A stretch of DNA of 49,121 bases from a bacterium. Lineage in GTDB: Bacteria; JAGOBX01. Where the stretch lies: the NCBI GenBank assembly GCA_029551925.1, contig JAKPEO010000010.1:1-49121 (forward strand), given 5' to 3'. A program made the translations under genes and the position numbers. Each line of letters starts with the position of its first letter. Positions within the stretch are counted from its first letter, which is position 1. The notes beneath the pieces are model-generated. The model worked only from the letters and a program-made list of their open reading frames with translations, did no database searches and was not told the DNA's origin. This document shows positions 1-49,121 of the stretch, piece after piece.

Positions 1-312
1 TCAGACAAATTTGCTTGAATTTGAATTAAAAATTAATTTTTACTTTTTATAACAGAAAATAACAATATATTAATCGATTAAAATTAACGGAAAAATTCTG
101 TCAAAATAAAAAAAAATAATCTGCGATTTTTGAATGTTTCAATTTTTTATCTGCTGTTTTCTATGAAATTTATAATTTTATCAGAAAATTTTTAAATCAT
201 AAATGTGATATGCAGGTTAACTCGGATATTTTCTCCTATTGACTTGCTTTATGAAATATCCGGGGTAGAGCAATTTTTGACTTTTTTATTTTTTTGGCTT
301 TTAAAAAAGTAA
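1..312. other. Intergenic region with no gene seen
   Basis: This stretch is A+T-rich with stop codons in all frames, and I see no credible coding region. The only local structure is an inverted repeat with arms at 224-231 and 254-261 (GGATATTT / AAATATCC) around a 22-base loop. A T-rich stretch follows at about 277-300. It could be the terminator of a gene lying to the left of the window, but the long loop makes that weak. Confidence 0.4.
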
Positions 313-341
313 TTGACAAGCGATTTAAAAATTAGTAAAAT
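313..341 (+). promoter_or_regulatory. Sigma-70-type promoter for the hisC operon
   Basis: TTGACA at 313-318 and TAAAAT at 336-341 are separated by exactly 17 bases. This predicts a start of transcription near 348 and a leader of about 74 bases before the hisC ATG at 422. The same hexamers recur at other operon heads in this window, which supports the call. Confidence 0.75.
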
Positions 342-421
342 AAATAAGTTATAGTCAATTTAAAGAGATTATTGAGCAATATTTTAGTTTGTATCAATTA
401 AATTTGTTGATAGGTTAAAAG

Positions 422-1498
422 ATGAAAATAAAAGAATTATTAAGCGCATCAGTAAAAAAATTACAGGGATATAAAGTAAATGAAGTGGAGCATTCAATAA
501 AATTAGACGATAATTCTTCGCCATTTGAATTTTCTCAAAAATTGCGAGAAAAATGGCTTAAAAAAATTTGTAATTTAAAATTGAATAGGTATCCTGATTC
601 AACGCCGCAAGAACTGCTGAATTTACTTGCTAAATTGAATAATTGCGATATTTCAAATGTATCGTTAGGCAATGGCTCTGACGAGATTATTCAGTATTTA
701 ATTCAGATGTTTATAAATCCGAGCGATAAAATATTAATTGTTACTCCGTCGTTTGCTATGTTTAAAATAGTTCCGCAGATTTTTGGAGTGGAATTAATTG
801 AAATACCGTTGATACCTACCAAAACAGATTGGCTGCTTAATATGCCGAATATTTTGAAAAAATTGAAATCAGCGAAATTAGTATTTTTAGCTACGCCTAA
901 TAATCCGACAGGCAATATTTTTCCGAAAAAGCAGCTGCTGGAAATTATAGAAAAAACAAAAGGGATAATAGTAATAGACGAAGCGTATTATGATTATTCG
1001 TCTTTTTCTTATCGTTCATTATTGTCAAAATATAACAATTTAGTTGTTATGCGGACATTTTCAAAAGTATTTGGGCTTGCTGGTTGCAGAGTTGGTTATT
1101 TATTAGCTGACAGCGAAATAATAAATTATTATAATTCTGTGCGGCTGCCTTATAATATCAACACATTATCGCAAAAGACTGCAGAATTTGTATTAGAAAA
1201 TATTGACGAGATAAAAAATAATATTGCTGTATTAATGTCCGAACGATGCAGGTTGTTTGACGAATTAAAAAAAATAAAAACTCTTCAAGTTTATAAAAGC
1301 GCGTCAAATTTTATATTATTCAGATGCGAATATGCTGAAGAATTATATCAATATTCTCTTGAAAAGTCAGGGATATTATTGAAATTATTTAAAGATGCGC
1401 CATTAGAAAATTGTATTAGATTGACAGTTGGACTGCCGAAAGAAAACGTGGAATTTTTGCGGACACTGAACTCTTTTTTAAAATTAAAAGGAGCATAA
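422..1498 (+). CDS. hisC: Histidinol-phosphate aminotransferase (HisC-like, fold type I PLP enzyme)
   Basis: A 358-residue pyridoxal-phosphate aminotransferase of class I/II. The family converts imidazole-acetol phosphate and glutamate to histidinol phosphate in histidine synthesis. Visible signs are GNGSDEII near residue 82, the ATPNNPTGN substrate/cofactor loop, IDEAYYDY, and TFSKVFGLAGCRVGY, where Lys215 should form the Schiff base. Length matches bacterial HisC. No other his gene lies nearby, so histidine biosynthesis is inferred from similarity. Closely related aminotransferases that act on phenylalanine, tyrosine or cobalamin precursors cannot be fully excluded. It is first in an operon with the DHH-like gene, which starts 7 bases after its stop and has its ribosome site overlapping the hisC end. 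Confidence 0.82.
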   Translation: MKIKELLSASVKKLQGYKVNEVEHSIKLDDNSSPFEFSQKLREKWLKKICNLKLNRYPDSTPQELLNLLAKLNNCDISNVSLGNGSDEIIQYLIQMFINPSDKILIVTPSFAMFKIVPQIFGVELIEIPLIPTKTDWLLNMPNILKKLKSAKLVFLATPNNPTGNIFPKKQLLEIIEKTKGIIVIDEAYYDYSSFSYRSLLSKYNNLVVMRTFSKVFGLAGCRVGYLLADSEIINYYNSVRLPYNINTLSQKTAEFVLENIDEIKNNIAVLMSERCRLFDELKKIKTLQVYKSASNFILFRCEYAEELYQYSLEKSGILLKLFKDAPLENCIRLTVGLPKENVEFLRTLNSFLKLKGA

Positions 1499-1504
1499 AA
1501 CAAA

Positions 1505-3364
1505 ATGCGAAAAAAGATTTTTATTATTCACGGAAAAGCGATTAGTTTACAGGAAGCGATAAAACTTGTGCTTGACAGCATCAGCGGAAAAGTAAATTAT
1601 TATAATCAAAAATATTATGTAATGAAAAATTTTTCGCGTGCTATTCGTTATATAGTATATGAAAATCCTACGAATTTATTTATTCAGCAATTAGAGCGGA
1701 TATTAATCACAAAGATTTTAATTTCTGAGTTTTATATAGAATCGTCATTTAAGCCCGATGAAGAGTGGGTGGCATTAAGCGATTTTATTTTGAAAAACAA
1801 ATTTGAAAGTTATGAAATAAAAAAAGATCCCAAAGAACGCAAACAATTTTGCGAAAGTATGTTTATAAAAGCATGCGAAGATTTTGCGAAAATAATATGT
1901 TGTCCAGAGCCAACAAAAGATGGAATATATCAATATCTGCAATATTTTTATGATATGCTGGGCAATGATACGGAAGGCAAATATTTAGAAAAAGATGCAG
2001 AAGCGGTATTGAGACAAGTAGTAGCAGAAAATGGCGGAAATGCCGATGCCTTTGTTTCAGGGCTTCGCGAAATAGTGCGCAATGCGGAAGTAGGCGGCGA
2101 TTTGGATACAATAGCGTCAAATACATTATACGGATATTGGGCGATATGCTCGATACCATTAGAGACCGGTGATCAGCCGATTTATGGCCGCGATTTTGAA
2201 TTTGATTTTATGAACTATCATGATGGGATGCTGCATTTGAACGCCCGTCATCAGAATTGTGATTTTTATATACCAGATTTTCCGATTGACGCTATTCCGA
2301 AACTAAAAGACGATATTGAAGCGCTGATGCAATACGGCAATTATGTTGTAAGATTTGACGATCATCATCCGTATTCAAAAGAATCAAAAGAAGCACTTGA
2401 CGAATTATTATCTGCGCAGAAAATAGGATTTTATAGATTATCTGGTCCGATGGAAGGCAGTGGCGAGCAGCCGAAAGAGATTCAAAAATGTGGCGCTGAT
2501 TTAGTGTATGAAGGAATGATAAAAGATACTGAAATAGATAGCCCTGTATGGAACGAACTTACACGATTAGCGCATATGCAGGATTTGCATATACAGGAAG
2601 AAGAGATGGCAATTAATTTATCAAAATTGATTGGCTCGAAACATTCAAAATTGGATATGGTGCAGCAGTTAATGCAGATGCAGACGCCCGATGATTTAAC
2701 TAATATTTTGCAAATAACTGGTTGGGGCGCTGAAATAAAAAAATACGAAGACGAATTAGCGCAATCTTGTCCGCGATTAGAGGAAGGCATGGGCGTGATT
2801 GATTATTCGCTGTCGCTTACGCCAGAAAATAAAGAAGAATACTTTAATAGTATGAGCGCTGGCAAACAGAAAATTACTAAAATATTCAAAATGTTGACTT
2901 TTGGATTAGTGGATTTAACTTCATTTTTCCATAAATATGATAAAAACAATATTCATAGAATTTTGCTAGTATTATCGCCGTATCAATCGTCAAAAGAAGC
3001 GAAAATAAATGTAGCGTCAACTATCCATTATTTTAAACCGAAATTCCATTTTGATTATATCTTTTTTTGCTATGGTTTGAGTTTGATGACTACTCGTAAA
3101 GTAAATGAAAATGATAAAACATTGGATTTGAACGAACTTGCTGGAAAGATAGGAACTGACGGCGATGGCGGTCATGCTGAAGCTGCGACTTGTAAACCGT
3201 CAGGTAATAAATTTTTTCCGCATCATAGATTTAAAAGAGTGAATACTACAAATTTTGGTGATTATGTGAAATATATAGCAATGCGATTAGCGAAAGATTT
3301 TAAATTTCAGATAGTGCGCGCTGAAAAGATGCCGCCGAAATTTTATGAAAAGCAGAAAAAATAA
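1505..3364 (+). CDS. Large divergent DHH-like phosphoesterase
   Basis: A 619-residue soluble protein that I do not recognise as a named family. Two widely separated motifs recall DHH phosphoesterases, which cleave phosphodiester or pyrophosphate bonds with two metal ions. One is FDDHHPYS at residues 284-291, preceded by HLNARHQNCDFYIPDFP. The other is GDGGHAEAATC around Gly555-Gly556-His557, like the GGH motif of the DHHA1 substrate domain. The usual N-terminal DxDxxxS metal motif is not obvious, and about 240 residues precede the HH region, so the architecture is unusual. There is no signal peptide or clear membrane segment. A strong AAGGAG site about 11 bases upstream supports the ATG. It sits between hisC and pheS in one operon. 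The substrate is unknown. Confidence 0.6.
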   Translation: MRKKIFIIHGKAISLQEAIKLVLDSISGKVNYYNQKYYVMKNFSRAIRYIVYENPTNLFIQQLERILITKILISEFYIESSFKPDEEWVALSDFILKNKFESYEIKKDPKERKQFCESMFIKACEDFAKIICCPEPTKDGIYQYLQYFYDMLGNDTEGKYLEKDAEAVLRQVVAENGGNADAFVSGLREIVRNAEVGGDLDTIASNTLYGYWAICSIPLETGDQPIYGRDFEFDFMNYHDGMLHLNARHQNCDFYIPDFPIDAIPKLKDDIEALMQYGNYVVRFDDHHPYSKESKEALDELLSAQKIGFYRLSGPMEGSGEQPKEIQKCGADLVYEGMIKDTEIDSPVWNELTRLAHMQDLHIQEEEMAINLSKLIGSKHSKLDMVQQLMQMQTPDDLTNILQITGWGAEIKKYEDELAQSCPRLEEGMGVIDYSLSLTPENKEEYFNSMSAGKQKITKIFKMLTFGLVDLTSFFHKYDKNNIHRILLVLSPYQSSKEAKINVASTIHYFKPKFHFDYIFFCYGLSLMTTRKVNENDKTLDLNELAGKIGTDGDGGHAEAATCKPSGNKFFPHHRFKRVNTTNFGDYVKYIAMRLAKDFKFQIVRAEKMPPKFYEKQKK

Positions 3365-3413
3365 TCAACTAAAAAAATAAATGCAAAATTAAAGTAAAAG
3401 GTGAGATTAAAAT

Positions 3414-4439
3414 ATGCAGGAATATATTGAGAAATTGAATATTATTAAGGAAACAGCATTTCGAGAAATAGCAGAAGCGCAAGATTCGCAAACGCTTGAA
3501 AATTTAAGAGTGAAATATTTAGGTAAAAAAAGCGAACTATCAAATATTTTAAAAAGCGTGGGAAATATTTCAGTAGAAGAGCGAAAAACTTTGGGAATGA
3601 CTTCAAATACCTTAAAAAATCAGATAACTGAAATGTTAGAGCAAAGTAAACTTCGCATAATTGAAATGGAAAAACAGCGCCGTTTTAAGAGCGAAGCGGT
3701 AGATGTGACTATGCCCGGTTTGAAAATAAATGACGGCAGATTGCATCCGCTAAAAAAAGTAATGAAAGAAATAGAAACAATTTTTTTGGGCTTTGGTTTT
3801 ACAATAGCCGATGGTCCTGAAATAGAAACCGATTATTATAATTTTGAGGCATTGAATATTCCGGCGCATCATCCTGCTCGCGATATGCACGACACATTTT
3901 ATATTACAAATAATATTTTATTGCGCACGCATACATCGCCTGTGCAAGTACGAGTAATGGAAAATCAGCGGCCGCCTGTAAAAATTATAGCGCCGGGCAA
4001 GGTATATCGCCGCGATTCAGATGTTTCGCATATCCCGATGTTTCATCAAGTAGAAGGGCTGTGGGTTGATAAAGGCATTACATTTGCTCATTTACAATAT
4101 ATACTTACTGAATTTATGCAGAAATTATTTTATAAATCAATTAAATTGCGATTTCGTCCGAGTTTTTTTCCGTTTACCGAGCCGTCAACTGAAGTTGATA
4201 TTAGCTGCGTAATTTGCGGCGGCAGCGGGTGCAGAGTATGTAAAAATACCGGCTGGCTTGAAGTATTAGGCGCTGGAATGGTTGACCCGGAAGTTTTTAA
4301 ATTTGTTGATTATGATCCTGAAATATACACTGGTTTTGCATTTGGACTCGGAGTAGATAGAATCGCGATGCTGAAATATAAAATTAATGATTTGCGGCTA
4401 TTTCCGGAAAACGACATTAGATTTTTAAGACAATTTTAA
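3414..4439 (+). CDS. pheS: Phenylalanyl-tRNA synthetase alpha subunit
   Basis: A 341-residue alpha subunit that would pair with PheT to charge tRNA-Phe. The N-terminal part (about 1-90) is the helical coiled coil that binds tRNA. The catalytic core shows class II synthetase signatures: GPEIETDYYNFEALN, PARDMHDTFY, LLRTHTSPVQVRVM (motif 2 region), FRPSFFPFTEPSTEVD, and the motif 3 stretch GFAFGLGVDRIAMLKY. Length is normal for bacterial PheS. The start is supported by AAGGTGAG upstream. PheT is usually encoded immediately downstream, but here the next gene is a CheA-like protein, so pheT must lie elsewhere. Confidence 0.95.
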   Translation: MQEYIEKLNIIKETAFREIAEAQDSQTLENLRVKYLGKKSELSNILKSVGNISVEERKTLGMTSNTLKNQITEMLEQSKLRIIEMEKQRRFKSEAVDVTMPGLKINDGRLHPLKKVMKEIETIFLGFGFTIADGPEIETDYYNFEALNIPAHHPARDMHDTFYITNNILLRTHTSPVQVRVMENQRPPVKIIAPGKVYRRDSDVSHIPMFHQVEGLWVDKGITFAHLQYILTEFMQKLFYKSIKLRFRPSFFPFTEPSTEVDISCVICGGSGCRVCKNTGWLEVLGAGMVDPEVFKFVDYDPEIYTGFAFGLGVDRIAMLKYKINDLRLFPENDIRFLRQF

Positions 4440-4453
4440 CAAGGTCTTATAAA

Positions 4454-5662
4454 ATGCAAATTATAAAATTTGAAAAAAACGATTTAGAGAAAATAAACAG
4501 ATATTTTATTGCGGATTTAACGAAAAAAATAGACGATAATTTAGAGAATATCGCGGAATTTGCGCGGCATAACGAACATCTGCATATACTTGAAGAATTA
4601 TGCGAATTTACTGATAATTTGCGATATACCGCTGAAATATACGAATTTATTGAAATATCAAAATTAGCGGAATCCGTGAATAAAATATTTAATTCTGTAT
4701 TGCAAAAGCAAATAGAATTCAACAGCGAATTAGAAAAAATTGTGAACGCGATATTTTCAGAAATAAAAAAATGGTGCAAAATAAATAATGATAATTCAAA
4801 AGATTTGAAAAAATTTTCAGATTTGATTTTACCGCAATTAGAAGATGCTCTGAATTTTGCGATATTATCAAAACGAAAAAAAGAAGAAGAGCGCGAATTA
4901 GATAAAATTGTGCCGATTTCATCGAGCGAATTAAGGCAATTAAAAGAATCGATTTATGATTTATATACTAATTTTTCATATTTGACAAAAACAATAAATA
5001 CTAATTTACCGCTGCGTTATTCAAAAAAACAATGGTTTAAAGATTACAAAAATATCGAGAGCGCATTTATCAGCAATTTATCGAATTTACAGCGCGAGTA
5101 TTTTGAATTTAGAAGAATGGAAATAAAATCAATGCTTCAAGATTTGGAATACGAGATAAGAAATTATGCGATGCAAAATAATAAAAATGTGAAATTGAAT
5201 TTTATTAACAGCGATATAAAGATGGATATTTATTGTATAGAAAAGGTTTATCAAATATTGTTTGAATTATTGAAAAATTCAGTTGAGCATAGTTTTATCG
5301 CTAACAATACAGAAACAATTAATTACAATGAAATAACTGTAAAATTTTCAGATGAAAAATCAAATATATTTATCGAAGTGTCGGATAACGGCACTGGTTT
5401 TAATCTTGACGAAATTTTAAAAATTGCGAAATCGCGAGGAATGGTAAATGACAGTGAATTAGAAAATATTAATGAAATATTTTTTAATGTGCTGTTATTG
5501 GTATCGCCGTATTTAAAAAAATCAGAGAAAAAACAGTGTCAGGGCTTAAAATCAGTAAAATCAAATATCGAAAAAATCAATGCAAATATTAAATTTAGAG
5601 TTAAAGATACAAAATCTGCAACTATTTTTATTGAGATACCATTATACAAAAAAATAGTTTAA
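4454..5662 (+). CDS. Degenerate CheA-like histidine-kinase ATPase without phospho-acceptor or CheW domain
   Basis: A 402-residue protein whose middle and C-terminus resemble the dimerization and ATPase parts of the chemotaxis kinase CheA. The C-terminal third has a GHKL ATPase fold: N-box ELLKNSVEHSF around Asn275, G1-box SDNGTGFNLDEILKIAKSRG from Asp311, and GLKSVKSNIEKI. The phrase DEILKIAKSRGMVNDSELEN is much closer to CheA than to ordinary sensor kinases. The N-terminal 20-95 region looks like an Hpt helix bundle, but where CheA has AHTLKG this protein has FTDNLR, so the phosphorylatable histidine is missing. No CheW-like domain follows. It may be a regulatory ATPase or pseudo-kinase. It is followed 2 bases later by nfeD. 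Homology of the N-terminus to Hpt is inference from pattern. Confidence 0.6.
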   Translation: MQIIKFEKNDLEKINRYFIADLTKKIDDNLENIAEFARHNEHLHILEELCEFTDNLRYTAEIYEFIEISKLAESVNKIFNSVLQKQIEFNSELEKIVNAIFSEIKKWCKINNDNSKDLKKFSDLILPQLEDALNFAILSKRKKEEERELDKIVPISSSELRQLKESIYDLYTNFSYLTKTINTNLPLRYSKKQWFKDYKNIESAFISNLSNLQREYFEFRRMEIKSMLQDLEYEIRNYAMQNNKNVKLNFINSDIKMDIYCIEKVYQILFELLKNSVEHSFIANNTETINYNEITVKFSDEKSNIFIEVSDNGTGFNLDEILKIAKSRGMVNDSELENINEIFFNVLLLVSPYLKKSEKKQCQGLKSVKSNIEKINANIKFRVKDTKSATIFIEIPLYKKIV

Positions 5663-5664
5663 AA

Positions 5665-6972
5665 GTGTTTTCAGAAAGAATGTTTAGAAAAATACTTATT
5701 ATTTATTTATTTTTGTTAATAGTAAATTTTGCTGTTTATTCTTCGCCGCTTAAATCAAAAGAAAGTTTGGTTTATCGTTTAACTATAAAAGGCCCGATTG
5801 TTCCGATATATTATGATTATTTGAAAGACGGTATTGAGGCGGCTATAAATAACAATGCTGAATGCGTATTGATAATAATTGACACGCCCGGCGGATTATT
5901 AGAGACGACTCGCGAGATTATCCAATTATTTTTGAATAGCCGGATACCGATAATAACATATATCAGTCCGAGCGGCAGCCACGCAGCGTCAGCCGGAGTA
6001 TTTATTGTTTATGCTTCTGATATAGCTGCTATGGCAAAAGCGACGAATATTGGTTCTGCATCGCCTGTAAATTTAGGAAGCACCGAAATGTCTGAAACAA
6101 TGAAAAATAAAATTTCAAATGATATAATAGCGCTGCTGCAGACAGTTGCGCGCCAGAATAATCGCAATGATTCGATAGTGATTGATTTTATTGAAAAATC
6201 TGTAAATTTAGACGAGCAAAAAGCAAAAGAATTAAATGTTATAAATTATATTGTAGAAAACACAGAAGAATTATTAAAAAAACTAAATAATCAAAAAATT
6301 TCAAAAAATAGTATTGATTATGTATTGAACACTGAAGCAGCAAAAGTGATTGATTATAAAATGTCAATTTCTAAAAAAATTTTGTTTCTTATTTCTAATC
6401 CGAATATCACTTATATTTTGATGATATTAGGTATTTGGGCGCTGATTTATGAATTTTCGTCGCCGGGTTTTGGTTTTGCCGGCGCAACTGGCGTAGTATG
6501 TTTGGTTATAGCGTTTTTTGGATTTCAAGCGTTGCCAATAAAAGCTGCTGGCGCGATATTATTAATTGTTGGTTTGATTTTTTTAATTTTGGAATTTTTT
6601 TTAGCTACTGCCGGTATTGTCGGGATAATTGGGTTAATTTCATTTATATTAGGATCTTTTATGCTAATTGATGATGTTATGTTTAAAATATCGCTGCCGA
6701 TAATAATAGCAACTGCTGTCTTCACATTTTTGTATATGGTATTTGTAATTGGCGCAATTTTGAAAGCGCGGCATAGTAAGCCAGTGATAGGCAGTGAATA
6801 TTTAAAAGATGAAATTGCAGTTGTGCGAAAAAAATTAGAGCCAGAAGGTTTGGTATTTGTCGAAGGAGAATTATGGACAGCTCGCGCGGTAAATGAAGAG
6901 ACAATTGAAGAAAACGAAAAAGTTAAAATTTGCGAAGTCAAGGGTTTAAAACTTATAGTGAAAAAAATTTAA
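5665..6972 (+). CDS. NfeD-family membrane-bound ClpP-class serine protease
   Basis: A 435-residue protein with a hydrophobic N-terminal signal or anchor (about residues 7-26), a ClpP/crotonase-like protease domain (about 35-220), four to five membrane segments (about 230-365) and a C-terminal soluble OB-fold NfeD domain. The expected Ser-Lys dyad is visible as HAASAG (Ser109) and KNKISNDIIALL (Lys149). The family cleaves hydrophobic membrane-protein tails and is often paired with a stomatin/SPFH protein, but none is nearby here. The frame opens with GTG at 5665. An ATG at 5680 (residue 6) could equally be the true start and would leave a more typical signal peptide. Confidence 0.85.
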   Translation: MFSERMFRKILIIYLFLLIVNFAVYSSPLKSKESLVYRLTIKGPIVPIYYDYLKDGIEAAINNNAECVLIIIDTPGGLLETTREIIQLFLNSRIPIITYISPSGSHAASAGVFIVYASDIAAMAKATNIGSASPVNLGSTEMSETMKNKISNDIIALLQTVARQNNRNDSIVIDFIEKSVNLDEQKAKELNVINYIVENTEELLKKLNNQKISKNSIDYVLNTEAAKVIDYKMSISKKILFLISNPNITYILMILGIWALIYEFSSPGFGFAGATGVVCLVIAFFGFQALPIKAAGAILLIVGLIFLILEFFLATAGIVGIIGLISFILGSFMLIDDVMFKISLPIIIATAVFTFLYMVFVIGAILKARHSKPVIGSEYLKDEIAVVRKKLEPEGLVFVEGELWTARAVNEETIEENEKVKICEVKGLKLIVKKI

Positions 6973-6991
6973 AAATATTAAGGGATAAAAA

Positions 6992-8050
6992 ATGAAAAAA
7001 AGGAATAAAGATTTTTTTGATATAATGCAGCGCAGAATCAGAGATTTAGAAATGTTTCAAAGTATATTTCAAGATTTGACATCAATTTTGCGATTGGATG
7101 AAGTGCTGCAACGAATATTAGATAAAATGCGAATATTGATTGATGCTGAAGGACTGGCGTTATTTAGATTAGATAAAGAAAAATCTGAATTTTATTTTGC
7201 TGCAGCTGATAATGAAAATGTGCATATTGATAAATTGAAAAATTTGCGGATACCAGCTGATAAAGGAATAGTAGGTTGGGTGGCAAAATATAAAAAATCT
7301 ATAATTGTTAATGACCCTATAAATGATAAAAGATTTCACAGCGGTATTGATAAAAAAACTGGTTTTGCTACACAGGCGATACTTGCCGTGCCTGTGATAT
7401 TTAAAGGAAATTTATTAGCAGTGATAGAAGCGGTTAATAAGAAAAAAACAATAGAGTTTAATGATGATGATTTAGTGAGAATTGAGCAATTAGCTATTTG
7501 CGCGGCAATTGCAATTCGCAATGCCGATTTATTTGAAACAGCGCATAAATTATCAATAACTGATCCGCTTACAGGATTGTCTAATACGCGCCATTTTTAT
7601 GAAGAGTTTGATATGATGCTGAAAAATGCCAGAAAAAATCGTAAAAATTTTGCAGTTTTGATTTTTGATATGGATAATTTTAAAAATGTGGTAGATACCT
7701 ACGGGCATCAAGCAGGCAGCAAAACATTAGTGGAAATTTCAAAAATCATTAAAAATATTGCATCTGAAAAAGATGTTATTTGCAGATTCGGCGGTGATGA
7801 ATTTGTTATATTGCAAGAAGACGCGGATAAAGAAAAAGCGATAGAATTAGCCACTAAAATAATAACAGCAATAAAAGAATTGAAAAGTATCGAAGCTGGC
7901 AAAATAAATGTTTCAAAAGTTACTGCTTCTTGCGGAATCGCTGTTTATCCAGATGCCGCTAAATCATTAGAAAAATTATTTTATTTAGCGGATAAAGCGA
8001 TGTATAAAGTCAAAAATACTACAAAAAATAATTATTATGTTTGGGAATAA
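6992..8050 (+). CDS. GAF-GGDEF diguanylate cyclase
   Basis: A 352-residue cytoplasmic protein. An N-terminal GAF sensor domain (about 20-180, with IPADKGIVGWVAK and NDPINDKRF) is joined to a GGDEF domain (about 185-350). The active-site loop RFGGDEF at 265-271 is intact, and ITDPLTGLSNTRHF and IFDMDNFKNVVDTYGH are typical of active enzymes that join two GTP into cyclic-di-GMP. The allosteric RxxD inhibitory site normally lies just before the GGDEF loop. Here the equivalent is SEKD at 258-261, so product inhibition is probably lost. The ligand of the GAF domain is unknown. An AAGGG ribosome site precedes the ATG. It is the last gene of the plus-strand operon and converges with mtaB. Confidence 0.9.
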   Translation: MKKRNKDFFDIMQRRIRDLEMFQSIFQDLTSILRLDEVLQRILDKMRILIDAEGLALFRLDKEKSEFYFAAADNENVHIDKLKNLRIPADKGIVGWVAKYKKSIIVNDPINDKRFHSGIDKKTGFATQAILAVPVIFKGNLLAVIEAVNKKKTIEFNDDDLVRIEQLAICAAIAIRNADLFETAHKLSITDPLTGLSNTRHFYEEFDMMLKNARKNRKNFAVLIFDMDNFKNVVDTYGHQAGSKTLVEISKIIKNIASEKDVICRFGGDEFVILQEDADKEKAIELATKIITAIKELKSIEAGKINVSKVTASCGIAVYPDAAKSLEKLFYLADKAMYKVKNTTKNNYYVWE

Positions 8051-8111
8051 ATTAATTAATCGATAAAATCCAAAAATTTTTTAAGAAATAGATAAATTGA
8101 ATAAAGATTAT

Positions 8112-9407
8112 TCACATTATTTTAGTATCAAAAAGCGCTAATTTTAATGCGCTGTCGTAATTTATAATCTTAGCGTCATAATATTTTTTTAAATTGTTTT
8201 TTTTAACAGTAGTTTGATTAAAATATCCGCGAATGTAATTTTCTGTGTAGCCGAAAATCTGATTTTTTTCTGGTTCCGGCGCTATTCTAAAAATTTTATT
8301 AATATTTTTATTGACAAAATTATCAGTTAATTCGCCGCAGATTTTTTTTAATATTTCTACTCGCTGTTTTTTTATATTTTCAGAAATTTTATTTTGCATA
8401 ATGCAAGCGGCTGTGTTAGTTCTGTCAGAATATGGAAAAATATGAGTTTTACTTGCTTCCGCTTTTTTTAAAATATTTATTGTCTTCTGAAAATCTTCGT
8501 CTGTTTCAGATGGAAATCCGACAATAACATCAGTTGTTATCCCTATATTTTCTCGTATTTTTTTTAGTTTTTCGATTTTGTCTAAATATTCAAATGCAGT
8601 ATAATTTCTATTCATTAATTTTAATATTTTATCAGAGCCGGATTGCAATGAAATATGCAAATGTTCGCATATTTTTTTTTCATTAGCAAAAACATCTAAA
8701 AATTCGCCGTCTATTGCTTTGACATTTATTGAACTTAACCGCAGCCGAAAATCAAAAGGCAATTTACATATTTGTTTTAAAAGCCGTGCTAAATTATAAC
8801 CGTCAAAATTATATTTTTGAATATTTATGCCAGTCAATATAATTTCATAATAACCTGATGCTATTAATTTTTCGATTTCTTCTATTATTTCTTTGATATT
8901 TCTGCTTTCTAATTTTGAACGCAGTAATGGGATAATGCAATAACTGCAAAAATTATCACAGCCGTCTTGTATTTTTACAAATGCCCGCGAATGTCCTGTA
9001 AATTTATTAATTGTTTTGCTGTTTGGCATAGTATCCGAGCATTCGATTTTTGCAATATTCGCAAGTATTTTTGGAATATCGAATTTATCAGAGTTTTTTA
9101 TAGTTGCATTGACATTATTTAATTTGTTATTTTGTTTTTCTAAATAATCTACCGCGCAGCCGATTAAAATTATTCGGATATTCGGATTTTGCGATTTGCA
9201 GCGATTAATGTATTTTTTTAATTTTATCAGAGCGGTTTCAGTTACAGCGCAGGAATTAATAATTAAAATCTCAGCGTCTTCGATTTTTAAAGTCTGATAA
9301 ATTTTATAAGTTTCCAAAATTTCGGCGAGTTTTTCTGTTTCGTATTGGTTAACTTTACAGCCGAAAGTTTTATAGCAGGCAAATAACGAGCGTTTAGCAT
9401 CAAACAT
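8112..9407 (-). CDS. mtaB: tRNA t6A37 methylthiotransferase MtaB-like (radical SAM)
   Basis: A 431-residue methylthiotransferase. MtaB adds a methylthio group to N6-threonylcarbamoyladenosine at tRNA position 37. The N-terminal UPF0004 domain carries the three cysteines that bind the auxiliary iron-sulfur cluster: TFGCKVN (Cys17), INSCAVT (Cys53) and LIGCAVD (Cys84). The radical SAM motif is DGCDNFCSYC (Cys150, Cys154, Cys157). HISLQSGSDKILKLMNR and DVIVGFPSETDEDF are also characteristic. The TFGCKVNQYE opening favours MtaB over MiaB or RimO. Its start overlaps the end of the ydjC-like gene by 8 bases, so the two are translationally coupled. It is the last gene of the minus-strand operon. Confidence 0.9.
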   Translation of the reverse strand: MFDAKRSLFACYKTFGCKVNQYETEKLAEILETYKIYQTLKIEDAEILIINSCAVTETALIKLKKYINRCKSQNPNIRIILIGCAVDYLEKQNNKLNNVNATIKNSDKFDIPKILANIAKIECSDTMPNSKTINKFTGHSRAFVKIQDGCDNFCSYCIIPLLRSKLESRNIKEIIEEIEKLIASGYYEIILTGINIQKYNFDGYNLARLLKQICKLPFDFRLRLSSINVKAIDGEFLDVFANEKKICEHLHISLQSGSDKILKLMNRNYTAFEYLDKIEKLKKIRENIGITTDVIVGFPSETDEDFQKTINILKKAEASKTHIFPYSDRTNTAACIMQNKISENIKKQRVEILKKICGELTDNFVNKNINKIFRIAPEPEKNQIFGYTENYIRGYFNQTTVKKNNLKKYYDAKIINYDSALKLALFDTKIM

Positions 9408-10197
9408 TTTTGTTAATTATTTGCGCGATAAATTTATCTTCGCGATGTTTTTGAGTAAAATATTTCAGCAGTAATTTCAGTTCCGCTTCTCTGCGATATA
9501 ATAAGTTTTCATTTGTTTTTTTTAAATCGTCATCTACATAACCCGGATGTATCATAAATTCAGCGTATTCAAAATCGCTGTCAAATATATAATCCAAATA
9601 TTCTTCTGTTAAATTGCCGACTTGAAATAATCCGAAAAAATCGTCAGTTGATGCCGCATTAGTTTTATTAAAAAATTTAAAAATAAAAAACGGCAAAAAC
9701 TTAAAAAAATCTCTGCGATAAAACATAAATTTTAACCCGTTAAATTTTATTTTCGGACAAGGGACGCGCACGCGCGCTATTGCTAATTCATCTGCTATAT
9801 CATTAACAATCTTAAAAATTTGCGGAATATAATGTATATGCCTGTGAGAATCTATATGTTTTATTTGCGTAATTTTCATTAATTTATTAATTTGCAAGAT
9901 TAATTCTTTTCTTATTGCCTCTAATAATTTTTTATCAAAATTCAATCTTATCGCAAGGTTTATCGGCGAATAATTTATTTGTAAATCTGATAATAATCTT
10001 GTGCTTATTAAATCAAAATGCAGACCAATATCTATATTAGGATATTTTTCTATTAAATAATGAATGTCATCAAATGCCGCACCAGTGCTCATAACAGATA
10101 CGCCTGTCACTATATTATTTTCGCAGCATTCAAATATCCCTTTATTCACAGATTCTGAAAGTCCGAAATCATCGGCTATTATTAATAATTTTTTCAT
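9400..10197 (-). CDS. YdjC/ChbG/HpnK-family carbohydrate deacetylase
   Basis: A 265-residue member of the YdjC family of metal-dependent deacetylases. Motifs are IIADDFGLSESVNKGI at the N-terminus (Asp pair for metal and catalysis), DIGLHFDL and HIDSHRHIHYIP (histidine ligands), and FMIHPGY near the C-terminus. Known members deacetylate chitobiose. The HpnK branch is linked to hopanoid gene clusters. Here the gene overlaps the squalene-synthase-like gene through ATGA, so a lipid-linked sugar substrate is a reasonable but unproven idea. No signal peptide is seen, so it probably acts in the cytoplasm. Confidence 0.85.
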   Translation of the reverse strand: MKKLLIIADDFGLSESVNKGIFECCENNIVTGVSVMSTGAAFDDIHYLIEKYPNIDIGLHFDLISTRLLSDLQINYSPINLAIRLNFDKKLLEAIRKELILQINKLMKITQIKHIDSHRHIHYIPQIFKIVNDIADELAIARVRVPCPKIKFNGLKFMFYRRDFFKFLPFFIFKFFNKTNAASTDDFFGLFQVGNLTEEYLDYIFDSDFEYAEFMIHPGYVDDDLKKTNENLLYRREAELKLLLKYFTQKHREDKFIAQIINKNV

Positions 10198-11153
10198 CGC
10201 GACATTTTTTTAATTTTATATTTTAAAAAATGCAATTTTAATTTCAGCGGCAATTTAAAAAATATTTTCAATGGCTGCGGCTTTATAAGTTTTTTTAACA
10301 TACCGCTGTCTTGAATTTTATTGTTTTCATAATAAAAATCTATATGTAATTTTGCTATTTCAAATAATGTATTGCAATAACAATAATAATTATTATTCTC
10401 AATACTTGCAAGATATTCTTTTATAGAATTTTCTTTTTTGCGGGCGCAGTCGATTATTAAATTAATTTTGCCGGTTATATTATCGCTTGGGCAATCTTGC
10501 GGCAAATAGTTTTTTTTGTTATTGTCAGAATAATAATCTCTAATAATATTCACAGTTTGCAAGTAATTTCCTAATTGCGCGCCATTTTTTAAAAATATAT
10601 TTTTTTCAGCGGCATTGATTTTTTTGTTAGAAAATAATAAATATAATTCAGAATTCAATTCGCCCACGCAGCCTGCGGCATAATAGCAATATTCGTCAAA
10701 TTCATCAAGATTTTTTATAAAATATTGCGTTTCCGCATTGTTATATTTTATTAATTTTTCTATGAATTTAGCCATTCCGCCAGCCATTATTTTTCCGTAA
10801 TTTTCTATTAATTTTTGAATTTCTTGCGGCAGCGAAAAATGGAATTTAAAAATATCAGCACTTTCTAAAAATAAATTTTTATATTGAAAATCATTATTTG
10901 CTTTTAATAAAATTTCTGATGCGTTTTTTAAGCCCCTAATAAAATCTTTTTGAATTTCTGTCAATAATTTTATTTTCAAGTTTTCATTAAAATCAGCGTC
11001 TTCAATTGTATCGACTAATCGATACAATAAATAATAATCAACAGCGGCTAACTGAAAATCAGGATCTAATAGTTTTGAAAATAACGCCTGCTGCCGCGCG
11101 CAGGTCTCATATAAAAAAAATATTTTGTTTGATAATTGAAAATCAGCGGTCAT
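10194..11153 (-). CDS. Squalene/phytoene synthase-family prenyltransferase
   Basis: A 319-residue all-helical trans-isoprenyl diphosphate synthase-like protein. The first aspartate-rich motif is YRLVDTIEDADF (residues about 44-55) and the second is QTVNIIRDYYSDNNKKNYLP. Both bind magnesium and the diphosphates of two farnesyl or geranylgeranyl units. DTIED resembles squalene synthase more than phytoene synthase. A basic hydrophobic tail (KIFFKLPLKLKLHFLKYKIK) could associate with the membrane. No carotenoid or hopene-cyclase gene is visible, so the end product is unknown. It is translationally coupled to the HpnK-like gene. No strong ribosome site precedes its ATG. Confidence 0.8.
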   Translation of the reverse strand: MTADFQLSNKIFFLYETCARQQALFSKLLDPDFQLAAVDYYLLYRLVDTIEDADFNENLKIKLLTEIQKDFIRGLKNASEILLKANNDFQYKNLFLESADIFKFHFSLPQEIQKLIENYGKIMAGGMAKFIEKLIKYNNAETQYFIKNLDEFDEYCYYAAGCVGELNSELYLLFSNKKINAAEKNIFLKNGAQLGNYLQTVNIIRDYYSDNNKKNYLPQDCPSDNITGKINLIIDCARKKENSIKEYLASIENNNYYCYCNTLFEIAKLHIDFYYENNKIQDSGMLKKLIKPQPLKIFFKLPLKLKLHFLKYKIKKMSR

Positions 11154-11177
11154 ATTTATTATATAGTATTTTTCAGT

Positions 11178-12851
11178 TTATTTGCCGGAATACATTCTTA
11201 ATAATGCTGGCACCACCTGTTTTTTACGAGATAATATGCCTTTTAATTCAAAGATATTCGGCTCTAATTTTTGCCACGGCATTTGTTTTTTTGTGATTTC
11301 GTTTGTTATTACGACAAAAATACTTGATTGTTCGGTTATATCTGAAATTAATAATCCGACAAAATGATAATTTCCTTGGTCATAAATATTTTTCAAATAT
11401 TCAATTATTTTTTGTTTGTATTTCAAAATTTCGCCGAAGCCGACAATTTCAATCTGTCCTATTCCTACTTTATTGCCGTTCATATCAAATTCTTTAAAAT
11501 CAGATGTTATTGTCTCTTTTAATTTTTTAGGATTTATCATTGAGCCAGCGCGGAAAAATCCAGTTGCAAATGCTTTATAATTTATGTTGGCTATGCCGTT
11601 TAACCATTTAATCATATTTTTGTCTATTTGCGTGGTAGTAGGGCTATTTAATATAACTGTGTCTGATAATATTCCAGCCATTAATAATTGCGCTATTTTT
11701 TTATCAGGCATAATCCCATAATTTTTATATTGCAGCGCTACTATTGTCGAAGTGCTGCCTACTGGCAAATTTATAAATGTTATAGGTTTAATTGTCTGAA
11801 AGGTTGATATTCTGTGATGGTCAACTATCTCTGCTATTTCAACTTCATTTATTCCGTCAATCGCTTGCGTCGGTTCGTTGTGGTCAACTAATATCACTTG
11901 TTTATGATTATTTGTATTTAAAAATGTGCTGCGCGTAATTACTCCGACAATTTTATTATTGTCATTTACTACTACCATTCCCTTTAATTTTTCTTTGTTG
12001 AATAATGTCAGAGCGCTGTCTAATGGTTTATTATAAAGTATAGTTTTAAAGTCAGTTGTATAAATATTTTTTACTAATATAGACTGCTGGACATCTAATA
12101 ATATATCTTGAATTTCGGCTTTGCATAATATAACTAATTTGCCAGTATTATAAAATAAATTTTTCAAGCGATTGATTTTTTCGATATTGCAGTTTTTTGA
12201 CAATAAAATTATTTTTACATTTTCAGATTTTGCGCTTATATTGATTAGTTCATAATTATCGTCTATTATCACAATTTTTGGAATATTTTTGGTTTTGTTT
12301 AGTTTTTGTTTGAATGTTTCGTTTGAACAACTGCCGACAATAATTTCATATTCAATTTCTTTTGAATCATCTTTGTTAGGATCATTAATTATAACGCCGT
12401 TAATAGTCTTTTTTAAACTCATTGCAGTTAATTGCAACTTTTTCTTTTCTAAAATTTTTAAAAAATTCATTGTTGTTATTGATAAAGTCAATAGTCCGAT
12501 TGGTTCATTATTATCATTCACAACCGGTAAAAATCTGATAGTATTTTTATCTAATAAATTAAACGCAGTTTTTAATGTGTCTTTGTATTTTATGAATATC
12601 GGTTCTTCAATCATCACTTCGCATACTCTTGTGCGAATATCTGAAATTATCACCGGTGGCTTAATATTTAATTTCTGCAAAATATACGATGTCTGCTGAT
12701 TCATTATACCGGCTCGCGCAGGCCGGACATTATCCCAACCCAATCTCTGTTTTAAATCAGAATACGCAATTGCTGATGCAATTGAATCTGTGTCCGGATT
12801 TTTGTGACCTATTATATAAATTTTTTGTTTTGTTTGCTTGTTATTATCCAT
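11178..12851 (-). CDS. ppaC: Manganese-dependent inorganic pyrophosphatase with CBS and DRTGG regulatory domains
   Basis: A 557-residue family II pyrophosphatase that hydrolyses pyrophosphate. The DHH domain is split by a regulatory insert. GHKNPDTDS near residues 15-23 and the later VDHNEP and IVDHHRIS supply metal ligands, and the C-terminal DHHA2 domain follows. Between them are two CBS modules (RFLPVVNDNNEPIGLLTL; GMVVVNDNNKIVGVITRS) flanking a DRTGG-like domain, which in the family bind adenine nucleotides or diadenosine polyphosphates and regulate activity. The frame extends to 12881, but GGAG about 10 bases before the ATG at 12851 marks that codon as the start. The start overlaps the rnhA stop by 8 bases. 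Confidence 0.92.
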   Translation of the reverse strand: MDNNKQTKQKIYIIGHKNPDTDSIASAIAYSDLKQRLGWDNVRPARAGIMNQQTSYILQKLNIKPPVIISDIRTRVCEVMIEEPIFIKYKDTLKTAFNLLDKNTIRFLPVVNDNNEPIGLLTLSITTMNFLKILEKKKLQLTAMSLKKTINGVIINDPNKDDSKEIEYEIIVGSCSNETFKQKLNKTKNIPKIVIIDDNYELINISAKSENVKIILLSKNCNIEKINRLKNLFYNTGKLVILCKAEIQDILLDVQQSILVKNIYTTDFKTILYNKPLDSALTLFNKEKLKGMVVVNDNNKIVGVITRSTFLNTNNHKQVILVDHNEPTQAIDGINEVEIAEIVDHHRISTFQTIKPITFINLPVGSTSTIVALQYKNYGIMPDKKIAQLLMAGILSDTVILNSPTTTQIDKNMIKWLNGIANINYKAFATGFFRAGSMINPKKLKETITSDFKEFDMNGNKVGIGQIEIVGFGEILKYKQKIIEYLKNIYDQGNYHFVGLLISDITEQSSIFVVITNEITKKQMPWQKLEPNIFELKGILSRKKQVVPALLRMYSGK

Positions 12852-13383
12852 TATTTTCTTGCTCCTTTTCAAAATTTTCATCTACTAATAAATTTTCTGA
12901 TTTATATGCTTTCACGGCTAATTCATCGCATTTTTTATTTAATTCATTTTCAGAATGACCTTTTATCCAATGGAATTTTAGATTGTGCTTTAATGATAAT
13001 TCATATAACTCTTTCCATAAATCTACATTTTTTAATTCTTCTGTTTTTTGGCGTTTCCAATTTTGGCGTTTCCATTTATTTAACCAGTTTTTATTAAAGG
13101 CATTCGCTACATATTGCGAATCAGTGTATATATTGACATTGCAGGGATATTTTAATTGCTTTAAGCCGTCTATTATTCCTAATAATTCCATTCTATTATT
13201 AGTGGTTTTTCTATAACCGGCGCTTGCTATTTTTTGTTTTTCTCCGTAAATTAAAATATACGCATAACCGCCGGGACCGGGATTGACTGAACAAGCGCCG
13301 TCAGCATATAACTCCACTGTTTTTTTAAAAAACTGCGGAATGTTGTTGTTAGCAGCAGTTTCTAAATTTTCAAACAAATCCAT
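12844..13383 (-). CDS. rnhA: Ribonuclease HI
   Basis: A 179-residue RNase HI that degrades the RNA strand of RNA-DNA hybrids. All catalytic residues are visible: Asp28 (YADGACSVNPGPGGYA), Glu66 (NNRMELLG), Asp88 (IYTDSQYV), His143 (WIKGHSENELN) and Asp153 (KCDELA). The basic protrusion carries a small internal repeat, WKRQNWKRQ, matched at DNA level by a 15-base tandem repeat near 13046-13075. About 20 extra N-terminal residues precede the usual start. It overlaps the pyrophosphatase gene downstream and lies 67 bases after the RiPP precursor gene. Confidence 0.95.
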   Translation of the reverse strand: MDLFENLETAANNNIPQFFKKTVELYADGACSVNPGPGGYAYILIYGEKQKIASAGYRKTTNNRMELLGIIDGLKQLKYPCNVNIYTDSQYVANAFNKNWLNKWKRQNWKRQKTEELKNVDLWKELYELSLKHNLKFHWIKGHSENELNKKCDELAVKAYKSENLLVDENFEKEQENNG

Positions 13384-13450
13384 TTATCTAATCAAATCCA
13401 TTTTTTCAGTTCTAATTTATATTTTTGTTAAATTTACCGCTAAATAAAAT

Positions 13451-13651
13451 TTATGCTTCCAAACATTTATCAGTCATCGGCGCTTCTAATTTAGCGTCAG
13501 CGCAATCAGACATATTATAAGTATTAATTGTGCCTTCTGATACATTCGACCCGTGAGGATATACCCCTGAATCATCTGGAATATTATCTTTTGTTAAATC
13601 CGCAATAGTTAAATATTTTTTTAGTTCATATTTTTTATATTGTTTTTTCAT
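13451..13651 (-). CDS. Candidate RiPP precursor peptide with lasso-like leader
   Basis: A 66-residue peptide that starts inside the last codons of the radical SAM gene (17-base overlap), with a GAGAGG ribosome site 6 bases upstream. The first 21 residues look like a leader. Tyr5, Leu10 and Thr20 fall at the spacing of the lasso-leader pattern YxxPxLxxxGxxxxxTx, and IADLTK echoes lasso leaders, although the usual Pro and Gly are Tyr8 and Leu14. In lasso systems cleavage follows the residue after that Thr, which would leave a core of about 45 residues starting DNIPDDSGVYPHG. That core contains Cys50, Cys63, Tyr31 and Tyr45. It lacks a Gly/Ala/Ser/Cys first residue with Asp/Glu at 7-9, so a lasso ring is unlikely. 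The modification is unknown. Confidence 0.65.
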   Translation of the reverse strand: MKKQYKKYELKKYLTIADLTKDNIPDDSGVYPHGSNVSEGTINTYNMSDCADAKLEAPMTDKCLEA

Positions 13652-14687
13652 TTAATACCTCTCTACTTATTTTTGCTATATTGCATCTTACACTCGGCGC
13701 GCGATAAATATCTTGATAATACGCATAACTTACGCCAATACAGCGATATTTACAATATGTGAAAATATCGCAATCTCTGCATTCGTTAATATCTTTATTT
13801 TTTAAATTTCGTATTTCATTTAATTTTTTATTATTATACCATATATTTTCAAATTTGTCATTAAAAATATTTCCCACTTTCATTCGCCAAGCGATACACG
13901 GATACACATCGCCATTATAACCAATTGCTAATTTATTTTTGCCTGCTACGCATACATAACTTTCTAAAAATTTTTCTTTGTCAGTATATTCAGATTTTAA
14001 TGCTAATTTTTTTTTATATTTATCGCGCAAAATAATGTTTATTTCCTTTAATTCTTTTTCGGTTAAGGCATATTTTAAATTATCTGTATCGCCGTCTTCT
14101 CGCGGCATCAGAGTAAATTCGCTAACTTGTAAATAGCCGTTATTATCGGAAAATTGCATTATATTTTCCCATTCGCAATAATTTTGTTTTATTATTGCGG
14201 TCTTTAAAATAAATTTGATATTATATTCTTTAAGTTTTTTTATTAAAATCATTAAATTTTCAAAACTTCCGCACCGCCGCGTGATTGAATTATGAATATT
14301 TGCAGATACTCCATAAAAACTCAAATGCACGCTTTTCAAAAATCCAGAGTTTGCAAATTTATTTATCAGTTTGTCATCTATAAAATAACCATTTGTTAAT
14401 ATGGTATATTGAAATTTTAATTTTATAGTATAATCTAATATGTCTTCAAATTGCGGATGCATTAGCGGTTCGCCGCCAGTATACGCGATTTTCAAGCAGC
14501 CCATATTTTTTAATTTTTCTAATATTTCAAATGTTTTGTCTTTTGGCAGATATTGTCTCGGCTCTCTTTTTATATAACAATGAATGCAATCGAAATTACA
14601 AGCATTTGTTAATTCTATTACCGCGCTCATCGGCGCTAATCTACTCGAATATTTTTTTGCGAGCGTAAGCAAATCAATATTATTCAT
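13635..14687 (-). CDS. Radical SAM/SPASM peptide-modifying enzyme
   Basis: A 350-residue radical SAM protein of the PqqE/sactisynthase type. The SAM-binding cluster motif is CNFDCIHC (Cys30, Cys34, Cys37), followed by YTGGEPLMHP. The C-terminal SPASM domain has seven cysteines at 246, 264, 303, 306, 312, 316 and 335 (including GYNGDVYPC and ECRDCDIFTYCKYRC), enough for two auxiliary iron-sulfur clusters. Such enzymes cross-link or epimerise side chains in ribosomal peptides. The immediate neighbours, a PqqD-like protein, a B2-like peptidase and a short peptide, make peptide modification the likely role. The gene begins 7 bases after the peptidase stop. The chemistry cannot be told from sequence. 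Confidence 0.88.
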   Translation of the reverse strand: MNNIDLLTLAKKYSSRLAPMSAVIELTNACNFDCIHCYIKREPRQYLPKDKTFEILEKLKNMGCLKIAYTGGEPLMHPQFEDILDYTIKLKFQYTILTNGYFIDDKLINKFANSGFLKSVHLSFYGVSANIHNSITRRCGSFENLMILIKKLKEYNIKFILKTAIIKQNYCEWENIMQFSDNNGYLQVSEFTLMPREDGDTDNLKYALTEKELKEINIILRDKYKKKLALKSEYTDKEKFLESYVCVAGKNKLAIGYNGDVYPCIAWRMKVGNIFNDKFENIWYNNKKLNEIRNLKNKDINECRDCDIFTYCKYRCIGVSYAYYQDIYRAPSVRCNIAKISREVLNEKTI

Positions 14688-14693
14688 AATTTT

Positions 14694-15113
14694 TTAAAAT
14701 TTCAAAACCTCAATATACTCATTTTTTTCTGGTGATTTTAGCAGTTCGTCAAATAAAATCTTTCCTTGATATTCTATCCAAGAATGCCCTGATAATGTCC
14801 CATTTTTTTTTGTTATGCCAATATTCAAATTAAAGTTATTATCAATATAACTATTTAGATAATAATATAAAAGCATTGTCTTTGTCAAACAATTGTTTTT
14901 ATCTAATATTTTTACAACTTTATTTATCCAATAATAAAACCAATGCGCGGTGATATTATATTTTTTAAGACTATTTAATTTATTAGTATTTGGCATCATA
15001 ATTTTTGGAAGTTTATCAAATTTTATATTTTTTTTGATTAGTTTTATTTTTAGCGCGCGGATTATTATTGAACTGACAATTACTATTTTAATTAATTTCA
15101 ATAAGATTTTCAC
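14694..15113 (-). CDS. Lasso-B2-like (Transglut_core3) leader peptidase
   Basis: A 139-residue protein of the transglutaminase-like cysteine protease family known as B2 in lasso-peptide pathways, where it removes the leader peptide. The expected triad is visible: Cys75 in NNCLTKTMLLYYYL, His110 in LSGHSWIEYQGK and Asp122 in LFDELL. The first 25 residues are hydrophobic and basic, possibly a membrane contact, and length is typical. It overlaps the PqqD-like gene by 26 bases, which mirrors the B1-B2 arrangement of lasso operons. The usual partner, an asparagine-synthetase-like cyclase, is missing and a radical SAM enzyme takes its place. Confidence 0.8.
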   Translation of the reverse strand: MKILLKLIKIVIVSSIIIRALKIKLIKKNIKFDKLPKIMMPNTNKLNSLKKYNITAHWFYYWINKVVKILDKNNCLTKTMLLYYYLNSYIDNNFNLNIGITKKNGTLSGHSWIEYQGKILFDELLKSPEKNEYIEVLKF

Positions 15114-15354
15114 TTTTTAATTCGTTTAATAATTCATTTATATCATTTATCGCCGCATCTTTTGAAATTTCATAATTAGCGATTAAAAATTCAACAATTT
15201 CTTGAAATTCGCAGGTTTTTCGCTCGTTGATAAATTTTAATATTTCTATTCCGCTATTAGTGATACCATAATAGCAACTGTTATCGGCATTTAGAATAAT
15301 TAATTCATCATCTAATTGCCTAATTACTAAATTTTCGTTTATCTTTATAATCAT
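15088..15354 (-). CDS. PqqD-like RiPP recognition element (B1-type)
   Basis: An 88-residue PqqD-family protein. It has the compact winged-helix pattern: an N-terminal strand (LVIRQLDDELIILNADNSCYYGI), then GIEILKFI and a helical C-terminus ending LLNELKSENLIEI. In the family this domain binds the leader of the precursor peptide and presents it to the modifying enzyme or the leader peptidase. It is first in the operon, and no good ribosome site precedes its ATG. The start lies only 30 bases beyond a strong terminator, which suggests read-through or a weak promoter that I cannot see. Confidence 0.8.
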   Translation of the reverse strand: MIIKINENLVIRQLDDELIILNADNSCYYGITNSGIEILKFINERKTCEFQEIVEFLIANYEISKDAAINDINELLNELKSENLIEIN

Positions 15355-15383
15355 AATTATGAGATTTTTTTGTTAAATAAAAA

Positions 15384-15414
15384 AAGCCGATTATAAAAAA
15401 ATTATAATCGGCTT
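15384..15414 (-). terminator. Rho-independent terminator upstream of the RiPP operon
   Basis: A perfect 13-base-pair stem (AAGCCGATTATAA, 15384-15396; complement 15402-15414) closes a five-base loop. Read on the minus strand it is followed by a run of seven T. It would end the transcript coming from the tRNA-His/DUF2934 genes, just before the PqqD-like gene. Confidence 0.88.
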
Positions 15415-15472
15415 ATCGTCCTTGTTTTAGCAAGCGCATAAAAATCAACACTCCATTGCTAATTTTAAAACA

Positions 15473-15796
15473 CTACTTCTTGCTTTTTGTTGATTTTACT
15501 GCTTTGGGCTCGCTTTTGGACGATTCTTTCTTTGGAGTAGCTTTTACTACCGTTTTTTTTTCAACAGAAACCGCTGATTCTTCTTTAACAGCTTTTGATG
15601 CTGTTTTTTTAGATTCTTCTTTTTTGCCTTTGGCTTCTGCTTGCTGTTTTTTTGCTTGCGCTTCTAATTCTTGTTTTATTTCGCGTTCTGCGCGATACCA
15701 GTCTTCAATATGATAACCGTGCACTCCGCCGCGTTCTAAAAAATAATAATAAGCGCGTTCAGCAATCATTTTTTCTACATCATTACCACCATTCAT
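15473..15796 (-). CDS. DUF2934-like small protein with lysine/alanine-rich tail
   Basis: A 107-residue protein. The first 45 residues (MIAERAYYYFLERGGVHGYHIEDWYRAEREI) match the DUF2934 pattern, a short domain of unknown function found in many bacteria. The rest is a low-complexity basic tail rich in Lys, Ala, Ser and Glu, ending KSTKSKK, that could bind nucleic acid or be flexible. Expression should be strong, because a near-perfect AAGGAGGTGA ribosome site precedes the ATG. It lies 32 bases after tRNA-His and is followed by the terminator at 15384-15414. Confidence 0.8.
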   Translation of the reverse strand: MNGGNDVEKMIAERAYYYFLERGGVHGYHIEDWYRAEREIKQELEAQAKKQQAEAKGKKEESKKTASKAVKEESAVSVEKKTVVKATPKKESSKSEPKAVKSTKSKK

Positions 15797-15827
15797 TTTG
15801 TTTCACCTCCTTAATCTGTTTTTTGTT

Positions 15828-15905
15828 TGGGGTGACTGAGGGGACTTGAACCCCCGGCCTCCAGGGCCACAACCTGGCGCTCTAACCAATTGAGCTACAG
15901 CCACC
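15828..15905 (-). tRNA. tRNA-His (GTG anticodon)
   Basis: The minus strand folds into a complete cloverleaf. The acceptor stem is GTGGCTG/CAGTCAC, with the extra G(-1) at 15905 facing C73, the hallmark of tRNA-His. The D-arm is AGCTCAATTGGTTAGAGC. The anticodon stem CCAGG/CCTGG holds the loop TTGTGGC, giving anticodon GTG. The T-arm is GGGGGTTCAAGTCCCC. The 3' CCA is encoded at 15828-15830. It is sandwiched between a membrane-protein gene and a DUF2934 gene on the same strand, so it is probably processed from a mixed transcript. Confidence 0.97.
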
Positions 15906-15906
15906 A

Positions 15907-16239
15907 TCATCTTATTTCTATTTTTTTCATCTCGTCATTTGCTATATTTTCGTCTATCGCAAAACAATGCGGACAATATTCTTTATATATTAATTTTTTT
16001 TTAAAACAATTTCCGCAATAAATTAACTCGCCTTTTGGTCTTACTGTAAAATATGCTATTAAATAGCAAATGTAAAACAAAAAAGCATATTTATTTATCA
16101 ATAAATTTTCAGATATTTCTAATACTATTGCCAAACAACTTATCAATATCGCAATAAAATTTCCATAATTGCGATTTTTGAAGTCATTAGCAATATACAA
16201 TCCGCTAATTATATAAAATCCAATCTTAAACCATAACAT
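15907..16239 (-). CDS. Small membrane protein with C-terminal zinc-ribbon-like motif
   Basis: A 110-residue protein of unknown function. Three hydrophobic stretches, at about residues 3-16, 27-42 and 48-66, look like membrane segments. They are followed by a cytoplasmic-type zinc ribbon, YCGNCFKKKLIYKEYCPHCF, with two CxxC pairs. Similar layouts occur in uncharacterised bacterial proteins. It is the first gene after the minus-strand promoter at 16272-16299 and ends 2 bases from tRNA-His. Confidence 0.7.
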   Translation of the reverse strand: MLWFKIGFYIISGLYIANDFKNRNYGNFIAILISCLAIVLEISENLLINKYAFLFYICYLIAYFTVRPKGELIYCGNCFKKKLIYKEYCPHCFAIDENIANDEMKKIEIR

Positions 16240-16271
16240 TGCAAAATATAATGTTTTTTTTTAAACAAGAT

Positions 16272-16299
16272 ATTATATTTAATATTGTTATTAAGTCAA
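16272..16299 (-). promoter_or_regulatory. Sigma-70-type promoter for the membrane protein-tRNA-His-DUF2934 operon
   Basis: Read on the minus strand, TTGACT (16299-16294) and TATAAT (16277-16272) are separated by 16 bases. The predicted transcript start is near 16265, about 25 bases before the ATG at 16239. Confidence 0.72.
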
Positions 16300-16337
16300 G
16301 TTTTTTTATTTATTTTTTTAACTTTGACAATTATAAG

Positions 16338-16397
16338 CGGCATTGAAGAGCAAAATGAAATGCTGATAATATTAAAGCATCCGCGCTCTGACAGCCG
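16338..16397. other. Structured intergenic element of unknown role
   Basis: Three nested stems stack around one axis: CGGC/GCCG (16338-16341 with 16394-16397), AGAGC/GCTCT (16347-16351 with 16385-16389) and ATGCT/AGCAT (16360-16364 with 16376-16380). The stretch is more G+C-rich than its surroundings and lies between two divergent promoters. It could be a small RNA, a remnant or a protein-binding site. No promoter clearly serves it. Confidence 0.3.
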
Positions 16398-16430
16398 GTT
16401 ATGATGCGAAAAAAATTCAGTATTAAAAAC

Positions 16431-16459
16431 TTGACATCGATTGATTATATAAGTAAAAT
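16431..16459 (+). promoter_or_regulatory. Sigma-70-type promoter directly abutting the histidine-kinase start
   Basis: TTGACA (16431-16436), 17 bases, TAAAAT (16454-16459). The expected transcript start is 16466 or 16467, while the ATG is at 16469, so the message would be essentially leaderless. No ribosome-binding sequence precedes the ATG. Confidence 0.75.
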
Positions 16460-16468
16460 AAAAAAATT

Positions 16469-18013
16469 ATGGATAAATTAGACGAACAACGAAAATTTTT
16501 TGAGCAAATAGCGTCGATATATTTAGCATTAGAATCGAAAATCAATATAAATGAATTATTGGCGACTATAAGTTTTGAAATCACAAAGTTTTTAGCAGCA
16601 GAACGAACATCGCTATTTTTGTATAACAAACAAGAAAATGTGCTGTTCACAAAAGTTGCAGAAGGGCTGGAAGACAAAATTATAAAATTAAAAATAGGCC
16701 AGGGTATAGCCGGCCGTGTAGCAGAAACTAAAAAGCCTTATATATCTAATGATGTGTATAATTGCCCATATTTTGATTCGACATTTGATAAATTATTTAA
16801 TTATAAAACTCGCAATACTTTGTGTATGCCGCTAATTAATCCGCAAAATGAAATAGTGGGGATAATACAGGTTCTGAATAAAATTAACGGCGAATTTGAT
16901 GAAAGCGATATAGAAAAACTGGGATATTTAACCACTATAACGGCTGTAGCATTGGATAATGCAAAATTATTTGAAGAGTTGAAAGAATTAAAAGAGTATA
17001 ATGAAAATATTATTGACACAGTAAATTTCGGGATAATAGTAATAAATCATCAAAATAAAATAAGATCGTTTAATACAAATTTTGAAAAATTTTTGGAAGA
17101 AAATAATATTCCGATAACTCGCGATATTTTTGAAATATTATATTTTATAGATGATTTAGAAAAATTTATAAATGACTGTCGAAAAAACCGATATAAACAA
17201 GTGAACGAATATACTTGTTTGTTAAACAATCATCGTAAATATTTTAATATAAAATTCATAAAATTGTTGAATTCCGAAGATTATGTTTTGATTATATTAG
17301 ACGATGCAACTGAATTTGTATCATTAAAAAAATCTGAACATTTAGCGATAATCGGAAAATTCGCGTCTTCAATTATTCACGATATAAAATCGCCGTTAGC
17401 GATTATCAGTGGCTATACGCAATTGATACATTCGCGCACAGATAAATCAGAAATAAAAAAATTTTCCGAGACGATATTAGAAGAAATTGATAGATTAGTA
17501 AATATGTCTCGTGAAATTTTGGAATTTGCCAAAGGCGAATTAACATTAAATAATTCTGTAATAAAAATCAGTGATTTTATAAAATTGATAGAAAATAATA
17601 CCAAAATAATGCTTGAAAATGAAAGTATGCAATTTGAAGTAAATATTATAGATGATGCTTTTGTTAATATAGATATTGAACGATTTAAACGAGTAATCTA
17701 TAATATTGTCCAAAATGCGATAAGCGCAATGAAACCTAACGGATTATTTAAAATTGAAATAAAGAAAAATACGATTAATAAAATAGATATTTATTTAATT
17801 GATAATGGCATAGGAATGTCTGAAAAATTGCAAAAAATGATATTTGAACCGTTTGTGTCCTATAATAAACGCAATGGTACTGGTTTAGGAATGGCGATAG
17901 TTAAGAAAGTGTTAGAAGAACACGGCGGAAATATAGCGGTAGAAAGCAAAGAAAATAAAGGCACAAAATTTATAATAACTTTACCGATAATAAATATTGA
18001 CGAAGTAGATTAA
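16469..18013 (+). CDS. GAF-PAS-like soluble sensor histidine kinase
   Basis: A 514-residue cytoplasmic sensor kinase without membrane segments. Domains in order are a GAF domain (about 15-165, with GQGIAGRVAETKKPYISNDV), a PAS-like region (about 168-280), a HisKA dimerization domain with the phospho-acceptor His304 in IIHDIKSPLAII, and a GHKL ATPase domain with N-box NIVQNAISAM (Asn416), DNGIGMS and GTGLGMAIVKKVLEEHGG. This resembles NtrB/AtoS-like kinases. No response regulator gene lies nearby, so the partner is unknown. It heads the plus-strand run with panB. Confidence 0.88.
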   Translation: MDKLDEQRKFFEQIASIYLALESKININELLATISFEITKFLAAERTSLFLYNKQENVLFTKVAEGLEDKIIKLKIGQGIAGRVAETKKPYISNDVYNCPYFDSTFDKLFNYKTRNTLCMPLINPQNEIVGIIQVLNKINGEFDESDIEKLGYLTTITAVALDNAKLFEELKELKEYNENIIDTVNFGIIVINHQNKIRSFNTNFEKFLEENNIPITRDIFEILYFIDDLEKFINDCRKNRYKQVNEYTCLLNNHRKYFNIKFIKLLNSEDYVLIILDDATEFVSLKKSEHLAIIGKFASSIIHDIKSPLAIISGYTQLIHSRTDKSEIKKFSETILEEIDRLVNMSREILEFAKGELTLNNSVIKISDFIKLIENNTKIMLENESMQFEVNIIDDAFVNIDIERFKRVIYNIVQNAISAMKPNGLFKIEIKKNTINKIDIYLIDNGIGMSEKLQKMIFEPFVSYNKRNGTGLGMAIVKKVLEEHGGNIAVESKENKGTKFIITLPIINIDEVD

Positions 18014-18036
18014 ATGGAAAGGACAAAATTATTTTT

Positions 18037-18885
18037 ATGTCGAAAATAACAATAGAAATTATCAAATTGCGAAAAAAAGAGAATCAAAAATTAACAATGC
18101 TGACTGGCTATGATTATACTGTGGCGCGAATAATAGATGCTTGCGGTATAGATATAATACTTGTCGGCGATTCATTAGGAAATGTAATACAAGGTAAACC
18201 TAATACATTATCAGTCACAATTGATGAAATAATATATCATACTAAATGCGTGAGCGCCGCAGTAAAAAATTCTTTTATTTTGGCGGATATGCCGTTTTTA
18301 TCGTATCAGATATCCGAACGCGATGCTATATTGAACGCCGGTAATTTATTGAAATTAGGCGGCGCAAACGGCGTGAAATTAGAAGGCGGCGCAGAACTAA
18401 AAGATTTAGTGAAAAAATTGACGCAATACGGAATACCAGTAGCCGGACACATTGGTTTAACGCCGCAGTATATAAATAGTTTAAGCGGCTATAAAGTGCA
18501 GGGTAAGACTCCTGAAAAAATCAAGCAATTAATAAATGACGCGTTAGCATTGCAAGAATCCGGTGCATTTTGCATAATATTAGAATGTATTCCGGAAGAA
18601 GTAAGCAAAATAATAACTGAAAAATTAGAGATTCCGACAATCGGTATAGGTGCAGGCAAATATTGTGATGGTCAGGTTTTGGTGATAAATGATTTATTAG
18701 GATTGACAAACGATTTTCGTCCGAAATTTGTCAAATCATACATTAATTTGCATCTGCAAATTACAGACGCTGTTATCCAATATAAAAATGAAGTATTGAA
18801 ATCAGTATTTCCGGATGCGCAGCACTCATTTAATTTAACAGAAGATTGTTTAAAAGATTTACAAATGGAGTATAAAACAAAATGA
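18037..18885 (+). CDS. panB: 3-methyl-2-oxobutanoate hydroxymethyltransferase
   Basis: A 282-residue PanB, which transfers a hydroxymethyl group from methylene-tetrahydrofolate to 2-oxoisovalerate, the first step of pantothenate synthesis. Signatures are MLTGYDYTVARIIDACGID, LVGDSLGNVIQG, ADMPFLSY, GGANGVKLEGG, AGHIGLTPQ and PTIGIGAGKYCDGQVLV. Length is typical. Its stop overlaps the next ATG. Another coenzyme A gene, coaBC, lies two genes downstream, so this operon supports coenzyme A supply. Confidence 0.95.
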   Translation: MSKITIEIIKLRKKENQKLTMLTGYDYTVARIIDACGIDIILVGDSLGNVIQGKPNTLSVTIDEIIYHTKCVSAAVKNSFILADMPFLSYQISERDAILNAGNLLKLGGANGVKLEGGAELKDLVKKLTQYGIPVAGHIGLTPQYINSLSGYKVQGKTPEKIKQLINDALALQESGAFCIILECIPEEVSKIITEKLEIPTIGIGAGKYCDGQVLVINDLLGLTNDFRPKFVKSYINLHLQITDAVIQYKNEVLKSVFPDAQHSFNLTEDCLKDLQMEYKTK

Positions 18886-19910
18886 AAAGCAAAGTATTGA
18901 GTTTTCCATTAATGATTATTTTAGGAATAGGTTTATTTTTCAGCAGTAAATGGATTGGGTCAAAATTCATTTCATTCCAATTAGAAACCGTTAGTATAGA
19001 CAATGAAGGTAAAAATGAAGAAGATGAGGATATTCGTAAAAGTTTAGAAGGCGAGGGTTCAGAACAAGCGAATATAATTTTGACTGTTACAGCTAAAAAT
19101 ACTGAAATAAAGGAATATCGCAGCAGTCGTTCAAAGACAATTGTTTTGGTGTATGAAAATGAAATATTAAAGACAATAGATTATTTCAAGGGCTGGTTTA
19201 GAGTAATAACTACTTCTGGCGAAGTTGGCTGGATTAATGAAAAAAATGTAGAACATAAAAAAACGCAGGTGCCAGAAGGCGTATTTCCTACGGAAATAGC
19301 AAGTTTTTCACCGAGCGCATTAAAATCAGAAATTGCTAAAAAACGTAGAACAGGGCTTCCGATAATAATTGCAAAATCGCGCGTTATTCCAGTAAGATTA
19401 GGCCCGTCTAACTTTTTTAAATTAATAGATAAAACTTATCGCGGTGAAGTGCATAATGTCTATGCTTATAATGACGGCTGGTTTGAAATTCGTATGCAGA
19501 GCGGCGAGTTCGGCTGGGTTAAACGCGAACATTTTGATACTTTGTTTTTTTATAATCCGAATACTGATGAATTACAATTCGGCACGCAGGAGTCATTTTC
19601 TAAAATGTTTAAACCGCTTTTTGTTTTAACACCAAAAGCAAATAAAGTTTTGAAATTTTTAACAGGACCGGAAATAGATTACAGCACAATAAAAGAAATT
19701 AAAGTTTCTGATAAATTAATTGGCTACGGCAGATCCGGACAAAATTGGTTTTTAGTATATGATGAGCAAAGCAGGGTTTTGGGCTGGCTCAGAAAAGATA
19801 ATTTTGAAAGCGTAACGCAATTTAAAGAAGAAGCGCACCCGACAGCAGCGGTGATAGAAGAAAAAATAACTGAAGAAAAAACCGAAGAAACATCATCAGA
19901 AAATCAATAA
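18882..19910 (+). CDS. Membrane-anchored protein with three SH3-like repeats
   Basis: A 342-residue protein with one N-terminal membrane anchor (about residues 5-24), so the rest is probably periplasmic. Three bacterial SH3-type repeats can be seen from their conserved tryptophan pairs: GWFRVITTSGEVGWINEKNVE, GWFEIRMQSGEFGWVKREHF and NWFLVYDEQSRVLGWLRKDNF. Such domains often bind peptidoglycan. The C-terminal 30 residues are a charged Glu/Thr tail. It overlaps panB by 4 bases. It has no enzyme motif, so a wall-binding or scaffold role is inferred. Confidence 0.75.
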   Translation: MKSKVLSFPLMIILGIGLFFSSKWIGSKFISFQLETVSIDNEGKNEEDEDIRKSLEGEGSEQANIILTVTAKNTEIKEYRSSRSKTIVLVYENEILKTIDYFKGWFRVITTSGEVGWINEKNVEHKKTQVPEGVFPTEIASFSPSALKSEIAKKRRTGLPIIIAKSRVIPVRLGPSNFFKLIDKTYRGEVHNVYAYNDGWFEIRMQSGEFGWVKREHFDTLFFYNPNTDELQFGTQESFSKMFKPLFVLTPKANKVLKFLTGPEIDYSTIKEIKVSDKLIGYGRSGQNWFLVYDEQSRVLGWLRKDNFESVTQFKEEAHPTAAVIEEKITEEKTEETSSENQ

Positions 19911-19938
19911 AATATAAATAGCAACAAATTTTGATTTT

Positions 19939-21147
19939 ATGCTGAATAATAAGAAAATTTTAATAGGCATCACAGGCGGAATCGCCGCATATAAAATTTT
20001 GATTTTAATTAGTAAATTGATTAAGCAGAATTGTCAGATAAAAGTTATAATGACAAAAAACGCTGAAAAATTTATTACAAAATTAGCAGTTCAGACAATT
20101 TCACAAAATAAAGTTTATACGGATATGTTTGCAACCGATGATTTTGAAATAGATCATATTGCGCTTGCTGATTGGGCGGATTTAATGATAGTAGCGCCGG
20201 CAACTGCAAATATCATCGGAAAATTTGCTAATGGTATAGCAGATGATTTATTGTCCACGACTTTTTTGTCTTTTTCGAGCAGTAAAAAAATTTTTATTGC
20301 TCCGGCAATGAATTCTAAAATGTATGAAAATTTTATAGTGCGGAAAAATATTGAAAAATTAAAAGAGTCTAATAAAAATTTGAATATTATTGCACCAGAC
20401 GAAGGAATATTAGCTTGCGGCGCAAAAGGTATTGGCAGATTGCCGGAACCTGAAATTATTTTGGAATACATAGATAATTTTTTATATTTTGACAATTTGC
20501 CGCTTAAAGGCAAAAAAATTGTGATAACAGCGGGCCCGACGCGCGAATATATTGATCCTGTGCGTTATATATCAAATGATTCTTCTGGCGCGCAGGGCTA
20601 TGCAATAGCCAATGCTTGCGCTGGCGCCGGCGCTGATGTTATATTGATAAGCGGTAAAGTTTCAAATTCAATTGCTCTTATCAATACAATAAAAAAAATC
20701 GATGTAATTGATTCTGCTGAAATGTTTGAGGCAGTAAAAAATAATTTTAAAAATAGCGATATTTTCATATCTTGCGCTGCGGTAGCGGACTATAAACCGC
20801 TTGATTATTCAGCCAATAAATTGAAAAAAGACAATGATGATTTAATGCTGCGTTTAACAAAAACGCAGGATATTCTTGAATGGTGCGGAAAAAATAAAAA
20901 AAAACAAATAATAGTTGGTTTTGCCGCAGAAACCGAAAATCTAATAGAAAACGCCAAACTAAAAATGCAGAAAAAGAATTGTGATTTATTAATTGCCAAT
21001 TCCACTGAAAATATTGGTAAATCCACAAATAAAATTTTTGTACTTTCAAAAGATAATATTCAAGAATTTTCAGAAACCGCAAAACAAGAGACTGCAAAAA
21101 TCATTGTGTCTGCAATATTGAAAAAAATAAATGAATATACAAACTAA
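19939..21147 (+). CDS. coaBC: Bifunctional phosphopantothenoylcysteine decarboxylase/synthetase
   Basis: A 402-residue CoaBC (Dfp) that joins cysteine to phosphopantothenate and decarboxylates the product in coenzyme A synthesis. The N-terminal flavin-dependent CoaC half has GITGGIAAYK, HIALADWADLMIVAPATAN, the PAMNSKMY motif and the flap GILACGAKGIGRLPEP with its catalytic cysteine. The CoaB half starts near residue 193 with KIVITAGPTREYIDPVRYISN and contains FISCAAVADYKP and KTQDILEW. Both halves look intact. It is followed by a glycosyltransferase gene that overlaps its end by 17 bases. Confidence 0.95.
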   Translation: MLNNKKILIGITGGIAAYKILILISKLIKQNCQIKVIMTKNAEKFITKLAVQTISQNKVYTDMFATDDFEIDHIALADWADLMIVAPATANIIGKFANGIADDLLSTTFLSFSSSKKIFIAPAMNSKMYENFIVRKNIEKLKESNKNLNIIAPDEGILACGAKGIGRLPEPEIILEYIDNFLYFDNLPLKGKKIVITAGPTREYIDPVRYISNDSSGAQGYAIANACAGAGADVILISGKVSNSIALINTIKKIDVIDSAEMFEAVKNNFKNSDIFISCAAVADYKPLDYSANKLKKDNDDLMLRLTKTQDILEWCGKNKKKQIIVGFAAETENLIENAKLKMQKKNCDLLIANSTENIGKSTNKIFVLSKDNIQEFSETAKQETAKIIVSAILKKINEYTN

Positions 21148-21997
21148 AAAAAAACGCGAGTATTGTTATTCGGTAGTGATTTGCGCATATAATTCTGAAA
21201 GATATATTAAAGATTGCATTGATTCTGTTCTTATGCAATTAACTGCAAATGATGAATTAATAATAATTAATGACGGTTCTACTGATAATACAAAAAAAAT
21301 ATTGGATGGTTATGCAAATAATGCGCGCATAAAAATAATTTCTAATCCTACAAATTTTGGATTAGCAGTAAGTAGAAATATAGCTTATAAATCAGCAAAT
21401 AATGAAATAATATTTTATATTGATTCGGATACTATTTTGCCAGAGGGCATAATAGAAAAAATCGATGAATATTTTGTAAATAATCGCGATTTATCTGCAT
21501 TAACAGGCCAGGGCATAGAGTTAAATAAAAAAAATAAATATGATGAATGGCGTTATTTGTTTTTTTCGCAGACCCAAGGTAAAATTGAAAAAAAAAATCC
21601 GCGATATTTGTCCGGTTTATGTATGGCTGTAAAAAAAAATGCGCTGTTGAATTTACAGGGATTTAACGAAAATTACCGGACGCACGCGGAAGATGTTGAT
21701 TTTGCTTATAAATTAAGAAATGCACAAATGAAGTATATTTATTCGCCTGATATTTTTGTATTTCATAATAGAACAGATAATGAAGAAAGTTTAAAAAAAA
21801 TGGCGTTTAATCATATTTATTGGTCTATCATAGTTCATAAAAATAATGGTAGAAATTATATTGCCAAATATTTTTTTGCGAGTTTTAAAATATTAATCAG
21901 TCAGATATTGAAATGTGTTGCGCTGCGCAAATTTTATTTGATAGATATTTCATTTAAGATTTTTTTTGTGAGATTAAAAGCAATTTTAAAAATATAG
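21131..21997 (+). CDS. Family 2 glycosyltransferase
   Basis: A 288-residue GT-A fold glycosyltransferase. The opening YSVVICAYNSERYIKDCIDS, INDGSTDNT and the metal-binding IDSDTI are typical of GT2 enzymes that use nucleotide sugars, followed by SGLCMAVKKNALLNLQGFNEN and AEDVDFAYKL. The C-terminal 60 residues are hydrophobic and basic and may touch the membrane. It probably builds surface glycan. The acceptor is unknown. The start overlaps coaBC. Confidence 0.85.
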   Translation: MNIQTKKKREYCYSVVICAYNSERYIKDCIDSVLMQLTANDELIIINDGSTDNTKKILDGYANNARIKIISNPTNFGLAVSRNIAYKSANNEIIFYIDSDTILPEGIIEKIDEYFVNNRDLSALTGQGIELNKKNKYDEWRYLFFSQTQGKIEKKNPRYLSGLCMAVKKNALLNLQGFNENYRTHAEDVDFAYKLRNAQMKYIYSPDIFVFHNRTDNEESLKKMAFNHIYWSIIVHKNNGRNYIAKYFFASFKILISQILKCVALRKFYLIDISFKIFFVRLKAILKI

Positions 21998-22121
21998 TTA
22001 ATAACTTATCTACTATCTGTTCGAATAGCGTTATTCTTTCTTGTTAGTGAAATACTTAATTGAATATGAAAATCTATATTTTTTATAAATTGTTTACTTG
22101 GTTCTGCTGGACTTTTTTATC

Positions 22122-22149
22122 TTGACTTTTTTTTATTTTTTTTTATTTT
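22122..22149 (+). promoter_or_regulatory. Possible promoter for the PBP1A gene
   Basis: TTGACT (22122-22127) and TATTTT (22144-22149) are spaced by 16 bases in the otherwise featureless 155-base gap after the glycosyltransferase. The -10 element is weak, so this is tentative. Confidence 0.4.
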
Positions 22150-22191
22150 GATTTGATTAAAAAAATATATGTTTTTGTTAGGAATGAATTT

Positions 22192-24288
22192 ATGGCAGCA
22201 AGAAGAAAGAATCAAGAGCAAGTTGATAAATTAATATTTTACGGAACGTGGATACTGATATTAATAACAATAGCGATTATAGGTTTTGCTTACGGTGCAT
22301 TTGAAGAGTTATCGAAAGATATGCCGAATTTAGATGAACTTGACAGAGCATCTAAAACTTATACAGATAGATATATTTTGCCGTCGCGCGTATATGATGT
22401 AAATAACGAAGTAATAGCAGAATTTTGGGAAGAAAAGCGAATTTTAATTAATATTGAAGATGTGCCTGACACATTAATAAAAGCGTTTTTAGCAATAGAA
22501 GACAGGGATTTTTATAATCATTATGGTCTAAATTTTAAGAGAATTATAAAAGCAGGGATAGTAAATATAGTCAAACGCGAGGCGTCGCAAGGCGCGAGCA
22601 CAATCACTCAGCAATTAGCGCGGTCATTATATTTAACTCGCAAAAAAAAGATAATAAGAAAATTAAAAGAATGGGTATTATCAATACAATTAGAGCGGCG
22701 TTTTACAAAAAATGAGATATTAGAAGGATATTTTAATAAAATATTTTTAGGGAACGGCGCTTATGGCGTAGAAGCTGCGGCGCGCGTGTATTTTGGCAAA
22801 CATACAAATGAACTTAATTTAGGAGAATGCGCATTGCTTGCGGCATTGCCAAAAGCGCCGTCTTATTATTCGCCTTATAAGAATCCGGATAGAGCGAAAG
22901 CGCGTCAGGAATTAGTTTTATCAGCGATGGTCGAAGAGGGCTTTATAACAGAAGAAGAAAAGCAAAAGACAATGGTAGAATTTTGGGCTAATTTCAGAGA
23001 ATTAGACCATACTCAATTAAATTTAAGTTTTCGCAGCAAATTTAAAGTAGCGCCGCATTTTGGCGAATATATTTATAAATTATTAGTGCGCGATGTTGGT
23101 TTGACCAAACAGCAAATTTATCAAGGCGGCTATCAGATTTATACTACGCTTAATGCTAATTATCAGCGCGCGGCTGAAAAAGTGCTTGGCGAAAAAGTAA
23201 ATGAATATCGTAAAACATTGAAAAAACCGCGAAATACGCCTGCTGAATATAAAGATGAATTGGTGCAGGGCGCATTATTGACGATTGATCCGACAAATGG
23301 CGATATACTTGCAATGTGCGGTGGATCAGAATGGACAGTGAATAATCAAGTGAATAGAATTACGATGACGCCGGGCAGACAGCCGGGCTCGGCATTCAAG
23401 CCGCTGCTTTATTCTTGCGGCATAAATTCCCGAAAGATTACAGCAAGCACAATATTTGTAGATGAGCCGACTACTTTTACGCGTCGCGGAATGCCGCCTT
23501 GGACACCGTCAAATTATAATAATGAATATAATGGCGAAGTTACTGTTCATACCGCATTAGTAAAATCATTGAATGTCGTATCAGCGAAAATTATTGATTT
23601 ACTCGGACCTGGCGATGTTCTTACTTATATTAGAAAATTAGGTATTGAAGCGCCGCTCCAGCCGTATTTAGCGCTTTCATTAGGCGGTCAGGAAATACCG
23701 ATGATTGAAATTATCAATGCGTATTGTGCTTTTGCTAACAACGGATTATTTTATAAACATCGCGCGATAAAAGAAGTAAGAGATAGAAACGGCAATGTAG
23801 TTTATGAACGCGCACCGAGCGTGCCATTTCAAGCGATGTCGCCGGAAGCGGCGTTTATTATGACAAATATAATGACTGATGTTACAAGACCGGGCGGCAC
23901 TGCTGCTGTAATTTCGAGTATTTTACCTAATCGCACAGTCGCTGGAAAAACAGGGACTACTAATGACTATAAAGATGCGTGGTTTATAGGGTATGTTCCC
24001 GGCTTTGTTACAGGTGTATGGATTGGCTATGATAAAGGCAGTATTCCATTAGGCACTCATCAAACAGGCGGTAGATTATCAGCGCCAATCTGGGGCGAAT
24101 ATATGAAGAACGTATTACAAGATAAAAAATTAGATGTAGATAGAGAAATCCCGAAAAATATTACATTTGTCAATGTTTGTCGAGATTCCGGAAAAATCGC
24201 TACGGACGCCTGTCAAAAAGTTATTCGCGAAGCGTTTATAACAGGCACAGAGCCGAAATCATATTGCGATAAGCATAGTTATTATTGA
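22192..24288 (+). CDS. Class A penicillin-binding protein (glycosyltransferase/transpeptidase)
   Basis: A 698-residue PBP1A-type enzyme that polymerises lipid II and cross-links peptidoglycan in the periplasm. One membrane anchor (about 17-40) is followed by a GT51 domain with the catalytic Glu103 in AIEDRDFYNHYG and GASTITQQLARSLYL. The transpeptidase domain has Ser400-x-x-Lys403 (GSAFKPLLY), SLN at 459-461 and KTGTT from Lys586. The frame could extend to TTG at 22153, but AGGA 8 bases before the ATG at 22192 favours the shorter form. A cysteine-containing tail ends CDKHSYY. Confidence 0.94.
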   Translation: MAARRKNQEQVDKLIFYGTWILILITIAIIGFAYGAFEELSKDMPNLDELDRASKTYTDRYILPSRVYDVNNEVIAEFWEEKRILINIEDVPDTLIKAFLAIEDRDFYNHYGLNFKRIIKAGIVNIVKREASQGASTITQQLARSLYLTRKKKIIRKLKEWVLSIQLERRFTKNEILEGYFNKIFLGNGAYGVEAAARVYFGKHTNELNLGECALLAALPKAPSYYSPYKNPDRAKARQELVLSAMVEEGFITEEEKQKTMVEFWANFRELDHTQLNLSFRSKFKVAPHFGEYIYKLLVRDVGLTKQQIYQGGYQIYTTLNANYQRAAEKVLGEKVNEYRKTLKKPRNTPAEYKDELVQGALLTIDPTNGDILAMCGGSEWTVNNQVNRITMTPGRQPGSAFKPLLYSCGINSRKITASTIFVDEPTTFTRRGMPPWTPSNYNNEYNGEVTVHTALVKSLNVVSAKIIDLLGPGDVLTYIRKLGIEAPLQPYLALSLGGQEIPMIEIINAYCAFANNGLFYKHRAIKEVRDRNGNVVYERAPSVPFQAMSPEAAFIMTNIMTDVTRPGGTAAVISSILPNRTVAGKTGTTNDYKDAWFIGYVPGFVTGVWIGYDKGSIPLGTHQTGGRLSAPIWGEYMKNVLQDKKLDVDREIPKNITFVNVCRDSGKIATDACQKVIREAFITGTEPKSYCDKHSYY

Positions 24289-24387
24289 TAAAAAGTGTCA
24301 ATAAAAAATCAAATAAAAAAATTCAGTTTTATATGTGAGAAAAAAATATTATTTTTTATTTTTTTAAGGATTGTTAATTATTAAATT

Positions 24388-25374
24388 ATGGAACCAAAAA
24401 AAAAAATTGTATTAAGCGGAATGAGACCTACTGGCGAATTGCATTTAGGACATTTAGTAGGCGCATTAGAAAATTGGGTAAAATTGCAAGATGAATATCA
24501 AACATTTTATATGGTCGCGGATTGGCATGCGATATCTACTGCATACGAAGATAAATTAGATTTGCCGAATTTGAAATTAGAGATTATCGCTGATTGGCTT
24601 GCGTGCGGTATAGACCCGCAGCGCAGCGCGATATTTATTCAATCAGCTGTCAAAGAACATTCTGAATTGCATTTATTGCTGTCAATGATTACTCCGCTTG
24701 CGTGGGTTGAACGCAATCCGAGCTTTAAAGAAACTATCCAGCAGTTATCGTCGAAAAATATTTCTACTTATGGTTTTTTAGGATATCCTGTTTTACAAGC
24801 TGCGGATATTTTGTTGTATTTGGCTGATTTAGTGCCTGTCGGTATTGACCAACTGCCGCATTTGGAATTAGCGCGCGAAATCGTCAGAAGATTTAATTAC
24901 TTGTATTCTGATACATTTGTCGAGCCGCAGCCGTTATTGACAAATACTCCGAAATTAAGCGGAATAGACAAGCGGAAAATGAGTAAAAGTTATGGCAATT
25001 GCATAAATTTATCTGAAACTGAACAATCATTAAAAACAAAAATAAATTCGATGATAACAGACCCGGCTCGTATTAAACGCGAAGATAAAGGGCATCCGGA
25101 AGTTTGCACTGTGTTTGAATACCACAGTTGTTTTAATAAATCCGAAGTTTCGCAAATATCAGAAGATTGTCGCGCTGCGAAAATCGGATGCGTACAGTGC
25201 AAAAAAAATTTATTTGAAAAATTGAATGATCTAATAACGCCGATTCGTGTCAAACGCAGCGAACTATTGGCTAAACCGGACGATTTAAAAGATATTATTA
25301 ATGACGGCAATAAAAAAGCGCGCAACGCGGCAAGCGCTACAATGGAAATAGTTAGAAAAAATATGAATTTATAA
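24388..25374 (+). CDS. trpS: Tryptophanyl-tRNA synthetase
   Basis: A 328-residue class I synthetase that charges tRNA-Trp. The HIGH-type motif is HLGH (19-22) within SGMRPTGELHLGHLVGAL, and the KMSKS loop is KMSKS at 197-201. GFLGYPVLQAADILLY and GIDQLPHLELAREIVRRFN are diagnostic for TrpS. An insert near residues 265-275 contains two cysteines (GCVQCKK), as in some metal-binding TrpS proteins. It starts the trpS-scpA-scpB cluster, with only 12 bases to scpA. Confidence 0.95.
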   Translation: MEPKKKIVLSGMRPTGELHLGHLVGALENWVKLQDEYQTFYMVADWHAISTAYEDKLDLPNLKLEIIADWLACGIDPQRSAIFIQSAVKEHSELHLLLSMITPLAWVERNPSFKETIQQLSSKNISTYGFLGYPVLQAADILLYLADLVPVGIDQLPHLELAREIVRRFNYLYSDTFVEPQPLLTNTPKLSGIDKRKMSKSYGNCINLSETEQSLKTKINSMITDPARIKREDKGHPEVCTVFEYHSCFNKSEVSQISEDCRAAKIGCVQCKKNLFEKLNDLITPIRVKRSELLAKPDDLKDIINDGNKKARNAASATMEIVRKNMNL

Positions 25375-25386
25375 AAAAATAAAAAA

Positions 25387-26187
25387 ATGGCAGAACGCTT
25401 AAATTTTAATTTAGAATTATTTGAAGGACCGCTGGATTTATTGCTGCATTTGATAAAATTGAATGAAATAGAAATTACAGATATACCAATCGCTGAAATT
25501 ACCAAACAATATATGGAATATCTTAATTTGATTAGCGAACTGAATTTTGAAGTAGCGAGTGAATTTATTATTATGGCTGCTACACTTATGCGTATAAAAG
25601 CAAGATTACTGCTGCCGCAAAGCGAATTGTTTGAAACAGAAGAAGATTGGGAAGACCCGCGGCAGGAATTAGTCGAGCGGCTGCTTGAATATAAAAAATA
25701 TAAAGAACTCTCTATTCATCTTACAGAAAAATTAGAGGCGTTTCAAGATACATTTTCACGGGATTTTACGCTGCTTGATGATACATATAAAAAAGGCGAA
25801 ATACATATTGTTCATACTGATTTGTTTAATTTACTCAGCGCTTATAAAAAAATATTGAGTCGATTGGCTAATAGATTGCCAGAAGAAATAGAAGGCGAAA
25901 AAATTACTATTGAAGAAAAAGAAGAACATATTATAACAAAATTAAGATATGTTAATTTTGTGAGATTTTCAGAGTTATTTAGAGAAGCGCGCAGTAAAAA
26001 TGAAATAGTTTTGACTTTTATGGCGCTCTTGGAATTATTGCGAATCGGCAATGTGAAAGTGCAGCAGGAAAATATGTTTGGCGAGATATATATTTATAAA
26101 AATGAAAGTGATAATAGCAGTCAAAATGCTGTAAATACCGAAAATGAATGTGAAAATTTAGAAACAACTGAAATATATAATAATTAA
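25387..26187 (+). CDS. scpA: Segregation and condensation protein A
   Basis: A 266-residue ScpA, the kleisin that bridges the SMC dimer and helps condense and segregate chromosomes. The opening FNLELFEGPLDLLLHLIKLNEIEITDIPI is the family signature. AATLMRIKARLLLP and a winged-helix C-terminus (VRFSELFREARSKNEIVLTFMALLELLRIG) follow. A short acidic Asn-rich tail ends the protein. It lies 20 bases before scpB, its physical partner. Confidence 0.94.
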   Translation: MAERLNFNLELFEGPLDLLLHLIKLNEIEITDIPIAEITKQYMEYLNLISELNFEVASEFIIMAATLMRIKARLLLPQSELFETEEDWEDPRQELVERLLEYKKYKELSIHLTEKLEAFQDTFSRDFTLLDDTYKKGEIHIVHTDLFNLLSAYKKILSRLANRLPEEIEGEKITIEEKEEHIITKLRYVNFVRFSELFREARSKNEIVLTFMALLELLRIGNVKVQQENMFGEIYIYKNESDNSSQNAVNTENECENLETTEIYNN

Positions 26188-26207
26188 GAAATCAGGAATA
26201 AAGAACA

Positions 26208-27401
26208 ATGGAAAACGCAATACAAAATGACGGAATAGAAAAAATCGAACTTGAAAAATTTGAAGAGTTAATAGATAACGCTGAAAAAACTGATGAAATA
26301 CCGCAATCAGAAAATGATATAGAATCAAAAAAAACAGAAACCGATAATATGCCGCAATCAAATAATACGAATATCACAGAAAATTTACAATTAGAAGAAG
26401 AGCCGGAAAATATCAGAGATATTGATATTGCCCCGATAATAGAATCAATATTATTTGTTTCTGGTCATTCTGTGCCATTTGAAAAAATCCAGAAAATTAT
26501 AAATATAGATTTAGCGGTATTTAGAAAAAAAATTCAGGAATTGAATAATATCTATCAATCAAATTCGCAGTGTTTTAGAATAATAGAAGTTGCCGGTGGT
26601 TTTCAATTAGTCACAAAACCGGAATATGCGCGTTGGATTAGAAAATTTTTTGGTATAAAAAAAATCAAGAGTTTGACGCCGTCAGCGCTTGAAACATTAG
26701 CGATAATCGCTTACAAACAGCCAATAACAAAAGCGAAATTGGAAAGTATTAGAGGCGTAAATTCAGATGCGCAGATACAGCAATTATTAGAAAAAAAAAT
26801 GATACAGATAATAGGCAGAGCTGAAGAATTAGGCAGACCGATATTATACGGCACAACTGTCGAATTTTTGGAATATTTTGGATTAAAGGATTTGAAGGAT
26901 TTGCCAGATGCGGCGGAACTTGATAAATTGATAGCGCTGAAACGCGAAGATGAAAAGAAAAAAGTCGAACAAATTTTATTAAAACGCGAAAGTAAAGAAA
27001 ATGCGGCTAATAGCGAAAGCATTGAAGAAACATCAGGATTTTTAGAAGAACAGCAGTCGCTGCTGCGCGAAAATGCCGACAAGAAAATTGATAGCATTGA
27101 AAAAGAAAATAACGCGGATACAAATATTGAAATCGAAAATAGTGATATGACAATAATCGAAGAGCGCAAAGCCCCTGAAAAAAATACTATTGTTAAATCC
27201 GAAGATGATGAAATGCTCGAAAAAGAATATATCAATGTTTTGATGAAAGAGCGCAATATCCGTAAATCAATGCAAGAAATATTTGGAAAAATGGAATCAC
27301 CTGATGAATTGAAAAAAATAATGGAAGAGCGCGGCTTTAAAATTTCAAATGTTCCGAATATAGTAGATGAAACAGACGATATTTCAGATTCTGAAATATA
27401 A
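26208..27401 (+). CDS. scpB: Segregation and condensation protein B with long acidic extensions
   Basis: A 397-residue ScpB, roughly twice the usual length. The conserved core of two winged helices spans about residues 72-245 (IAPIIESILFVSG, FQLVTKPEYARWIRKFF, SALETLAIIAYKQPITKAKLESIRGV, GRPILYGTTVEFLEYFGL). ScpB binds ScpA and SMC in chromosome condensation. About 70 N-terminal and 150 C-terminal residues are low-complexity and rich in Glu, Asn, Lys and Ile. These tails are likely disordered and may tune protein interactions. The core looks functional. Confidence 0.93.
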   Translation: MENAIQNDGIEKIELEKFEELIDNAEKTDEIPQSENDIESKKTETDNMPQSNNTNITENLQLEEEPENIRDIDIAPIIESILFVSGHSVPFEKIQKIINIDLAVFRKKIQELNNIYQSNSQCFRIIEVAGGFQLVTKPEYARWIRKFFGIKKIKSLTPSALETLAIIAYKQPITKAKLESIRGVNSDAQIQQLLEKKMIQIIGRAEELGRPILYGTTVEFLEYFGLKDLKDLPDAAELDKLIALKREDEKKKVEQILLKRESKENAANSESIEETSGFLEEQQSLLRENADKKIDSIEKENNADTNIEIENSDMTIIEERKAPEKNTIVKSEDDEMLEKEYINVLMKERNIRKSMQEIFGKMESPDELKKIMEERGFKISNVPNIVDETDDISDSEI

Positions 27402-27418
27402 ATAAAATTTATGGCGGT

Positions 27419-28231
27419 ATGACTTTTTTGAAAATTTTATTTTTGGCGATTATACTTTTTTTTAATTACGCTAATAGTTTATTTGCCGAACTAATAAATC
27501 TTAATCAACCAGAAGATTTTACTCCGATAAATAGAATAATAAAAATTAATATTGAGCCGTTTGATAAATTGCAGAATACTTATGTTTTTATTAATGACGG
27601 CAGCCCTGTGAAGATTACTGAACGCAATCAAAAAATAGAATATTTGCAGATAAAAAAAAAAGAATATTTAAAAATAGATGTCGTAGCGCCGGCAGCAAGC
27701 GGCTATAAATCAGCGATATTTTATTTTGCGCCTGATACAATTGAAATACAGATAAAATTAAAGAGAAAATTAGATGATAGAACAATTAGTTATTTTGATA
27801 ATTTAGCGAAAACTATTATGTTGATTTATGATTATTCTAAAAATAGAGATGCGCTGACGCGAATAAAAATAGATAATAATTTAAAATTGATTTTTGATAT
27901 TGACACTATCGAATATTTAACAAAAATAATGAAAAATATAGATTATAAAGATTATTTGAAATTAATAGAGAAAATCAATGTTTTGCTTCTAAACGAAATT
28001 GAAGACGAATATTCAAAACTATTGGCGCAATTGATCATCAATCTTATTCCGAAACTAAGCGATAGTATTGATAATTTAGCGATGCTTCATAAATTATCGA
28101 AATTTCCGCGAACTTCAAAAATTGATGAGTTAGTCAAAGCAAATGCGCAAAGCGTATTGCTGAATATGATCAGCGCCGCGCCGCTATTTAAAAATATTTA
28201 TGAGTGGTTTATATATTATCCGAAATATTAG
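27419..28231 (+). CDS. Exported protein of unknown function
   Basis: A 270-residue protein that I do not recognise. The first 23 residues form a signal peptide with a hydrophobic core and a plausible LFA|E cleavage site. The mature part has a beta-rich first half (INDGSPVKITERNQK, AIFYFAPDTIEIQIKLKR), resembling a small immunoglobulin-like or PEGA-like domain. A helical second half follows. No catalytic motif is seen. It lies 7 bases before a second exported protein, so the two may work together in the periplasm. Confidence 0.65.
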   Translation: MTFLKILFLAIILFFNYANSLFAELINLNQPEDFTPINRIIKINIEPFDKLQNTYVFINDGSPVKITERNQKIEYLQIKKKEYLKIDVVAPAASGYKSAIFYFAPDTIEIQIKLKRKLDDRTISYFDNLAKTIMLIYDYSKNRDALTRIKIDNNLKLIFDIDTIEYLTKIMKNIDYKDYLKLIEKINVLLLNEIEDEYSKLLAQLIINLIPKLSDSIDNLAMLHKLSKFPRTSKIDELVKANAQSVLLNMISAAPLFKNIYEWFIYYPKY

Positions 28232-28237
28232 AAAAAA

Positions 28238-29926
28238 ATGAAGAAAATATTAATTTTGTTTTTGATTTTTTTTATTGCTATTAGCGATTATTTGACTGCT
28301 GCCGACGAACTGCAAAAATCGGATAAACTTTTTAAATTTGAAATTATAAATGAACTTGCGATTTATCCGGATAAAGTAATTTCAGAAAATTTATTAAATA
28401 TTCCGGAAATTGCGCTGGTGCTGCAGTTGTTTAAGAATAATTTTGACAATGAGAAAAATACCGGATATTTTGGCGTAAATTTTCAAGAGCCGCTGATTTT
28501 ATGCAGTTTTATGACTAATCTTGATTTAGCGCCATATTTTGCAGTGAAATTTAAAATTGATAATTTTCAAAAATTTAATGAGACAATACAATATTTTTCG
28601 CAATATAAATATGAAATTAAAGAAGTATCTCAAGAATCTGAATTTTATAAAATTTCAAAAAGTGAAGAAGAAGATACAGCTGGTTATGTTTTTTATTTAT
28701 TGAAGAAAAATGAATATTGCTATATTTTGATTGAATTTGCCGATATTGCGCCTGCTGTATTGAGAAAGATAATATCAAAAACTGACGACTCTGCCGCTAA
28801 TTATAAAATATTGAAAACCGTCAGAATTTTGAAAGAATTGAGCGAACAGCGTTATTCTGAATTTTTAGACGATGTTAACAAGTTTGAAATAGCGCGCGAT
28901 AAATTTAAAATCGCGTTTTTTTACAATAAATCAATATTGCTGTTTTTAAATAAATTTGCTAATGAAAAAATTGTTGAATTTACTGAGGAATTGATACCTG
29001 CTGAACTGAAAAATGATAATTGTATTTTAATATTCGGCGATACTGATGAATTAAGTATCGCTAATTTTTTGATGACTGATATAAAGCAGCAGCAGACAAA
29101 AAGACTCACACCGAATACTGAAATTTTGAAATTGCTGACTAATATTCAGACATTATCTGCATTAATAAAATTAACGCCGAATGATTATTATTTAGATAAA
29201 ATTAGAAATATGAATATTACTACGCCAGGTCTGAAATATTTTGCGGTTAATATTGCGGATTTATTAAATGGCGAAATATATGCATTTATTGATATTGACG
29301 CCGCCGAGATTAAGCAAGATACTGTAATTTTCGATGCTGCGCTGAATATTGAAAATATAATTTTTATGTTGTTAGACAAAATCAAACCACAGATTATTTT
29401 AGGTATAAATAATAAAGAGAGATTATTGCAATTATTGAAATTATCATCTGAAATTTTTCCGAATGTAATTGAATATTCAAATGAAAACAATGTGAAAATA
29501 ATTTTGAATAATCAATCAAAAACTAATGTTTATTATGATTTTTTTGATAATGAAAAATATTTGATTTTATCATTTGATATTGAAAAACTGCAGAAAATCC
29601 AAAAGATTTCAAAAGAAAAAAAAGTCGAGTATTTTGAAAAAGCATTCACTAAAAATTTGAAGTATATCGCTCAAAAGTCAGGGATTCCTGAATTTTATTT
29701 TTTTATGGATTTTAAGAAAACATACAAATATTTATGGGACAACGGACTTTTAAACGAACTTCAAAAAGCTGTATTTGGTTATTTAGCCGAAACATTAGAG
29801 ACGATATATTATTATGACATAAATTCAAATGAATATTTATCTAAAATTTTTACTATTAAATATTTTGAAAATTTCAGAATGGACGAATTGTATAATATTA
29901 TAAAATCGTCGTTGTTAGAAAAATAA
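28238..29926 (+). CDS. Large exported protein of unknown function
   Basis: A 562-residue protein with a signal peptide (about 1-22, [11 protein letters not shown]). The body alternates strands and helices and is rich in Ile, Lys, Asn and Glu. It loosely resembles uncharacterised DUF3352-type extracellular proteins in its repeated [12 protein letters not shown] and [20 protein letters not shown] patterns, but I cannot assign a family. There are no internal membrane segments and few cysteines. It sits between the 270-residue exported protein and hslV, which starts 17 bases later. Confidence 0.6.
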
Positions 29927-29942
29927 AGGAGATTATAAAAAA

Positions 29943-30479
29943 ATGAGTATGCACGGGACAACTGTGATAGCAGTGAAAAAAAAAGGAGTTGTAGCGATGG
30001 CCGGCGACGGACAAATTACGCAAGGTGATATGATAATAAAATCTACTGCTCGCAAGATTAGAAAATTGTATAATGATACTACGCTTGCCGGATTTGCAGG
30101 TTCTACTGCCGATGCAATTACGCTATTTGAAAAATTTGAAAAATATTTGGAAAAGTATGAAGGCAATATCAAACGTTCAGCGGTAGAATTAACAAAAGAA
30201 TGGCGTACTGATAGAATTTTGCGCAGATTAGAAGCGATGCTGATAGTTGCTAATAAAGATACAATTTTATTATTGTCAGGCAACGGCGATGTAGTAGAGC
30301 CAGATGATGATGTGGGTGCGATAGGTTCTGGCTCCGGCTATGCGCTTGCTGCAGCTACTGCATTATTAAAACACACGAATTTATCAGCCGAAGAAATTGT
30401 AAAAGAATCATTGAGCATCGCTGCAAATCGCTGCATATTTACAAATGAAAATATTATTATCGAAAAAATAGAAAAGTAA
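29943..30479 (+). CDS. hslV: HslV/ClpQ ATP-dependent protease subunit
   Basis: A 178-residue proteasome-like peptidase that forms a double-ring core capped by HslU. The catalytic N-terminal threonine is Thr6 in MHGTTVIAV, exposed after removal of a short propeptide [36 protein letters not shown] and [17 protein letters not shown] are diagnostic. The GGAG ribosome site supports the start at 29943. hslU follows after 24 bases, the standard arrangement. Confidence 0.96.
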
Positions 30480-30503
30480 TCTGAATTTTATTAGGAGTTT
30501 TTA

Positions 30504-31889
30504 ATGGAATTACAAGATGATTTACTGCCAAAAGATATAGTTGCAGAATTAAATAAATATATAGTGGGTCAGAATGACGCGAAAAAAGCAATAGCAATAG
30601 CTATACGCAATCGCTATCGCAGAATGCAATTAAAAGAAGATGAATTGCGTGAAGAAATACTGCCAAAGAATATTATTATGATTGGCCCAACAGGCGTAGG
30701 CAAAACTGAAATAGCGCGGAGAATGGCTATTATTTTAAATGCTCCGTTTGTGAAAGTCGAAGCTACGAAATTTACTGAAATTGGTTATGTTGGCAGAAAT
30801 GTAGAAACAATGGTGCGCGATTTGGTCGCGGAATCAGTGCGATTAGTGCGTAAGAAAAAAGAAGAAGAAGTTTTGCAGACAGCGGAAAAATTAGCTGAAG
30901 AAAAAATAATATTCGAGTTATTGAAAAAGAAAAAAACTTTGATAAAAAAATTTAATTTAAACGAAGAATTAGAAGATGTTAAAAACGAATTTAGTTTGAA
31001 TAAATTATTATATGAAAAATTGAGAAAAGGCGAATTAGACGATTTTTATATTGAGATTGATGAGCCGGCTACGCTTGACGCTGTTTCGTCAATAGGAATG
31101 ATTAGCGCTACAAGCGATTTAGAAGAAATAAATATGAATATCAAAGAAATGATAGATAATTTGATGACTAAGCGAAATAAAAAACGAAAATTAACAGTTG
31201 CTAAAGCGCGGAAATTATTTATCTCCCAAGAAATAGATAAATTATTAGATATGGAAGAAATTTGCGAAAAGGCGCTGGCGCTCGCTGAAAACGGCGGGAT
31301 TATATTTATTGATGAAATTGATAAAATAATATCGAGCGGCGGCGAAAGCAGCGGCAAGGGCGGACCGAATGTTTCGCGCGAAGGTGTGCAGCGCGATATT
31401 TTGCCGATAGTAGAAGGGACTATAGTTAAGACTCGCTACGGCACAATCAAAACAGACCATATTTTATTTATAGCGGCCGGCGCGTTCAGTATTTCAAAAC
31501 CGTCGGATTTGATACCTGAATTGCAAGGCAGATTCCCAATAAGAGTCGAACTTTCATCTTTAAAAAAAGATGATTTTATGAAGATACTTAATGACACAAA
31601 AAATTCATTGATAAAACAATATGTGGCACTTTTGAAAGTTGAAAATATTAAAATTGAATTTATGAATTCAGGCATTGAAAAAATCGCTGAATTTTGCGAT
31701 GAAGTCAATAAAAGAAATGAAAATATCGGAGCGCGCAGACTGCATACATTGTTAGAAAAACTACTTGAAGATATATCTTTTGAATGCGATAAATACACCG
31801 GTAAAACTGTAAAGATTGACGCTAAATTCGTCCAGAAAAAATTAGATAAATTAATAGAAGATATTGATTTGAGTAAATATATTTTATAA
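30504..31889 (+). CDS. hslU: HslU/ClpY AAA+ unfoldase
   Basis: A 461-residue ATPase that unfolds substrates and feeds them to HslV. The Walker A motif is GPTGVGKTE, Walker B is GIIFIDEIDKI, and the sensor and arginine-finger region lies in LQGRFPIRVELSSL. The intermediate domain (about 110-230) is present, and the C-terminus DLSKYIL is the tail that inserts into HslV. A GGAG ribosome site precedes the start. Confidence 0.96.
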   Translation: MELQDDLLPKDIVAELNKYIVGQNDAKKAIAIAIRNRYRRMQLKEDELREEILPKNIIMIGPTGVGKTEIARRMAIILNAPFVKVEATKFTEIGYVGRNVETMVRDLVAESVRLVRKKKEEEVLQTAEKLAEEKIIFELLKKKKTLIKKFNLNEELEDVKNEFSLNKLLYEKLRKGELDDFYIEIDEPATLDAVSSIGMISATSDLEEINMNIKEMIDNLMTKRNKKRKLTVAKARKLFISQEIDKLLDMEEICEKALALAENGGIIFIDEIDKIISSGGESSGKGGPNVSREGVQRDILPIVEGTIVKTRYGTIKTDHILFIAAGAFSISKPSDLIPELQGRFPIRVELSSLKKDDFMKILNDTKNSLIKQYVALLKVENIKIEFMNSGIEKIAEFCDEVNKRNENIGARRLHTLLEKLLEDISFECDKYTGKTVKIDAKFVQKKLDKLIEDIDLSKYIL

Positions 31890-31934
31890 AAAATAGTTTT
31901 TTATAAAATATAGTTTTATATTTTTTGCGATATA

Positions 31935-32855
31935 TTATTTTTGAATTTTATAAAATTTTTCTGAACTTTGAATTTTTGTTTGATAAGCAATATTGTTTTG
32001 TTTTAAAAAAAATTGCAGGTCTTGTTCATTATTCAAATCTAAAAGTTTGAGTAAATCATTCAAATTGCAATAACGTCTGTTTAATAGTTCTGTCAAAGCG
32101 GCAGATTGTAGATTAATATTAGTATTTGCTTTAAATGTTGATACTATTTGCGCGCGGATATTGAATAATTTTGCTATTAGCGACAATTCTTCAAAACTTA
32201 ATGGCTGAATATCAGCGATAGTGCCTGGTCTGACAGCGGTATTGAGCTGCACTGCTGTCGGCTGGATTTTATCTACTATTTCAGATATTTTTTTTAGTTC
32301 GTCTATTGAATCATTGATATTTTTTAAAATTACGATTTCAATATATAATTTGCCCTTGAATTTTTTGCGGAAATTAATCAAGCCGTTTATTATATTTTCG
32401 ATTTTTATTGAATTATGAGGTCTATCTATTTTTTCAAATATATCTTGAGAGACAGCGTCAAGCGAAGGTATAACAATATCAGCGTTTATTAAATCTGTTT
32501 GCACATCTTCTAAATTTATTAGCGATGAATTAGTCAATACGCATACAGGCAGTGCAAAATTTTTTTTGCAAAAATTTATTATTTCGCCTAAATTTTTTGC
32601 AAGCGTTGGTTCGCCGCTGCCTGAAAAAGTCAGAATTTCTGGCAGATTATTTATATTTTTTTCAAAAAAAATTAATAATTCATTTTTTACGAGCGCGCTG
32701 TCAACAAAATTTTTTCTAATATTAGTCAAATTAGTAGTAGCGCCGCATTCACAGTAAATGCAGTCAAATGAACAAGTTTTATGCGGTGTCAAGTCAATAC
32801 CTAATGACATGCCCAATCTTCGAGAAGGCACAGGTCCAAATATTGTTTTATACAT
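31935..32855 (-). CDS. Radical SAM protein of the COG0731-like family
   Basis: A 306-residue radical SAM protein. The family opening IFGPVPSRRLGMSLGIDL and the cluster motif CSFDCIYCECG are seen, followed by TFSGSGEPTLAKNLGEII. Relatives are annotated only as Fe-S oxidoreductases or compared with wyosine-forming enzymes. The substrate is unknown. The frame could start at TTG 32894, but the ATG at 32855 puts the family signature at the expected N-terminus and overlaps the HD-GYP stop by 8 bases. A C-terminal helical extension of about 60 residues follows the barrel. Confidence 0.8.
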   Translation of the reverse strand: MYKTIFGPVPSRRLGMSLGIDLTPHKTCSFDCIYCECGATTNLTNIRKNFVDSALVKNELLIFFEKNINNLPEILTFSGSGEPTLAKNLGEIINFCKKNFALPVCVLTNSSLINLEDVQTDLINADIVIPSLDAVSQDIFEKIDRPHNSIKIENIINGLINFRKKFKGKLYIEIVILKNINDSIDELKKISEIVDKIQPTAVQLNTAVRPGTIADIQPLSFEELSLIAKLFNIRAQIVSTFKANTNINLQSAALTELLNRRYCNLNDLLKLLDLNNEQDLQFFLKQNNIAYQTKIQSSEKFYKIQK

Positions 32856-34092
32856 TGTCTTTGTAGCGTTCTGATATTGATTTGATAGTATCAATAGAAT
32901 AGAAGAAGCAGTCGATTAATTCAGGGTCGAATTGCGAGCCGGCATTTTCGCGCAAAGTTTGTAAAACCTTTTCTTCTGTCCACGCTTGTTTATATACTCG
33001 CGAGCAAGACAGCGCGTCATAAACATCGGCAATTGCCACAATCCGCGCAAACAGCGGAATATCAACGCCTTTTTTGCCGAGCGCTTTGTTTTTGTCTGCT
33101 GGATGTTCACATCCCTTTAATGGCGTATCTGTAAAAATATCAACATATCCGGGATAGCCGGTTCCGTCCCATCGTTCGTGATGATTGAGTGCTATATCGC
33201 ACGCAGCAATGTCAACATCGGAATTTTTGTCTGCAAATAATCGCGCTCCCAATATAGTATGTTTTTTCATAATTTCGTATTCGTCTTGTGTGAAACTCGC
33301 GGGCTTTTTTAATATTAAATCAGATATACCGACTTTGCCGACATCGTGAAGCATTGCTGCAATACGCAGTATATCGCGATTATATTCTATTTCAGAAAAA
33401 GGAAGTTTGTTTTTAAGTGCCCAGGTTTCGTAAATTTCTACGCTGTAAGCCGCTACGCGATTGACATGCGCGCCTGTTTCTTTTGGATCGCGTAGTTCCG
33501 CCATTTTAATCATTCGCAAAATCATTTCTCTTGTCATCTGTGCGCGCTCTATTGCAATTGCCGCGCTGTTGGCAAAGTATTCCATAATCGGCAATATATT
33601 GCTGTCAAAAGGTATTACTTCGTGATTTTTATTTTTAGCATTGATGATTTGCAATACTCCGACAATTTTGCCTATATGTGTTTTTAGCGGAATAGTTAGC
33701 ATCGAGCAAGTACGGTATTGCGCGCGTTCGTCATATATTTTTCCAAAAGTATACGGTTCATTTTCGCTGATTTTATAAACATCGTCGATATTCAGTGTTG
33801 TTCCAGTGTTTGCAACAAATCCTGCAATTGTAGAATTGTTTATTTCCAATGAGAAAATTGAATATATAAGTTTTTTGCCCGTCTCCAATCTTTTGCTTAA
33901 TGTGTCATTTTGAGTAATACGAAATTCTAATTTGTTATTGTTAATTATATAAATCGAGCCAGCATCGGCATTAGATATTTTTCGCGCTTGCAGTAATATT
34001 TTTTCCAATAAAATATCTAAATCTTTTATTGTTGCAACCGCCGCACTTATTTCAATTAAATAATTAATTGTGTCTTGCTTGGAAATTTTCAT
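32848..34092 (-). CDS. GAF-HD-GYP cyclic-di-GMP phosphodiesterase
   Basis: A 414-residue cytoplasmic protein. A GAF domain (about 15-180) precedes an HD-GYP domain with MLHDVGKVGISDLIL and the signature HHERWDGTGYPGY, residues that bind two or three metals and hydrolyse cyclic-di-GMP. An insertion (GCEHPADKNKALGKKGVD) lies between the GYP motif and the following helix. It opposes the GAF-GGDEF cyclase encoded at 6992. Its start overlaps the gatA stop by one base. Confidence 0.9.
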   Translation of the reverse strand: MKISKQDTINYLIEISAAVATIKDLDILLEKILLQARKISNADAGSIYIINNNKLEFRITQNDTLSKRLETGKKLIYSIFSLEINNSTIAGFVANTGTTLNIDDVYKISENEPYTFGKIYDERAQYRTCSMLTIPLKTHIGKIVGVLQIINAKNKNHEVIPFDSNILPIMEYFANSAAIAIERAQMTREMILRMIKMAELRDPKETGAHVNRVAAYSVEIYETWALKNKLPFSEIEYNRDILRIAAMLHDVGKVGISDLILKKPASFTQDEYEIMKKHTILGARLFADKNSDVDIAACDIALNHHERWDGTGYPGYVDIFTDTPLKGCEHPADKNKALGKKGVDIPLFARIVAIADVYDALSCSRVYKQAWTEEKVLQTLRENAGSQFDPELIDCFFYSIDTIKSISERYKDNV

Positions 34093-35564
34093 TATAGTTT
34101 TGGCGTTTTTTTATAATAATCATTTAATTGTTCAAATTTATAAGCGGCATTATAAATTTTTGTTTCTTCAAATACATTGCCGATTAATTGCAGACCTACG
34201 GGCATATTATCATCTTCACTAAAACCGCAAGGAATAGAAATTGCAGGTATTCCAGCCAGATTAACTGAAATTGTGTAAATATCAGATAAATACATTTCTA
34301 ATGGATTTGCTGTTTTTTCACCAATTGCAAATGCAGTAGAAGGTGCAGTCGGCGTTAATATTAAATCGCATTTTTTTAAAGCCTTGTCAAAATCATTTTT
34401 TATTAATGTCCGCACTTTTTGCGCTTTTTTATAATATGCGTCGTAATAACCAGCAGATAATGTATAAGTGCCTAACATTATGCGTCTTTTTATTTCATCG
34501 CCAAACCCTTCGCTTCTTGTCCGTTCATACATATCAATTAGATTTTCATAGGTCTCTGTGCGATAGCCATATTTCACGCCGTCGTAGCGCGCTAAATTTG
34601 AACTCGCTTCAGCAGTCGCTAAAATATAATATACAGAAATAGCATATTCGCTTGACGGTAGATTTATTTCTACAATTTCACAACCTAATTTTTTTTCAAA
34701 TTGTTCGATTGCTTTAGTAATAACTTTTCTGACAGAAGCGGATAAACCTGCGCCGAAATATTCTTTTGGCAAACCGATTTTCCAGCCATTAATATCTTGT
34801 TTTAAATTTTCTAAATAATTTGGAATTTCTAAATTTACTGATGTTGAATCTTGATGGTCGTGTCCTGCTATTGTTTGAAGCAGCAGCGCGTTATCTTCGA
34901 CTGTATTTGAAAATGGTCCTATTTGGTCTAATGATGAAGCAAATGCAATTAATCCAAATCGCGATACGCGACCATAAGTAGGTTTTAAACCTACTACTCC
35001 GCATAATGAAGCAGGCTGACGGATCGAGCCGCCTGTATCAGAACCTAATGACAGCGGCACTAATCGAGCAGCAACAGCTGCGGCAGAGCCGCCAGACGAA
35101 CCGCCAGGTATTTTATTTTTATTCCAAGGATTTTTGACTATTCCAAAATACGAGGTTTCATTTGACGATCCCATCGCGAATTCGTCCATATTCATTTTGC
35201 CAATAAATAACATTCCAGCAGCGTTCATTTTTTGAACGATATAAGCATCATAAGGTGAAATGAAATTTGATAGTATTTTAGAGCCGCAAGTCGTCTTTAC
35301 TTCGGATATGCAAATATTATCTTTTATTCCGACAGGCGCGCCGGCAATATCGGATATTTCTTCGCCTGCGTTTATTTTTTTATCTAATATTTCCGCTTGG
35401 GTATATGCTATTTCAGGCGTCAAAGTTATAAATGTATTTAGGTCTTTATCGTATTTTTCTATTTTTTTGTAGATATAATCGAGCAATTCTTTTGCTGAAT
35501 ATTTTTTCTTTTTTAAATCGCTATTTATTTGCCTTGCCGTGAAATTCATTAAATCGTCAAACAT
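34092..35564 (-). CDS. gatA: Aspartyl/glutamyl-tRNA amidotransferase subunit A
   Basis: A 490-residue amidase-signature protein. GatA releases ammonia from glutamine for amidation of Glu-tRNA-Gln or Asp-tRNA-Asn. The catalytic Ser-cisSer-Lys triad is visible as Lys81 (VGIKDNI), Ser156 (GGSSGGSAAAVAA) and Ser180 (DTGGSIRQPAS). Length is normal. gatC and gatB are not in the window. It heads the minus-strand operon behind its own promoter and has a GAGGATG ribosome site. Confidence 0.94.
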   Translation of the reverse strand: MFDDLMNFTARQINSDLKKKKYSAKELLDYIYKKIEKYDKDLNTFITLTPEIAYTQAEILDKKINAGEEISDIAGAPVGIKDNICISEVKTTCGSKILSNFISPYDAYIVQKMNAAGMLFIGKMNMDEFAMGSSNETSYFGIVKNPWNKNKIPGGSSGGSAAAVAARLVPLSLGSDTGGSIRQPASLCGVVGLKPTYGRVSRFGLIAFASSLDQIGPFSNTVEDNALLLQTIAGHDHQDSTSVNLEIPNYLENLKQDINGWKIGLPKEYFGAGLSASVRKVITKAIEQFEKKLGCEIVEINLPSSEYAISVYYILATAEASSNLARYDGVKYGYRTETYENLIDMYERTRSEGFGDEIKRRIMLGTYTLSAGYYDAYYKKAQKVRTLIKNDFDKALKKCDLILTPTAPSTAFAIGEKTANPLEMYLSDIYTISVNLAGIPAISIPCGFSEDDNMPVGLQLIGNVFEETKIYNAAYKFEQLNDYYKKTPKL

Positions 35565-35594
35565 AAAAAATCATCCTCGCATTAAAAAAATTAT

Positions 35595-35623
35595 ATTATA
35601 CTTTTTATCTTTATAAAATTCAA
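35595..35623 (-). promoter_or_regulatory. Sigma-70-type promoter for gatA
   Basis: On the minus strand TTGAAT (35623-35618), 17 bases, TATAAT (35600-35595). The transcript would start near 35588, about 24 bases before the gatA ATG. It is divergent from the fliN promoter. Confidence 0.7.
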
Positions 35624-35682
35624 GTTAAAAAATTATACAAAAAATTCAAAAATGTGTAAAATTACTTTTTTATTTTTAATAC

Positions 35683-35711
35683 TTGACAATAATATTTTTT
35701 TTATTTAAAAT
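35683..35711 (+). promoter_or_regulatory. Sigma-70-type promoter for fliN
   Basis: TTGACA (35683-35688), 17 bases, TAAAAT (35706-35711). The predicted transcript starts near 35718, about 24 bases before the fliN ATG at 35742. Confidence 0.75.
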
Positions 35712-35741
35712 AAAATCAAAATAAAATTAAGGGGATAAAAT

Positions 35742-36227
35742 ATGGTTGCAGAAATGCTATCACAAGATGAGATAAATGCGTTATTAATGCAAGCAGGCGG
35801 CGGCGATTTACCGGATTTAGGCGGCGGATTGGATAGCGCGCCAGCAGCAGCGCCCGCGCCAATTGCAAGTGCTCCGGCAGCGAGCGCACCAGCAGCGCCA
35901 GCAGCAGCGCCAGCAAGTATGTCATTTACTGTTCCTCAAACAACATATCAAATGCCGGCAAAAGGCGATTTAGGATTGCTTGCGGATATACCGATAAAAG
36001 TATCTGTTTTTTTAGGAAAAACAAAAATGCCATTAAAAGATGCGTTGAAATTAGGAAAAGGTTCGATAGTGGAAATAGACAAATTAAAAGGCGAACCAGT
36101 AGATGTTTATTTGAATAATCAGTTATTCGCTCGCGGTGAAATTGTTGTAGTGGATGAAAATTTCGGTATTCGTTTGAAAAAGATTATTGATTTACACGAA
36201 CGTGAAGAATTATTAAAAAGAAGTTAA
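35742..36227 (+). CDS. fliN: Flagellar motor switch protein FliN
   Basis: A 161-residue FliN. The C-terminal SpoA domain (about 75-155: LADIPIKVSVFLGKTKMPLKDAL, VEIDKLKGEPVDVYLNNQLFARGEIVVVDENFGIRL) forms the C-ring of the flagellar motor. The N-terminus MLSQDEINALL is the CheC/CheY-interacting peptide seen in FliM and FliY. A linker of about 30 residues is almost only Ala, Pro and Ser and is noticeably more G+C-rich than the neighbours. No other flagellar gene is adjacent. A GGGG ribosome site precedes the start. Confidence 0.93.
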   Translation: MVAEMLSQDEINALLMQAGGGDLPDLGGGLDSAPAAAPAPIASAPAASAPAAPAAAPASMSFTVPQTTYQMPAKGDLGLLADIPIKVSVFLGKTKMPLKDALKLGKGSIVEIDKLKGEPVDVYLNNQLFARGEIVVVDENFGIRLKKIIDLHEREELLKRS

Positions 36228-36244
36228 AATGTATGATTAGAATA

Positions 36245-36277
36245 TTGCGATTTTTTTGAAATTTCGAAAAATCGTAA
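36245..36277 (+). terminator. Possible terminator after fliN
   Basis: Arms TTGCGATTTTT (36245-36255) and AAAAATCGTAA (36267-36277) pair over 11 positions with one G-T pair, around an 11-base loop. The tract after it is A-rich rather than T-rich, so termination on the plus strand is uncertain. Confidence 0.4.
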
Positions 36278-36314
36278 TAAACTATATTTCCAAAAAAATT
36301 TCAAAAAAAAATAT

Positions 36315-37802
36315 ATGTTAGAAAATTTAGTTGTTTTATTGTTTTTTGATGTAATTATTATTAATCTTGGAATACTGCTGTCATTTTATATTAGATTTTT
36401 AGGCAATATTCCGCAATACAATATAGCAGGATATGAAGCGCTTTATATACCTATTACTCTATCGTATATTTTAATGATTTTTTTGCACGGGCTTTATTTT
36501 AATATTGAAAAATTATCTTATTATAAAATTATTATTAAATCTTTTAAAATTGTAATTTTCGCAACCTTGTTATCTATGATGTTTGCCTATTTTTTTAGAG
36601 CAGGTCGCGCTTATTCTTTTCCGTTTTCGGTGTTTTTAGTTTCGATATTTGTTAATTTGTTTTTTATTGCAAGTTTTAGAATTATTGCTCGGCTGTATGC
36701 AACGGATATTAATATTTTTAATAAATTTCTGGCTTTTATATTTAATCGTATACCGGAAGCAATATTAATAATTTTAGGAGTTTATGTTAGTTTTTTAATA
36801 AAATTCAGGACAATAAATTTACCAGAATATAATTTTGCAAGTTTTATTCCAGTAGTCATAATTATTTGCTTTTCATATTTTGTTTTTATTTATAGATTTT
36901 TGTTATATAAATACAGTCGTGAGCAATCAAATTTTTCTGTGCTGTATGTAATGTTAAAGACATCTATTGCGGCATTTATTTGCGCTGCTGCATTATTGTA
37001 TATTTTTCGTGAAAAATATTTGGGTTTTCCATCGTCTGTTTTAGTCATATCATTTATTATAAATTATTTTTCGCTGGCTATTTGGCATATATTGATAAGA
37101 CGAGGATTTTTGAGCGAGATAGAAGTTGATTTGAATGCAAAAGATGAAGAATTATTAAGTGAAAATGCAGAAAACGAATCAGAGCCAAAATGCTGCGCTT
37201 ATACAAATGAAACAGATGGATTTTTTGTGTATTTTAATTCAATATTGAAACCGTCTAAATCAATAAAATCTTTTAGTGAGAGCGGTAGTTCATTTTTTAG
37301 CTCTGCCATTATTCTTTATTTAATTACATTTTGGATGATTTTGGTTTATATTTGTTTTATGCCTGATTATCTGCGCGCGATTTTTCAAAAAGCGCCGCTT
37401 AAATATTCGTCGAATCAATTTTTGTATTTAAATAATTTACGGATATTTGCATTATATGTTTTTACAATCTATTTGTTGTTTGTATTGATAAAACTTTTAA
37501 TTTTTAAAATTTTAAAATATCAAAAAATCAAAAATATCATATCCGCTAATTTTTATTATTATTCATTAAATCTTATATTTTTTTTGCTGGTGATTATTCT
37601 TGGAAATTATACCACTCCTTATATTATGATTTTATCATTTATTTTATTTGAAACTTGGATTATTTTATTAGATATTTTTACTGAAAAGAAAATATTGGAA
37701 GTTTCTATTGTTAAAACTATAATGATTAATATTTTTTCTGGGGTGATTACATTGCTTTGCTGGTTTTTATCATTGTTTTTATTTTACAATATAAATATTT
37801 GA
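36315..37802 (+). CDS. Multi-pass membrane protein with duplicated FlaA1/WbpM-type N-terminal module
   Basis: A 495-residue membrane protein with about a dozen hydrophobic segments. Residues 1-125 look like the four-helix membrane module found before the sugar-dehydratase domain of FlaA1/CapD/WbpM proteins (FFDVIIINLGILLSFYIRF; FPFSVFLVSIFVNLFFIASFRIIAR). Residues about 145-270 repeat it (LIILGVYVSFLIKFR; FPSSVLVISFIINYFSLAIWHILIRR). The catalytic dehydratase domain is absent. After a charged loop, the last 190 residues form five membrane segments in the style of Yip1-like domains (FNSILKPSKSIKSFS). Function unknown. A Crp-like regulator follows after 12 bases. Confidence 0.65.
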   Translation: MLENLVVLLFFDVIIINLGILLSFYIRFLGNIPQYNIAGYEALYIPITLSYILMIFLHGLYFNIEKLSYYKIIIKSFKIVIFATLLSMMFAYFFRAGRAYSFPFSVFLVSIFVNLFFIASFRIIARLYATDINIFNKFLAFIFNRIPEAILIILGVYVSFLIKFRTINLPEYNFASFIPVVIIICFSYFVFIYRFLLYKYSREQSNFSVLYVMLKTSIAAFICAAALLYIFREKYLGFPSSVLVISFIINYFSLAIWHILIRRGFLSEIEVDLNAKDEELLSENAENESEPKCCAYTNETDGFFVYFNSILKPSKSIKSFSESGSSFFSSAIILYLITFWMILVYICFMPDYLRAIFQKAPLKYSSNQFLYLNNLRIFALYVFTIYLLFVLIKLLIFKILKYQKIKNIISANFYYYSLNLIFFLLVIILGNYTTPYIMILSFILFETWIILLDIFTEKKILEVSIVKTIMINIFSGVITLLCWFLSLFLFYNINI

Positions 37803-37814
37803 AAAAGGAATTTT

Positions 37815-38504
37815 ATGAAAACAGAATATATCATCGGTATTTTAAAGAATGTAAGTATATTTAATCAACTCGATGATGAAAATTTAGAATTACTTTCGAA
37901 AAAATTTGTATTTCAAAAAATTCCGAAAGATACGGTTATTTTTAAAGAAAATGATTTGGGCAATCAAATGTTTGTTATTATTTCCGGCGTGGTCGAAGTT
38001 TTTAAAGAATATAGGAAAAAACGCAAAACATTAGCGTTATTAAAGCGCAATGATTTTTTTGGCGAAATTTCAGTATTCACTTCGCTACCGCGTACAGCGT
38101 CAGTGCAGACATTGTCAAATTCCGAAATAATTGTGCTTGATCAAAGTGATTTGATAAATATAATAAAAAACAATTATAAATTTTCGCTAAATTTGATTAA
38201 GGTTTTGTCGGAAAGATTAATAAACGCTAATGCCGAAATACAATCATTGACATTTAAAAATGTTCAAGGTAGAGCGGCAACGCAGATATTATTATTGGCA
38301 AATAAATTCGGATATAAGACAAAACAGGGAATATTATTAGAAATAAAGACTCCGCATAAATTATTAGCGGAAATAGTGGGAATACAGCGCGAAACTATGA
38401 CGCGGATATTATCGCAATTTAAAGAAGAAGATATTATTGAAACATATTCAAAACATTTAATAATAAAAGATATAGAAAAATTAGTTAATTATACATTTAA
38501 ATAG
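37815..38504 (+). CDS. Crp/Fnr-family transcription regulator
   Basis: A 229-residue regulator with an N-terminal cyclic-nucleotide-binding-like domain (about 12-130, ENDLGNQMFVIISGVVEVFKE and FFGEISVFTSLPRTASVQTLS). It also has a C-terminal winged helix (about 150-225, TPHKLLAEIVGIQRETMTRILSQFKEEDII). There are no N-terminal cysteines for an iron-sulfur cluster, so it is not Fnr in the strict sense. RTASVQT is close to the cAMP phosphate-binding motif but does not prove the ligand. An AAGGA ribosome site precedes the start. Confidence 0.9.
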   Translation: MKTEYIIGILKNVSIFNQLDDENLELLSKKFVFQKIPKDTVIFKENDLGNQMFVIISGVVEVFKEYRKKRKTLALLKRNDFFGEISVFTSLPRTASVQTLSNSEIIVLDQSDLINIIKNNYKFSLNLIKVLSERLINANAEIQSLTFKNVQGRAATQILLLANKFGYKTKQGILLEIKTPHKLLAEIVGIQRETMTRILSQFKEEDIIETYSKHLIIKDIEKLVNYTFK

Positions 38505-38518
38505 TAGTTGGATTAAAT

Positions 38519-38758
38519 ATGAAAAAATATTGTGTGTATTCGACAATAATACAAGCGGCAAGTAATAATGTTGAGACTACTTTGTTAGCGGCATTTGATA
38601 ATATAGATGATGCGCAAATTATGCTTGCTAATTTATACGAAAAAAATAGATTTAGCGCTGATATTCGCGATGCCTTTTTCGACGGTAAAGTATTGACTAT
38701 GTTTAACACTGCCGCTAATTGTTATTCAAATTATAAAATTAAAGAAATAGAAAACTAA
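38519..38758 (+). CDS. Small protein of unknown function
   Basis: A 79-residue soluble protein that I do not recognise. The pattern YCVYSTIIQAASNNVETTLLAAFDNIDDAQIMLANLYE suggests a small alpha/beta fold. It lies 15 bases after the Crp-like gene and 28 before exbB on the same strand, which supports it being a real gene. There is only a weak ribosome site. Confidence 0.6.
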   Translation: MKKYCVYSTIIQAASNNVETTLLAAFDNIDDAQIMLANLYEKNRFSADIRDAFFDGKVLTMFNTAANCYSNYKIKEIEN

Positions 38759-38785
38759 TTAAAAAAATAAAATTAAGAGGTCGAG

Positions 38786-39478
38786 ATGTTACAAAAAATA
38801 TTTTACAACAAATTATTATTGTTTATTGAATTTTTAATAACAATACCGTTTATGTATTACGCTTATCAAAATATTACTGTTTTGAAAAAAGGCGGAATAA
38901 TAATGATACCATTGTGCTATGCGCTGTTGGTGGGTATTATTATTTTTATTGAACGAGGTTTGTATTTAAAGGTTATTGTTTCTAATATGCAGAAATTATT
39001 AAGTAAAGTCGATGGTTTGATGAAAGAAAATAAAATAGATGAAATAAAAAAAATATGCGAGAATTATCCGTCACCAGTATCTTCTATAATTAATACTGCA
39101 ATTGATTATCGCGATTGCGATGAATCTAAAATAAAAGAAATGATTGAAGAATTGGGATATTTTGAAATTCATAAATTACATATTAATTTAGATTATTTAG
39201 CGTTAGTGGCTAAAATTTCGCCGTTATTAGGATTATTAGGCACTGTCACCGGTTTATTAACTTCATTTAATCAGATGTTAAAAACTTCCGGCAATATATC
39301 AGCAACTGTTTTTGCCGGCGGTATTTCAGAAGCGCTGTTAACCACAATATTCGGACTTTCTATCGCAATACCAGCATTAGTAATTCATCAGTATTTAAGT
39401 TCAAAAATTAGCAATATAGTGCATCAAATGGAAAAGACTGCAAGTTTAATTGTTATTAATTTAAAAAGCAAAAAATAA
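38786..39478 (+). CDS. MotA/TolQ/ExbB-type proton-channel protein
   Basis: A 230-residue inner-membrane protein with an N-terminal anchor (about 10-25), a second segment at 37-57 and the conserved paired helices at about 135-165 and 175-205 (LALVAKISPLLGLLGTVTGLLTSFNQM; ISEALLTTIFGLSIAIPALVIHQYL). The GLLGTVTG motif is diagnostic. It would form a proton-driven motor with the following ExbD-like protein, in TonB- or Tol-type energy transfer to the outer membrane. No TonB or TolA lies nearby. An AAGAGG ribosome site precedes the start. Confidence 0.88.
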   Translation: MLQKIFYNKLLLFIEFLITIPFMYYAYQNITVLKKGGIIMIPLCYALLVGIIIFIERGLYLKVIVSNMQKLLSKVDGLMKENKIDEIKKICENYPSPVSSIINTAIDYRDCDESKIKEMIEELGYFEIHKLHINLDYLALVAKISPLLGLLGTVTGLLTSFNQMLKTSGNISATVFAGGISEALLTTIFGLSIAIPALVIHQYLSSKISNIVHQMEKTASLIVINLKSKK

Positions 39479-39496
39479 AAAAGGGTATTAATAAAT

Positions 39497-39925
39497 ATGC
39501 GTTTTAAATACAAATCTAAATTTCAAAAATATTCTACTACTGATATTGACATAGCGCCGATGGTCGATGTTATTTTTATACTTTTGATTTTTTTTATGGT
39601 AACATCGACATTTGTATTGCAGCCTGGTTTTAAGATCGAATTGCCGGAAGCAAAATCAACTGATAATACTGCAGCTGAATACACTACGATTTATATTAAT
39701 AAAAATAAAGATATTTTTTTAAATGAACAAAAAGTAGAAATTGACGAGCTCGGTTTTTATATAGAAAATTCACTGCCGAAAATTAAAGATTCAACAATTT
39801 CTATTAATGCTGATGCGAGTATTGATTACGGATTGGTTATAAAAATCACTGATATTGCCAAATTAGCAGGTATAAAAAATATTATATTAACCACCAGTCC
39901 GCTGCTTGAAGAAAAAAATAAATAG
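39497..39925 (+). CDS. ExbD/TolR-type proton-channel accessory protein
   Basis: A 142-residue protein with one membrane helix (about 20-42, TDIDIAPMVDVIFILLIFFMVTS). The proton-carrying aspartate is in the APMVDV motif, and a periplasmic alpha/beta domain follows (IELPEAKSTDN...SINADASIDYGLVIKITDIAKLAGIKNIILTT). It pairs with the ExbB-like protein encoded 18 bases upstream. Confidence 0.9.
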   Translation: MRFKYKSKFQKYSTTDIDIAPMVDVIFILLIFFMVTSTFVLQPGFKIELPEAKSTDNTAAEYTTIYINKNKDIFLNEQKVEIDELGFYIENSLPKIKDSTISINADASIDYGLVIKITDIAKLAGIKNIILTTSPLLEEKNK

Positions 39926-39959
39926 AAAAAAATTGAAATGAATTTAAAAATAAAAAAAG

Positions 39960-39994
39960 TTGACAAAAACATATAATCATATTATTATATGTTG
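39960..39994 (+). promoter_or_regulatory. ArsR-type promoter/operator
   Basis: TTGACA (39960-39965), 17 bases, TATTAT (39983-39988). A 10-base inverted repeat with arms AACATATAAT (39968-39977) and ATTATATGTT (39984-39993), separated by 6 bases, covers the -10 element. This is the size and position expected for an ArsR/SmtB operator. Bound repressor would block polymerase, and the inducing metal or metalloid would release it. Confidence 0.82.
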
Positions 39995-40016
39995 AAATAT
40001 ATTTTGAGGAGAATTT

Positions 40017-40376
40017 ATGTTGATTGATAAAGTTGAAATATTTAAAGCGTTAGGCGAAGAAATTAGATTGCGGATATTTTTGTTATTATTGACGCAAGGC
40101 GAGTTATGCGTTTGCGATTTGGAAAATGCGCTTAAAATGTCACAACCGCGTATATCTCAACATCTTCTAAAATTAAAAAATGCTGGATTAATTAATGACA
40201 AAAAAGTTGGAAAATGGAAACACTATTTTTTGAGCAAATCCGCTGAAAAAATACTAAAAAAAAATCTTGTAGAAATTATTGTTTCTCTTAAAACCGATAA
40301 AATTATAAAAAATGATTTAATGAGTTTGAAAAAATTTTCTATAAAAAAATGTGAAAAAAATAAGGGGTTTTTTTGA
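40017..40376 (+). CDS. ArsR/SmtB-family metalloid-responsive repressor
   Basis: A 119-residue winged-helix repressor. ALGEEIRLRIFLLLLTQGELCVCDL contains the Cys31-Val-Cys33 pair in the first DNA-binding helix that binds As(III) or Sb(III) in ArsR. The recognition helix is SQPRISQHLLKLKNAGLI. Four extra residues follow a single further Cys near the C-terminus. It begins 23 bases after the operator and has an AGGAG ribosome site, so autoregulation is expected. Its stop overlaps the next ATG. Confidence 0.9.
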   Translation: MLIDKVEIFKALGEEIRLRIFLLLLTQGELCVCDLENALKMSQPRISQHLLKLKNAGLINDKKVGKWKHYFLSKSAEKILKKNLVEIIVSLKTDKIIKNDLMSLKKFSIKKCEKNKGFF

Positions 40377-40660
40377 TGTTAGAAAATGAAATACGCGTTA
40401 TTAAATTATTTAAAATTTTAAGTAATCCAACCAGATATAAAATCGTAAAACTTTTGGCTTATAATAATACGTTATCATCTGGCGAAATAAAAAAATATGT
40501 AAATAAAAATCATTCGGCTGTATCGCAACATTTGCGTTTATTAAAAAATTTGGATGTAGTACAATATTTTATGAAAGGTAATGAAATCATTTATAAATTG
40601 AAAAAAAATAAGATTTCACATTTTATCGCAGAACTTGAAAAATACTATTTAAGAAAATAA
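40376..40660 (+). CDS. Second ArsR-family regulator, without metal-binding cysteines
   Basis: A 94-residue winged-helix protein (LFKILSNPTRYKIVKLLAYNN; HSAVSQHLRLLKNLDVVQYF). It has no cysteine, so unlike the first ArsR it has no obvious arsenic site. The ATG overlaps the previous stop (TGATG) and an AAGGGG ribosome site lies about 7 bases upstream. The frame could begin one codon earlier at TTG. It may respond to another signal or act as a partner of the first repressor. Confidence 0.85.
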   Translation: MLENEIRVIKLFKILSNPTRYKIVKLLAYNNTLSSGEIKKYVNKNHSAVSQHLRLLKNLDVVQYFMKGNEIIYKLKKNKISHFIAELEKYYLRK

Positions 40661-40700
40661 TCTATTTTAGAATTTTAGAAATTTCTAAAATAGATTTTTG
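40661..40700 (+). terminator. Hairpin terminator after the arsR pair
   Basis: A 12-base-pair stem (TCTATTTTAGAA at 40661-40672; complement at 40683-40694) with a 10-base loop is followed by TTTTT. It is A+T-rich, so it may be leaky and let transcription continue to the downstream genes. Confidence 0.6.
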
Positions 40701-40724
40701 AATAATACATATAGAGTGTTTACG

Positions 40725-41019
40725 ATGCAAGAACAACAAGTTATCGAAACAGCCGTAACAAAAAGCGCAAAAAGCAGAATAATTTTTTCGAACGACATCT
40801 GCCACAATTTGTGTGGCATTATGTATTATTGTTGGCGTGGCGATAGGAGAGTATTTTCATCTAATTCCAAATACGCTTGCTAAATTTGAGTATGCGCAGA
40901 TTTCGTTACCAGTCGCTATTTTAATTTGGGTGATGATTTATCCGATGATGTTAAAAATTGATTTTAAAACTATTGTCAATATCACAACTAAACCCAAGTG
41001 GCTTATCGCTACTTATTAA
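40725..41019 (+). pseudogene. acr3: Truncated and frameshifted arsenite efflux pump Acr3
   Basis: The stretch encodes the first quarter of an Acr3 transporter. The downstream frame reads TICVALCIIVGVAIGEYFHL, then SLPVAILIWVMIYPMMLKID and KPKWLIATY, after which a stop occurs. Acr3 normally continues for about 250 more residues. The upstream frame from ATG 40725 (MQEQQVIETAVTKSAKSRIIF) joins the downstream frame only if one T is removed from the TTTTTT run near 40785. Both defects make the pump non-functional. Loss of the pump contrasts with the intact permease 226 bases downstream. Confidence 0.85.
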
Positions 41020-41098
41020 ATTTGTAAATAATACCGGGCATTGTTTTAAAAATTAACAACTATTTGACATAAAAATTTTAAATTTGGAGGTTTTGAAG

Positions 41099-41254
41099 AT
41101 GTCAGAAAAAAACGAAGAAAAAAAATTAAAAGAAAAAAAGAGTTTTTTTAAAAAGATATTTGATAGATTAGACAAAAAACTCGAAGAAAAAGCGAAACAG
41201 CAATCAAGTTGCTGTTGTTCTAAAAAAAATGGAGGTAAAGATTCTTGCTGTTAA
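41099..41254 (+). CDS. Small cysteine-rich protein linked to the ArsP-like permease
   Basis: A 51-residue protein, short enough to be missed by automatic gene calling. It has a highly charged helical part (SFFKKIFDRLDKKLEEKAK) and a C-terminus with five cysteines (SCCCSKKNGGKDSCC). A GGAGG ribosome site lies 8 bases before the ATG. Its last bases overlap the permease start. I recall similar small basic/Cys-tailed proteins next to permeases of this type. A role in binding thiol-reactive metal or metalloid and handing it to the permease is inference. Confidence 0.75.
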   Translation: MSEKNEEKKLKEKKSFFKKIFDRLDKKLEEKAKQQSSCCCSKKNGGKDSCC

Positions 41255-42204
41255 AATTTGCTGATTGGTGCGTATTTGAACTTTTAGAATTTTCAGCTGA
41301 TTCGACAATAGGTAAAACGTTAAATTTTTTTATTTATGATATTATAAAAATATTAATATTATTATTTGCTTTAATATTTATCATCGGAATTTTGCGGTCG
41401 TATCTGCCGCAGTCAAAAATACGAATTTGGCTGAATAAAACAGGGATTGCCGCATATTTTTTTGCTGCATTATTTGGCGCTGTTACGCCTTTTTGTTCTT
41501 GTTCGTCTATTCCTATATTTATAGGTATGATTGAAGCGGGAATACCATTAGGCGTGACTTTTTCATTTTTAATAACTTCACCGATTTTAAATGAATATTT
41601 AGTAGTGCTAATGATGGGACAATTCGGATTAAAGATTGCTGTGTTGTATATTATTAATGGCGTAGCAATAGGAACTATTTGCGGGATTATACTTGGAAAA
41701 CTAAAATTAGAAAAATATGTGAATGATGATTTGAATGTATATAATGCTAATATGTTAAATGATAATGAATATCCAAATTTTATGTGCCGTATAAAATATG
41801 GCTGCAACGAGGCATATATGATCACAAAAAAAATATTTTTATGGGTAATTATTGGCGTTGCAATTGGCGCGGTTATTCATAATTATGTTCCTCAGGAAAA
41901 AATTCATAGTATTTTATCGAAAGTTGGTATTTGGGGAGTGCCTATTGCTGTTTTACTTGGCGTGCCGATGTATGGCAGTTGTGCAGCAATTGTGCCGATA
42001 GCAGTTGTATTATTTCAAAAAGGAGTGCCGCTCGGCACAGCATTAAGTTTTATGATGGCAATAGCCGCATTAAGTTTGCCAGAAGCAGTAATGCTGCGCC
42101 GTGTTATAAAATTACAAATGATAATTATATTTTTTTCAGTTACGACATTGGCAATTATTATTACTGGTTATATTTTTAATATCTTACAGAAAATTTTAAT
42201 TTAA
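41245..42204 (+). CDS. ArsP-like permease (DUF318/COG0701)
   Basis: A 319-residue membrane protein with about eight segments. The signature TPFCSCSSIPIFIG (Cys84, Cys86) and the second-half repeat GVPMYGSCAAIVPIAVVLFQKGVPLGTALSFMMA define the family. Characterised relatives export trivalent organoarsenicals. Others may move different metalloids. It begins with TTG at 41245, supported by GGAGG 9 bases upstream inside the end of the cysteine-rich gene, so the two are translationally coupled. Any arsenic specificity is inferred from neighbours. Confidence 0.85.
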   Translation: MLLKFADWCVFELLEFSADSTIGKTLNFFIYDIIKILILLFALIFIIGILRSYLPQSKIRIWLNKTGIAAYFFAALFGAVTPFCSCSSIPIFIGMIEAGIPLGVTFSFLITSPILNEYLVVLMMGQFGLKIAVLYIINGVAIGTICGIILGKLKLEKYVNDDLNVYNANMLNDNEYPNFMCRIKYGCNEAYMITKKIFLWVIIGVAIGAVIHNYVPQEKIHSILSKVGIWGVPIAVLLGVPMYGSCAAIVPIAVVLFQKGVPLGTALSFMMAIAALSLPEAVMLRRVIKLQMIIIFFSVTTLAIIITGYIFNILQKILI

Positions 42205-42357
42205 AAAGCAAGTGGTGTGATATTTTGAATTTTTTATTATTAAATTTTATAGATGGAAATTTTTAGATAATGCTTCTTAATTTGCTTCAGAATTAAAAAA
42301 AAATAGTTATTAATAAAAATATTAAAAAATATTTGCAAAAATTTTATTAAGCAGATA

Positions 42358-42388
42358 TTGGTTAATAATTTTTGTTGACCAATTTTTT
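42358..42388 (+). terminator. Terminator of the arsenic-type operon
   Basis: Arms TTGGTTAA (42358-42365) and TTGACCAA (42375-42382) pair over eight positions with one G-T pair, around a 9-base loop, and are followed by TTTTTT. It lies about 150 bases after the permease. Confidence 0.6.
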
Positions 42389-42554
42389 AGAAATATTGCG
42401 TTGACTCCGCTTCCTCAATAAGATACGAAATTTATTAAGATAAAAAAATATCAAAAAAAAATTAATTTTTTTTTTTTTTTTGATAATATATAATAATCTA
42501 CTATATATTTAAAAATATAAAGATGTAAAGATATAAAGATATTTTTGTATAGAT
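42389..42554. repeat. Homopolymer and octamer repeats before the glycan cluster
   Basis: This part of the 350-base gap before the glycan cluster contains a run of 16 T (42466-42481). Next comes TATAAT (42489-42494), and then three perfect tandem copies of an octamer ending TAAAGAT (42517-42524, 42525-42532, 42533-42540). The first gene of the cluster starts 15 bases later. No ordinary -35 hexamer is visible, because the T run occupies that place. Such repeats are prone to slippage. Confidence 0.6.
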
Positions 42555-43943
42555 ATGATAAATTTGAAAAAAGATGGATTAGTTATTATTACTATTTTAA
42601 TCTTAATTTTTATTTTTTATTTTAAAGCAATAGATTATTTTTTTGTAGGCGAAGAATTTGATGTTTTATATGGTTTTGAAATAACAGGAATAAAAGATAC
42701 ATTAAAGCATTTTTATAAACCTGTTGGTTCATTAAATGGCGGAGATTTTTCTTATAGGCCTTTGTGGAATATTGTATTTTGTTTGATATATTATTCACCC
42801 TTTAAATTTAATCCTATTGCATATCGTATTATAACTTTTCTATTGCATTTTTCAAATGTATTATTGATTTATTACATAATAAAAAAAATATTTGATTTTA
42901 AGTATGCAGCTTTAATATCGATATTATATACTATTCATCCAATTACAATAGAACCAGTTTTATGGTGGAATGCAAGTGCTGATTTATTTTGGCAATTTTT
43001 TTTCTTATGCGCTTTTTATTTTCATATTCAAAATGAAGATTATAAAAGTTATAATTATTTTTTAGTAAGTTTATTTTTGATTTTAGCGTTATTATCAAAA
43101 GAAAATGGTATTTTATTTTTAGGATTTGCATCGATATTTGATTTTGTTTATTTTAAACGTGATAATTTGTTAAAAAAACTCAAAAAAATTATAAAAAGAA
43201 ATGTCCATATTTTTTTAATTATCTGTATTTATTTTATTTTTAGATTATTTATTTTTGATCATTTCGGGTCTTATGGAAGTGCACCTAAATATGATATAAA
43301 ATTAATAACTATTGTTGTTTTGAGAAGATTGCGTGTATGTCTATTTTATGCTTTAAAATTTTATAAATTAGAATTAGCAAGCGAACAAATATTTATTATT
43401 TATATTATTTTATTTATTTTTCTTTTTTTGATTTTTATATATTTTTATAAAAAAATTATAAAAATTATAGATTTAAAATTTTTATTATTAAATTTTTTAT
43501 TTTTTATTTATTTTATTCTACCGACTTCGAATATATGTACTAGTCTTAGAACATCGGATATAATTATAGGCGCAAGATTTATGTATTTTCCTTTAATTTT
43601 TATGTTGATAATTTTAATTTATTTGATTTTTAAAATTAATTGTATTAAAATACGAACTACTATATTAATTGTATTATTTATTTTTTGGGGTTATAAAAAT
43701 TATTATTGTGTCTCATTATTTAAAGATGCAGCTGATTTTGGATTAAGGCGCTGGAACAATATAATTAAATTTTTAAAAGAAGAACCTAATATGGAAAAAG
43801 AAGAAATATACAAAAAGATTTTAGCGATAGAAGAAGGATTCGAACACAAATCATCGTATAGCGGGCAAACCGCTTTTTTATTTGAACAACAATTTTATTT
43901 GATAAAAAATGTTATTTTAAAAAATAATTATAATAAAAATTAG
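42555..43943 (+). CDS. GT-C-type membrane glycosyltransferase or mannosyltransferase-like protein
   Basis: A 462-residue protein with about eleven membrane segments. An acidic first loop (FFVGEEFDVLYGFE), YRPLWNIVF, the phrase HPITIEPVLWWNASADLFWQ, and LLSKENGILFLGF resemble PMT/TMTC-like GT-C enzymes that use polyprenyl-phosphate sugars on the outer side of the membrane. It begins a surface-glycan gene cluster. There is no clear ribosome site. The gene is even more A+T-rich than its surroundings, as often seen in variable glycan loci. Confidence 0.7.
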   Translation: MINLKKDGLVIITILILIFIFYFKAIDYFFVGEEFDVLYGFEITGIKDTLKHFYKPVGSLNGGDFSYRPLWNIVFCLIYYSPFKFNPIAYRIITFLLHFSNVLLIYYIIKKIFDFKYAALISILYTIHPITIEPVLWWNASADLFWQFFFLCAFYFHIQNEDYKSYNYFLVSLFLILALLSKENGILFLGFASIFDFVYFKRDNLLKKLKKIIKRNVHIFLIICIYFIFRLFIFDHFGSYGSAPKYDIKLITIVVLRRLRVCLFYALKFYKLELASEQIFIIYIILFIFLFLIFIYFYKKIIKIIDLKFLLLNFLFFIYFILPTSNICTSLRTSDIIIGARFMYFPLIFMLIILIYLIFKINCIKIRTTILIVLFIFWGYKNYYCVSLFKDAADFGLRRWNNIIKFLKEEPNMEKEEIYKKILAIEEGFEHKSSYSGQTAFLFEQQFYLIKNVILKNNYNKN

Positions 43944-44862
43944 TATAGTAATTCCAGTCTATAACAGCGCTGATATTATTAGTGATGTAGTATCAAGAAT
44001 ACAAAAAGTTTTAATAGAAAATAATTATAATTTTGAAATTATTCTTGTAGATGATGGTAGTAGAGATAATACTTGGAATATTTTAGTAACATTATTTAAT
44101 AAATATGATAATATAAAAATATTACGATTAGCAAAAAATTTTGGTGAACATAATGCAGTATATGCAGGGCTTTTTGATAGTAAAGGAGAATATGCAATTA
44201 TTATGGATGATGATGGTCAAAATCCGCCGGAAATTTTGCCGAAATTAATTCAATATGCGCAAGATAATGATACGGAAGTAGTATACACATATTATCGCAA
44301 AAAAAAGCATTCATTTTTTAGAAATCTTGGCAGTAAATTTGCAAATTGGTGCGCTACAATTACTTTAAAAAAGCCGAAGGATTTGTATTTATCAAGTTTT
44401 AAACTTATAAAACGCAGAGTTATAAATGAAATAATGAAATATCAAGGGTCCTATCCGTATATTGACGGCTTAATATTTTTTTATACATCAAAAATAGCAA
44501 AAATAGAGGTTCCCCATAATTCTCGAAAAATAGGAAAATCAAATTATAATATTTATCTGCTATTAAAATTATGGTCTAATATAATTTTTAATTTTTCTAT
44601 TTATCCGATAAGATTTGCATTATTATTAGGATTATTTTTTTTTGTTTTTGCCGTTAGTTATTCAATTTATACAATATATGAAAGATTATTTTTGAATAGT
44701 TCAATGCCTATTGGTTATGCTTCATTAATAATTATTATTTTATATTTTTTTTCATTAACATTAATATTTTTAGGGATTATCGGTGAATATGTCGGCAGAA
44801 TTAGTATGAATATAAATCAAAAGCCGTTATTTTCAATATTAGAAAAATATGAAAAAAACTAA
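43933..44862 (+). CDS. Polyprenyl-phosphate-type family 2 glycosyltransferase, apparently starting at ATA
   Basis: A 309-residue GT2 enzyme of the dolichyl-phosphate mannose synthase/ArnC type. It has the opening IKISIVIPVYNSADI, VDDGSRDNT, LRLAKNFGEHNAV and MDDDGQNPPE, then two C-terminal membrane segments (IRFALLLGLFFFVFAVSYSI; IIIILYFFSLTLIFLGIIGEYVGR). It likely puts a sugar on the lipid carrier for the neighbouring GT-C protein. No ATG, GTG or TTG lies in frame between the upstream stop (43918) and ATG 44203. Starting there would delete the nucleotide-binding core. ATA at 43933 is where MKISIVIP is expected, so a start-codon mutation or rare initiation is likely. Confidence 0.75.
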   Translation: MKISIVIPVYNSADIISDVVSRIQKVLIENNYNFEIILVDDGSRDNTWNILVTLFNKYDNIKILRLAKNFGEHNAVYAGLFDSKGEYAIIMDDDGQNPPEILPKLIQYAQDNDTEVVYTYYRKKKHSFFRNLGSKFANWCATITLKKPKDLYLSSFKLIKRRVINEIMKYQGSYPYIDGLIFFYTSKIAKIEVPHNSRKIGKSNYNIYLLLKLWSNIIFNFSIYPIRFALLLGLFFFVFAVSYSIYTIYERLFLNSSMPIGYASLIIIILYFFSLTLIFLGIIGEYVGRISMNINQKPLFSILEKYEKN

Positions 44863-45850
44863 AACCACGAAAAATTATTTTAAAAATAAAAATATTGTGA
44901 TATTCGGCGGTGCCGGTTTTATTGGTAGTAATTTAGCGATTGAACTTGTCAAAAAATCAGCAAATGTTTTAGTAGTAGATTCTATGATAGATATATACGG
45001 TGGCAATTTATTTAATTTGCAACCTATTATAAAAAAAGTAAAACTAAATTTTTCTGATATTAGAGATATTTATACACTGCCATTTTTATTAAAGAATGTA
45101 GATATTATTTATGTTTTGGCTGGGCAAGTTTCGCATATATTGTCAATGGATGACCCGATTACAGATTTAGATATAAATTGCAAATCGCAAATAAATTTAT
45201 TGCAAAACTGTTTGAAATTATCAAAAAAACTGAGAATTGTTTTTGCATCTACCAGACAGATTTATGGAAAACCACAGTATTTGCCTGTTGATGAAAAACA
45301 TCCATTAGAGCCAGTAGATATAAATGGAATCCATAAACTTGCCGCTGAAAAATATTACACTCTTTTTAATAAGATTTATGATATACCGGTTGTAGTATTG
45401 AGATTAACAAATACATACGGCGAAAGAATGATGATAAGAAATAATAAACAGGGTTTTTTACCTATTTGGTTTGGTAAAATTTTTAATAATGAAAAAATAC
45501 AGGTGTTTGGCAGCGGTAGTCAATTACGCGATTTTAACTATATAAGCGATGTGATTAATGCTTTACTAATAGCAGGAGAAAATGATAAAATGATTGGCGA
45601 AATATTTAATTTAGGGCATCATAAATATTATAGTTTATTTGATGTTGCTGAATTGTTAAAAAAGTTAGTTAATGCAAAATTTGAATTTATAGATTTTCCA
45701 GAAAATTTAAAAAAAATAGATATAGGTGATTATTATTCAGATTATAAAAAAATCCGCGAATTTTCAGGGTGGTTTCCGCGTGTCAATTTAGAAGAAGGTT
45801 TAAAAAAAACTATTGATTATTATTTAAAATATAAAAAATATTATTTATAA
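44849..45850 (+). CDS. NAD-dependent nucleotide-sugar epimerase/dehydratase family protein
   Basis: A 333-residue extended short-chain dehydrogenase. The NAD-binding motif is GGAGFIGSNLA, and VFASTRQIYGKP (Ser134, Thr135) and the nucleotide-sugar loop VFGSGSQLRDFNYISDV are typical. The usual catalytic YxxxK appears as NGIHK (Asn159 to Lys163), so tyrosine is replaced by asparagine. I recall a branch of the family with DxNGxNK at this place, so it may be a conserved variant. It probably makes a sugar nucleotide for the neighbouring aminotransferase. It overlaps the glycosyltransferase by 14 bases. Confidence 0.85.
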   Translation: MKKTKTTKNYFKNKNIVIFGGAGFIGSNLAIELVKKSANVLVVDSMIDIYGGNLFNLQPIIKKVKLNFSDIRDIYTLPFLLKNVDIIYVLAGQVSHILSMDDPITDLDINCKSQINLLQNCLKLSKKLRIVFASTRQIYGKPQYLPVDEKHPLEPVDINGIHKLAAEKYYTLFNKIYDIPVVVLRLTNTYGERMMIRNNKQGFLPIWFGKIFNNEKIQVFGSGSQLRDFNYISDVINALLIAGENDKMIGEIFNLGHHKYYSLFDVAELLKKLVNAKFEFIDFPENLKKIDIGDYYSDYKKIREFSGWFPRVNLEEGLKKTIDYYLKYKKYYL

Positions 45851-45868
45851 ATTTGGATATAAATTTTA

Positions 45869-46957
45869 ATGATAAAATTTTTTGATTATTCTATTGAATA
45901 TAAAAAAATAGAAAAAGAAATATTAAAGAGTATCAAAAAAGTTTTAGATTCAGGAATTTTAATTTTAGGTGATGAACTTGAAAAGTTAGAAAATAATATC
46001 GCTTCATTTATAGGACAAAAGTTTGCGATTGGAGTGAATAGCGGGACTGACGCTTTGACTCTCGGATTGCGGGCATTTGGATTTCTTCAAAATTCAGAAG
46101 TGATTACTGTTTCAAATACAACAGTGCCTACTATTGCTGCAGTTAGAAATGCGGGACTAACACCTGTATTTATAGATATTAATCCAGACACCTTTCAAAT
46201 AGATGAAACTAAAATTATTGAAAAAATTAATAATAATACAAAAGCGATAGTTGTAGTCCATTTATATGGTTATCCTGCGGCTATTGATAAAATAATTCAA
46301 ATATGTAAAAAATACAAATTAAAATTAGTAGAAGATTGTGCGCAAGCATTCGGGTCGAAATATAACAATAAATATTTAGGAAGTTTCGGTGACATATCGT
46401 GTTTTTCATTTTATCCGACAAAAAATTTAAGCGCATATGGCGATGCTGGAATGTGTTTAACCTCAAATACCGAATATTATAATAATCTAAAATTATTGCG
46501 ATTTTATGGCTATAAAGAAAACAAGCCAATATCTTATATTGAGGGCTTTAATTCGCGTTTAGATGAAATACAGGCAGCGATTTTAAATGTAAAATTAAAA
46601 TATTTTGATAATTATATTTTTGAAAAAAAAAGAATAGCGAATATTTATTTTGAAAATATAGAGAATGCTAAAATTGTTTTGCCTCCTAAAATTGAAGATG
46701 TAATATTGCATTTATTTGTGATTCGAACAAAATATCGTGATGAATTAATAAAATATTTATATAATAAAGGAATTGAAACCAAAATACATTATCCAATGCC
46801 AGTGCATTTAATGCCGGCATATAGTTTTTTAAATTATAAACAAGGCTCTTTACCAAAAACCGAATTTATTAGCAAACAAATTTTATCTCTGCCTTTTTAT
46901 TATGGATTAAGTAAAACTAATCAAAAAACTATTATTTACGCATTAAATAACTTCTAA
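45869..46957 (+). CDS. DegT/DnrJ/EryC1-type sugar aminotransferase
   Basis: A 362-residue PLP enzyme that transfers an amino group to a keto-sugar nucleotide. The cofactor lysine is Lys185 in SFYPTKNLSAYGDAGM. AIGVNSGTDALTLGLRAFG, EVITVSNTTVPTIAAVRNAG, VVHLYGYPA and VEDCAQAFGSKY are diagnostic. The family closest in pattern makes 3-amino-3,6-dideoxyhexoses (FdtB/QdtB-like), but the exact sugar cannot be told. It follows the epimerase by 18 bases. Confidence 0.92.
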   Translation: MIKFFDYSIEYKKIEKEILKSIKKVLDSGILILGDELEKLENNIASFIGQKFAIGVNSGTDALTLGLRAFGFLQNSEVITVSNTTVPTIAAVRNAGLTPVFIDINPDTFQIDETKIIEKINNNTKAIVVVHLYGYPAAIDKIIQICKKYKLKLVEDCAQAFGSKYNNKYLGSFGDISCFSFYPTKNLSAYGDAGMCLTSNTEYYNNLKLLRFYGYKENKPISYIEGFNSRLDEIQAAILNVKLKYFDNYIFEKKRIANIYFENIENAKIVLPPKIEDVILHLFVIRTKYRDELIKYLYNKGIETKIHYPMPVHLMPAYSFLNYKQGSLPKTEFISKQILSLPFYYGLSKTNQKTIIYALNNF

Positions 46958-46967
46958 TAAATTTAAT

Positions 46968-47723
46968 ATGGAAAATCAAGAATATTTTGCAATGTTCAGT
47001 AATGAAAATACTCATTGGTGGTATAGAATTTTACACGAATTAACTATCTTTTATTTAAAAAAATATTTAGTCAATGTAGATAATCCTTTAATTTTAGATG
47101 CAGGCTGCGGCACAGGTAGATTATTAGAATTATTAAAAAAAGAAAAGTTTAAATGTGAAGGTATAGAATATAGCGACGAAGCATTGAAATATTGTAAATT
47201 ACGCGGTTTAGATGGAATTATCAAAGCGGATTTAAATAATGTAAAATTGAAAGAAAAATATTATGATGTAATAATTTCAAACGATGTTTTGTATCATAAA
47301 TCAATAATAAGTGATAAAATAGTAATAAAAAAGTTCAAAGAAGCATTAAAGCCAAAAGGTATTTTAATTTTAAATTTACCAGCATTTGAATTTTTAAAAA
47401 GCACGCACGATACTTTCATACATACCAAAAAGAGATATACTAAAAATGCTGTAAATAATATGCTTATTAATACTGGTTTTAAGGTAGAATTTATTAGTTA
47501 TAGATTATTTATTTTATTTTTGCCAGTGATGATTTATAGAATTATAAAAAAAATTTTTTGTTTTAAAACAACATATAATTCTGATGTTCAAAAAATGAAC
47601 AACTTGTTAAATAAAATATTGTTTTTAATAGGCAAATTTGAAAATTCATTATTAAAAGCAAATATAAAATTTCCTTTTGGAGTTTCTGTAATAGCAATTG
47701 CTAAAAATTGCAATAACGAATAA
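46968..47723 (+). CDS. SAM-dependent methyltransferase
   Basis: A 251-residue class I methyltransferase. Motif I is LDAGCGTGRLLELL, followed by EGIEYSDEAL (acidic loop), DVIISNDVLYHK and LKPKGILILNLPAFEF. The N-terminal NENTHWWYRILHELTIFYL is typical of methyltransferases in glycan clusters. The C-terminal third has a hydrophobic segment (YRLFILFLPVMIYRIIKKIF) that may touch the membrane. It likely modifies the surface glycan or its lipid carrier. Confidence 0.87.
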   Translation: MENQEYFAMFSNENTHWWYRILHELTIFYLKKYLVNVDNPLILDAGCGTGRLLELLKKEKFKCEGIEYSDEALKYCKLRGLDGIIKADLNNVKLKEKYYDVIISNDVLYHKSIISDKIVIKKFKEALKPKGILILNLPAFEFLKSTHDTFIHTKKRYTKNAVNNMLINTGFKVEFISYRLFILFLPVMIYRIIKKIFCFKTTYNSDVQKMNNLLNKILFLIGKFENSLLKANIKFPFGVSVIAIAKNCNNE

Positions 47724-47757
47724 TCCTATGTATTTTTTGCAGTTTTAGAGATATACC

Positions 47758-47785
47758 TTGACATTTAAGATGCATTTAATAAAAT
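47758..47785 (+). promoter_or_regulatory. Sigma-70-type promoter for asnB
   Basis: TTGACA (47758-47763), 16 bases, TAAAAT (47780-47785). The transcript would start near 47792, about 43 bases before the asnB ATG. Confidence 0.7.
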
Positions 47786-47834
47786 AACCTGCATATCATA
47801 TATTATCAATAATAAAAAAAAGAGATAATAAAAA

Positions 47835-49121
47835 ATGTGTGGAATTTGCGGAATAATAGAAAATAATCAAGCGCCAGATGAAAAATTACTTTGGAAAATG
47901 ACCGATATTCTTGAACATCGCGGACCTGATGACAGCGGAATATTCATAAGAGAAAATGTAGGTTTTGGTCATAGAAGATTAAGTATTCTTGATTTATCGG
48001 CAGCTGGTCATCAGCCATATATCAGCGCTGATAAACAAAAAATATTAGTATATAATGGCGAAATATATAATTATAGAATATTGCGCAATGCCCTTGAAAA
48101 AGAAAATATAAAATTTATATCTGATTGCGATACCGAAGTTTTATTAAAAATGTATGAAAAATATGATATTGAATGTCTGCGATATTTTCGCGGAATGTTT
48201 GCATTTGCGATTTATGATTTTACGAAAAAACGATTATTTGCAGCGCGTGATCGTCTTGGGCAGAAGCCGTTATTTTATACATTACAGAATAATAGATTTT
48301 ATTTTGCCTCTGAAATAAAAGCGATTTTACAAGATGCGCGCATTATAAAAAAAACGAATTATCTTGCGATTCATCATTATTTATCTTTCAAATATGTGCC
48401 GCAGCCATTATCAGCATTTGAGAATATTTATAAATTGCCGGCAGCGCATTATTTATTATATGAAAACGGGCAAATCAAAATCGAAAAATATTGGGATGTA
48501 GATTTTTCTGGCGAAAAAATAAAAGATGAAGAAGAAGCGAAATATAATATAAAACAACTATTAAAAGAATCAGTGAAATTGCGAATGATTTCTGATAGAC
48601 CTATCGGCGCTTTTTTATCTGGCGGCATAGACAGCAGCATAATAACAGCGCTGATGAGTGAACTGACAGATAGACCGATAAAAACTTTTTCTATTGGTTT
48701 TGATATTGATAGATTTGACGAAAGTCAATATGCTGAAATAATAGCCAGTAAATACAAAACAGAGCACAGATTATTTAGAGTAAAAGCGGATATTATTAAT
48801 GATGTAGAAAATTTAGTATGGTATTATAATGAGCCCTTTGCTGATTCATCGATGATTCCAACTTTTTATTTGTCGCGCGAGTCGCGGAAATATGTAACTG
48901 TTGCATTAAGCGGTGATGCAGGCGATGAAAATTTTGCCGGGTATTTGCGATATGTAGGATATATGATTGGCGAAAAATTTAATATTATTCCAAATAGTGT
49001 AAAGAAAAATATATTTGGAATTTTATATAAAATTTTACCATATTCTACAAAGCAGCAAGCTAAATATAATAAATTTTATAAATTAATAGAAATTATCGCA
49101 TTAAATGGCGTTGATAGATAT
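47835..49121 (+). CDS. asnB: Asparagine synthetase (glutamine-hydrolysing), partial at window edge
   Basis: The first 429 residues of an AsnB-type enzyme. The frame is open at the end of the window, and the full protein is usually about 600-630 residues. Cys2 begins the glutaminase domain (MCGICGII, EHRGPDDSG, GHRRLSILDLS, LVYNGEIYNY, FRGMFAFAIYD). The synthetase domain has the ATP-binding SGGIDSS and LSGDAGDENFAGY. It could supply asparagine or amidate a sugar acid in the glycan pathway, as AsnB-like enzymes are common in O-antigen clusters. It has its own promoter. It is far from the RiPP operon and more like AsnB than a lasso cyclase. Confidence 0.93.
   Translation, partial: MCGICGIIENNQAPDEKLLWKMTDILEHRGPDDSGIFIRENVGFGHRRLSILDLSAAGHQPYISADKQKILVYNGEIYNYRILRNALEKENIKFISDCDTEVLLKMYEKYDIECLRYFRGMFAFAIYDFTKKRLFAARDRLGQKPLFYTLQNNRFYFASEIKAILQDARIIKKTNYLAIHHYLSFKYVPQPLSAFENIYKLPAAHYLLYENGQIKIEKYWDVDFSGEKIKDEEEAKYNIKQLLKESVKLRMISDRPIGAFLSGGIDSSIITALMSELTDRPIKTFSIGFDIDRFDESQYAEIIASKYKTEHRLFRVKADIINDVENLVWYYNEPFADSSMIPTFYLSRESRKYVTVALSGDAGDENFAGYLRYVGYMIGEKFNIIPNSVKKNIFGILYKILPYSTKQQAKYNKFYKLIEIIALNGVDRY

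Follow-up and report, generated by a model that had tools for sequence, protein, structure and literature searches.

A putative radical SAM RiPP operon with lasso-type leader processing

In split-B lasso peptide pathways, such as those of paeninodin, fusilassin and BsfA, the precursor leader is handled by a PqqD-type RRE (B1) and a PF13471-type peptidase (B2), in company with an Asn synthetase-like cyclase. Lasso leaders carry YxxPxL at positions -17 to -12 and a Thr at -2 (PMC10368454), and the leader is brought to B2 by B1 (PMC10368454; available text of PMC13381572). Sactipeptides and ranthipeptides (SkfB, CteB, PapB; StsB/StsC) have Cys-containing cores and RRE-guided radical SAM (rSAM) maturases with seven SPASM cysteines, and the available text of PMC12710340 groups the sactipeptide RRE StsC with the lasso RREs. 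According to the available text of a 2026 paper (PMC13381572), the linear polyphosphorylated peptides (LPP) are a non-lasso RiPP family with a discrete lasso-like RRE, a [Y/W]xxP leader and a different peptidase; that text nowhere uses the word 'radical'. The RRE-Finder study (PMC7470986) counts about 300 discrete lasso-model RREs that co-occur with an rSAM and puts them down to false-positive calls by the lasso model; its available text gives them neither a B2 partner nor a precursor family or a class. Further, a PqqD-like protein accompanies a SPASM rSAM in the SynChlorMet and GeoRSP cassettes (NCBIfam TIGR04248-04251, TIGR04302-04303).

The operon described here lies in a window of 49,121 nucleotides (the whole stretch of DNA that was analysed; contig JAKPEO010000010.1 of assembly GCA_029551925.1) and, judged from its sequence, is called a putative radical SAM RiPP operon with lasso-type leader processing. 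With the split-B lasso systems it shares the PqqD-type RRE and the PF13471-type peptidase; of the YxxPxL...T(-2) register the window leader keeps Tyr, Leu and Thr, with Tyr in place of Pro; clusters related to it contain, like lasso clusters, HPr-kinase-like and nucleotidyltransferase genes (PMC8498205). Unlike the lasso systems, it has a SPASM rSAM instead of the Asn synthetase-like cyclase, a branch in the B2 tree parts its B2 from the cyclase-linked ones, and its predicted core does not start with Gly. The seven-Cys SPASM maturase, the Cys-containing core and the guidance by an RRE recall the sactipeptides and ranthipeptides, but the operon carries a lasso-type B2 leader peptidase, matches no named maturase over its cut-off, and would form a bond whose type is a prediction. 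It resembles LPP clusters in its discrete lasso-like RRE and leader, whereas LPP uses a kinase and a signal-peptidase-I (SpI)-like leader peptidase; neither an SpI-like peptidase nor an HPrK-type kinase was found in the operon itself or in those of its immediate neighbours that were tested. The RRE-Finder cases share its lasso-type RRE beside an rSAM, and matches from the operon to the SynChlorMet and GeoRSP models are far under the equivalog cut-offs.

A preliminary description had reported four overlapping or abutting minus-strand genes, and all four were confirmed, overlapping or nearly abutting, so that the PqqD-B2-rSAM-peptide operon is a real observation. The first gene encodes a PqqD-family, B1-like RRE predicted to bind the leader (15088..15354, 88 aa), and is overlapped by 26 nt by the gene for a B2-like transglutaminase-fold cysteine peptidase (14694..15113, 139 aa). 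The predicted peptide-modifying SPASM rSAM enzyme follows (13635..14687, 350 aa), and the last 17 nt of its gene overlap the precursor peptide gene (13451..13651, 66 aa). The operon contains no transporter gene. Its likely upstream boundary is a terminator-like hairpin on the same strand (15384..15414; 13 pairs and a T run), which is weak evidence taken alone because two such sites were found against 1.7 expected in shuffles. Behind this hairpin, directly upstream of the operon, a gene at 15473-15796 encodes a DUF2934 protein whose long tail is rich in Lys, Glu, Ala and Ser.

The PqqD protein matches PF05402 over the cut-off (E 2.6e-11, 44.1 bits), and its top NCBIfam match is lasso_PqqD_Bac, under that model's cut-off. 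The B2 protein matches PF13471 (2.5e-5) at 24.6 bits, slightly under the 26-bit cut-off, and NF033537 lasso_biosyn_B2 (3.6e-6) at 27.4 bits, under the 33-bit cut-off. In the genome as a whole, PqqD and B2 are matched once each, by these two genes. For the B2, a Cys75/His110/Asp122 triad had been proposed; Cys75 and His110 are indeed invariant in 18 aligned B2s, but at the position of Asp122 many of them, rather than all, have Asp or Glu. Neither sequence nor fold comparison gave a strong link to a solved structure: no sequence match to a solved B2 homologue was found, and the structure model (pLDDT 87.5) matched cysteine peptidases and transglutaminase-like enzymes weakly, with Z scores of 5.3 or less.

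The rSAM matches PF04055 (6.6e-26) and the SPASM domain PF13186 (1.7e-13), and both of its expected cysteine sets were located in the sequence, namely the cluster motif C30-x3-C34-x2-C37 and seven SPASM cysteines (C246, 264, 303, 306, 312, 316 and 335). No named rSAM family was matched over its NCBIfam cut-off, the maturase models SkfB, AlbA and StsB reaching 86 of 300, 74 of 850 and 77 of 625 bits, respectively. PQQ biosynthesis was considered and rejected, the PqqE equivalog model scoring 79.6 of 381 bits. The solved structures nearest to the AlphaFold model (pLDDT 88) are CteB (Z 27.9), anSME (26.1), SuiB (25.4), ChlB (24.7) and SkfB (24.5). CteB, anSME, SuiB and SkfB are peptide or protein modifiers, and a peptide is therefore the likely substrate of the modelled enzyme. 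CteB forms thioethers and SuiB is a carbon-carbon cross-linking enzyme, and the modelled fold would fit either chemistry, with no distinction between them from the structural neighbours. In a scan of contigs from named organisms the relatives of the rSAM were distant, the best being an Endomicrobia MAG (L024, 6837-9595) with PqqD, rSAM and peptide but no B2 alongside. In this locus and in L125, L149, L151 and L145, a related rSAM, mostly with PqqD and an HPrK-like gene, is accompanied by a small gene of the Peptidase_S24/S26 or archaeal signal-peptidase-I-like type, which takes the place of B2. Since this gene is similar to that of LppS, the peptidase of LPP, rSAM RiPPs may exchange one type of leader peptidase, B2 or SpI, for the other.

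The 66-aa open reading frame is very probably a true gene, going by its codon usage, ribosome-binding site and shared motifs. A Shine-Dalgarno-like AGAGAGG (13658..13664, minus strand) stands 6 nt 5' of its ATG, and its codon score is 0.30 per codon against a maximum of 0.031 among 19 spurious ORFs. The peptide reads Y5-K-K-Y8-E-L10 ... T20-K21, so that with cleavage after Lys21 the residues Tyr(-17), Leu(-12) and Thr(-2) fall into the lasso register, with Tyr in place of the usual Pro(-14). The leader segment YKKYELKKYLTIADLT (residues 5-20; 13592..13639, minus strand) was scored with a matrix built from 20 other precursors, the window precursor being left out, and came top of 23,218 16-mers in the ORFs of the window (13.4 bits, next 8.4). 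This score was reached by 10 of 20,000 peptide shuffles and by 2 of 2 million random 16-mers. It is far under the 28-46 bits of the training leaders, values that are optimistic because those leaders built the matrix. The predicted core DNIPDDSGVYPHGSNVSEGTINTYNMSDCADAKLEAPMTDKCLEA (residues 22-66; 13454..13588, minus strand), placed by the leader register, contains Cys50 and Cys63.

The same arrangement recurs in other bacteria. A profile search with the rSAM gave as closest match a set in family f107 (G107, G243 and G370), in which PqqD, B2, rSAM and a 51-aa precursor have the same order as in the window and an HPr-kinase-like gene comes next; the G370 and window rSAMs match at 2.7e-54. The four-gene set was found in six of the seven genomes of f107's phylum, which is not that of the window, and these belong to two families (f107 and f269). 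Where contigs are long enough, the set is flanked on one side by ABC/BMP transport genes, those for an ABC ATPase and a BMP-type lipoprotein standing just upstream, and on the other by the gene of a large membrane protein, of the Wzy_C/TPR type in the two cases tested. All f107/f269 precursors are 51 aa long and read K/R-Y-x-K-P-[VI]-L-x-K-Y...T, then ...EGT....[DS]C[TA]L[TG]RC..EP...KG. The window leader is identical to that of G243 at 7/16 residues in an ungapped comparison (about 0.2% of shuffles), and the core motif EGT...(S/A)DC is common to window and f107 precursors; it was matched in 3 of 100,000 shuffles, an optimistic figure because the motif was written after both sequences had been seen. 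Thus, PqqD, B2, rSAM and precursor with a YxxPxL-type leader and no cyclase are found together in the window, whose leader lacks the Pro, and in six f107/f269 genomes.

A second group is formed by the G226 genus, where PqqD-B2-rSAM is present in six genomes and precursors were found in five, with 1-6 per locus; the G418 contig does not extend beyond the rSAM. These precursors combine a near-invariant leader, YxKPxLTKHxPLRDIT, with short, hypervariable, Cys-free cores. Recurrence of PqqD-B2-rSAM sets with related precursors and no cyclase, which the preliminary description had proposed as a check of its idea, was therefore seen in both f107/f269 and the G226 genus. The peptide is also conserved along with the enzymes, closely related precursors being present in the six genomes of the other phylum. 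In the complete genome of G409, the seventh of the G226 genus, PqqD, B2, precursor and kinase are present, with no such rSAM gene between B2 and precursor. The phylum of the window was represented by one further genome, G001, which has PqqD-B2 and no detectable ortholog of the window rSAM. Since G001 and G409 are without the rSAM, the two modules can come apart. In a sister family from the phylum of G226 (G434, G438 and G430), PqqD-B2 occurs with a cyclase, and G434 has a lasso-like precursor.

More B2-rSAM loci were found in G069, G188, G043, G320, G349, G191, G186, G318 and G041, with a [YF]xxPxL-type peptide between or beside the enzymes in G349 and G191. In G210, B2 and rSAM are on separate contigs, and the G069/G210 cores contain CxNPDxC. 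Several neighbouring arrangements were also observed. PqqD-B2 in G001 (L020, G001:C386, 2312-5771) immediately follows a xanthine/aldehyde-oxidase-like gene of 927 aa, and neither an rSAM nor a precursor is adjacent to the pair. A second peptide, whose leader reads Y[QH]RPxLRRxGWLRDVTA, stands before a Mur-ligase-like gene beside PqqD-B2-rSAM in L064 (5146-6723) and L102 (8517-10063), and L102 (G410) has an rSAM fragment in addition to a full copy. In L076 (9461-11099) and L103 (167-2673), PqqD-rSAM-precursor is followed by a PRMT-like methyltransferase gene, the conserved core reads EYQ.A.G..NS..C.NPD.C, and the B2 and HPrK-like genes are convergent or on another contig.

The partners of B2 were surveyed with PF13471 alone in 386 diverse genomes, followed by reading of the neighbourhoods. 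Within about 5 kb, the 41 B2 loci, window included, had an Asn synthetase-like gene in 13 cases, an rSAM in 12, both in 1 and neither in 15. Many genomes also contain proteins of ~450-700 aa that match about 50 profile positions (about 50-97) and are not discrete B2s. A further search around G188 yielded mostly genomes that were already in the survey and is no independent test of this partner rule. In a tree of 39 B2s (147 columns, the long-branch cyclase-linked rows G077, G151 and G180 left out), 19 rSAM-linked B2s lie on one side of a branch and 11 cyclase-linked ones on the other, with support of 97/91, and no shuffle of the labels was as clustered. It should be noted that G409 was labelled by its relatives though it lacks the rSAM, that the rSAM of G210 is on another contig, and that the f107/f269 B2s entered via their rSAM neighbours, most others having come from the PF13471 search alone. 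The window B2 is sister to that of G001 and near those of f107, and seven B2s with neither partner are also on the rSAM side. An earlier quick tree had no cyclase-linked row inside a 96% branch holding the rSAM-linked rows other than G186, whose sequence was mistranslated in that tree. As the rSAM-linked B2s have their own side of the tree, they look like an old parallel lineage rather than the outcome of recent cyclase loss.

Based on these observations, the operon is probably a RiPP pathway in which a lasso-type leader system works with an rSAM maturase in the place of the lasso cyclase. The sequence itself supports the four genes with their catalytic residues, the leader register, the recurrence in other genomes, the lack of a cyclase nearby and a B2 lineage apart; the order of steps, the cleavage site and the bond type are what we infer. 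The PqqD-like RRE would bind the leader (Tyr5-Thr20) of the 66-aa precursor, and the SPASM rSAM would modify the core, the simplest product being a thioether from Cys50 and/or Cys63 to another residue, although a Cys thioether is a guess. B1 would then present the leader to B2, which would cut after Lys21 and release a core of ~45 residues.

Compatible with this explanation is the proposal that the product is a sactipeptide or ranthipeptide, with Cys-to-carbon thioethers, that has borrowed a lasso-type RRE and peptidase, to which slightly less than even weight is given. The two Cys of the window core, CTLTRC/CALGRC in f107/f269 and CxNPDxC in G069/G210 favour thioethers in these cores, and the seven SPASM cysteines, the CteB fold as closest solved structure, with SkfB near too, and a sactipeptide with the discrete lasso-like RRE StsC (available text of PMC12710340) point the same way. 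However, the NCBIfam thioether maturase models match far under their cut-offs, the carbon-carbon cross-linking SuiB is structurally almost as close, and related clusters have Cys-free cores; those of the G226 genus would need another reaction. Since the sampled cores include both kinds, with and without Cys, more than one chemistry is likely.

Rather less likely is a product that serves as a cofactor-like or signalling peptide and is not exported as a bioactive one. The f107/f269 core is strongly conserved across five genera of one phylum, with a fixed precursor length of 51 aa, which suggests a conserved cellular role there, and the window operon is without a transporter gene. However, transport genes, the ABC ATPase and the BMP-type lipoprotein gene, stand just upstream in f107/f269, and the hypervariable cores of the G226 genus would be a pattern as in secreted antagonistic peptides.

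That the operon makes a lasso peptide, with a cyclase encoded elsewhere in the genome and the rSAM as an extra tailoring enzyme, is highly improbable. PqqD and B2 form the classical lasso pair, the leader fits, and the genome has eight PF00733 matches, but MCGI opens each of the five whose start is readable. Such a start provides the catalytic Cys2 of true glutamine-dependent asparagine synthetases, and the lasso cyclases used for comparison have neither MCGI nor Cys2, so the five are AsnB-like and a lasso cyclase elsewhere was judged unlikely. The other matches are a fragment at a contig end (L014) without its N-terminus and two that are short and weak; because of these, and of an assembly that is 86% complete, the absence of a cyclase is well supported rather than absolute. 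No lasso cyclase was found within several kb of the operon, either in the window or in relatives with this gene order, where one co-occurring beside the operon was also looked for; further, the inferred core starts with Asp, not Gly, and the B2 is on the rSAM side of the tree. Of the earlier statement that the cyclase has been replaced by an rSAM, the lack of a nearby cyclase holds, but 'replaced' may be the wrong direction for B2s that have their own side of the tree. Last, a chance neighbourhood of an orphan PqqD-B2 pair, an unrelated rSAM and a spurious short ORF is the least credible reading, for although PqqD-B2 pairs without rSAM exist (G001, G409), it is at odds with the overlapping same-orientation genes, the coding statistics and the leader match, and is largely refuted by relatives with the exact order in a distant phylum.

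The RiPP pathway with lasso-type leader processing and an rSAM maturase thus remains the preferred reading, and the preliminary interpretation of a lasso B1/B2 and rSAM peptide operon is supported as a whole: a cyclase beside the operon in relatives, and enzymes conserved with an unconserved peptide, were both looked for and neither was encountered. The combination of B1, B2 and rSAM was not found described in the available text of the open-access literature, subscription journals being outside the search, and the suggestion that the class may be undescribed holds against that literature. Given its recurrence in distant bacteria, the set seems to be a distinct type of peptide pathway, and one that apparently has not been described. 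More tentatively, the rSAM-linked B2s could be an old lineage that serves a widespread, unrecognised RiPP class. Such a class would join a lasso toolkit (leader, RRE and B2, with a kinase and a nucleotidyltransferase in relatives) to diverse rSAMs, some of which would modify Cys-free cores through as yet unseen reactions, and its product in some phyla might be a conserved cellular factor instead of an antibiotic.

These findings suggest that a 'lasso B2' alone does not mean a lasso peptide. In this sample, B2 loci with an rSAM neighbour are nearly as many as those with a cyclase neighbour and are separate on the tree, so surveys that rely on B1/B2 would overcount lasso peptides and miss this class. 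A B2 of the rSAM side beside a SPASM rSAM and a YxxPxL peptide offers a simple marker for members. Collectively, the precursor families, with conserved or hypervariable cores, provide test material for new radical chemistry, and the leader, RRE and peptidase appear combinable with a different core-modifying enzyme.
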